From positions 1 through 37,136 of IMG/VR virus record IMGVR_UViG_3300020020_000105: DNA of 37,136 nucleotides. The stretch is one strand, 5' to 3'. Numbering within the stretch: position 1 is the first letter of the stretch; each line of letters begins with the position of its first letter. The position numbers were made by a program, and so were the translations under genes. This DNA is from a virus. This document shows, piece by piece, positions 1 to 37,136 of this stretch. The notes below the pieces were generated by a model. The model was not told where the DNA came from. It did not search any database and worked only from the letters and a program-made list of their open reading frames with translations.

Positions 1-106
1 CCCTGCTCGCATAGGTGGTTTTCACGATGTCAAAGAACACACAGTTCGCGGACGAACGTGGTCGGCCCGATCGCTTTGGAAACGATCGACTAACTACATA
101 ATACAC

Positions 107-121
107 CTATGTGACACATAG
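107..121. promoter_or_regulatory. Perfect 15-bp palindrome, candidate operator
   Basis: CTATGTG-A-CACATAG has perfect 7-bp arms around one central base. Near copies lie at 629-643 (one arm mismatch) and 485-499 (right arm conserved). Shorter TGTG-N-CACA cores lie at 34115-34125 and 34629-34637 in front of two early genes. The form suits a dimeric regulator or origin-binding protein; no binding protein is identified. Confidence 0.45.
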
Positions 122-151
122 TCAAATGCTATTTTAGAATGGTGTTTTGCC

Positions 152-160
152 TGTGGATAA
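152..160 (-). promoter_or_regulatory. DnaA-box-like site
   Basis: TGTGGATAA is the exact reverse complement of the canonical DnaA box TTATCCACA. It lies among other short repeats and palindromes in the only long non-coding region, which makes an origin role plausible. A single 9-mer match can also occur by chance. Confidence 0.35.
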
Positions 161-194
161 CGTTGCAGGATAAGCATTGGCAATGGCCTATCGT

Positions 195-206
195 TAACAC
201 GTGTTA
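195..206. repeat. Palindrome TAACACGTGTTA, copy 1 of 4
   Basis: This perfect 12-bp palindrome recurs exactly at 19981-19992, 27016-27027 and 32215-32226. Here the flanks extend the dyad by CG/CG arms with one T/G step. It is the only one of the four copies outside a coding region. Confidence 0.5.
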
Positions 207-224
207 GCGTTGTTTTGTTCTAGC

Positions 225-268
225 ATTGTTCGCCTATTGTTCGCTTACACAATGGCAATACAATGGCA
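225..268. repeat. Short direct repeats, iteron-like
   Basis: ATTGTTCGC occurs twice (225-233, 236-244), followed by ACAATGGCA twice (248-256, 260-268). The two motifs share an inverted ATTGT/ACAAT core. Closely spaced repeats of this kind next to a DnaA-box match resemble initiator-binding iterons, but no initiator protein was recognised. Confidence 0.35.
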
Positions 269-372
269 CACATTGTCGATCGAATGTAGTATAGATTGCC
301 GTGAACAATATGGGAACATGACTATAGCTAAGTATAGCCTGTAGTATTGAGGAAGTAGAGTTACAGTATAGG

Positions 373-384
373 CAAGTATACTTG
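373..384. repeat. Perfect 12-bp palindrome
   Basis: CAAGTATACTTG is a perfect dyad in a stretch dense in TATAC/GTATA words (320-470). It may be a regulator site or part of a duplex-unwinding region. No second exact copy was noticed. Confidence 0.3.
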
Positions 385-392
385 AATAACTA

Positions 393-412
393 TACTCTAC
401 TCTACTCTACTA
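393..412 (+). repeat. Tandem TACTC pentamers
   Basis: Three TACTC units plus a final TACTA form a short tandem array beside the 373-384 palindrome. The function is unknown. Array length could vary by slippage. Confidence 0.5.
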
Positions 413-628
413 TACCTACTAATACTACGATTCAGCACCTATAGGTTGTACTCTATACTTGCACTCTACCAGTAGCTGAATGCTCATGGTGACACGTAGA
501 CATAGGCTACAGTCGTTTGGATAGGTGTCATGTTAGATTGTACCTAGAAAATTCATACGCTTGTAGCCTATGCCTATGCCTTGCTAATCGCATTGCAACT
601 ATGTGTTACATATACCTATTAATACAAC

Positions 629-643
629 CTACGTGACACATAG
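629..643. promoter_or_regulatory. Second copy of the 15-bp palindrome
   Basis: CTACGTG-A-CACATAG differs from the 107-121 site by one base in the left arm. The two copies share further flanking bases (ACC before, a TAG-x-C context after), so the conserved unit is longer than the dyad. Confidence 0.45.
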
Positions 644-657
644 ACTAGGCATGGGTA

Positions 658-677
658 GCATGGCATGGCATGGCATC
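658..677 (+). repeat. Tandem GCATG pentamers
   Basis: Three GCATG units followed by GCATC. The word CATGGGTAG appears on both sides of the array, near 650 and 687. This is a low-complexity tract in the non-coding region with no assigned role. Confidence 0.5.
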
Positions 678-720
678 AATGCATGACATGGGTAGTAGTA
701 GCCTTTGTGTTAGAAGGCAA

Positions 721-817
721 AGCTAACGTGCGTGACTATCCCAAACATGCAAACCATAGCCGTTGCATGTTGCGTTAGCTAAGCGAACGTTAAGCACATG
801 CAATGTGTGTTGCGTTA
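721..817. repeat. Inverted AGCTAACG/CGTTAGCT and repeated TGTTGCGTTA
   Basis: AGCTAACG at 721-728 is the exact inverse of CGTTAGCT at 773-780. TGTTGCGTTA is present at 768-777 and again at 808-817, a 40-bp period. These add to the repeat structure of the presumed origin and control region. Confidence 0.35.
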
Positions 818-1097
818 TATGCAATATGCAATAGCAATCCCCGCCCCATTTCCAAACACGGCGCGTGGCCGGCGGGCGCGGGGCGCGGTAATAATGTAAA
901 TCGTACCCCATTGCGTCACTAACTACGCCTCCCCCCACTGTTTCCAAACGTGCCGGTACTATTTAATAGGGATGTGTGTATATATAGTCATATGTGTGCA
1001 TGTGTGGAAGTATATGTAGTAATAACAGTAGGTTAGCACTTTGTAGTGGTATAGTAGGGGATATCGATCAGGCCGCCTCCTTTCAGTCGGCGGGGAA

Positions 1098-1126
1098 TTG
1101 ACAATTATGTGTGTTTCGTCATATCC
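1098..1126 (+). promoter_or_regulatory. Possible sigma-70-type promoter for the late block
   Basis: A perfect TTGACA (1098-1103) is followed after 16-17 bases by a weak -10-like CATATC/ATATCC. It lies about 60 bases before the first probable start codon of the rightward block. The -10 match is poor, so this is only a candidate; no other good promoter was noticed directly before that gene. Confidence 0.25.
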
Positions 1127-1188
1127 TCGACACTAGGGGTTGTGCCGATTTCCCCAAATCAATCAAACTGTTGAGAGGAACCTTCGAT

Positions 1189-1587
1189 ATGCCAGCATAT
1201 AGCGGCTTATGGAATGGAGTGTATGCAACTCCACATACAGTACTTGCTGGTACTGTTGAGATGACTAACGTACTTAAGGAACTTGGCCGTGCTTATGGTC
1301 AACGTCCGTATTCACGTGGTGCTATGCAAGCAACTATCAAAGCATTGGTTGGTGCTGCTCCCGGTGGTACTGCAACTGAGCAGCATAAGCGTGTAACTGG
1401 TCTTGGTTTGGTAGCTGGTCCTGCTGGTGGCGGTACTGTTGCTATTCAAACTCATACAGCAATCAATAGAGCAACAACGGCTGCTGATGTAACTACGGTT
1501 ACACGTGGTTTGGATTACAAATCTCGTCCTACCACGTACGTACCTGATCTTGGTGGTAACGGCGGTGGCGGTAAGTTGGGATCATAA
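1189..1587 (+). CDS. Unknown small protein, first gene of the rightward block
   Basis: This 132-residue protein is not recognised. The ATG at 1189 is preferred because GAGAGGA lies 9 bases upstream; the frame is also open from a GTG at 1111 without a comparable ribosome site. The protein is rich in Gly, Ala and Thr, with an N-terminal MPAYSGLWNG segment, a central VTGLGLVAGPAGGG segment and a Gly-rich C-terminal tail. It has no clear transmembrane helix or enzyme motif. Two bases separate it from the next gene, so both are probably co-transcribed. Its place ahead of the terminase genes suggests a packaging or virion role, but only by position. Confidence 0.65.
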   Translation: MPAYSGLWNGVYATPHTVLAGTVEMTNVLKELGRAYGQRPYSRGAMQATIKALVGAAPGGTATEQHKRVTGLGLVAGPAGGGTVAIQTHTAINRATTAADVTTVTRGLDYKSRPTTYVPDLGGNGGGGKLGS

Positions 1588-1589
1588 CA

Positions 1590-2660
1590 ATGGCTCAGGC
1601 AACCTCACGTAAACCTCGCGACGACAATACTAAGCGTAAGGCTGAATTGAAGCGTGGCGGTACTACTCAATATACTACGGGTAGTGGCCAAGGTATGATG
1701 AAGCACCGTCAAGGTAGCGGTGACCAAGTTGAGTACCAAACTGGTGGTGGTGGTAACTTATCTAATTATATTGATAAGATACTAGGTATGAGTTCATTAG
1801 GTGGTGGCGGTGCTGCTTCAGATGAATTCCCTCCTGCTCCACTTCCTAATGAAGCACCACTTCCTACAGGTCGTCCTGAACAAGTTGAAGTTGCTCCTAC
1901 TACTGGCGATCCAGATGAGCAGAAGATCAAAGAAGCCATCGCTGATGGTTATGATTGGTCAGACATCGCTGCTGGTGCTGGTGCTGCTGGTATCTTAGGT
2001 GCTGCTGCATTAGCTTTGTATAGGTTGCAGAAGCATAAAGGCCGTAGGCTACCTGAGATACAAGCTGCTGTTGGTGATATTAACTCAGGTCCACAAGAAC
2101 GTGAAGTGGATAGGTCACTTGATCGTCCAATCAGAACTGATGTTGCTCCATTACAATCTGAAGCCGAAGAACGTAGGCTACTCCGCGTCCCAAATGAGCC
2201 ACCGCTTAGATTGCCAGCACCGGACGCTAGCGAAGAACCACGACAGACAGGTGATCCCGAAGCGGATACATCCCAACGCAGGCTTAACCCTCCACCCGAT
2301 GTTCCTTTACTCGAATACGACGCCGACGGTGCAGCACAACGAAACGTCGAAACGGGAGAAGGAGGCAGACCTTCAACGCAGCGTAGATTTCCCGATGCTT
2401 CGGATTATAACATCACTGACACTATAGATGAGCAAGTTGGTGAAGAACCGACTAGGCCATCCGAAGCTGGTCCTGCTTCTGGTCCTGCTGAGACTGCACC
2501 ACATCCAAGACATGATACACTAGTTAAGCGTGTTCAACAGATGACTGGTGATCCAGCACTGATTGATGAATACTTAGCTACGCAGAGATTGTCTAAAGCG
2601 GAGAGAGAACTAGTTAAGTTCGATGCTGGTGTTCGTACTCCTAAGATCAAAGTCAAATGA
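1590..2660 (+). CDS. Unknown hydrophilic protein with one transmembrane segment
   Basis: This is a 356-residue protein of unknown function. The N-terminus is basic and Gly-rich (YQTGGGGNLSNY near residue 50). A hydrophobic Ala/Gly/Leu segment at about residues 128-145 is followed by basic RLQKHKGRR, which looks like a single membrane span. The remainder is Pro-, Glu- and Arg-rich and probably disordered. Codon and base use between about 2200 and 2400 (many GAC, GCC, CGA codons) differs from the flanks, hinting at a mosaic origin of the disordered part. The stop overlaps the start of the terminase small subunit gene (ATGA), implying coupled translation. A membrane-linked or minor virion protein is possible. 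Confidence 0.7.
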   Translation: MAQATSRKPRDDNTKRKAELKRGGTTQYTTGSGQGMMKHRQGSGDQVEYQTGGGGNLSNYIDKILGMSSLGGGGAASDEFPPAPLPNEAPLPTGRPEQVEVAPTTGDPDEQKIKEAIADGYDWSDIAAGAGAAGILGAAALALYRLQKHKGRRLPEIQAAVGDINSGPQEREVDRSLDRPIRTDVAPLQSEAEERRLLRVPNEPPLRLPAPDASEEPRQTGDPEADTSQRRLNPPPDVPLLEYDADGAAQRNVETGEGGRPSTQRRFPDASDYNITDTIDEQVGEEPTRPSEAGPASGPAETAPHPRHDTLVKRVQQMTGDPALIDEYLATQRLSKAERELVKFDAGVRTPKIKVK

Positions 2661-3310
2661 CAGTCAAAGTTGAAGTAGGCCAACCAATCACGTTACCGGA
2701 TGGAACTGAAATCCATCCCGGTAACGGTGAGCGTGGTAAGGCAAACATAATACGTGTTAAGGAAGTAGACGAGCCAGAGTTCGATGAGGAAACTGGTGAA
2801 ATCTTTGAAGACATTGATGATCCATTCAAAGATGGATTGACATTCAAGCGTACATTAGCCGACTTGCCTGCAAATGCTCGTAAGACAAATCCGCTAATGC
2901 TCGTCCTCGCTTATAACATGTGGGGATTGGATGCGACTAGCATTAGCATGTTGCTGAATATCACTGATGATGAAGTTAATACCATCATGTGTGATGATCT
3001 GTTCGTGGCTCTGCGTAAGGATATCCTTGAGTCCATTCGTTATTCCGAGATGGGTTCTATTCATGGATATCTGACTGAGAACTCTCTCAAGGCTGCACGA
3101 ACCATCGTGAAACACATGAGATCAAAGGACGGAGATCGCTCGTTAACCGCTGCCAAGGATGTGTTAGATCGTAGTGGTTTCCGTCCTTCTGATCGTGTAG
3201 AGCATGTGCATAAGTTTGAAGATGAGTTGCGTATAGTATATGTTAAAGAACAGACCATGCCAACCATTGAGTTGAACTTTAAGGAGATTAGCAATGGCAA
3301 CGGTAGCTGA
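2657..3310 (+). CDS. terS: Probable terminase small subunit
   Basis: A protein of 217 residues that would recognise the packaging site and present DNA to the large terminase. The call rests on its size, on its place three genes before an unmistakable large terminase, and on its layout: an acidic disordered N-terminus (about 1-60), a predicted helical helix-turn-helix-like stretch (about 75-115, with YNMWGLDATSISMLLN and DDEVNTIM), and a helical core with SLTAAKDVLDRSGF near 165, a pattern common in small terminases. Its start overlaps the upstream stop by ATGA. No decisive motif exists for this family, so another DNA-binding protein cannot be excluded. Confidence 0.6.
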   Translation: MTVKVEVGQPITLPDGTEIHPGNGERGKANIIRVKEVDEPEFDEETGEIFEDIDDPFKDGLTFKRTLADLPANARKTNPLMLVLAYNMWGLDATSISMLLNITDDEVNTIMCDDLFVALRKDILESIRYSEMGSIHGYLTENSLKAARTIVKHMRSKDGDRSLTAAKDVLDRSGFRPSDRVEHVHKFEDELRIVYVKEQTMPTIELNFKEISNGNGS

Positions 3311-3482
3311 CGCTTCTGGTAACAGACCAACCAATGCTCCCGTTACCGATCCTCATAAGATACCACCGCTACGTGGTCCTGTTGAAACTGCGACTATGGC
3401 AATGAGAGGAGACAATGATGGTAAAGACACCAACACGGGATACAGAAGTGGCAGACAAACGCCGAGACAAGCATCTCATTGA
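3294..3482 (+). CDS. Small unknown ORF overlapping both neighbours
   Basis: A 62-codon ORF with a good ribosome site (GGAG, 7-8 bases before the ATG). It overlaps the end of the terminase small subunit gene by 17 bases and the start of the next ORF by 68 bases in another frame. The first 40 residues (Pro/Thr-rich, disordered) look like the style of the following protein. The last 20 residues (Arg/Gly/Thr-rich) read out of frame through it. It is either a short independent protein or the front half of a protein joined to the next ORF by a +1 frameshift, programmed or from a sequencing error. Confidence 0.45.
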   Translation: MATVADASGNRPTNAPVTDPHKIPPLRGPVETATMAMRGDNDGKDTNTGYRSGRQTPRQASH

Positions 3483-3678
3483 TGATGCAAAGTCTGATGC
3501 CGAAGCACCGCCGAAAGACTTCGGTCCTGACCAAGTTCCTGATCCCGATAATCCAGACCAACCACTTCCTTACACACCGGGACAGACTGAGGAACAAGAG
3601 GAAGCTGTAGCTGAAGGTGAACGTACTCCTTCTACTACTAGTGAAGCTAGAACTAAGGAAGTGTCGAAAGAGAAGTAA
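3415..3678 (+). CDS. Small acidic, Pro-rich unknown protein
   Basis: An 87-residue protein, strongly acidic and Pro/Glu/Asp-rich, likely unstructured, with no recognised domain. GAGAGGAG lies just before tandem ATG codons at 3415 and 3418; either may be used. Its stop overlaps the start of the large terminase gene (TAATG), so it is translationally linked to it. Small disordered proteins between the two terminase subunits are common in phages, but their functions vary. See the neighbouring ORF at 3294 for the possible frameshift link. Confidence 0.6.
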   Translation: MMVKTPTRDTEVADKRRDKHLIDDAKSDAEAPPKDFGPDQVPDPDNPDQPLPYTPGQTEEQEEAVAEGERTPSTTSEARTKEVSKEK

Positions 3679-5258
3679 TGCCCGAATACAAAGTCCTTAC
3701 TGATTCTCCACAAGATGAATTCGGTAAGCTACGTACAAAGGTTCAGATATTCGGTGGCGGTTTTGGTAATGGCAAAACCGCTGCCGCTGTCGTTCAGAAA
3801 GTGCTACGTGTAGCTATAGACTATCCCGGTGCTAACATACTGGTTAGTCGATCCACGTATCCTAAACTCAATGACACCATTCGTAAGGAATTCCTTAAGT
3901 GGTGCCCTAAGAATTGGATCAAGTCGTTTGCGCTATCTAAGAATAGTGAAAACACATGTAACTTTGTTAACGGTACAACGATTAACTTCCGTTACATAGC
4001 GCAGCAAGGCAAGGCTGTTAGTGAAGGTGAGCAGACTACCTCGAACCTCCTGTCAGCTACCTACGATATGGTTGTAACCGATCAGCTAGAAGACCCTGAG
4101 ATACAGTACAAAGACTTCCTAGACTTGCTAGGTCGTTTGCGTGGTAGTGCTAAGTACGTTGGTAAAGATCGTACTATGCCTATGGATGGGCCTCGTTGGT
4201 TTGTTGCAACATTGAACCCAACACGTAACTGGTGCTTCCGTAAGTTGATTGCACCGCTACAAGAATACAAGCGGAATGGTACAGTCGTACCTGACCTACT
4301 CTGCCTTCGTTATCCTCGTAGCCATCGTAACGCTGGTGAACCAATTCTTGTTAATGGTGAGCCGCAGTTGCTGATTTCATTGGTTGAAGGATCAACTTAT
4401 ACCAATGCACACAACCTTGGCGAAGATTTCATTGAAACTCTCGAGAGTGCCTATAGCGGTCAATCTAAAGATCGTTATCTTTACGGAGAATGGGCAGCCT
4501 ACGAAGGTCTTGTGCATCCCGACTTCAACGAAGTTACGCACTGCCTCACGCAACGGGAAATGTTCGATTACTATTCAGAACTACTTGGGCGGGGAATAGT
4601 ACCACGTTTCATAGAAGGCTACGACTATGGAATTGTTGAACCAAGCTGCTACCTCTCGGCTTTCGTTGACAGGAACCGTAACGTATTTATCTTTGACGGC
4701 TTCTACAAACCGGGCAACGACTTGCCAATTGATAAACAGCAGAGGGAGATTGCAGAAATACGTGAAAGCATCGGTATCGAGAATAGCAATCCCATTCTTG
4801 CAGACCCTGCCATCTTCCGTAAGACAATGCCGCATAGAAGTGAGCCGGCAAAGTCTGTGGCGGAATTGTTTAAGGTTGGTGAGCATTCAGTATCTATGCG
4901 AATGGCAGGTGCTGAAAAGCTTAGTGGGATCACCAAAGTTAACCAATACCTTGTCACGTCCTCGCATCATCGACATCCACTTAACGACACTCTCGAAGCG
5001 CCGCATCTATACATCGCGACCGAACTCACCTTTGTTATCGGAGAGATTACTTCGTACTACTGGAAGACCGATCCCAATGGTGCGCGTATTGACGAACCCG
5101 TTAACAAAAATGACCATGCAATGAATACTATTAAGTACATGCTGTCGAAGGAACCTGACTTGGCTGCAAAGCTACCGAAACCACGTGACATGTCGTGGCA
5201 GCATCGCTGGACTGAGGGTGATTTGAAGCAGAACGTTAGGAACCATCGTTATGGCTGA
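3678..5258 (+). CDS. terL: Terminase large subunit
   Basis: The packaging motor, with an N-terminal ATPase and a C-terminal RNase H-like nuclease that cuts concatemers; 526 residues is usual for the family. Visible motifs: Walker A GGGFGNGKT (26-34), Walker B-like MVVTDQLED (131-139), coupling motif FVATLNP (175-181), and nuclease acidic residues D316 (GYDYG), D376 (ILADPA) and D479 (KNDHAMN). It starts in a TAATG overlap with the small acidic gene and ends inside the first codons of the portal gene, so motor and portal are made together. Codon use in the second half (about 4490-5050) is somewhat different from the first half. Function is secure; the packaging strategy cannot be told from this alone. 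Confidence 0.95.
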   Translation: MPEYKVLTDSPQDEFGKLRTKVQIFGGGFGNGKTAAAVVQKVLRVAIDYPGANILVSRSTYPKLNDTIRKEFLKWCPKNWIKSFALSKNSENTCNFVNGTTINFRYIAQQGKAVSEGEQTTSNLLSATYDMVVTDQLEDPEIQYKDFLDLLGRLRGSAKYVGKDRTMPMDGPRWFVATLNPTRNWCFRKLIAPLQEYKRNGTVVPDLLCLRYPRSHRNAGEPILVNGEPQLLISLVEGSTYTNAHNLGEDFIETLESAYSGQSKDRYLYGEWAAYEGLVHPDFNEVTHCLTQREMFDYYSELLGRGIVPRFIEGYDYGIVEPSCYLSAFVDRNRNVFIFDGFYKPGNDLPIDKQQREIAEIRESIGIENSNPILADPAIFRKTMPHRSEPAKSVAELFKVGEHSVSMRMAGAEKLSGITKVNQYLVTSSHHRHPLNDTLEAPHLYIATELTFVIGEITSYYWKTDPNGARIDEPVNKNDHAMNTIKYMLSKEPDLAAKLPKPRDMSWQHRWTEGDLKQNVRNHRYG

Positions 5259-7557
5259 CGGCAATCCAGAGATTGACAAGCAGATAGCGATAACGGAAGG
5301 CGAAATCACTAAGGAGGACGCCGATAAGGTTGTCTACACGCCTATATATAAGGAGTACCCTGAGACTAAGATACCAGTAGCCAAATCAACTGGTGCATTC
5401 TGGCAAGCACGTTGGTCAGAGGGTAAGGCATTCCTTAATAAGGATGCATTGGATCGTTGGGATGAAGCTATCAGCTACTACCAGAACGATCAGAGCGGTA
5501 AGACAAGCAAGCGTAAGAAGTTGAACGAGGCTGCACGTGGTAAGGCTGATGAACAGTTCTATACCACTGAGAATATAGTGTTCTCGAACATTAGTGCGCT
5601 GGTTCCTGCTACGTATGCTAAGAATCCAGACATCGAGATAACAGCTACCAAGGAAACGATGGAAGCTAAGGCTCGTATGTATGAGAAACTCATAGATGTG
5701 TTATTCGCTCGTAAGGGCGCACCGGGAATGAATATCAAACCCAAAGTTAGACGTGCTGTTATCACAACGTTCTTGACTAACATCTGTTACCTACAGCTTG
5801 ATTACGTTCGTAGAGAGGATGCTAGTGAAGCAGCGTTGGAAGAGATCGTACGGCTATCAAAGGAGTTGCAGGAAGCTAAGACGACTTCAGACATTGAGGA
5901 CATCGAAGGACGCTTGCTTGGTCTTGAGCAGAAGGTCAACCTACTTAGTGAGAGTGGTCCCTATATTAAGGTTGTGCAACCCAATATGGTTATCCGTGAT
6001 CCTAACGTACAGGAAGGTGATCTGAGTGGAGACACATATCTTATAGTAGGTGAGTTCATTCGTACTAACTATCTCCGTGCTGTGTATGCAACTAAGGGAG
6101 ATAATGGCGAATACCATTCGATCTACGAACCTACACACGTGTTACCAAACAACAACCGTAACATTTCAGGACATGATGACGAGATTAACCACTTCTCGTT
6201 GCTGTCTGGTGAAGCTGACTTCAACAAGTACGGCTACAAGTCACAAGAGGATTTCGACAGTGCATGTCGTACCCTTGTATGGAAGGTATGGGATAAGACA
6301 ACTCGCCGTGTATTGATGTTTAATGATAAAGATTGGTCATGGCCTATATGGGTATGGGATGATCCATACAAGCTGACTAGGTTCTTCAACATATTCCCGC
6401 TACAGTTCTACACCGATCCCATTGACGTGTATGGTCGTAGCGAAGTTATGTATTATCTTGATCAGCAAGACGAAATCAACATATCTAATATGGAACGTGC
6501 GCGTATGCGTCATTGGGTGATGACTAAGATATTCTATGACAAGAATGTCTTCCCCGATAAGAACAAGTTACAGGAATATCTAAGCAGTAGTGCAGCAGAG
6601 AACATATTCCCTGTAGACTTACCACAAGGTTCCAAGTTACAAGATGCATTGTCCACGTTGGCAGCACCATCTACGCAATTTGAGCAACTATTCGACAATG
6701 CTCGCTTGTTTGAGGCAGTCAATCGTCTGTCGTCGGTTACACCTACACTACAAGCGTCACAATTTAAGACGAACACCACGAATAAGGCGATTGAGAGTTA
6801 CGAAGCTTCAACTCAAACACGACTAGATGAAAAGATCGATGCAATTGAGGACATCTTAGGTGATGTTGCATCAGCTACGTTGGAAATGTGTATCCAGTTC
6901 ATGGATGCCGCAATGGTTACTCGCTTAATTGGTGATAAGCTGGTACAAGAGGGACAATGGATCAATGAAGACGATCCTAAGACGTTCCAACTTGACTATG
7001 GTATGAGCATCATAGGTGGGTCAACGCTTAAGCCAACAAGTAAGGTTAAGAAAGAGCAGGCTATGAACCTTGGACAAGTCCTTGGTCAGTTTGCTCAAGC
7101 TTCGCCTGCTGTTGTACTTATTATGTTGAAAATGCTGGAACGTGCGTTCAATGAGGATGTCGTTATCACCAATGAAGAATGGTCGATGATGATTGATAGC
7201 GTTATGCAGCAAATCACTGGTCAACAAGGTGGCGGTGGTGGACAACAGCAGGGTGGTGATCCAACACAGCAACTTGCACAAGCAGTTATGGTGATAGATC
7301 AGTTTATGCAACAGATACCGCCAGAAGCGGTGCAACAGGTTGGCCAGTTGATATCTAAGGGTGTACCTATTAGTCAAGTCATCCAAGCATTGATGCAACA
7401 GGCCCAACAACAGCAGCAATTAGCAGAACAAGCTGGTGAACAGCAAGGACAACCACCACAAGCTGCACAAGCTGCTGTAGCTAACGGACAACCGCAGCAA
7501 CCACAACAGCAACCAACTCCGCAAAGCCAACAGGCTCCACAACGGCGGATGCAATAA
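5251..7557 (+). CDS. Portal protein
   Basis: This 768-residue protein is assigned as the portal, the dodecameric ring at the packaging vertex that passes DNA in and out and docks the terminase. Support: its size, its place between large terminase and scaffold/coat genes, and portal-like features. The latter are an acidic N-terminus, an alpha/beta core (about 60-560) with a long helical insertion near 190-235, aromatic-rich WSWPIWVWDDPYKLTRFFN near residue 365, and a helical segment rich in Asp/Glu at 510-560. The C-terminal 110 residues are almost pure Gln/Ala/Pro/Gly low complexity. The ATG overlaps the terminase stop by 8 bases. A T7-like or P22-like portal group could not be told apart by eye. 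Confidence 0.85.
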   Translation: MADGNPEIDKQIAITEGEITKEDADKVVYTPIYKEYPETKIPVAKSTGAFWQARWSEGKAFLNKDALDRWDEAISYYQNDQSGKTSKRKKLNEAARGKADEQFYTTENIVFSNISALVPATYAKNPDIEITATKETMEAKARMYEKLIDVLFARKGAPGMNIKPKVRRAVITTFLTNICYLQLDYVRREDASEAALEEIVRLSKELQEAKTTSDIEDIEGRLLGLEQKVNLLSESGPYIKVVQPNMVIRDPNVQEGDLSGDTYLIVGEFIRTNYLRAVYATKGDNGEYHSIYEPTHVLPNNNRNISGHDDEINHFSLLSGEADFNKYGYKSQEDFDSACRTLVWKVWDKTTRRVLMFNDKDWSWPIWVWDDPYKLTRFFNIFPLQFYTDPIDVYGRSEVMYYLDQQDEINISNMERARMRHWVMTKIFYDKNVFPDKNKLQEYLSSSAAENIFPVDLPQGSKLQDALSTLAAPSTQFEQLFDNARLFEAVNRLSSVTPTLQASQFKTNTTNKAIESYEASTQTRLDEKIDAIEDILGDVASATLEMCIQFMDAAMVTRLIGDKLVQEGQWINEDDPKTFQLDYGMSIIGGSTLKPTSKVKKEQAMNLGQVLGQFAQASPAVVLIMLKMLERAFNEDVVITNEEWSMMIDSVMQQITGQQGGGGGQQQGGDPTQQLAQAVMVIDQFMQQIPPEAVQQVGQLISKGVPISQVIQALMQQAQQQQQLAEQAGEQQGQPPQAAQAAVANGQPQQPQQQPTPQSQQAPQRRMQ

Positions 7558-7569
7558 GGAGATACCCCG

Positions 7570-8652
7570 ATGCCGGGTGAAGATCAGGAATTCGACAACT
7601 ACTTAAATGAAGTGAGTGGTGAAGATGTCACAAGTGGTGGAGATGGTATTCATCCTCCCGGTGGGCCAGAACCCATTGGGACTACAACCAACACACAGCC
7701 AAATCGTGAGGCTCCTCCCCCATCATTCAAAGAAGAACGTGTTCCCGGTCAAATACCACAAGTATCAAAGGGTGGTAAAGAACAGAAAGCAGCAGCGCCA
7801 GCTACGGGATTACGTCCTCACGTATTGGGAGGATTTGTAAACGAAGAAGGCGACATTGTTGATGACAAAGGCGCTATCATTGCACAGAAGGGAACTGTGC
7901 GTCGTGTATACGAAGAGAATGGTAGACTTAAGTCAAGGATGCAGCAATACGAGAATGAATTGAACCAACTGCGTACACATAGCAGTGAGGCCAACGTATT
8001 GAATGGTGCGCCTACTCGCCTTGGTCTAGATAACAACGATGTAGCTACGGCTCTCGATTTCGCAGCACGTGTTAAGCGTGGTGATGTCGTAGGCGTGGCT
8101 AAAGAAATGGTTGCACGTGCAGTAGCTGAAGGACGTAACGTATCAGAGATTATCGGTGACACTGTTGGTGATAGCGTGGACATGGTTGCTCTTAAGCAGA
8201 TGCTTGAGAACCATCTTGGTCCTATTGGTAAAGTTCGCCAAGATACCGCACGTGAAGCAGAGATCAACGCTAAAGCTACGACAGCCTTCAATAAGTTCGT
8301 AGCAGATAACCCACATTCCGATATTCACCAATTTGAGATTGCATCCATTGCTAAAGAGAGCAATATAACGGTGCAGAAAGCGTATAACGCATTGATGGAC
8401 TTTATACGTAGGAATAATCTCGATCCATCCCAACCTCTTGAACCACAAGTTCGTGAGCGGCAAGCACAACCACCTAATCAGCAACCTACGGGGCAGCGCC
8501 CTGCTAATCCTTCGTTACATAGACCCATGCCCAATGGAGCAGTAGTAAACGGTGGTAATGGAGCAGTTCCACCTGAGACGATTTACGCGGACCCTAATGA
8601 TGATTGGGGTTCAATAATTAAAGCAGCACAGGCTGGCTTTAGAACAAACTAG
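7570..8652 (+). CDS. Capsid scaffold or assembly protein
   Basis: At 360 residues and placed between portal and coat, this is the expected scaffolding protein that directs procapsid assembly and then leaves the shell. The ends are disordered (Pro/Gly-rich N-terminus; Gln/Pro-rich segment near 290-320). A helical charged core contains a short coiled coil at about 110-140 (VRRVYEENGRLKSRMQQYEN). A C-terminal motif NDDWGSIIKAAQAGF ends the protein, consistent with a coat-binding tail. AAGGAG lies about 10 bases before the start. No protease motif was noticed, so there is no sign that it doubles as a maturation protease. Confidence 0.75.
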   Translation: MPGEDQEFDNYLNEVSGEDVTSGGDGIHPPGGPEPIGTTTNTQPNREAPPPSFKEERVPGQIPQVSKGGKEQKAAAPATGLRPHVLGGFVNEEGDIVDDKGAIIAQKGTVRRVYEENGRLKSRMQQYENELNQLRTHSSEANVLNGAPTRLGLDNNDVATALDFAARVKRGDVVGVAKEMVARAVAEGRNVSEIIGDTVGDSVDMVALKQMLENHLGPIGKVRQDTAREAEINAKATTAFNKFVADNPHSDIHQFEIASIAKESNITVQKAYNALMDFIRRNNLDPSQPLEPQVRERQAQPPNQQPTGQRPANPSLHRPMPNGAVVNGGNGAVPPETIYADPNDDWGSIIKAAQAGFRTN

Positions 8653-8662
8653 GAGAACTTAA

Positions 8663-9622
8663 ATGCCCTCAACACCTATTGATACGGTGCTGAATTCAGT
8701 TCTCACTCGTTCGCGTAAGAAGCTTATCATGGCTTCGATCAAATCGAATGCATTCATGGCATGGGCTTTTAGTACGAAGCGTGTGGAAACTGAAGACGGC
8801 GGTTACAACATTACCAATCCGCTGACTGTAGGACGTAACCCTAACGTTGCTTCTTACAGTTACTATGATCCGCTGCCGATTGCACAGACCAACGAATTCG
8901 ATACTGTCGAATACGTTTGGTCACGTGTTGCTGGTAGCGTTATCATATCGGATCAGGAAGAAGACGAAAACACTGGTGACGCAGTGATCTTCAAGCTGCT
9001 TAAGGCCAAGATGGAAGTCTTGGAGGAAAGCATCAAGGAGAAGTTCTCGTCTTACTTGTATGGTGTCGGTGCTGGTAAAGACCCGTACGGACTTGCGATT
9101 GCTATTCCCGATGACCCAACGACTGGTATCTTCGGTACGATCAATCGTGCTACTGAAACTCAGTGGCGTACGTCATCTTATATCTTCGGTGCTGGTGGCA
9201 TCACGTCATCCAACATTGAAGAAATCTTCGACGATGTGTTGATGGACTTGACACTGAAAGGTGAAAAGCCCGATCTCATCCTCGCAGGACGTGACGTATA
9301 TCGTACGTATCGTGCAGCAGTACGTGATAAGCTTGTTATCAACCTTGGCGAACTCCATAACGGAAAAGGCATGGTTGACTTGGGCTTTAGCGGAATTGCC
9401 CATGATACCATTCCGATTGTGTATGACGAAGATTGCCCTGTTAACAAGGCATACTTCATTAACTCGAAGTATCTTCGCCTGCATATCCTCAAAGGCGTGA
9501 ACATGAAAACCAAAGAACTCAGCGCACCTTGGGACGTTGATGCCAAGGGACGGCGTGTTGTTTGGGAAGGTCAGATGTGCTTGTGGAAGGCATATAGGAC
9601 TCACGCTGTAATCTCGGGGTAA
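8663..9622 (+). CDS. Major capsid protein
   Basis: A 319-residue protein placed directly after the scaffold and preceded by a strong AGGAG site 7 bases before the ATG. It has the look of an HK97-fold coat protein: a helical N-terminus, a loop region rich in Thr/Tyr (YNITNPLTVGRNPN near 50), a long helix with LLKAKMEVLEESIKEKF near 111-127, and a beta-rich C-terminal domain with DLILAGRDVYRTYRAAV near 204-220. Codon choice looks more selective than in neighbours (many TTC, AAC, ATC, CGT), as expected for the most expressed gene. No long N-terminal delta domain is present, consistent with a separate scaffold. Confidence 0.85.
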   Translation: MPSTPIDTVLNSVLTRSRKKLIMASIKSNAFMAWAFSTKRVETEDGGYNITNPLTVGRNPNVASYSYYDPLPIAQTNEFDTVEYVWSRVAGSVIISDQEEDENTGDAVIFKLLKAKMEVLEESIKEKFSSYLYGVGAGKDPYGLAIAIPDDPTTGIFGTINRATETQWRTSSYIFGAGGITSSNIEEIFDDVLMDLTLKGEKPDLILAGRDVYRTYRAAVRDKLVINLGELHNGKGMVDLGFSGIAHDTIPIVYDEDCPVNKAYFINSKYLRLHILKGVNMKTKELSAPWDVDAKGRRVVWEGQMCLWKAYRTHAVISG

Positions 9623-9627
9623 CAGTC

Positions 9628-9963
9628 ATGGCACGAGCAAACGCAATGACTAAGAGTGCTGGCCGTATGATGGCTGCACCTTCTCGTGTACAAGCTAGGC
9701 CAGCATTCATCGTAGAGAAGCTACCCGGTATGCGTGAACAGAAGGTAATCAAGATATTGCCTGATGGGAAACGTAAGGAGACGCTTGTTGAAGTAGATGC
9801 TGGCTATCTTGTTACGATTAGCAAGGGTGACAGTGTTCGTATTGGCACACTGGCTGAACTGCATCGTCTAGGTTTGGATGATGTAGTTCCAATGGTTGAT
9901 GACGATGGGGAAGTTCAAGGTTATCTGGAAAACCCTGTCGCTGAATTGGAAGGAGCAAAGTAA
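9628..9963 (+). CDS. Small unknown protein following the coat gene
   Basis: A 111-residue protein of unknown function: a basic N-terminal 25 residues, a beta-rich middle with KVIKILPDGKRKETLVEV, and an acidic C-terminus (PMVDDDGEVQGYLENP). It follows the coat gene by 5 bases and overlaps the next start by TAATG. A short, partly beta-stranded protein right after the coat gene may be a head decoration or completion protein, but no family was recognised. The ribosome site is weak, so translation may depend on coupling to the coat gene. Confidence 0.65.
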   Translation: MARANAMTKSAGRMMAAPSRVQARPAFIVEKLPGMREQKVIKILPDGKRKETLVEVDAGYLVTISKGDSVRIGTLAELHRLGLDDVVPMVDDDGEVQGYLENPVAELEGAK

Positions 9964-10619
9964 TGTCCTCAATGGGATCATTCTTTCCTCGCCGTACAAG
10001 CCAGTACGTTCCAAGTATGCAGTACAGTTCTGATGTATCTGCAACTGGCATGGGAAGCCTTGCTTTGGAGAATCCTATAGCAGCAAATGCTACTGGTATC
10101 ATTGCAGCGCAATCCATTGCTACGGCAGGAAGTGTAGCAGCAGCAACGACCTTCGATCCAAACAGTATGGGCAAGTTTGGTCGAGTACTTCAGGTTAAGG
10201 CTAGTATTGCCGCAACCTCGAATGTTACCGTGAACGGCAGGGACTATCTTGGTCAAGCCCTGACTGAGAGTTTTACACTCGCTGGTACGACTCCTGTGAT
10301 TGGTAAGAAGGCATTCAAGCTAATTGACAGGATCACGTTCGGAGTGACTGCCGCAGCTACTATCGATGTTGGATGGGGCAACGTACTTGGCTTGCCGTAT
10401 CGTATCATCGATATGTTCAGTGAACTAGTAAGTGGTATCGAAGCTACCGCAGCGGGAACTATTCAATTGCCTGTATCCGTACAGACATCGACTAGTGGTG
10501 ATCCACGTGGAACCTATACCCCTGCGGGTGCTAACATACCAGATGGAATACGTAGATATACCATCGTTGGACTTTGGGATCGTACCAATCTCCACGGTGA
10601 GCGCCAATTCTATGCTTAA
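9963..10619 (+). CDS. Putative head structural (decoration-like) protein
   Basis: A 218-residue protein rich in Ala, Thr, Ser, Gly and Val, with short alternating beta strands (KASIAATSNVTVNGRDY, GVTAAATIDVGWGNVLG). This composition is typical of exposed capsid decoration proteins. No enzyme or membrane motif is seen. AAGGAG stands 9 bases before the ATG, and the start overlaps the upstream stop. It is the last gene before a strong stem-loop (10629-10665), so it closes the head-gene segment. The assignment as a virion protein rests on composition and position. Confidence 0.55.
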   Translation: MSSMGSFFPRRTSQYVPSMQYSSDVSATGMGSLALENPIAANATGIIAAQSIATAGSVAAATTFDPNSMGKFGRVLQVKASIAATSNVTVNGRDYLGQALTESFTLAGTTPVIGKKAFKLIDRITFGVTAAATIDVGWGNVLGLPYRIIDMFSELVSGIEATAAGTIQLPVSVQTSTSGDPRGTYTPAGANIPDGIRRYTIVGLWDRTNLHGERQFYA

Positions 10620-10628
10620 TCGAAACCG

Positions 10629-10665
10629 GACCACGCACAGGGCTATACGACCGTTGTGCGTGGTC
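10629..10665 (+). terminator. Perfect 11-bp stem-loop between head and tail genes
   Basis: GACCACGCACA (10629-10639) pairs perfectly with TGTGCGTGGTC (10655-10665) around a 15-base loop, in the 60-base gap after the head genes. The following bases (ATTCGGGG) lack a U-run, so it is a weak terminator at best. It may cut or stabilise mRNA so that head proteins are made in excess of tail proteins. Confidence 0.5.
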
Positions 10666-10679
10666 ATTCGGGGTAAATC

Positions 10680-11336
10680 ATGGCGCAGATTAAGGAATTG
10701 CTTTATCGCGTAGAAACACGTGTAGCACTCGCTCAAGGGCTTGATGTGCAAATACACGCTGAAGAACGCATCATCGAAATCATCCGACACAAGTACAATA
10801 GTGTATTCGACCAGATGTGGTGGGATGACTATATGAACTTGGGTACGTTCCAGTTGGATGGAACTACTGGTGTTGTCGTTGAAGATTTAACCAATCTCAT
10901 TCGCAGGTTCCATGACATTCATTCAGTGTTTCTAGAGAATGACGATCAACCGCTACCTGTAGCATCCAGAGCATTCAATCCAAACAACATCCGTAGACCT
11001 AGCATCATATCGAATAGTGATGTTACTAAGGTATTCAAAGTAGTACCTACTGACACTACAGGACCAGTGTACGTTTGGTATCGTACTGTATTGCCAGATA
11101 GCGTATGGACTGATGGTGCATATGAGACTGAAGTCAACATGGATGCTGAACTAATCATCACAGGTAGCTGCTATGACTTCTTGATTGATGATGGAACTAA
11201 CCAAGCAGCAGCAGACAAGTTCAAAGCATTGTTCGATGGTAGGTATAAGCAGTTATCTGGATTGGAACACCATCACAACATATCCAAATCCAGCCAAGGT
11301 AGTTCAATTCCCAATGATTGGTATGTGGATAGCTGA
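10680..11336 (+). CDS. Head-tail connector / tail tube A-like protein
   Basis: A 218-residue protein in the position of T7 gp11 (tubular protein A), the ring joining portal and tail nozzle in podoviruses. The sequence is mixed alpha/beta: an N-terminal helix bundle (about 1-45), a beta section with GTFQLDGTTGVVVEDL near 60-75, and a conserved-looking Trp/Tyr-rich stretch VYVWYRTVLPDSVW near 126-139. The ribosome site (GGGGTAA) is modest. The next gene starts 2 bases after its stop. The assignment is from gene order and size, not from an unmistakable motif. Confidence 0.6.
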   Translation: MAQIKELLYRVETRVALAQGLDVQIHAEERIIEIIRHKYNSVFDQMWWDDYMNLGTFQLDGTTGVVVEDLTNLIRRFHDIHSVFLENDDQPLPVASRAFNPNNIRRPSIISNSDVTKVFKVVPTDTTGPVYVWYRTVLPDSVWTDGAYETEVNMDAELIITGSCYDFLIDDGTNQAAADKFKALFDGRYKQLSGLEHHHNISKSSQGSSIPNDWYVDS

Positions 11337-11338
11337 TA

Positions 11339-13801
11339 ATGGCATTGCTCGATACAACCATACGTGATTTCGGTGGAGGGTGGAATGTCGCTGATAGCGC
11401 GATCAACCTTGAAAGCCGTTATCAACCAGTATCTGAGAACGTTCGCAGAGGATTGGATGGTAGTCTTTCTGTACGCTATGGCTTTGCTCTGTATGCTGAT
11501 CTACGTATGGGTACTGTTACCCCATTTGGGCCTGTAGCTTTAAGCATGGCTACTACTTCCGGCCAACCATTCATTACAGTTACATGGGTAGGACATGGTA
11601 AGACAACTGGACAGCATATAACCATCAGTACAATAAGTGGTGGTACATTAGGTGGCATCCCAACAACTGATATCATTGGTACGCAAAGTATTATAGTTAT
11701 CAGTGCCAATCTGTTCAAGTTCTGCACACGCACTACAGCTAGTTCAACTGTTGCTGAGTCACGTACCGTAACTGGTTCGTTTGATACACACGTGTTAGCT
11801 GGTGACATCATCCACATGCACTACTTCAATCGTGCATTGATTGTGTGGGATCGTAACGGTGAGATAGCTAAGGTAGACAGCAATGGTGTGGCTACTCGTA
11901 TATGGAGTTACGCACATGCAGAAGCACTACAGCCGGGGTTGATTAGCACACGTGAGAGTGACTTCGTGTCATCTACCACATTCAAGTCAACGCTGATCTC
12001 ATGTAATGGATACGACAAGGATAAGCCACTACAGATCAACCGTGAATTCAAGGTTGAGTACTTAGTCGATAAGGCTACTAGTAGTAACGCAGCAGTACCA
12101 CGTGCTGACTATGTTATCGGTATGCATGGCTATGTGATCTTCGTTAGGTTGGATCAAGCTGGTGCTGGTGTTAGTGGTTCATTCACTGGTGATGCATTCC
12201 TAAGTATCTCAGCTAAGGGTACAGATGGTACGTTTGCTGGTGATCCCAATCCGGCTGACGCAACTCGTATCGACTTGTCCATGATAACCGATACTGTTGA
12301 GCCAGTGTTGCTAGGTTGCGGTGCATTGCGTGATAAGTTGTACGTTGGTTTCTATGATAAGGGCATGTTGGGTACGCTGTCGATCTATAGTGGTACTACC
12401 ACGTTCGTTCATACACCTGACTTTGAAGACACCATCGCAGAGCATGGGTTGATTGCACACCGTACTGTTGTGTCACTAGGCAACGACATCTTTATGACTG
12501 ATTACGCCGGCGTACCTAGCGTTAGCATTAGCGCACAGTCTGGTGTGTTTGTTCCTACTCGATTGAGTGACCTTATCTCACCGGCATTGTCTAAGCATCT
12601 GTCATCATTGGGTGAGGATACTCTACGTAAGAAGGCATTTGCTATCTACAACAAGTCAGAACGTGAGTACATGTTGTTCGTTCCTAAGTATGACGAAACA
12701 GTGCGTACGCTTCCACGTGATCCATTCTATTTCAACAATGGATTGAGGGAGAAGAACCTTGCTTACGTTCATCATCCAAGCCATAACCTCATTGATCGTA
12801 GCTATGTCACCATATCTGGTGCTACTGCTATTGGCTCTCTTACTGCTGCTATGATTAATGGTAAGCGTAAGATCGTAGCCATAGCAGATGACGATGCGTA
12901 CATCATTCAACTAGACAATCCATTGATTGAAAGCAACATTACTAACGGTGGTGGCAGTGCTGTATCGTTAATACCTGTTAACGATGAGACAGTGTGCTAT
13001 GTGTACGAATACAACAAGGACTTGAAGATACGTAGGTGGACACGTTACCGTGACTTGGACTTTGATTGTGGAGCAGTGTCACAGCGTGGTGCTATCTTCC
13101 TAGCTAAGAAGGGTCGCATCTATCAGTTTGGTACGAAGGATGCTCACTTTCATGCTGACTTCGTTAATACGTATGACAATCCATCATGGGCTGTCAGCAC
13201 TGCGTATGCAGTTGGAATACGTGTTAAGGATACAACAGACAAGATCGTGTACGTATGCAATGTAGCCCATACCTCAGCAGCTACTGGTACGTTCTTCGAT
13301 TATCGTGAAGCACATCCTGACTATTGGTCTGAGTATCAAGGTAAGCCTATCCTATGGGAAGCTGAAACTCCTTGGTCTGACTTTGCAAAGCGTGGTCAGG
13401 AGAAGCACCTAGTTTACGTTAGCTTTGATACGCATGGGACATCTCAGTTCGATGTATCAGTGTTCACCAACTTAATCCGTGTCGATCCTAACACGTATTT
13501 GATAACTCCAGCACGTACTATGGGCATGACTGCATACGGCAATCAGATCACTGGTCCTAACGTCAACGCGGGTATGCTAATTCCACCACGCACAATGCAG
13601 TTTACTGGTGGTGACGCTGGTGGTTGGGGAATACGTGCGGCTCCATCATGGCAGTCAGGACGTAGAACACGTGAAGATCGCGTATGGCCTATGGATGTCC
13701 GTGGTAAGTTGATTAGGTTCCGTTATAGTGGTGCATCAACTGAACCATTCACTCTTGTATCACACACCATGTACTACTTTACAGGGAGTGTTAGACGATG
13801 A
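11339..13801 (+). CDS. Tail tube B-like nozzle protein
   Basis: This protein of 820 residues matches the size and place of T7 gp12 (tubular protein B), the beta-propeller nozzle of short tails. It opens with DTTIRDFGGGWNVADSAINLESRYQPVSENV, the style of nozzle proteins that begin with a short strand and a loop binding the connector. Long beta-rich stretches follow, with repeated Gly/Asp turns. At about 612-665 there is a module (WAVSTAYAVGIRVKD, YVCNVAHTSAATGTF, YREAHPDYW) resembling small carbohydrate-binding modules; a relative lies in the next gene. The stop overlaps the fibre start (ATGA). Confidence is good for a tail role, moderate for the exact homology. Confidence 0.7.
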   Translation: MALLDTTIRDFGGGWNVADSAINLESRYQPVSENVRRGLDGSLSVRYGFALYADLRMGTVTPFGPVALSMATTSGQPFITVTWVGHGKTTGQHITISTISGGTLGGIPTTDIIGTQSIIVISANLFKFCTRTTASSTVAESRTVTGSFDTHVLAGDIIHMHYFNRALIVWDRNGEIAKVDSNGVATRIWSYAHAEALQPGLISTRESDFVSSTTFKSTLISCNGYDKDKPLQINREFKVEYLVDKATSSNAAVPRADYVIGMHGYVIFVRLDQAGAGVSGSFTGDAFLSISAKGTDGTFAGDPNPADATRIDLSMITDTVEPVLLGCGALRDKLYVGFYDKGMLGTLSIYSGTTTFVHTPDFEDTIAEHGLIAHRTVVSLGNDIFMTDYAGVPSVSISAQSGVFVPTRLSDLISPALSKHLSSLGEDTLRKKAFAIYNKSEREYMLFVPKYDETVRTLPRDPFYFNNGLREKNLAYVHHPSHNLIDRSYVTISGATAIGSLTAAMINGKRKIVAIADDDAYIIQLDNPLIESNITNGGGSAVSLIPVNDETVCYVYEYNKDLKIRRWTRYRDLDFDCGAVSQRGAIFLAKKGRIYQFGTKDAHFHADFVNTYDNPSWAVSTAYAVGIRVKDTTDKIVYVCNVAHTSAATGTFFDYREAHPDYWSEYQGKPILWEAETPWSDFAKRGQEKHLVYVSFDTHGTSQFDVSVFTNLIRVDPNTYLITPARTMGMTAYGNQITGPNVNAGMLIPPRTMQFTGGDAGGWGIRAAPSWQSGRRTREDRVWPMDVRGKLIRFRYSGASTEPFTLVSHTMYYFTGSVRR

Positions 13802-15450
13802 CTGTCGCTGGTGTAAAGCGGTTAACGCCTAACTATGGTCTAAAGATACCTGTCTTTGATACTCCGCTATGGGGTAGGTACATTGAACAGAACTTAGACG
13901 TTATTGACTCAGCTTTGTTCGCTGCGACTGGTATGTCTGGCGTTGTTGGTATTTGGACTAACAACATGCAATACCTTGCTAGTGATCGAGCAGTGGACGG
14001 TGTAGACGGCTCAATGTGGCGAGCCAATGTGACACATACGAGTCCTGCTACTGGTACGATGGCTGCTGATAGAGCGGCTAATCCCGGTAAGTGGGACTTG
14101 GTGTCTAGTTCTGCTCAGTTCGTTGGCAATTGGCAACCAGCTACGAACTACAATACCAATGAGTTCTTGGTTAGTGGCTTGCGTTATGGTGTTGTGACCC
14201 GTGAGTTCACATCTAGTAGTTCGTACAACACAGACGTAACTAATAACAACATCGTTACGCTCATCGATCTAACTGTGCCAACGGCTGACATCAATGCTGA
14301 TGTTGCTGCTGCTGATGCAAGTGCCGTTGCTGCCAATGCTTCACAAGTGTTAGCAAACAAGTGGGCTACTAATCCTGAAGATGTTGTCGTGTCTGGTGGT
14401 TTGTATTCAGCTTTCCATTGGGCGCAGAAAGCGATGGATACCGTAGGTAGCCTTCTGATAGATTGGAATAACGTTACAAACAAGCCAGCTACATTCCCAC
14501 CAGCCGCACACGATCACACACGTATCATCTCAGTCACACCAGACGTGGCATGGCGCATACGTGCATTGAATGATCCTGCTGGTTTCCAAACACGTATGGT
14601 GTTTAACACTAAGGCTGATGGTACTGGTACAGATGTAGCGTTGATTGATGTAGCTGGTACATTCAGCAGCTTGAGTGGTAACTACTCATTCAACGCTTAC
14701 AATAGTGGTGCAACGTGGAGGCCGCTTGCTACTGGATACATAGGCATACTCGGCTTCATCAGTAGCACTGGCCTATTCACTATTTACAATACTGCTGCAA
14801 GTTATACAGCAGGTGCCAATGCTACGTTGCAATCAGCGTTGACACTCGACAAGGCAGGTAATCTTGGTGTTCTTGGCAACATCACTTCGTCGGGAAGCCT
14901 GACTGTGAGCACCACTATGACCGCTGCTGGCGCTGCTACAGCTATTGCCTTCAATGCCGGGGCGTTCTCCGCTAGTGGCCTTACATACGGTTTCACCAAC
15001 GACTTCGGTGGGGCTTATACCAAGCGGCAGTCAGTCGCCGGGTCTAGCGGTCAAGTACAGGCTTACTACACAACCAGCGGAGCATGTGGTTCCATCAACC
15101 TTAGTGCCGCAACAACAGCTTTTACGACAACATCCGACGAGCGCATCAAGTCGTTTAACGGTAACTACGATCCAGCAGAGGCCATTGCCATTATTCGTGC
15201 TGATCCTGTCAGGAAATGGACATGGACTGTTGGTGAAGGTGGTGATGCTATCGGTTGGGGTGCTCAAACATCTTACTCAATCAATCCCGATCTCGCAGTG
15301 CCACCATCTAATCTTAGCAAAGACGGTGATGATCGATGGGGTATCGACTACGGCAAACGCACTCCGTACTTATGGGCAGCTTTGTCAGCAGCACTCGATA
15401 AGATTGATGCTCTTGAAGCACGAATACTTGCTCTGGAGGCACCACAGTAA
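13798..15450 (+). CDS. Tail fibre with C-terminal S74 chaperone/peptidase domain
   Basis: A 550-residue receptor-side fibre. Residues about 1-45 resemble a virion-anchoring N-terminus. At 50-140 there is a carbohydrate-binding-like module (WRANVTHTSPATGTM, then AANPGKW). An Ala/Ser/Thr/Gly-rich beta shaft follows. Residues about 440-550 are an intramolecular chaperone (Peptidase S74) domain: TSDERIKSF places S446 and K451 as the likely self-cleavage Ser/Lys pair, followed by PVRKWTWTV and IGWGAQTSY. The C-terminal coiled coil (LDKIDALEARILALEAP) is characteristic. In this family the domain trimerises the fibre and then cuts itself off just before the serine. The ATGA overlap with the nozzle gene supports coordinated tail assembly. 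Confidence 0.85.
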   Translation: MTVAGVKRLTPNYGLKIPVFDTPLWGRYIEQNLDVIDSALFAATGMSGVVGIWTNNMQYLASDRAVDGVDGSMWRANVTHTSPATGTMAADRAANPGKWDLVSSSAQFVGNWQPATNYNTNEFLVSGLRYGVVTREFTSSSSYNTDVTNNNIVTLIDLTVPTADINADVAAADASAVAANASQVLANKWATNPEDVVVSGGLYSAFHWAQKAMDTVGSLLIDWNNVTNKPATFPPAAHDHTRIISVTPDVAWRIRALNDPAGFQTRMVFNTKADGTGTDVALIDVAGTFSSLSGNYSFNAYNSGATWRPLATGYIGILGFISSTGLFTIYNTAASYTAGANATLQSALTLDKAGNLGVLGNITSSGSLTVSTTMTAAGAATAIAFNAGAFSASGLTYGFTNDFGGAYTKRQSVAGSSGQVQAYYTTSGACGSINLSAATTAFTTTSDERIKSFNGNYDPAEAIAIIRADPVRKWTWTVGEGGDAIGWGAQTSYSINPDLAVPPSNLSKDGDDRWGIDYGKRTPYLWAALSAALDKIDALEARILALEAPQ

Positions 15451-15451
15451 A

Positions 15452-17860
15452 ATGGCTACAGTAATTGACATTGGCAATCCTATTGTAATTGATCCACATC
15501 TCATTCCTCCACGCAGAGGCAGAGATCGTGGTGGTGGTGGTCCCCCTCCATTACTTGGTGCTGGTACTCCTGCTGGTGATTTGCTTGGTGATGAGTTGAA
15601 TGGTTTAGCCGTAAGCTTCACTGGAAACTCAGCACTTGTCAGGGACACAACACCAGCATTCCAGTGGGAAGATGTATTTGCTTATGCCAATGAAGCTGCA
15701 TTAACAGTTGAATGGCCAACGATTGTTGAAGGCAATAGCGATCCGAATAGTGTGTTGGTCCCCGGTGATGGTACAGTGGTACTTTACCACCCCGGTGTTT
15801 CCACTACTTACATCGCTAAATCAATAACGACAATTCCAATGGGTGTCTATCAAGTATACATAGACATCGTTGCCAAGATTGGAACAGTAGCCGCTGACAC
15901 AGTAATAAACTTTGGCACTGCGGCTAACAATGGAACATATGCATCCTATAACGTAGGCGCGTTACCGGCTAATCCCGGTGTCTACCAACTGATTGGAACG
16001 GCAATCTTGATGCCAAATGCATGGGTAACATTGCGTATCCTTGCTACTTCAAAGGGTATGACATTCGGTGGCATTAAGTTAGTGCGTGTCTCTAATGCTG
16101 CTCTCACTACACCTAACAGTCTTCTGACTTATGCCACAACCAGCCCAAAGATGATGTATGGTGTTAGTGGATTGTTAACCCACGCACCACACAATTACCA
16201 AGATCAGTCAGAAGATTTAAGCACTGCTGTTTATCGACATCCTGACATGGCTACCTACACAGCAAATGCTGACATTGCACCTAACGGTACGATGACTGCT
16301 GATCTGTTCGTAGGTGGTCCTACTGGTTCGCCACGTCTTGACCAATACGATGCCCGTTATGGATTAGATGAATGGATGGTTGTCACATGGTCTTGTTATG
16401 TTAAACAACCAGCAGTCAATCCAGCACCAACAGTTAAGCCGACAAATATGGGCAATGGCGCAACTTTCACTTTTGCGACAGGCACCATAGTACCAGAAGC
16501 CGCTGCGATTGATTCTACGGCTGTGAATGTTGGCAATGGTTGGTGGCGTATAAGCATAACTGTTCTTAAGGCAAATGGGTTTGGTTATTTTGACACACGG
16601 ATACCAGTGGATACATCACTGCTCATTTGGGGTTGCCAGTACAATCGTGGTTTCCTAACTGAGTACGTCTCGACCACCACTACTACACGTGCCTTCCTCC
16701 CAATTGATTACGACCCAATCTCACATGCAATACAGGGTTTGTTGACTGAAGATCAACGAGTTAATTTGGTGCTGCGTTCACAAGAGTTTGCCAATGTATT
16801 ATGGATCAAAGCCGGTTCGTCCATCGAAGCTAATACAACAATGTCACCTGAAGGTGCTTTGAATGCTGATAAGATAGTTGAGTCAGCAACAATGGCACTG
16901 CATCAAATGACTCAGGCCATTACCAAAGCTGCGGCTGCTACAGTATACACTATGAGCATCTACGCCAAAGCAGCAGGACGCACTGGTTTGCGTTTCATGG
17001 TGCAGGAATCTGGTGGCCTTAATGGTGCTTATGCTGAGTTCAATGTATCAACTGGTACAGTACTCACAGCAGCATCGACATATGGCACAGGTTGGGTAGC
17101 TAACACACAGAGTATTCAATCAGTAGGCAATGGTTGGTATCGTTGCACATTGTGTTTTACATCAGGTGTTGAAACATCAGTTGTTCCTCTTATTAGGATA
17201 TTGGAAACTGGTGCAGGCACACAAGGTTATACAGGTAATGGTATTGATGGCCTTTACCTTTGGGGCTTGCAGCTTGAGACATTGGCAAGCCCATCAAGTT
17301 ATATAGCGACCACTGGTTCACAGGTAACACGTGCTGGTGATATAGCAACTAGTCTTTCTGGTGCACTGTTCCCACAAACAGATGGTGCTTTCACAGTTGT
17401 CTGGGAAGGACATGGCTACCCATTTGACAGCAACTTGGGAACTGGAGGATCAGGAGCAGGCGCTATAATTCTAGAAGGCAAGGTAGGGCAAGCTGCTGGT
17501 ACACATTATTTCGCTATTGGCCAAGGACAAACTAGTACACGTGTAGCCCAAGTAGAGATGGGTCTAAGGCATGAAAATGTTCCAACTTCACCTGCAACGG
17601 CATTTGCTAATAACACTTTCCCTTGGAGTGTGCCTAAGCATATTGGCGCAACAGTAAATCAATCTGAAGTCGTTACTTCAACTGGCGTGACCAACACTTC
17701 AGTAGCGATTGTCCCGTCGAATACTATCCCATCAGGACCGGGTACTTTCGCTTCCTTGCGTGTATATACAACTTCTTCTGGCCCCGTGTGGCACAGGAAC
17801 TTTATAGTCCTGCCACGCAAAATAACTCAGGCTGAACTAGAAGCAAAGGTGTTCTTATGA
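15452..17860 (+). CDS. Tail spike-like protein with repeated binding domains and a C-terminal lectin fold
   Basis: An 802-residue protein from the ATG at 15452, with GGAGG 12 bases upstream; the longer open frame before it reads through the S74 domain and is ignored. The N-terminus is basic, Gly/Pro-rich and flexible. Two related domains follow, at about 245-415 and 438-632. Each starts with a Q/S-rich strand, contains APNGTMTAD or SPEGALNADK, then VGNGWWRISI or VGNGWYRCTL, and closes on LLIWGCQ or LYLWGLQLE followed by a Thr-rich TRA. The C-terminal 160 residues (GAFTVVWEGHGYPF to ITQAELEAKV) look like a concanavalin A/LamG-type lectin. A receptor-binding role is inferred. No polysaccharide-degrading active site was recognised. 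Confidence 0.75.
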   Translation: MATVIDIGNPIVIDPHLIPPRRGRDRGGGGPPPLLGAGTPAGDLLGDELNGLAVSFTGNSALVRDTTPAFQWEDVFAYANEAALTVEWPTIVEGNSDPNSVLVPGDGTVVLYHPGVSTTYIAKSITTIPMGVYQVYIDIVAKIGTVAADTVINFGTAANNGTYASYNVGALPANPGVYQLIGTAILMPNAWVTLRILATSKGMTFGGIKLVRVSNAALTTPNSLLTYATTSPKMMYGVSGLLTHAPHNYQDQSEDLSTAVYRHPDMATYTANADIAPNGTMTADLFVGGPTGSPRLDQYDARYGLDEWMVVTWSCYVKQPAVNPAPTVKPTNMGNGATFTFATGTIVPEAAAIDSTAVNVGNGWWRISITVLKANGFGYFDTRIPVDTSLLIWGCQYNRGFLTEYVSTTTTTRAFLPIDYDPISHAIQGLLTEDQRVNLVLRSQEFANVLWIKAGSSIEANTTMSPEGALNADKIVESATMALHQMTQAITKAAAATVYTMSIYAKAAGRTGLRFMVQESGGLNGAYAEFNVSTGTVLTAASTYGTGWVANTQSIQSVGNGWYRCTLCFTSGVETSVVPLIRILETGAGTQGYTGNGIDGLYLWGLQLETLASPSSYIATTGSQVTRAGDIATSLSGALFPQTDGAFTVVWEGHGYPFDSNLGTGGSGAGAIILEGKVGQAAGTHYFAIGQGQTSTRVAQVEMGLRHENVPTSPATAFANNTFPWSVPKHIGATVNQSEVVTSTGVTNTSVAIVPSNTIPSGPGTFASLRVYTTSSGPVWHRNFIVLPRKITQAELEAKVFL

Positions 17861-18273
17861 TCGACTATCTCATTCGTGCTGAGGATCGTGCAGTCTGGTT
17901 GACATATGCACAAGATCAAGGCTGGATAGATCAAGATAGTGTTATCGCACCTCATGTGTTCATCGATGAGATTGGTGCTGTTGCTATAACTCCCGGTGAG
18001 TATGATGATGAAGGCATAGAGATCACAGCGCCTGTGATGGATGATTGGCATCACGTCAATCTGCGCCTGCTGTCAAGTGATGAAACATTTGGTGGTCAAT
18101 TACGTAGTGCTAAAGCTGCTAACGTACGTGGTATTACTGCATTAGAAGTAGGCGTAGAACCAACACGTATTCAAGTGTTGTCACCTGCTGACATTACTAC
18201 TCCTATTCGTATGTGGGCTGATGGCATGTACTTCGCAGAATTACCAGAAGCAAAGAAAACCAAACGCAAATGA
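17857..18273 (+). CDS. Unknown small protein after the spike gene
   Basis: A 138-residue protein of unknown function, linked to the spike gene by ATGA and to the next gene by ATGA. The N-terminal half is acidic (MIDYLIRAEDRAVW, DEIGAVAITPGEYDDEGIEI). The rest is a compact alpha/beta sequence ending in a basic tail KTKRK. It has no membrane span. Genes directly after fibres often encode assembly chaperones or accessory fibre proteins. That is a positional guess only. Confidence 0.65.
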   Translation: MIDYLIRAEDRAVWLTYAQDQGWIDQDSVIAPHVFIDEIGAVAITPGEYDDEGIEITAPVMDDWHHVNLRLLSSDETFGGQLRSAKAANVRGITALEVGVEPTRIQVLSPADITTPIRMWADGMYFAELPEAKKTKRK

Positions 18274-18506
18274 TCGCTATCTTAACCATCGCTGCTGTCG
18301 AGTTGATTACACTCCACATGATCGATGGTCGTATTGTACAGATCAATCCTAAACAAGTGACGCAACTGATCTCCGCACTGCCAACAACTGATAATCGTAA
18401 CGCTCTGCCTGATGCAGTTCAATGCTTGATAAGGCTTACCGATGGATCATTCCTGTCAGTGGCTGAATCTTGCATTGAAGTGAACAATATGATGGTGAAG
18501 CCATGA
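18270..18506 (+). CDS. Small FlbD-like protein
   Basis: A 78-residue protein whose pattern recalls the FlbD family of small flagellar-associated proteins: LITLHMIDGRIVQINP, then LISALP, then a hydrophobic strand CLIRLTDGSFLSV and VAESCIEV. The resemblance is judged by eye over a short protein and is weak evidence. The first residues are hydrophobic (IAILTIAAVELI) but too short and interrupted for a clear membrane helix. Its start overlaps the upstream stop, and its own stop overlaps the start of a 29-residue membrane ORF, placing it at the head of the lysis segment. Confidence 0.55.
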   Translation: MIAILTIAAVELITLHMIDGRIVQINPKQVTQLISALPTTDNRNALPDAVQCLIRLTDGSFLSVAESCIEVNNMMVKP

Positions 18507-18592
18507 GATACCGGCAAGCTGACTTCTGGGCGGCAGTGGCGTTCGCGACGGCAGTGGCTATTCTTGTCATTATTATGTGGGAATTGGCATGA
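18503..18592 (+). CDS. 29-residue single-span membrane peptide, candidate holin-type or regulator peptide
   Basis: An ORF of 29 codons read directly from the sequence. The start ATG is inside the preceding stop (ATGA) and its TGA overlaps the endolysin ATG in the same way. The peptide has a short charged head (MRYRQADFW) and one uninterrupted hydrophobic helix (AAVAFATAVAILVIIMW) ending WELA. Position directly before an endolysin that lacks a signal sequence, plus the double ATGA coupling, argues that it is translated. It could be a very small holin/pinholin-like peptide, an antiholin, or a lysis-timing peptide. The two-span protein after the endolysin is a competing holin candidate. Confidence 0.5.
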   Translation: MRYRQADFWAAVAFATAVAILVIIMWELA

Positions 18593-19173
18593 GTTTCGAC
18601 CGCGACATTTACTTTAATAACGTACGTACATCCCTGTTCGAGGGTGCATTGTCACAATCACAGGTCGATGGACAAGCTGTTATCTTAGCATTGTGGGAGT
18701 ATCAAGCTGGCGGTACACCAATGACTGACCAAAGATGGTTAGCTTACATGCTAGCTACAGTGTTTCACGAAACTGCTACCAAGATGTGGCCTAATGAGGA
18801 ATACGGTAGTGCCGATTACCTACAGGGAAAGGATTATTACCCATACTATGGTAGAGGGTTCGTCCACCTTACATGGGAAGATAACTACAGATATGCCTCT
18901 ACTTCCCTCAGCCTTGTGGATGATCGCGACCTTGTTGCCCACCCAGAAATGGCGAGAGATAGCCTCATCGCCGGACGTATCATGTTTAGGGGAATGGCAG
19001 AAGGTTGGTTTACCGGACGCAAGTTAGGCCACTACTTCGATGAAGATACGGATGATCCAGTTAACGCAAGACAAATCATCAATGGTAACGATGATGACGA
19101 CTTGATTGCTGGATATCACGACAAGTTCCTAGAAGCATTGTCTGCTTCTTATATGGAAGGACCAGTGCCATGA
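18589..19173 (+). CDS. Endolysin, glycoside hydrolase family 19-like
   Basis: A 194-residue lysozyme that would cut the glycan strands of peptidoglycan at the end of infection. The GH19 signature is visible: FHETATKMWPNEE (59-71), with E61 as likely catalytic acid and E70 or E71 as second acid, and YYGRGFVHLTWEDNY (86-100), the family's substrate-groove motif. The start at 18589 is chosen over an in-frame ATG at 18577 because it overlaps the upstream stop (ATGA) and matches the spacing of other genes here. There is no signal peptide, so export should depend on a holin. The downstream holin candidate overlaps its stop. Confidence 0.9.
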   Translation: MSFDRDIYFNNVRTSLFEGALSQSQVDGQAVILALWEYQAGGTPMTDQRWLAYMLATVFHETATKMWPNEEYGSADYLQGKDYYPYYGRGFVHLTWEDNYRYASTSLSLVDDRDLVAHPEMARDSLIAGRIMFRGMAEGWFTGRKLGHYFDEDTDDPVNARQIINGNDDDDLIAGYHDKFLEALSASYMEGPVP

Positions 19174-19364
19174 TTAACATGCTCATTTATCTACTCATAG
19201 TAGGAGTAGTTATAGGTATCGTATGGTGGATACTAGATTGGCTACCTGTACCTGAGCCAATGAATAAGATCATCAAGGTCGTAGCTGTTGTAGTGTTTCT
19301 TCTTGTTATCGTTTACATGCTGCTTGGCTTAGTTGGCGAAGCACCAACCTTGAAGTTGAACTGA
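19170..19364 (+). CDS. Two-span membrane protein, candidate holin
   Basis: A 64-residue protein with two hydrophobic helices: MINMLIYLLIVGVVIGIVWW (1-20) and IKVVAVVVFLLVIVYMLLGL (35-54). They are separated by a short loop LDWLPVPEPMNK. Size, topology and position immediately after the endolysin (ATGA overlap) fit a class II holin that forms lesions in the inner membrane. The pattern YLLI...IVWW...P.P...II.VIAV is also that of a widespread family of small bacterial and phage membrane proteins (Thivi_2564-type) of unproven function, so the holin role is inference. No spanin pair was recognised nearby. Confidence 0.65.
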   Translation: MINMLIYLLIVGVVIGIVWWILDWLPVPEPMNKIIKVVAVVVFLLVIVYMLLGLVGEAPTLKLN

Positions 19365-19365
19365 C

Positions 19366-19950
19366 ATGCCACAAGATCAAGAGTTTGCTGATATCATCAG
19401 AGCAGCCATGCAACAGGTGCGTCCAGTTAAGCCACCTCACATGACTCCTTATGTTGATCTACAGAACCAAGACGCTGAAATGAATGAGCAACTAGGTATT
19501 CCTCGTCGTCCATCATTAGAAGGTGGTACACCTATGGGTGAACCTTCTGATGATGAATTGACTGAACTGCTTCAAGATTTAATGAATGGCCATGAAGAAG
19601 GACTACCGCCGGGAGGCTTTTCTAATCCACAACAAGAACGGCGACACGAAGACCTTGAGAAATGGGCAAACGAACCACGACAGTCATTCGATTCACCCAA
19701 AGATAGACCTTATGATCCTCGTCCCGGTATGTCACCGCAACGTGGTTATCCATACCTACCGGGACGTTCTCGTATGAACCTTGATCCTGAAACGATGCCT
19801 GATAGCGAAGAACAAGATATGGCTAGAGCATTACAGGAACTTGAGGCATGGGATGAGAAACAACAAATGGAACAAGAAGAACCACGTGATCCTGAGTTGT
19901 GGCTTCAGTTATTACTAGAAGCTAAGAAACATCGGGAGCAGGAGATATGA
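19366..19950 (+). CDS. Unknown acidic hydrophilic protein
   Basis: A 194-residue protein of unknown function, rich in Glu, Asp, Gln, Pro and Arg, with no hydrophobic core evident. The C-terminal 60 residues are probably helical (EQDMARALQELEAWDEKQQMEQEE, followed by LWLQLLLEAKKHRE). It starts one base after the holin candidate's stop and its stop overlaps the GNAT gene start. Its hydrophilic helical character is similar to the two small genes after the large ejection protein, so it could be a minor internal virion or assembly protein. Confidence 0.65.
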   Translation: MPQDQEFADIIRAAMQQVRPVKPPHMTPYVDLQNQDAEMNEQLGIPRRPSLEGGTPMGEPSDDELTELLQDLMNGHEEGLPPGGFSNPQQERRHEDLEKWANEPRQSFDSPKDRPYDPRPGMSPQRGYPYLPGRSRMNLDPETMPDSEEQDMARALQELEAWDEKQQMEQEEPRDPELWLQLLLEAKKHREQEI

Positions 19951-20462
19951 ACTGGCAACTAACCCTCCCACTGGAAACCTTAACACGTGTTAAGCCAACG
20001 CCATACACCGTGTTTGAACTCCACAACATGGACCAAGCACGTGAAATCCTACGCATGGCTAAGGAGTTTGCTGACGATTATCCCATTCCTGAGATAGTCG
20101 ATGATACTGTCTTGATCGCATCATGCATGAGCCTGATTAAGGACGGAGAACGTAAGCATCTTAATGCATTCATTGCTTACCTAGAGGATAAAGCTATTGG
20201 CTTCCTCGTCGCTGACTGTATGCCAGTATGGTATAATCGTAGGATTATAGCAGAACAGCGGCTGTGGTTTGTAAGCAAACAGTTTCGCGGTTCACGTGCT
20301 GCGCCATTGCTCATCAAAGCTTACGAGGCGTGGGCTATCCGTAACGGTGCAACTCATCTCTATACCGGCACAGGCAACGAACGCTACGCCGAGCAGACTA
20401 GCAGGCTATTAGAACAGCTTGGGTTCAAGCGTGTAGGTTCAATGCATCTGAAGGAGATATGA
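19947..20462 (+). CDS. GNAT-type acetyltransferase-like protein
   Basis: A 171-residue protein with a GNAT pattern. A central strand AFIAYLEDKAIGFLVADC (about 71-88) and strand RLWFVSKQ precede the acetyl-CoA pyrophosphate-loop region FRGSRAAPLLIKAYEAWA (about 112-129). ATHLYTGTGN and RLLEQLGFKRVG follow, the usual C-terminal strands. AGGAG lies close before the ATG. A GNAT-like gene at the head of the internal-protein cassette occurs in several podovirus lineages at the place of T7 gene 13. Whether it acetylates anything or serves as a structural part is unknown. The coding region carries the palindrome TAACACGTGTTA (19981-19992). Confidence 0.7.
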   Translation: MNWQLTLPLETLTRVKPTPYTVFELHNMDQAREILRMAKEFADDYPIPEIVDDTVLIASCMSLIKDGERKHLNAFIAYLEDKAIGFLVADCMPVWYNRRIIAEQRLWFVSKQFRGSRAAPLLIKAYEAWAIRNGATHLYTGTGNERYAEQTSRLLEQLGFKRVGSMHLKEI

Positions 20463-20463
20463 C

Positions 20464-21606
20464 ATGCTACCGGCACACATAGCCGCTTGGGCATTGCAAA
20501 AGCGGAAGATTAATGATGATAACGAAGGAAGGGAGAGCGTTGATATGCTACGCCGCGGTAACGCTATATACCAATCCGGTGGTGGAGGCTGGCTAGCACC
20601 ATCTACTGGTGGTGGTACTAACCCAATAGATGCTAAGGGTGGTGGCACTCCTGCAATGCCTAAGCCAATGGAAGAAGCAACAGCTACTGCTTGGCTTGAG
20701 GGTGAACGCAATCGCATTGCGAAAGAGAACACTGCTGCTGCTGATGCAAAGGCTGCGGAAGAAAAGCGTCTGCTTGGTGAGAATGCAGCTAACAAACAAG
20801 GCTCAGCATTCAATACAGCTAAGCAATACGGTACTACACAAGCCAATGCTCGTGGCTTTAACAGTGACTTGCTTAACAAGTATGGCGTGTTGGATATGTT
20901 CTACGGTGATCTGGAGAACCAGAAAGCTGGAATGGACCCATATGATATCACGCCTGACTTCAATACATCGACTTCATTCCTTGATGCAGTTGGCACTGGT
21001 CAGAATACATACAGGGGTGATACAACTAAGGCCATCAATGCATTAACTGGCTCTGGCTTTGAAGGTCAGATGATCGGTGACACAATGGATGACCAAATCC
21101 TTAACACCATCCTTGGTGGACAGAAGACTGGTGCTGTACAGCAGATCGAAGCTGCCCATAATCGTGGACAACTTAACGATCAAGGCTATGCTAAGGCGCT
21201 TGCTGATCTAGATACAGCTTACACCGCAGGCATGGGTCAGGCACAGACCATCGGTGGTGGAGTACTTGGTAACTACCGCACTAATCTAACCAACCTTAAG
21301 AACAATGCACTACAACAGGCTGGTGGATTGACGCTTGCTGATATCTACGACACCAATGCTTATAACACATCCATTCAGGATGCTGTCGCGAAGGCAGGAT
21401 CAAGCTTGCAAGGTGATGTTACCAGTGCAATCGGTAGCCAACAGTTCTTTGATCCTACTAAGCTGATTGCAACTGCTGGTGCTGGACAGGGATACTACAA
21501 TCCTAGCAATCCTGCACAGACGCAGCAGCCAACTGGTATGAACCCACTATCAACAGCATTGAGTGAAGAACAGAGACGAGCAGTACCTAATTCAACGGTG
21601 TTCTAA
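20464..21606 (+). CDS. Putative internal virion protein
   Basis: A 380-residue protein of unknown family. An N-terminal Gly-rich linker (YQSGGGGWLAPSTGGG) is followed by a strongly helical Ala/Glu/Lys segment (about 75-125) and a central region with repeated LNDQGYAKALADLDTAYTAG-style helices. The C-terminus is Gln/Pro-rich. The composition and the place between the GNAT gene and the membrane-active protein fit a protein packed inside the head and ejected with DNA. A clear GGAG site lies about 8 bases before the ATG. It starts one base after the GNAT stop. Confidence 0.6.
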   Translation: MLPAHIAAWALQKRKINDDNEGRESVDMLRRGNAIYQSGGGGWLAPSTGGGTNPIDAKGGGTPAMPKPMEEATATAWLEGERNRIAKENTAAADAKAAEEKRLLGENAANKQGSAFNTAKQYGTTQANARGFNSDLLNKYGVLDMFYGDLENQKAGMDPYDITPDFNTSTSFLDAVGTGQNTYRGDTTKAINALTGSGFEGQMIGDTMDDQILNTILGGQKTGAVQQIEAAHNRGQLNDQGYAKALADLDTAYTAGMGQAQTIGGGVLGNYRTNLTNLKNNALQQAGGLTLADIYDTNAYNTSIQDAVAKAGSSLQGDVTSAIGSQQFFDPTKLIATAGAGQGYYNPSNPAQTQQPTGMNPLSTALSEEQRRAVPNSTVF

Positions 21607-21607
21607 C

Positions 21608-22675
21608 ATGGTACTACCATTGGCACTACCAGCAATCATATCCGGTATAGGTTCCATCGCAGGAGCAGGAGCCGGTATATTCGGCGCTATCTCAGGTGCT
21701 AATGCGCAGGATGAAGCCAATCAGATGAATTGGGCTATCAACCTGTACAACCAGCGCAAGCGGGATAAAGAGCGCGAAGACTCGATGCGCTACGCGGAGC
21801 AACTGCGTGGTGAGAATAAGCTAGGTGCAACTGATGCCCAAGGTACGAGTACCAAGTACGTAGAAGGCAAAGGTTGGGTAACTACTTTAGGTGATCGACC
21901 ACAAGCATTGGAAGATTACTTCTATTCACAAGAGTTACCAGAACGTCAGTCACAGTTCAGACGTAAGGCAGAGCGTAGCCGTACCAATGAGGACATGGCT
22001 GGGCAACTACTGCAAGAGTTCCAACGTATAGCTAAGGAAAATCCACAAGACATCGAGAAGATGCTGATGGCTGCTGCATCCAGTGGTATCAGTGAACAAA
22101 CAGAAGCTACGTTACGTCCTGCACTCATGCAAGCGTTGCGTAGTGGTAGTGGTACAGCAGTTGAAGACGTAACCAGATCAGTTGGTAACGCTGGTATGGA
22201 TGCTCGTCGCAAGGCTGGCATGGATGCAAAGCTACAATCGTTGGATTACGTAGATAGCAAGTACAATCAGCAACGTGGACAAGCGTCTGAATTGTACAGG
22301 ATGTTTGCACAGATGGCTGGTCAAGATATTGGTGCATCTGTCGAACCGGGACAAGCACTTGGTCCTGCTAATGCAATGATGCAGAACTTCGCAGGTGCAG
22401 CTAACCAAAGTGGTGCTAACTCACTCAATGCCGTTGCACAAAAGGGTGGTACTATCCAGCCATATGAAGCTAACACTTCAGAAGCTAACATGTGGGGTGC
22501 TATTGGTAACATAGGTAGCGGTCTTGGTGACAGGCTTGGTTCCATCATGGACCGTAGCAGCAGCAACCAGATGCTTAGGGATTACATAACGCAAGGTGGT
22601 CAGCTTAACCTTAATCAAGGTGGGTTAATGGACTTGATGACTGAACGTGTGAGAGCCGGTGGAGGGGTTTACTAA
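21608..22675 (+). CDS. Putative internal virion protein with hydrophobic N-terminus (T7 gp14-like position)
   Basis: A 355-residue protein from the ATG at 21608, one base after the upstream stop; the frame is open further upstream, but that part overlaps the previous gene. The N-terminus, LPLALPAIISGIGSIAGAGAG, is a Gly-rich hydrophobic segment like those of ejection proteins that insert into the outer membrane. A helical, Gln/Arg/Glu-rich body follows (NQMNWAINLYNQRKRDKERED), ending in a Gly/Gln-rich tail. In T7 the corresponding gp14 forms the outer-membrane part of the DNA-ejection channel. Here the role is inferred from order and N-terminal character. The stop overlaps the transglycosylase start (TAATG). 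Confidence 0.65.
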   Translation: MVLPLALPAIISGIGSIAGAGAGIFGAISGANAQDEANQMNWAINLYNQRKRDKEREDSMRYAEQLRGENKLGATDAQGTSTKYVEGKGWVTTLGDRPQALEDYFYSQELPERQSQFRRKAERSRTNEDMAGQLLQEFQRIAKENPQDIEKMLMAAASSGISEQTEATLRPALMQALRSGSGTAVEDVTRSVGNAGMDARRKAGMDAKLQSLDYVDSKYNQQRGQASELYRMFAQMAGQDIGASVEPGQALGPANAMMQNFAGAANQSGANSLNAVAQKGGTIQPYEANTSEANMWGAIGNIGSGLGDRLGSIMDRSSSNQMLRDYITQGGQLNLNQGGLMDLMTERVRAGGGVY

Positions 22676-23610
22676 TGCCCGATGATCCGTTCCAGTGGGC
22701 GCGTGATTACTACAACATACAATCACAGCGAGCCGCACAAGAACAAGGTGATGCACAACGTTCGTTGATGGGTGTGTTCACCGCAGAGGCGCAACGACAG
22801 TTACCTTATAGCAACTTGCCTGTTGATATGGCATTGAAGGAGCAGGATTACGGACACCAGCTAGGCATAACTAGTGTTAAGGATCAGTACAGGCGTAGCC
22901 TATTGGATGAACGCGATCAGAAGAAGATAGCATCCATGCCTGCTGGTAAGCTATTCAAACTTACCACTGACTCAGCTAAGATGTTTGATGTTGATCCTGC
23001 TGCTGCACTGGCATTGTTCAGTGTGGAGAGTGAGTTCAATCCAATGGCTGTTAGTCCAACTGGTGCAACTGGTCTAGGCCAGCTAACGCAAGGTACGGCT
23101 TCACGTATGGGCGTATCCGATAGGCGTGATCCTGTACAGAATGCAACTGGTTCTATGCGATACTATCGTTACGTTGCGGATTATCTGAAACAACATGGCA
23201 TTGAGCCATCACCTGCTAACGTATACATTGGTTATCAGCAAGGTGAAGGTGGTGCTGTCGCATTGTTGCGTAATCCAAATGCTAGGGCTGGTGATGTTGT
23301 CGATGCTAACAACCTACGAGTTAACAACATCGATCCTAACATGTCAGCAGGACAAGCAGCAGCTAGGATATCAGCTAAGTTCCGTCAACGGTATACTGGC
23401 TACCAAGCACAGCTAGCTAAGGCTGCTAAAGAACGTATGACACTGCCTCAGATATCAACCACAGTTGAGCAAGCTTATCCTGATGCTGAAAGCCCACTTG
23501 ATGCACAAGTGGAGGCAGAGGATGCAGCAGAAGAGCGACGCATTATAGATTACGATCCAGATGAAGTTAATCAGTACAACCAAGATGCTCTAAATGGATT
23601 GACATACTAA
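22675..23610 (+). CDS. Virion-associated lytic transglycosylase
   Basis: A 311-residue protein with an SLT-type transglycosylase domain at about 103-200. Motif ALFSVESEFNP carries the likely catalytic E118. SPTGATGLGQLTQGTA (127-142) matches the GLMQ motif, and ANVYIGYQQGEGG (181-193) matches the C-terminal aromatic motif. It would open a gap in peptidoglycan for DNA entry. In T7 this activity is fused to the N-terminus of gp16. Here it is a separate gene, joined by TAATG to the large ejection protein that follows. The flanking helical regions (1-100, 200-311) are probably for packaging in the head. Confidence 0.85.
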   Translation: MPDDPFQWARDYYNIQSQRAAQEQGDAQRSLMGVFTAEAQRQLPYSNLPVDMALKEQDYGHQLGITSVKDQYRRSLLDERDQKKIASMPAGKLFKLTTDSAKMFDVDPAAALALFSVESEFNPMAVSPTGATGLGQLTQGTASRMGVSDRRDPVQNATGSMRYYRYVADYLKQHGIEPSPANVYIGYQQGEGGAVALLRNPNARAGDVVDANNLRVNNIDPNMSAGQAAARISAKFRQRYTGYQAQLAKAAKERMTLPQISTTVEQAYPDAESPLDAQVEAEDAAEERRIIDYDPDEVNQYNQDALNGLTY

Positions 23611-26600
23611 TGGCTGAACCTATTGAATGGGTAGAAATACCCACTGCTGATGCTATCAAGCAAGTCCAACGTCGGTATGGTGCTAAGACACCTAAGACGG
23701 CAGAGGACAAGGCTGCTGAGCAAACACGTGTTAACCAAGACAAGCAGTCACGTGTGCAGCGTAGCAATGAGAAGCCGTCCGTAGCACCACCGGCTGTTCA
23801 GGAATTCATTTCAGATGAAGTGAACACTGAACTCGATGCCATCGATCAGTTGTTCAAGGACGATCCAGCTAACGCAGACATAGCTAATCAGCTACGTGAG
23901 TTGACCATCACTCAAGCTAAGGAGAGACTAGATGTAGCAGGTAAAGTTAACGACTTACCAGCTAACATGGCTAGTGGTATCGCACAGATGCCGACTGACG
24001 TTCCCGGTATCGTAGATTTGGTACGTGCTGGTGGTGCTTCAGTTGCTAACAGCGTCATGCCGGATGACAAAGAAGATGGACGTCGTACATTCGGTGAACG
24101 AGTGGTTAAAGAATTCAATAAGCAGATGTTTGTGGAGGATGGTGATAAGGCTATTGCTGCTAAGGCTAAGGAGAAGTTCATCGAGATTGCGAAAGCTAAC
24201 CCGAACTTGGCAGAATCCGATTTGATGTCTAGGTTCGATGAGTACCAGCGTGGTGATGAGTTTCAGGAATTCATTGTATCAAAGCTATCTCCCGGCATCA
24301 GACTAACGATGCAAGGTAATGCGTTCTGGAATGAAGTGTTTGGCTTAGACAAGCGTCCAGATCAGCAGTCAGAGACAGACGATTTGGTACAAGTTATATC
24401 ACAAGCATTCATCAGTACCGCTGCATTCAAGAACCCTGTCAATGCTGTAGCCAAAGCTACGGTGCATAGGATACCGTCACGCATTGTTAAGAGTGTGATT
24501 AAGCAAGGTGTCGAAGCTGCACAGAAAGCTAGGGCTACTAAGGCTGGTAGAGTTGTAAGCACCGCTGGTGAATTGCTACTACCGGGTACGTCACCTTATA
24601 CTAAAGGACGTGTTGCGGCTAACGCTGCTGTTGGTGGAGTCACCGTTGATGTAATGAGACGTATGCAAGGTATGCCTAACATCGGACAAGACGTGTTAGG
24701 TACGGGTGCGTTGACGCCTAGCATAGCAGAAGCTATGGAACCGCATCCTGAGATGCCACAAGCTGGTACACTGATGCCAGATGTTGCCAATGGTGAGCCA
24801 CCACATGGACACGGTGAAAACATCGAAGCACAGATTGATGAAGAAGTTGCTTTAGGTGGGCTAACTAGTGCAGCATTCTTTGGCATACCAGCAGTTAGGC
24901 GAGCAGCGGCTCAACAAGCACGGACTGCTGCACAGGCTGCTGCACGTAATGCACAAGCGCCAACACCACCTCCACCTATCGGCCACAATTCGCAAGCTGC
25001 ACAACAAGGTGTGAACGCTGCTAACGCTACGCCACCTAATGCTACGCAGTTGCGAGTAGCTGCTCAAACTGGAACTGATGCAGGACCGTCACGGCCTAAG
25101 CAACAAATAGATGCTGACCGTACAATGAAGCCAGTGCTTAGTAAGTTCACTGGTATGACGGACAGCAATGCTCCTGCTAGACAGATCGTTAACATGTTCA
25201 AGCCATTGGACGATGTTACTAGCGTGGACACCGTTGACCATCTTATGTCATCGGGTGCACACATCAAGCGCAATGAAGCTTATGCGAACTTGATGAAGCA
25301 TGGTAAGCTTATCAACCATCCTGATACGGTGCCACTTGAACACATTGAGCAGAAGATCAAAGCGCTGGAGCCGGAAGACCAAGAGAAGTTCACTAAGTAT
25401 ATCTATGCTAAACAGGCTGATCAAGGTATACAGCAACGAACTAAAGAACTTAGAGCAGAAGCGCTTGACGCAAACAACCACTACCGAATAGCTGCGGCTA
25501 AGAATGATAGGCGAGCGGCGACGGCAGCGTTGAAGCGTTACAACAAAGCTAACGATCAGCTAACTAACATCGGTACTGATGCACCCACTAGCAGACCATC
25601 CATGCGTGGGTGGACTAAGGCTATGCGGGATCAGTACATCGCAGAGGGCAATGCTTCTCCTGCTGTAGCTGACATAGTACGTGACATCCAACGCTTCACA
25701 CGTGACGTACTTGCTACAGAAGTGCAGAATGGTAGGCGTACTACTAACGACGCCATTGAGATGCTTGCCAACAATGAAGTATACGTCCCACTCAAGGAAC
25801 GTGCTTATGCTGACTTGTTTGAAGGTACGAGATACGAGAAGGGAATGGTTCGTGATGCAGCAGCTAAAGGATTGATGTTCAAAGATCGTGTACTTGGTTC
25901 GTTGGACTTCAAGACTAAGGATGCCAAAGCATTCTATACACCTGACTACTCACGCAACGTGACCGAAGATAAGACTTCTGTTAATCGACCTATGCATCCT
26001 ATGTATGCGTTGCGTATGTATGCACAGAACTCTATCGGTGACGTGGTTACTAACAACTCTCGCCGTGACATCATTGATAAGTTCGTGAGCCTTCCCGGCG
26101 CTGAAGGTGTAGCACTTAAGAAGTTCATGTTTAACGTTGGTAACGGTAGGCAAACACACTCCCTGTCACGTGGTCAGTTTGCTATCCCCAGCATCAGGAA
26201 GCAATTGACTGAACACAACGCCAACAATCCGAACTCACAGCTAGTGCGTGTTGTACGTGATGGCCGTTATGAGTTCTGGCAGATGGCTGATCCTGTCATG
26301 GCGAGGACTATTCAGTTCTTCCCAGCAGAAGTCGTACCTATCCTGAATCTAGCTAGAAAGCTTAAGCAGATCGGTACAACTGGATGGATGGCTCCGTGGT
26401 TTGCACCTGTCTCCATGCTACGTGATGTTACCGTAGCTAGAGTTATGAAGCCTGACCGATACTCATTAGGTATTGAGGACACGTATGGGCGCAAGCTGCT
26501 TAAGGGCCTTGGTGCATCTGAAGAATATGCCAACGCAGTCATGTCACGTGTGCCTAGCTTCACAGCTTTGCCTACTGTTATGGCAGCTATCCCGTACAAG

Positions 26601-28430
26601 ATGACTATGGATTTGACTGAGCAGATAGCTACGAAGATTAGCAAGGACTTGCGCTTGCAGTCAGGCATATTCAATACCATCGCACAAGTATCAGGTGGTC
26701 AGGCTTACCTTCAGAACATCGGTCGATACATGCAGAAGGCATTCGATGACAGTGCCTATAAGGTTTACAAATACCAAAGTACTACGTCTGCCTCGCATCT
26801 AGTTGATGGCATGAAAGTGGTAGCTGACTACAACGTTGAGGAAGCTGGCAAGATCAGCAAAGCCTTTGGCGTAATGACTGGTACGTTTAAGTATATAGCT
26901 GCTAGTATCCAAGAGTCCACACGTGTTGCCTTCGTTACCCAGAACTTCAAGAAGGGTATGACCAAGGCGCAAGTGGATGATTTGATACACGTTAGCAACA
27001 ACCTTACCGCAGACTTAACACGTGTTAGTGCTGACCCAAGGGTGCAACGGTTCCTTAGTGTCGTACCATTTGGTAACGCTGCATTGCAAGGTACACGTAA
27101 CCTATGGACTGCATCGGTTCCTGCTGTTGTAGCTAAAGCAGTTAACAAAGCAGGCAAAGCGGTAGGCCATGACTTCAATATCATAGAGAAGCGATCTGAT
27201 AGGTTCTGGACTGCTATCGCTACAGAAGTAGCCATGCCTGTAGTCATTAGCCTAGCAATCATTGATAATTGGGAAGGCTTCTCGGAGTTCTATTACAACC
27301 AAGTACCTGATTGGCAACGTAACAATAGCGTTGCATTGCCCAGCTACAAGGCGTTGCAGTACATGGAAGAAAACGATGGTGAGTTGCCACCATTCCATCC
27401 TGACTATGTTAACTTCATACCACTGTCACCTGAGTTCTCCATATTCAAGGCAATGATAAGTGCAGGATTACGGTCAGCAGGATTGACTGGCCCATCATCG
27501 CAGCACGTACCGTATAGTGCATGGAAAGACCTTAAGGCTGGCATGGCTTCTTACATTCCAACCATGTCACCACCACCTATTGATGTGTTGGCTGCTACTG
27601 GTGGACAGAAGTTTGATCCAACCAACATTGGTAGTGGTGATCCACTGTTCCAAGAGATACGCAACCCTGCCTTCCAAGGTGGCAATCCAGATATGATGAA
27701 CTTCAACAGTGCGATACCACAAGCTGTTGAGGATATGGTTGGTGCTATCATTGGTGGAGCAGGTAACATCATTACGCAGAGTGCCGCTGTAGGTATGCAG
27801 ACACTTGAGGAAACTGAGAACCTATCGTCTGCGCTATGGGATGGTGCGCGTGTTGGTTGGCAAGAGATTAAGGAGAAGGCTCCGATCATTGATATCCCTG
27901 TGTTGTATGATGCAGCTAGGCGGTACTACACCAACAATCCAGAAGGTGAGTACGTGCATGAGACTGAAGCAACACTTGAGCCTATCATGCAGCAGCATAG
28001 TGTAGAGAGTGATCGCAAGGATCGTGCTGGCCTAGCAGAAGAAATGGGTAACGCAGCACCACCTAAAGTACGTGATCCTTTCCTTAGTGCTGTGTCTACC
28101 TACGTGTATGAACAGACAAGAATGAGTGGTCCGTACAAGTCTGCTACTGATGCTTACTCAGAGATACGAGCGCAACTGGATATCCTAGAAGCTAACCGTG
28201 GTGGTGATAAGTCCAACCTCAAGTACCAGCAAGAACGTAACAAGATGATACTGGTACAACAGAACCTTAACAAGTCACGAGCCAAGGTACTGTACGGTAT
28301 GGAGAAGCAACTTAATCAACTGTTCGGTCCAGAGTACGAGAAGCGGTTCGGTGAGAAGCTAACATACGAAAGCTTGTCCAACATGGTACGTGCTGACGTG
28401 ACACAGCAGCGTAAGGATGCGGAGAAGTAA
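23610..28430 (+). CDS. Large internal/ejection protein
   Basis: The largest gene in the window, 1606 residues, in the place of T7 gp16 and other injected proteins. The N-terminus is helical and acidic. At about 440-500 there is an Ala/Gln/Pro linker with PPPPPIGHNSQ, a short motif seen in many phage and plasmid proteins. At about 920-1180, WMAPWFAPVSMLRDVTVA and LTADLTRVSADPRVQRF with VPFGNAALQG resemble the LPD38-type region of large polyvalent phage proteins. A hydrophobic segment near 1200-1215 (VAMPVVISLAIID) may touch membrane. No polymerase motifs were found, so it is not an N4-type virion RNA polymerase. It carries the TAACACGTGTTA palindrome at 27016. Confidence 0.75.
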   Translation: MAEPIEWVEIPTADAIKQVQRRYGAKTPKTAEDKAAEQTRVNQDKQSRVQRSNEKPSVAPPAVQEFISDEVNTELDAIDQLFKDDPANADIANQLRELTITQAKERLDVAGKVNDLPANMASGIAQMPTDVPGIVDLVRAGGASVANSVMPDDKEDGRRTFGERVVKEFNKQMFVEDGDKAIAAKAKEKFIEIAKANPNLAESDLMSRFDEYQRGDEFQEFIVSKLSPGIRLTMQGNAFWNEVFGLDKRPDQQSETDDLVQVISQAFISTAAFKNPVNAVAKATVHRIPSRIVKSVIKQGVEAAQKARATKAGRVVSTAGELLLPGTSPYTKGRVAANAAVGGVTVDVMRRMQGMPNIGQDVLGTGALTPSIAEAMEPHPEMPQAGTLMPDVANGEPPHGHGENIEAQIDEEVALGGLTSAAFFGIPAVRRAAAQQARTAAQAAARNAQAPTPPPPIGHNSQAAQQGVNAANATPPNATQLRVAAQTGTDAGPSRPKQQIDADRTMKPVLSKFTGMTDSNAPARQIVNMFKPLDDVTSVDTVDHLMSSGAHIKRNEAYANLMKHGKLINHPDTVPLEHIEQKIKALEPEDQEKFTKYIYAKQADQGIQQRTKELRAEALDANNHYRIAAAKNDRRAATAALKRYNKANDQLTNIGTDAPTSRPSMRGWTKAMRDQYIAEGNASPAVADIVRDIQRFTRDVLATEVQNGRRTTNDAIEMLANNEVYVPLKERAYADLFEGTRYEKGMVRDAAAKGLMFKDRVLGSLDFKTKDAKAFYTPDYSRNVTEDKTSVNRPMHPMYALRMYAQNSIGDVVTNNSRRDIIDKFVSLPGAEGVALKKFMFNVGNGRQTHSLSRGQFAIPSIRKQLTEHNANNPNSQLVRVVRDGRYEFWQMADPVMARTIQFFPAEVVPILNLARKLKQIGTTGWMAPWFAPVSMLRDVTVARVMKPDRYSLGIEDTYGRKLLKGLGASEEYANAVMSRVPSFTALPTVMAAIPYKMTMDLTEQIATKISKDLRLQSGIFNTIAQVSGGQAYLQNIGRYMQKAFDDSAYKVYKYQSTTSASHLVDGMKVVADYNVEEAGKISKAFGVMTGTFKYIAASIQESTRVAFVTQNFKKGMTKAQVDDLIHVSNNLTADLTRVSADPRVQRFLSVVPFGNAALQGTRNLWTASVPAVVAKAVNKAGKAVGHDFNIIEKRSDRFWTAIATEVAMPVVISLAIIDNWEGFSEFYYNQVPDWQRNNSVALPSYKALQYMEENDGELPPFHPDYVNFIPLSPEFSIFKAMISAGLRSAGLTGPSSQHVPYSAWKDLKAGMASYIPTMSPPPIDVLAATGGQKFDPTNIGSGDPLFQEIRNPAFQGGNPDMMNFNSAIPQAVEDMVGAIIGGAGNIITQSAAVGMQTLEETENLSSALWDGARVGWQEIKEKAPIIDIPVLYDAARRYYTNNPEGEYVHETEATLEPIMQQHSVESDRKDRAGLAEEMGNAAPPKVRDPFLSAVSTYVYEQTRMSGPYKSATDAYSEIRAQLDILEANRGGDKSNLKYQQERNKMILVQQNLNKSRAKVLYGMEKQLNQLFGPEYEKRFGEKLTYESLSNMVRADVTQQRKDAEK

Positions 28431-28431
28431 G

Positions 28432-28872
28432 ATGCCTACCAATGAGTACGACCGTATCATCACTGAGTCGATTGAAGATGAGAAGTATAGGCGACAAGCT
28501 GATGATGATCGGCTACGTAAAATGAGGATGGCTGATGTAAATTCAACAGCAACACGTGACAAAAGAATGGAACGCATTGATAAGTTGTACGATTCATTAA
28601 GATATGAAGACTACGATGAGGCTGATAGATACCTTGGTATGATGAAGGATGACCCTGACTATCAGAATGAGATGCGTGGTTATTTAGATAGTCTTAAGAG
28701 TAGCCAGCAGTATGATAAGTATCGGCCTGAACCCGGTTACGTTAATCGTAGTAAGGAACCTGATCCTGAATGGCGTGATCCATCACGTGACTCACTAGGA
28801 GAAGTGATTGCTGTTACTGATCCACGTGTAGCGTTGTTCAACTTCATACGTAAGCAATTTGGAGGCCAGTGA
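28432..28872 (+). CDS. Unknown hydrophilic helical protein
   Basis: A 146-residue, highly charged protein (many Asp, Glu, Arg, Tyr) without a recognised family. The ATG at 28432 is chosen because GGAG stands 7 bases before it; an in-frame ATG at 28417 lies inside the previous gene without a site. The sequence is mostly helical with DEADRYLGMMKDDPDYQNEM near 60-80. It ends on a more hydrophobic RVALFNFIRKQFGG. It directly follows the ejection protein and couples to the next gene, so it may be a minor virion component. Confidence 0.65.
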   Translation: MPTNEYDRIITESIEDEKYRRQADDDRLRKMRMADVNSTATRDKRMERIDKLYDSLRYEDYDEADRYLGMMKDDPDYQNEMRGYLDSLKSSQQYDKYRPEPGYVNRSKEPDPEWRDPSRDSLGEVIAVTDPRVALFNFIRKQFGGQ

Positions 28873-29339
28873 TGCCCGGTTCGATTGGTGCATTCGATAC
28901 TATCATCAAGCAAGTGTTGGCTGCTCGTAAGCATGGCGATGAGGACACGTTGCACAAGCGGTTGAAGGATGCTGAACGTAGTATGGAACCAAGGAAGCAT
29001 CCACAACCACAAGTGTTGATGGAGAAGGATAAGCAGGAGTACGACTATCCGTTCACACGTGACTACGATTACGTAAGGAAGCATGGTCAGCCACAGCCAG
29101 CACCTAAGACTAATGAGGATGAGGAAGTACGTCAGCGTAAGCCACAGAACATAGCTGATGAGACACCACGTGATCGTATGATTAAGAAGCAATACGATGT
29201 TGACCATTGGCAGAGGCGTGGTGAGAGGATGACAGAAGAACAGATGTGGGATCACATAGTTGGTTCAGTCATCACTAACCCCGGTAACAAGACCGTCAAT
29301 CGCGGGACAACAAAAAAGGCTACCGACCGAAGCCGATAG
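28872..29339 (+). CDS. Last gene of the rightward block, unknown
   Basis: A 155-residue basic/acidic hydrophilic protein of unknown function. ATG 28872 is preferred over GTG 28869 because GGAGG ends 6 bases before it. The N-terminal third is helical (AFDTIIKQVLAARKHGDEDTL). The centre is Pro/Gln-rich with repeated YDYPFTRDYDYV tyrosines. The C-terminus is basic. The last codons and stop lie inside the stem-loop that terminates the opposing transcript (29316-29343), so the end of this protein is constrained by a regulatory hairpin. Confidence 0.65.
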   Translation: MPGSIGAFDTIIKQVLAARKHGDEDTLHKRLKDAERSMEPRKHPQPQVLMEKDKQEYDYPFTRDYDYVRKHGQPQPAPKTNEDEEVRQRKPQNIADETPRDRMIKKQYDVDHWQRRGERMTEEQMWDHIVGSVITNPGNKTVNRGTTKKATDRSR

Positions 29340-29343
29340 CCTT
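29309..29343 (-). terminator. Intrinsic terminator of the leftward block, UUCG tetraloop
   Basis: On the minus strand AAGGCTATCGGC and GTCGGTAGCCTT form a 12-bp stem with two G-U pairs. It is closed by a C(UUCG)G tetraloop and followed by TTTTTTGTTG. The G-U pairs become mismatches on the plus strand and the plus side has no U-run, so it is built mainly for leftward transcripts. It sits 5 bases after the last leftward gene. Confidence 0.85.
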
Positions 29344-29347
29344 ATTG

Positions 29348-29593
29348 TCATACCTTCGATTTAGCTTCTCTCATTAACCTATCATAGATAGCATTTACAA
29401 TTACTTTGGGATCGTTGATTTCAGTCAACGTCTCCGTAGTAAACATCTCTGTATGTGAAGTGATGTTACCATGCCAACTCACAGCAAACATCATAGTTAT
29501 GTTTGTCCTATTCAAGATGCTTTCGGTTGCTTGCAACTTGATGAAGTGAAACTTCTTAGCTGCTTCCCATACTAGTTCACCAAACGTATCCAT
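29348..29593 (-). CDS. Small unknown protein at the end of the leftward block
   Basis: An 81-residue protein from the ATG at 29593, which overlaps the polymerase stop (TAATG) with GGAGG about 10 bases upstream. An alternative longer frame starts inside the polymerase gene and is less likely. The sequence is alpha/beta without a known motif: helix FGELVWEAAKKFHF, strands NITMMFAVSWHGN and HTEMFTTETLTEI, then a C-terminal helix VIVNAIYDRLMREAK. Tight coupling to the polymerase suggests a replication accessory role, but nothing in the sequence shows it. Confidence 0.65.
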   Translation of the reverse strand: MDTFGELVWEAAKKFHFIKLQATESILNRTNITMMFAVSWHGNITSHTEMFTTETLTEINDPKVIVNAIYDRLMREAKSKV

Positions 29594-32082
29594 TACTTTG
29601 CTGCCTCCAACTCTATCTTCTTGAGGCTTTCCCATGAGTGATAGCCTCGTTCATTTTCATAGCTAACCTTAGTATCAGCAGGGATGATTAGTTCCCTATG
29701 CTTAATGCTACCCTTCTCCCTGTATGGGATAAGCAATGGCATCTCGGCATACTTCTTCATTATGCTAAGACACCGCTGCAATAAGTGCTTAGGTGCCAAG
29801 CATATCAGAGCATCATGGATGTTGAGCAATATTCTTGCGTTTGAAGGCCACTTTGGGTCATCATGTGAAAGATAGATTACCCGGCTAACATGATCTCCAT
29901 TGGTGGACTGTGGCTTAAACGCAACGATAGACTCCAAAGCTTCTGGTGTAAGCCGTTCCAAGATCATAAATCTACGACCCATTGCATTGTAGAGGGAACG
30001 ATTTGCCTTGACTTCCGTTTCTAATTCGTGCCACCATCTTTGCAGTTCAGGATTGGTCCGATGGTAGATACGGTAAGCATCAGAAGCTTCAGAGAGAGTA
30101 AGGCCCGTCGCAGCGGCAAGCCTGTCCGGTCCCATCCGGTAGTTCAGGCCGTGCCTGCAACGCTTTGCGACATACCGGATAGTTGGGATGCCGTTTGCGT
30201 CACGGTCGAAGGTGGGAACTTGATCGTACGGGATGCCAAACATTTCGGAAGCGAGCGCTCTATGAGCATCGTAGTCCCTATTGCGTCTCGCCCTCTCAAA
30301 CTGCTCTATCCAGACGGGGATGTTCGCGTACCACCCGACGAGCCTAGCCTCAGCTTGCGAAAGGTCAAAATAGCCTAACGCATAACCGGGATCAGCGATG
30401 AACATGCCGTACGCACGTTCGGGTTGGTTCTGCAAGTTAGTCCCGCTACCCCATAACGTGCCACTACTAGACAGGCGTCCCGGTGCAGACTGGACGCCTG
30501 TCTGTTTGTACTCACAACGCGCACGATCATCATCATCAATCTCCATCGTTGCATAGGTAGAGTAGAACTTCTGCTCAACGATGAACTCATTGAACGTACG
30601 CAACACCTTACGCTTAGGTTCGGTAGTTGCTGGATGTGCGTACATCCGTGTACGATTGTCTAAGTCTGTACTCACACCACGACCTACTAGCCGTAGCTTA
30701 CTGAATAGCAACTCACTCATGTCACGTGTTGACTTAGGGTTAGGGTTGTAGTCACCATCACCTGTTGCTTCATGCACAGCTTCGAGGAACTTGTTACGCA
30801 ACGCCTGCACATCTATCTCTAACTGCTTGGCTAGTGCATCCTTATACTGAGTGTCAACTAGCACACCGCCAACAGTCATACGTATTAAGTGATGCTGCAA
30901 CCTCATCACATGATCGAAGAAGAACTTGTCTAGTTTTTGGGTGCGCAACTCACTAAGCATTCCAGCAAATGCAGCATGTGTGTTGCAACAATCTTGTCCA
31001 TTGTAATGCCAGTATGAATCAATATCTCCTCCCTCGCGCCATTCACTTCGTTCATTCTTATAAAAAGGTCTGGTGGTATATTGAGTAGTGATGTAGCCAA
31101 GGTTATGCGGCAGTTGTGGGTAAAGGCAGTGGTGCGCAAGCATGGTGTCGAAGTAATGAGGCCGTACGGTAATTCGATCTTTGAAAGCAAGCCAACTGGC
31201 ATCGAACATTCCATTTTGGGCAATGAAGTTATTGTTGCTCGAACAAAAGAAAGCTTGCATTCGTCTCCGTAGCTTGCGTTCATCCTCCAAACTAAAGCGG
31301 TTGCTATCTCTGGTTCTCCAATTAATGCAGACAGCCTCAATGCTATTGTTGCACAGTCCAACACAAGCGGTTTCATTTGAGATGACTTCAATATCATAGG
31401 CAATTGGATGCTCCTCTTTCTCTAGTTTGTCCATCCAATCCATAGCATCACTGTAAGAAGGGTTGACATGAGTATGTACGGGGATGACTGACCATCGACC
31501 ATCGATGACCTTACGTAGCTTAGCTAGATCGTATTTGAATGTGAGTTCTAACTTGGGTTCTCTGATGACTGCGGCAGGGTTGTAAGTACATATGGCTTTA
31601 ATGCCAACATTATTTCCGTGTCCAGCTTCGATAAGTTTCGCGTCAAGAACACTGCCTCGCCAATCAGTAATACCTTCCCGTCCTGTAATAGCTTTGAGCG
31701 CCATGTTACCCAAGACGAGGATATAGCGGAGATTTGGGAGTTGTTGAAGTTCCCATTGAAGTAAGCTGATCCAGTTGTCCAACTCATTACGATTGATAGG
31801 GTGCCGTCTATCGTTACCAAAAGAGACTTGTCGCTTGGCAACATTAGTGATGTAGACTTCATTCCTGTGAATTCCAATGCCACGCAATGCTGCCCAGAGA
31901 GCCGTGCCACTACCGCCCACCAAAGGTTTCTTAGTTTCAACCTCTCTATCTCCCGGTGCTTCTGCGATCACCGCAACTTCCGATAAGAAGCTACCATCGC
32001 AGCCACACTGGAACTCTAAACCGTGACGTTCGATACGATCTGCAAGTTCCAGCTTCATCTGTTCAGTCGTCTGTATCTTCAT
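29593..32082 (-). CDS. Uracil-DNA-glycosylase-like domain fused to family A DNA polymerase
   Basis: The phage replicative polymerase, 829 residues from the ATG at 32082, which overlaps the helicase stop (ATGA). Three parts are visible. Residues about 25-195 are UDG family 4-like: EAPGDREVETKKPLVGGSG (41-59), ILVLGN (121-126) and TYNPAAVI (166-173), where the family usually has His-Pro. Residues about 225-380 are a 3'-5' exonuclease: D229/E231 in AYDIEV, D294 in NGMFDASWL, D364 in YNGQDCCNT. Residues about 400-829 are the polymerase: motif A YFDLSQAEARLVG (571-583), motif B RYVAKRCRHGLNYRMG (636-651), motif C NIHDALI (754-760, HDA rather than HDE). UDG-polymerase fusions are known, for example in SPO1-type phages. 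The catalytic residues for exonuclease and polymerase look intact. Confidence 0.93.
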   Translation of the reverse strand: MKIQTTEQMKLELADRIERHGLEFQCGCDGSFLSEVAVIAEAPGDREVETKKPLVGGSGTALWAALRGIGIHRNEVYITNVAKRQVSFGNDRRHPINRNELDNWISLLQWELQQLPNLRYILVLGNMALKAITGREGITDWRGSVLDAKLIEAGHGNNVGIKAICTYNPAAVIREPKLELTFKYDLAKLRKVIDGRWSVIPVHTHVNPSYSDAMDWMDKLEKEEHPIAYDIEVISNETACVGLCNNSIEAVCINWRTRDSNRFSLEDERKLRRRMQAFFCSSNNNFIAQNGMFDASWLAFKDRITVRPHYFDTMLAHHCLYPQLPHNLGYITTQYTTRPFYKNERSEWREGGDIDSYWHYNGQDCCNTHAAFAGMLSELRTQKLDKFFFDHVMRLQHHLIRMTVGGVLVDTQYKDALAKQLEIDVQALRNKFLEAVHEATGDGDYNPNPKSTRDMSELLFSKLRLVGRGVSTDLDNRTRMYAHPATTEPKRKVLRTFNEFIVEQKFYSTYATMEIDDDDRARCEYKQTGVQSAPGRLSSSGTLWGSGTNLQNQPERAYGMFIADPGYALGYFDLSQAEARLVGWYANIPVWIEQFERARRNRDYDAHRALASEMFGIPYDQVPTFDRDANGIPTIRYVAKRCRHGLNYRMGPDRLAAATGLTLSEASDAYRIYHRTNPELQRWWHELETEVKANRSLYNAMGRRFMILERLTPEALESIVAFKPQSTNGDHVSRVIYLSHDDPKWPSNARILLNIHDALICLAPKHLLQRCLSIMKKYAEMPLLIPYREKGSIKHRELIIPADTKVSYENERGYHSWESLKKIELEAAK

Positions 32083-33455
32083 GCCTTCGGCCCCTTCATT
32101 GAAGCACGTAGGCTTAACTGATCCGTGAAGATCATAGCTGATGTGGTTGCACGTGTTATCGCTGTGTAGAAGTTCTGCCTCGACTGGTTGTACACAGTGG
32201 ACTTGTTCAAAACATAACACGTGTTAGCGAATTCACTACCCTGACACTTGTGAGTTGTCAGTGCATAGGCTAAGTCGATAGCCTTCAGTGGATAGACATC
32301 GATGATCGTATCTTCCTTAGCCCAATACTCATTCATGTGTGCAGGTATCTCCACAGTACGATCACCAAAGTCAACATCCACACTACCATCAGGATATATC
32401 TGAGTGACGATCCCTGTCTCACCGTTAAGCATCTGTTTAGTCTCTGGACATTCAATAAAAGAGTTAAGCACAGGATTGCCATCACGATCCCAAGCATCGA
32501 AGCGTTGAGTATAGTCTCTAAGGTCATAGGTGTTCTCCGTACACACTACCTTATCACCTAAGCCTATGGTTAGTTTGTCCTTGTCCCACTTCTGCCTTGG
32601 TAATGATAGCTTCTGTGCTGGACTAGGATTGAGTAGCAGACGCAGGACTTCATTCAATGCTTTCGTACCCACCCACGAACGTTTTGCAGGAACGATGATT
32701 TGGTTTTCGATTTGTCTGAAATCCACTCCATTAGCATAGCGTTGTGATACGTACTTTCTAAGCATATCGACTGGACGATCTGTAATTCGTACATGAAAAT
32801 CACCCAAGTCGTCATTGATAGTTGGCATTCTCCCCCGTCTGATAAGATCTGCCTCTCGTAAGATGTTTGACCCTTCACCCTGTCTATAAATCGTTTCCAG
32901 ATGGGTGCCGACGAACTCGTTGAGTATCTTTTGGAACGGAGTCTTGTAACGCTGGCCGTTATTAGGTCGGACAAGGTAGGGTTCAATCGGTGCCAACTGA
33001 TACACGTCACCGAATGCGCGAATGCATCCCCCACGTGGGAGTGCTGCAATGAGATTGTTATGGAGTTCGTAATTGACCATTGCATATTCATCGACCAGTA
33101 TCACCTGTTGATCTAATGGGTTCTTACGGCCACGCGCAGGCATCGTAGGATCAAGGGCCTTACCTTTTTCATCACGTGCGCCGGGACGATTGTACTCTAA
33201 CAGTTTGTGGATTGTTGTAGCAGGAATGCCTGTGGCTTCCTTGATGCGACGAGCAGCCTTACCCGTAGGTGCTGCGAATGCAACGTTCTGCATCTTATGA
33301 TAAAGGAGTTGTTCTCTAACTTGCTTGAGGATGGTGGTCTTACCTGAACCAGCAGGACCACTAACACCAACGATACGCTTTCTAATATCAGTAGCTAAAT
33401 CAACAGCATGTTGCTGCTCTACATCTAATTTGATTTGTTTAACTTCAACCTTCAT
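32079..33455 (-). CDS. SF1 RecD/Dda-like DNA helicase
   Basis: A 458-residue ATP-dependent helicase. Motifs: Walker A GPAGSGKTT (33-41), APTGKAARR (motif Ia, 62-70), TIHKLL, Walker B VILVDEYAMV (118-127), GDVYQLAPIEP (motif III), and a C-terminal UvrD-like half with LAYALTTHKCQGSEF (motif V region) and NFYTAITRATTSAMIF (motif VI). It has an excellent AGGAGG site before its ATG and overlaps the polymerase start. With the polymerase it forms the core of the replication machine; no DnaB-type helicase or primase is seen in the window. A stem-loop stands just upstream (33478-33510). The palindrome TAACACGTGTTA lies in this gene at 32215. Confidence 0.92.
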   Translation of the reverse strand: MKVEVKQIKLDVEQQHAVDLATDIRKRIVGVSGPAGSGKTTILKQVREQLLYHKMQNVAFAAPTGKAARRIKEATGIPATTIHKLLEYNRPGARDEKGKALDPTMPARGRKNPLDQQVILVDEYAMVNYELHNNLIAALPRGGCIRAFGDVYQLAPIEPYLVRPNNGQRYKTPFQKILNEFVGTHLETIYRQGEGSNILREADLIRRGRMPTINDDLGDFHVRITDRPVDMLRKYVSQRYANGVDFRQIENQIIVPAKRSWVGTKALNEVLRLLLNPSPAQKLSLPRQKWDKDKLTIGLGDKVVCTENTYDLRDYTQRFDAWDRDGNPVLNSFIECPETKQMLNGETGIVTQIYPDGSVDVDFGDRTVEIPAHMNEYWAKEDTIIDVYPLKAIDLAYALTTHKCQGSEFANTCYVLNKSTVYNQSRQNFYTAITRATTSAMIFTDQLSLRASMKGPKA

Positions 33456-33477
33456 ACCATCCTCCTGAAAAGTAAGC

Positions 33478-33510
33478 GGCTCCCGTACAAGGGGGACAAG
33501 TACGGGAGCC
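33478..33510 (-). promoter_or_regulatory. Perfect 11-bp stem-loop before the helicase gene
   Basis: GGCTCCCGTAC (33478-33488) and GTACGGGAGCC (33500-33510) pair perfectly around an 11-base loop, in the 88-base gap upstream of the helicase. On the leftward transcript it is followed by GCTTACTTTTC, not a U-run, then directly by the AGGAGG site. It may be a partial terminator, a processing site or a block to RNA decay. Confidence 0.5.
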
Positions 33511-33543
33511 TACAAATACATGGGTCTTGCGCAGGTGAGGGGG

Positions 33544-33816
33544 TTAACGACGTTTACGTTTCAACTCATGCATCTGGTTCTTCATGTCACACGCAACTTG
33601 GTAAGCACACCATCTTACGAATGAGGATCGAGACATGCCAAGGAAATGACAGACTTCAAGGATTGTTTCGTTCTCATCTGTTTCAATGCGTAGTGTGATG
33701 TGAGGTCCGTGTTTGTTTACACCAGTCAACCCACGCGGATACACGCTCCGCATGGGCCGAGGGATGGTAACGGTTTCCTTCAATCGCACTACGGAAGGAT
33801 CAACCGCTTTGCGCAT
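33544..33816 (-). CDS. Ribbon-helix-helix-like DNA-binding protein
   Basis: A 90-residue basic protein. The second half fits a ribbon-helix-helix (Arc/CopG-like) fold: strand HITLRIETDEN (about 39-49), helix ETILEVCHFLG, turn MSRSS, helix FVRWCAYQVACDM, then a basic tail HELKRKRR. Such proteins bind palindromic operators as dimers, so it is a natural candidate reader of the TGTG-N-CACA palindromes in this genome; that link is inference. The start is 5 bases after the upstream stop with no strong ribosome site, so it may be translated by coupling. Confidence 0.6.
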   Translation of the reverse strand: MRKAVDPSVVRLKETVTIPRPMRSVYPRGLTGVNKHGPHITLRIETDENETILEVCHFLGMSRSSFVRWCAYQVACDMKNQMHELKRKRR

Positions 33817-33821
33817 GATAA

Positions 33822-34088
33822 TTACTTAATCAGGAAATGCTGATACTTCTTTTCCACCTGACCAGAAGTCTGCTTAAGGACTTCGTTAGCGTCACGTGTA
33901 GCAGAATGGATTTCCAGATCACCATCCTCACCCACAGAGTAGATAAGGTATGCGTCCTTGGGTGCGCGCTGCAACTCCAGACGTGCCTCATACTTCTCCC
34001 TCTCTTCAGGTGACAGGGTGTTGACATCGATCCTGCTGCGTCTCTTACCGGCCATCTTGACTATCTCCATTTTAGGTTTACTTGCCAT
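33822..34088 (-). CDS. Small unknown basic/acidic protein
   Basis: An 88-residue protein from the ATG at 34088, which has a strong AAGGAGGG site 5 bases upstream; the longer open frame before it crosses the intergenic hairpin and is ignored. It begins with a basic N-terminus (MASKPKMEIVKMAGKRRSRID), then helix SPEEREKYEARLELQRAP. Strands with AYLIYSVGEDGDLEIHSAT and a C-terminal helix follow. The family is not recognised. The strong ribosome site and the dedicated upstream hairpin with palindrome suggest high or regulated expression early in infection. Confidence 0.7.
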   Translation of the reverse strand: MASKPKMEIVKMAGKRRSRIDVNTLSPEEREKYEARLELQRAPKDAYLIYSVGEDGDLEIHSATRDANEVLKQTSGQVEKKYQHFLIK

Positions 34089-34114
34089 TGGACCCTCCTT
34101 TGGGGTACAAGTCA

Positions 34115-34125
34115 TTGTGTCACAA
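34115..34125. promoter_or_regulatory. TTGTG-T-CACAA palindrome
   Basis: An 11-bp dyad with the TGTG-N-CACA core shared with the left-region sites. On the leftward transcript it follows immediately after the stem-loop at 34125-34158, and it lies 27 bases before the start codon of the 88-residue gene. Confidence 0.45.
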
Positions 34126-34158
34126 GGGGTCACCAATAGCAACACATTGATGACCCCT
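34125..34158 (-). promoter_or_regulatory. 13-bp stem-loop between SSB-like gene and the 88-residue gene
   Basis: Arms 34125-34137 and 34146-34158 pair over 13 positions with an 8-base loop. One position is a C/A mismatch on the plus strand but a G-U pair on the minus strand, so the hairpin forms best in the leftward RNA. No U-run follows. It may process or stabilise the mRNA or act as a partial terminator. Confidence 0.55.
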
Positions 34159-34170
34159 CTATGAGAATTA

Positions 34171-34593
34171 TTACGCTGCGGATACCTTACGCACACGCTC
34201 TTGAGGCACACCCTCGAACTCGTCGTTACTAATAGTAACGATAGCCGTCTTGCCAATCCAATCATTGACATTGATTGAGTTGCCAAGTGGTGCGCCGATT
34301 GCTTCAAGGAACTTACGCATACGGAACTTCGCTGCGCGGTCTGCTTCTGCACCTACGTAGTGGCGAACTACTTTACCATCTGCGTAGCTTTCAGCATCAG
34401 CATAGTCAGCCGGGAAATCTTCCGGCTTGATGGTGAACTGTACTTCAACACGCTGCTTACCAGAAGTCTGTGAGATACCAACGGTAGCCTGCGTAATCTG
34501 TGCAGGATAGTCGCTAGGTGGTAGTGCAGCGGGTGCCTCTGCTTGAGACAAGTCATCAGTGTAATCGATAATGCTGCTCAGTTCTTCAGCCAT
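34171..34593 (-). CDS. DUF669-like single-stranded DNA-binding protein
   Basis: A 140-residue protein from the ATG at 34593 (AGAGGTAG about 9 bases upstream). The pattern resembles DUF669/SSB-like phage proteins that work with Sak4/RecA-like ATPases: an acidic N-terminus, PPSDYPAQITQATVGISQ, strand RVEVQFTI, an insertion, HYVGAEADRAAKFRMRKFLEAIGAP, then NDWIGKTAIVTISNDEFEGVPQERV. It would coat ssDNA during replication and recombination. Position close to the ATPase gene supports this. It differs from the E. coli SSB type in having no acidic C-terminal tip. Confidence 0.7.
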   Translation of the reverse strand: MAEELSSIIDYTDDLSQAEAPAALPPSDYPAQITQATVGISQTSGKQRVEVQFTIKPEDFPADYADAESYADGKVVRHYVGAEADRAAKFRMRKFLEAIGAPLGNSINVNDWIGKTAIVTISNDEFEGVPQERVRKVSAA

Positions 34594-34628
34594 AGTAGCT
34601 ACCTCTATTTGGGGTTTTGCGGGTCCAG

Positions 34629-34637
34629 TGTGACACA
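34629..34637. promoter_or_regulatory. TGTG-A-CACA palindrome before the SSB-like gene
   Basis: A 9-bp dyad with the same core as the 107-121 site. On the leftward transcript it comes 3 bases after the stem-loop at 34641-34676 and 35 bases before the SSB-like start. Confidence 0.45.
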
Positions 34638-34640
34638 TAA

Positions 34641-34676
34641 CCACCCACCATACAACCCGCTACATTTGGTGGGTGG
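34641..34676 (-). promoter_or_regulatory. Perfect 10-bp stem-loop before the SSB-like gene
   Basis: CCACCCACCA (34641-34650) pairs with TGGTGGGTGG (34667-34676) around a 16-base loop. The structure lies between the coiled-coil gene and the SSB-like gene, and no U-run follows on the minus strand. Same arrangement as the 34125-34158 element: hairpin, then TGTG-N-CACA, then a CCCCAAA word, then the ribosome site. Confidence 0.5.
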
Positions 34677-34703
34677 GTCTTGAAGAACTACTATAGGTAG
34701 GGA

Positions 34704-35009
34704 TTACTTAATACGTGTTAAGCCTTCCAACGCACCCTTCATGGTATCAATAACTCTATTCAAGTCAGTGATACGTTGAGATATAGTAGTCCTTATCTCG
34801 TCTGCTTCTGCTATCTCACGCTCGAAGCCAGCAATGATACGCTGTGCGTTCACACGCATACTACGTGATGCACGATCAGTGTCTTTGTTAGTCGCAGCTT
34901 CGAGAGGCGTCATTGAAGTTACAGGTTTGGTATTACGTTCCTCTTCCATTGCTGCTTCAATGTCCTGCTCTAATCCAGCAAGCCGCATCTTAATCGGTTC
35001 TGGTTGCAT
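34704..35009 (-). CDS. Small coiled-coil protein
   Basis: A 101-residue protein without a known family, mostly helical with heptad-like spacing (MRLAGLEQDIEAAMEEE and ISQRITDLNRVIDTMKGALEGL). The ATG at 35009 is preferred, because GAAGGA lies 8 bases before it; an ATG at 35018 is in the same frame. The start overlaps the end of the upstream ATPase gene. It probably forms a dimer or a bundle, maybe with the ATPase or the SSB-like protein. The last codons carry a near copy (TAATACGTGTTA) of the dispersed 12-bp palindrome. Confidence 0.65.
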   Translation of the reverse strand: MQPEPIKMRLAGLEQDIEAAMEEERNTKPVTSMTPLEAATNKDTDRASRSMRVNAQRIIAGFEREIAEADEIRTTISQRITDLNRVIDTMKGALEGLTRIK

Positions 35010-35847
35010 TAACTTCATCCTTCATCTTGTCATACTCAGGCGTACCGGGAAGCGGAATCTTACGAAACTTGTTTAGCTTCCAGATCTCATACATCTGAGC
35101 GAGTGTCATGTTGTTTGGGTTTGTCCAATCATCAGGGTTAAACTTCCATGTGAACCTATCTCCTTTCATGGTTGTGAACATGCGTGTCTTGACGGGTGTG
35201 TAGAAGCCATTGGATGATATGATGATGTCTTTCTTCTTACCATCTTGATACATGACTATGCATTCATTGACATTGGATGGTACTTTGTAAACTAGCTGTC
35301 CACCTAGTGCGAGTGTGTGTTGATAGCTTTGGTCTTTAGCGTTAACTTTGGTTTGTTCGTGTGCGAGTAGGCATAGGTGTTTCTTCTCAGCACCAGTAAT
35401 ATTGAGTACAAGCCTAACCAAATGATGCATGAGATTGTTACGCGTTAGATACACTGACTGTGATGGACGTTCGATGCTAGCAGGCACAGAGTCTTTCGAT
35501 GCCTTACTGATACCTGCATCAAAGGTACGATCCTCAATGGAAGATAAGCTATCAATGATAATACTATCGTATTCCTTGATAGCTGACTTGATACCAAGAG
35601 GATCAGTACCGTGGAACTGTTTAGTTATCTCATGTGTTGTTCCACTTAGATCAAACACATCCAAGTTGGGCACACCGATTACGCTAGTGTGCCCATCAGG
35701 ATCAAAATTGATGAGCGCTTTACGTCCCGGCATCGTGGCTGCAAAGGTAGTCTTACCAACTCCCGGCTGGCCCCATAACAGTATACTTAGTCTAGCTATA
35801 GCATCTGTTGACTCGACACGCTCAGTCCCACCAATCTTGACTATCAT
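34990..35847 (-). CDS. RecA-fold ATPase, Sak4-like recombination protein
   Basis: A 285-residue P-loop ATPase: Walker A GQPGVGKTT (26-34), Walker B YDSIIIDSLSS (93-103), a polar glutamine-type strand HLCLLAHEQTKVNA, and C-terminal segments GFYTPVKTRMFTTM. The compact RecA core and its pairing with a DUF669-like ssDNA-binding protein match the Sak4-type recombinases of phages, which promote strand annealing or exchange; the annotation AAA_24 is equivalent. It starts in an ATGA overlap with the upstream 60-residue gene. Roles could be recombination-dependent replication or repair. Confidence 0.8.
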   Translation of the reverse strand: MIVKIGGTERVESTDAIARLSILLWGQPGVGKTTFAATMPGRKALINFDPDGHTSVIGVPNLDVFDLSGTTHEITKQFHGTDPLGIKSAIKEYDSIIIDSLSSIEDRTFDAGISKASKDSVPASIERPSQSVYLTRNNLMHHLVRLVLNITGAEKKHLCLLAHEQTKVNAKDQSYQHTLALGGQLVYKVPSNVNECIVMYQDGKKKDIIISSNGFYTPVKTRMFTTMKGDRFTWKFNPDDWTNPNNMTLAQMYEIWKLNKFRKIPLPGTPEYDKMKDEVNATRTD

Positions 35848-36026
35848 TTCATTTTCCTCGTATAAATTACCTCTACTGGTTTCTGCTCCAGTAGAGGCAT
35901 GTTATATACAGTGACTTCCTTGTGAGCATTCAACGCTATTAGTAACTCGTGATAGTTACAGTCAGGTTGATCCGCAATGCTAAGATCAAGCGGCTGGTGG
36001 TGTCTCTTCTCCTTCACCTTCCGCAT
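35844..36026 (-). CDS. Small unknown protein, overlaps two neighbours
   Basis: A 60-residue protein of unknown function. The start codon lies inside the Glu-rich 3' end of the upstream acidic gene, whose GAA/GAG codons provide a GGAAGAAGAAG ribosome site in a different frame. Its stop overlaps the ATPase start (ATGA), which supports real translation. The sequence has a basic histidine-containing head (RKVKEKRHHQP), then LLIALNAHKEVTVYNMP and EVIYTRKMK. It may have a beta-rich regulator-like fold, but no match is recognised. Confidence 0.55.
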   Translation of the reverse strand: MRKVKEKRHHQPLDLSIADQPDCNYHELLIALNAHKEVTVYNMPLLEQKPVEVIYTRKMK

Positions 36027-36180
36027 CTTCTTCTTCTTCCAAGTTAGTATGTTCCGTTGCCTCCACTTCCTCTTCCTTAATCAACACTTCAATTACTTGG
36101 CGTATCTCATCTACGACATCATCATCGAGATCATTGGTGTCGATGATTTCTTCCAGCATTACGACTACACGTTTATTCAT
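35986..36180 (-). CDS. Small, strongly acidic protein
   Basis: A 64-residue protein from the ATG at 36180, which overlaps the nuclease stop (ATGAATAA); upstream in-frame ATGs at 36195 and 36204 also lack a good ribosome site. It starts NKRVVVMLEEII and then is almost all acidic (DTNDLDDDVVDEI, NLEEEEDAEGEGEETPP), with close to half Asp/Glu and very few basic residues. Such a charge profile is seen in DNA-mimic and anti-defence proteins and in partners of basic nucleases. No family is recognised, so this is only a hint. Confidence 0.55.
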   Translation of the reverse strand: MNKRVVVMLEEIIDTNDLDDDVVDEIRQVIEVLIKEEEVEATEHTNLEEEEDAEGEGEETPPAA

Positions 36181-37132
36181 CTTGGACTGTCCCATATTTG
36201 TCATGGATTGGCGACCATTCGTCAATTCCCATGTCGGCTATCATTTCTACTCTATCACTCGGAGGCACTGCGCAGAAAGGGATAAACATACACGGTGAGA
36301 AGTAACGATTACAACTGATGGTGTACTTAGGTGCATGTACAACGTCATCCTTGTATTGCTCGTAGATATCAGCGGTATGCAAGAACCAATCAAACCATTC
36401 CTCTAATTGGAATGAATATCTATTCACTACAACACGTGACAACCCACCTAATGAGTAGGTCTTTGGCATTGGTAATGCTGTGCCAAGTATTATAGCTTGA
36501 TCTAACTCGATGTTGAGCATCGCAGCTAATGCAATCATGTAGCCGGTGACTTGGTGCGATGTCTCGAAGCTTAGTTCCCATGCGTCGTTAAGGCGGGATG
36601 ATGTCTTATTCTCGTGAAGGCGTATCTGATCCTTTGCCCTGCTGGAGTAATGTAAGCCATCAGCGCGTCCAATATAGCGATACACTCGTGAAGTTCCGCC
36701 TTCAAATCCGAAAGTGATCGTAACGTCGATTGGTATTTCAATTCCCACAAAGTCACCAATGATAATCGGTAGTTCATCACGCCAATCAAAACGATCCATG
36801 TACGCAAGACACATCTCCTCTATGTTGGTGATGCTTCTTCGTCTGTCTGTAGGGCTATCGTAAAAACCACTGTTATAAAGTGCTGCGAGGCTGAATTGGT
36901 GGGATCGTGTGCGATAATCTTCTCTAGTATTAACCGCTCCAAGCATTTCGTTAAGTCTTTCTTCACCGAAAAGATGGTATCCTGTCCTAAGAAAGACTCC
37001 TCTAATTTCATCACTGTTCGCATTGTAGAATGAGGAACCGAACTCGTTAAGACAATAGAGTCGATGTGCGGAGAAAACTTCATGTGCTGCGCCTCCTGCT
37101 TCAAGCGCCATCTTGCGACCTGTTCCAGACAT
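36173..37132 (-). CDS. RecB/Cas4-like PD-(D/E)XK nuclease, possibly incomplete at the window edge
   Basis: 319 residues are visible. Nuclease motifs: GGAAHEVFSAH (13-23; H17), GRADGL (155-160; D158), ENK (174-176), and QVTGY (194-198), the QxxxY motif of RecB/Cas4 relatives. Three cysteines near the C-terminus (C274, C281, C287) are spaced like an iron-sulphur cluster that in Cas4/AddB needs a fourth cysteine from the N-terminus. The frame meets the window end 4 bases before the ATG, so the true start may be further upstream. It would process DNA ends for recombination together with the Sak4-like ATPase. Its stop overlaps the acidic gene. Confidence 0.75.
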   Translation of the reverse strand: MSGTGRKMALEAGGAAHEVFSAHRLYCLNEFGSSFYNANSDEIRGVFLRTGYHLFGEERLNEMLGAVNTREDYRTRSHQFSLAALYNSGFYDSPTDRRRSITNIEEMCLAYMDRFDWRDELPIIIGDFVGIEIPIDVTITFGFEGGTSRVYRYIGRADGLHYSSRAKDQIRLHENKTSSRLNDAWELSFETSHQVTGYMIALAAMLNIELDQAIILGTALPMPKTYSLGGLSRVVVNRYSFQLEEWFDWFLHTADIYEQYKDDVVHAPKYTISCNRYFSPCMFIPFCAVPPSDRVEMIADMGIDEWSPIHDKYGTVQDE

Positions 37133-37136
37133 TGTT

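Follow-up and report, generated by a model that had tools for sequence, protein, structure and literature searches.

What kind of control element precedes the SSB gene in the replication module of this virus? The window analysed here comprises the 37,136 bases of an IMG/VR virus record, and its replication module lies on the minus strand. The initial annotation had described, before both the SSB gene and the gene following it, a repeated cassette consisting of a hairpin, a TGTG-N-CACA dyad, the word CCCCAAA and a ribosome site. Our comparison with related phages indicates that the true unit before the SSB gene is larger than this cassette, extending up to 34700 and including a predicted pseudoknot and a twin operator-like site.

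The replication module and its relatives

From its upstream to its downstream end, the module contains the following genes:

Minus strand, furthest upstream: gene whose versions in relatives include a PD-(D/E)XK-type nuclease
34990-35847, minus strand: Sak4-type AAA recombinase (PHROG 124 and Pfam AAA_24)
Minus strand, between the Sak4-type recombinase and SSB genes: gene encoding 104 aa
34171..34593, minus strand: SSB gene (OB-fold, DUF669-like; PHROG 378)
33822-34088, minus strand: gene encoding 88 aa, next after the SSB gene
33544-33816, minus strand: regulator-like gene encoding 90 aa
Minus strand, downstream end: Dda/RecD-like helicase, then PolA-type DNA polymerase

A DUF669 match was obtained for 33 of the 35 SSB family members. 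The best PDB match of the AlphaFold2 model of the SSB (pLDDT 88) was PrgE (E = 1.8e-6), and the second was the DNA-bound PrgE structure.

A polymerase query followed by a four-polymerase alignment yielded 80 viral contigs, and the gene order of the module is kept in most of the approximately 80 relatives where the contig is long enough. The SSB used as a single-protein query against viral contigs detected no relatives, and the alignment of all 35 SSB family members was too diverse for searching; a nine-member subset was used, which yielded 80 further SSB loci, partly on contigs already found. Seventy SSB leaders, nearly all from IMG/VR contigs, were anchored via the loop motif of the element; identical and near-identical leaders were thinned, and some close relatives are still included in this set. 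No DNA similarity was detected between positions 30000-37136 of the window and named phages, and tblastn with the SSB of one relative gave no match in named phages. In the distant named phages MW202489 and PP438425, inspection by eye revealed no clear equivalent of the SSB-leader element. The searches made here thus found no named member of the phage group carrying the element. As judged from the leaders compared, the control region is common to dozens of related phages.

Predicted pseudoknot and promoter, and twin palindromes, before the SSB gene

The control region before the SSB gene (copy 1) spans 34593-34700 on the minus strand and contains the following features:

34691..34700, minus strand: distal palindrome of operator-like form, CTACCTATAG (CTA-N4-TAG), located 31 bp upstream from its proximal counterpart
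34667..34676, minus strand: 5' arm of hairpin P2, CCACCCACCA, with compensatory changes in relatives
34660..34669, minus strand: operator-like site CCAAATGTAG, the proximal one, directly adjoining the -35 region
34654..34660, minus strand: pseudoknot loop strand PK5, GCGGGTT, pairing with GACCCGC and covarying across 70 loci
34650..34655, minus strand: -35-like hexamer TTGTAT; in 20 of 38 relatives, TTG and TANNNT are 16 or 17 nt apart
34641..34650, minus strand: 3' arm of hairpin P2, TGGTGGGTGG, with compensatory changes in relatives
34627..34635, minus strand: extended -10-like TGT-CACACT, overlapping TGTG-N-CACA, with a 17-nt spacer from the -35
34619..34625, minus strand: pseudoknot downstream strand PK3, GACCCGC, covarying and located at the predicted start site
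34602..34606, minus strand: Shine-Dalgarno sequence AGAGG of the SSB gene, recognised by its sequence

PK5, in the loop of P2, is complementary to PK3, shortly before the ribosome site, and the predicted H-type pseudoknot lies approximately 12 nt before the Shine-Dalgarno sequence. In relatives, the two strands are composed of other letters (GTGGCTT/AAGCCAC, GCGGC/GCCGC, GTAGCT/AGCTAC, GGGGCTG/CAGTTCC, GGGGCTT/AGGCCTC and GCAGAAGGT/ACCTTCTGC). The PK5/PK3 pairing score of the 70 loci was 1112, compared with 872 ± 23 when partners were permuted between loci at fixed offsets; with one representative per distinct combination (41 combinations), the score was 631 compared with 498 ± 18. It was by the loop motif that the loci had been anchored, and the first pairing test included a few loop strands picked by eye. 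The pseudoknot helix comprises at least 5 bp in 66 of the 70 loci, and the distance from PK5 to PK3 is nearly constant (34-38 nt in the 70 loci).

Two groups of leaders were aligned. In group A (16 sequences), 87.5% of the cells are paired, with 21 double changes versus 5.7 ± 1.9, and in group B (30 sequences) the corresponding values are 86.6% and 44 versus 15.5 ± 3.1. Because the pseudoknot is nearly invariant within group B, its covariation stems from differences between the groups and within group A, where its helix shows two-sided changes (columns UA/CG and GC/AU). L005 is the nearest relative of the window, and the P2 arms of the two are wholly different. The suggestion in the initial annotation that selection acts on structure is thus borne out by compensatory changes among relatives.

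A covariance search had been proposed as a check. In 1.03 Mb of sequence, all strong matches of the two models lie in SSB leaders, one per phage, and the few matches elsewhere have E > 0.05. The element before the SSB gene is the top match of the window (group A model, E = 0.014). Because this value is modest, the main grounds for its membership are its position, the pseudoknot, the spacing of the promoter and the twin sites, taken together. None of the Rfam 15 covariance models matches the element.

Some leaders depart from this arrangement. In L010, a tRNA-Gln gene (5302-5375) fills the gap before the SSB gene where relatives have the pseudoknot element, and a clear element is absent. The SSB leaders of L014-L023 and L050 contain the loop motif GGCTTGACA and a perfect -35 hexamer; either their P2 is weak or another hairpin takes its place, and one strand is able to pair with two downstream stretches.

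The pseudoknot loop strand terminates in TTG, which is also the start of the -35 hexamer. Of 38 loci, 12 have TANNNT 16 nt after TTGNNN and 8 have it 17 nt after, and no other spacing accounts for more than 4 loci; the -10 box of group B is CTATAAT, with two invariant letters. On the basis of this spacing across the family, copy 1 has a predicted sigma70-type promoter, which would start transcription near 34619, at PK3. Since TTGTAT and CACACT are separated by 17 nt in the window, with TG one base before the latter, the best reading of the TGTG-N-CACA word is that of an extended -10 box, correctly spaced from the TTG of the -35 in both copies. A strict promoter scan of 33400-36100 did not list the TTGTAT-17-CACACT pair, which is not of consensus grade; the promoter reading therefore rests on the family, because the hexamers of the window itself are weak.

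The two CTA-N4-TAG sites are also a property of the family. At the proximal site, C is the first letter in 67 and A the third in 61 of the 70 loci, and CTA and TAG are the commonest halves. An exact distal copy is present in 41 of the 70 loci (2 expected), 31 or 32 bp from the proximal site in 38 of these 41. Pairs of CTA-N4-TAG up to 80 bp apart in 1.63 Mb of sequence show a sole peak, at 31 and 32, and all pairs in it are located at SSB genes except for one in L065. In the window, the pair in the SSB leader is the best such twin. The twin palindromes have an operator-like layout, in tandem and in helical phase, and a DNA-binding dimer is suggested because the sites are palindromic and three helical turns apart. 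The versions of the 90-aa gene in relatives show weak NikA-like (ribbon-helix-helix) matches under the curated cut-off, and the gene of the window (33544-33816) shows helix-turn-helix matches at sub-threshold level only. This small gene, two places downstream of the SSB gene, is a candidate for the regulator acting at the twin sites. The proposal in the initial annotation of a promoter-operator therefore suits the first copy, which combines the family promoter spacing with twin palindromes.

The additional pair in L065 (2412-2470; 32 bp) lies with TTGACA-17-TATAAA before an unknown gene, which suggests a small regulon.

The second copy and other repeats

The second copy, after the SSB gene, contains the following features:

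34124..34159, minus strand: intercistronic hairpin of 15 bp including G-U pairs, with loop TGTTGC and no U-run
34137..34142, minus strand: -35-like TTGCTA, shared between the loop of this hairpin and its 3' arm, as part of a promoter-like pair of the kind seen in relatives
34114..34122, minus strand: extended -10-like TGA-CACAAT, with a 17-nt spacer

The order of elements given in the initial annotation is present at both sites on the minus strand. In copy 1, the stem CCACCCACCA/TGGTGGGTGG, without a U-run, is followed by TGTGTCACA (34637-34629), CCCCAAA (34614-34608), the Shine-Dalgarno sequence AGAGG and ATG (34593). In copy 2, the stem (34159-34145/34138-34124) is followed by TGTGACACA (34124-34116), CCCCAAA (34105-34099), the Shine-Dalgarno sequence AGGAGG and ATG (34088). 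The folding-energy z-scores are -1.98 for copy 1 and -2.89 for copy 2. However, this word order is real in the window yet unconserved, because the leaders of relatives lack both words: among the 69 other SSB leaders, TGTG-N-CACA occurs in none and CCCCAAA in one. The word TGTGNCACA occurs 5 times in the window (1.7 expected), which is weak evidence by itself because 4 of 100 shuffles reach 5. What is conserved in relatives is the hairpins, together with features beyond those initially annotated, and the cassette as such does not recur. Nor are the two copies one element, since the copy-1 models match strongly only at the SSB leader and copy 2 is a different intercistronic hairpin. We found no evidence in favour of the mRNA processing that had been offered as the other possible function.

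The copy 2 pair TTGCTA-17-CACAAT carries TG as in copy 1, and its hairpin stem contains G-U pairs. Of 61 distinct relatives, 48 have between the SSB gene and the next gene a stretch that folds with z < -2 and whose hairpin arms are unrelated; TTGN3-16/17-[TC]AN3T occurs after the SSB gene in 21 of the 61 (5 expected). At this position, L069, L097 and L127 have true terminators with U-runs. In the window, copy 2 is not an intrinsic terminator, as only one U is present in the eight bases after the stem, and a strict scan of 33400-36100 detected no terminator on the minus strand. From these comparisons, copy 2 is read as a separate boundary hairpin with the promoter of the next gene nested inside, and it probably limits read-through or stabilises the end of the SSB mRNA. 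A pseudoknot in copy 2 (TGTGT/ACACA) was considered and rejected; it would comprise only 5 bp, and the group A loops are approximately 6 nt long.

Several other repeats were observed in the window. The long non-coding start contains a 15-bp palindrome, CTATGTGACACATAG, at 107-121, and near copies of TGTGNCACA are present at 602-610 (TGTGTTACA) and 632-640 (CGTGACACA); the TGTG-N-CACA core of both -10 regions is also present in these three sequences, which may be the sites of another regulator. Directly upstream of the start of the Sak4 recombinase gene lies a 19-nt, 84% inverted repeat (35861-35906; core CCTCTACTGG/CCAGTAGAGG). At the convergent end of two gene blocks (29313-29345), AAAAAAGGCTA...TAGCCTTATT resembles a two-way terminator, and a perfect 12-bp inverted repeat with an 11-nt loop is located within the DNA polymerase gene (30469-30503).

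Level of action, proposed control and comparison with known systems

The conserved pairing before the SSB gene could reflect DNA only, with P2 and PK5/PK3 being inverted-repeat regulator sites around the promoter and RNA structure being irrelevant. Both the geometry of the promoter and the twin palindromes clearly belong to the DNA level, the PK3-PK5 distance of 34-38 nt follows the promoter and not the length of P2, and the predicted start falls at PK3. However, L045, L048 and L063 have SSBs that are 98-99% identical and an unchanged distal operator core, and the P2 of L045 differs from that of L048 and from that of L063 by two compensated pairs each time. P2 is therefore unlikely to be the operator of the same regulator, and the complete unlikeness of the P2 arms of the window and L005 also argues against DNA-level sites. 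Furthermore, G:T pairs exceed A:C pairs in both P2 (31 versus 14, p = 0.014) and the pseudoknot (66 versus 2, p = 6e-6) when tested against slid registers, although these p-values are optimistic because the sequences are related. Such an excess is not predicted by DNA symmetry and points to gene-sense RNA. When the pseudoknot register was set by Watson-Crick pairs only, the bias was weaker, with counts of 25 and 7 compared with 22 and 13 expected from shuffling; part of the G:T excess reflects lineage. As far as these comparisons reach, an RNA layer is clearly ahead of the DNA-only explanation, if not beyond doubt, and we regard the latter as unlikely while still giving it some weight.

Ordinary intercistronic hairpins, serving as terminators or stabilisers of mRNA ends and overlapping promoters by chance, would suit copy 2, given its strong folding in 48 of 61 relatives and the U-runs in three of them. 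Copy 1 fits this description poorly, since it has no U-run, a covarying pseudoknot strand, a conserved loop sequence and twin sites, and we consider this explanation improbable. A switch of the T4 e/soc/49 type, in which an upstream strand in read-through mRNA hides the SSB start site, gains some credit from the window itself, where the minimum-energy fold pairs approximately 34697-34682 with the Shine-Dalgarno sequence and AUG and the accessibility of the start site is 0.34 in the long RNA versus 0.51. Over the 70 loci, however, the summed duplex energy (-678) does not differ in any useful way from that of permuted partners (-676) and accessibility is reduced in just 40. Start-site occlusion was accordingly rejected as a conserved feature, and a switch of this type is very unlikely. 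The joint occurrence of an SSB gene, a hairpin and promoter boxes also recalls the single-strand DNA promoter Frpo, by which ssb of plasmid F is driven from folded single-stranded DNA. Frpo-type folding requires the template strand, whereas the wobble pairs tolerated here point, indirectly, to the gene-sense strand and the -10 lies mostly outside the stems, so that such a promoter is hardly to be expected.

We lean, with reserve, towards dual control of the SSB gene, in which a regulated promoter is nested in the pseudoknot of a read-through mRNA, copy 2 being a hairpin in its own right. What the comparison of sequences shows is the spacing of the promoter, the two sites, the conservation of the pairing and the restriction to SSB genes; that a regulator acts, that read-through RNA exists and that translation is affected are inferences. 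At the DNA level, the sigma70-type promoter would start an SSB mRNA near 34619, governed by a dimeric regulator at the two CTA-N4-TAG sites, three turns apart and beside the -35. At the RNA level, read-through RNA from the upstream recombinase operon would span the region and fold into the H-type pseudoknot. Because PK3 lies at the predicted start, the pseudoknot would form only in RNA from upstream; the mRNA from the SSB promoter would begin at PK3 and lack it, and the RNA layer therefore depends on read-through transcription. The most likely role of the pseudoknot is to govern how SSB is translated when the mRNA comes from read-through. This may occur by autogenous binding of SSB to the leader, which is the leading form because T4 gp32 represses its own mRNA in this manner, or weak translation of read-through mRNA may leave the SSB level to the regulated promoter. 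Copy 2, with its own hairpin and promoter, would divide the SSB gene from the next gene. With promoter, twin operator and pseudoknot within approximately 110 bp, the region would be a compact two-level switch testable with reporters.

More tentatively, and with somewhat less confidence than in dual control itself, we propose that these leaders belong to an unrecorded family, widespread in non-T4 phages, whose members carry a pseudoknot with the promoter nested in it; read-through and own-promoter mRNAs would then be under different translation rules, and SSB would possibly regulate itself. Within the literature covered, which included few subscription papers, we found no published SSB-leader motif outside T4. 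If such a family exists, it would represent a second, independent origin of pseudoknot control of SSB; a covarying pseudoknot leader on an unrelated SSB family in dozens of uncultured phages would show that this solution arose again.

Among the closest known systems is that of T4, in which gp32 uses a pseudoknot in the leader of its own mRNA to repress it (PMC535899, PMC3014915). The gene 32 operator of T4, T2 and RB69 resembles the element in being an H-type pseudoknot in a phage SSB leader, upstream of the ribosome site (PMC535899, PMC3014915). In our family, a pseudoknot in the SSB leader is supported by comparative pairing, and the T4-type UUAAA/UAAA tract is rare (UUAAA in 1 and at least two UAAA in 4 of 70 leaders). 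The SSB belongs to another family, the DUF669/PrgE-like proteins, outside which T4 gp32 falls. Moreover, the element differs from the gene 32 operator in its longer P2 stem, in containing a promoter and twin operator, and in that the predicted own-promoter mRNA would lack the pseudoknot. It is therefore likely that the element works like the T4 gene 32 leader without being a member of that class. The T4 e, soc, 49 and I-TevI leaders are similar in that the leader would be structured differently in transcripts reading through from upstream and in those from the gene's own promoter (PMC3014915), but no conserved start-site sequestration is seen here. Frpo of F-type plasmids is likewise a structured promoter, of the single-strand type, that serves an ssb gene (PMC9849209, PMC11541004); the element departs from it both in the strand on which the structure forms and in where the -10 lies. 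Phage HK620 is reported to have Sak4 with a cognate DUF669-type SSB (PMC5928155), and the same pairing of a Sak4-type recombinase with an SSB is seen here. This parallel concerns the proteins and not the leader. At some sigma70 promoters, dimeric proteins such as ribbon-helix-helix repressors bind operators arranged in tandem. The element resembles these in its palindromic sites in helical phase beside the -35, and the weakly NikA-like (ribbon-helix-helix) gene in the module of relatives provides a candidate regulator. What is new here is the combination of a predicted pseudoknotted SSB leader with a nested tandem-operator promoter.
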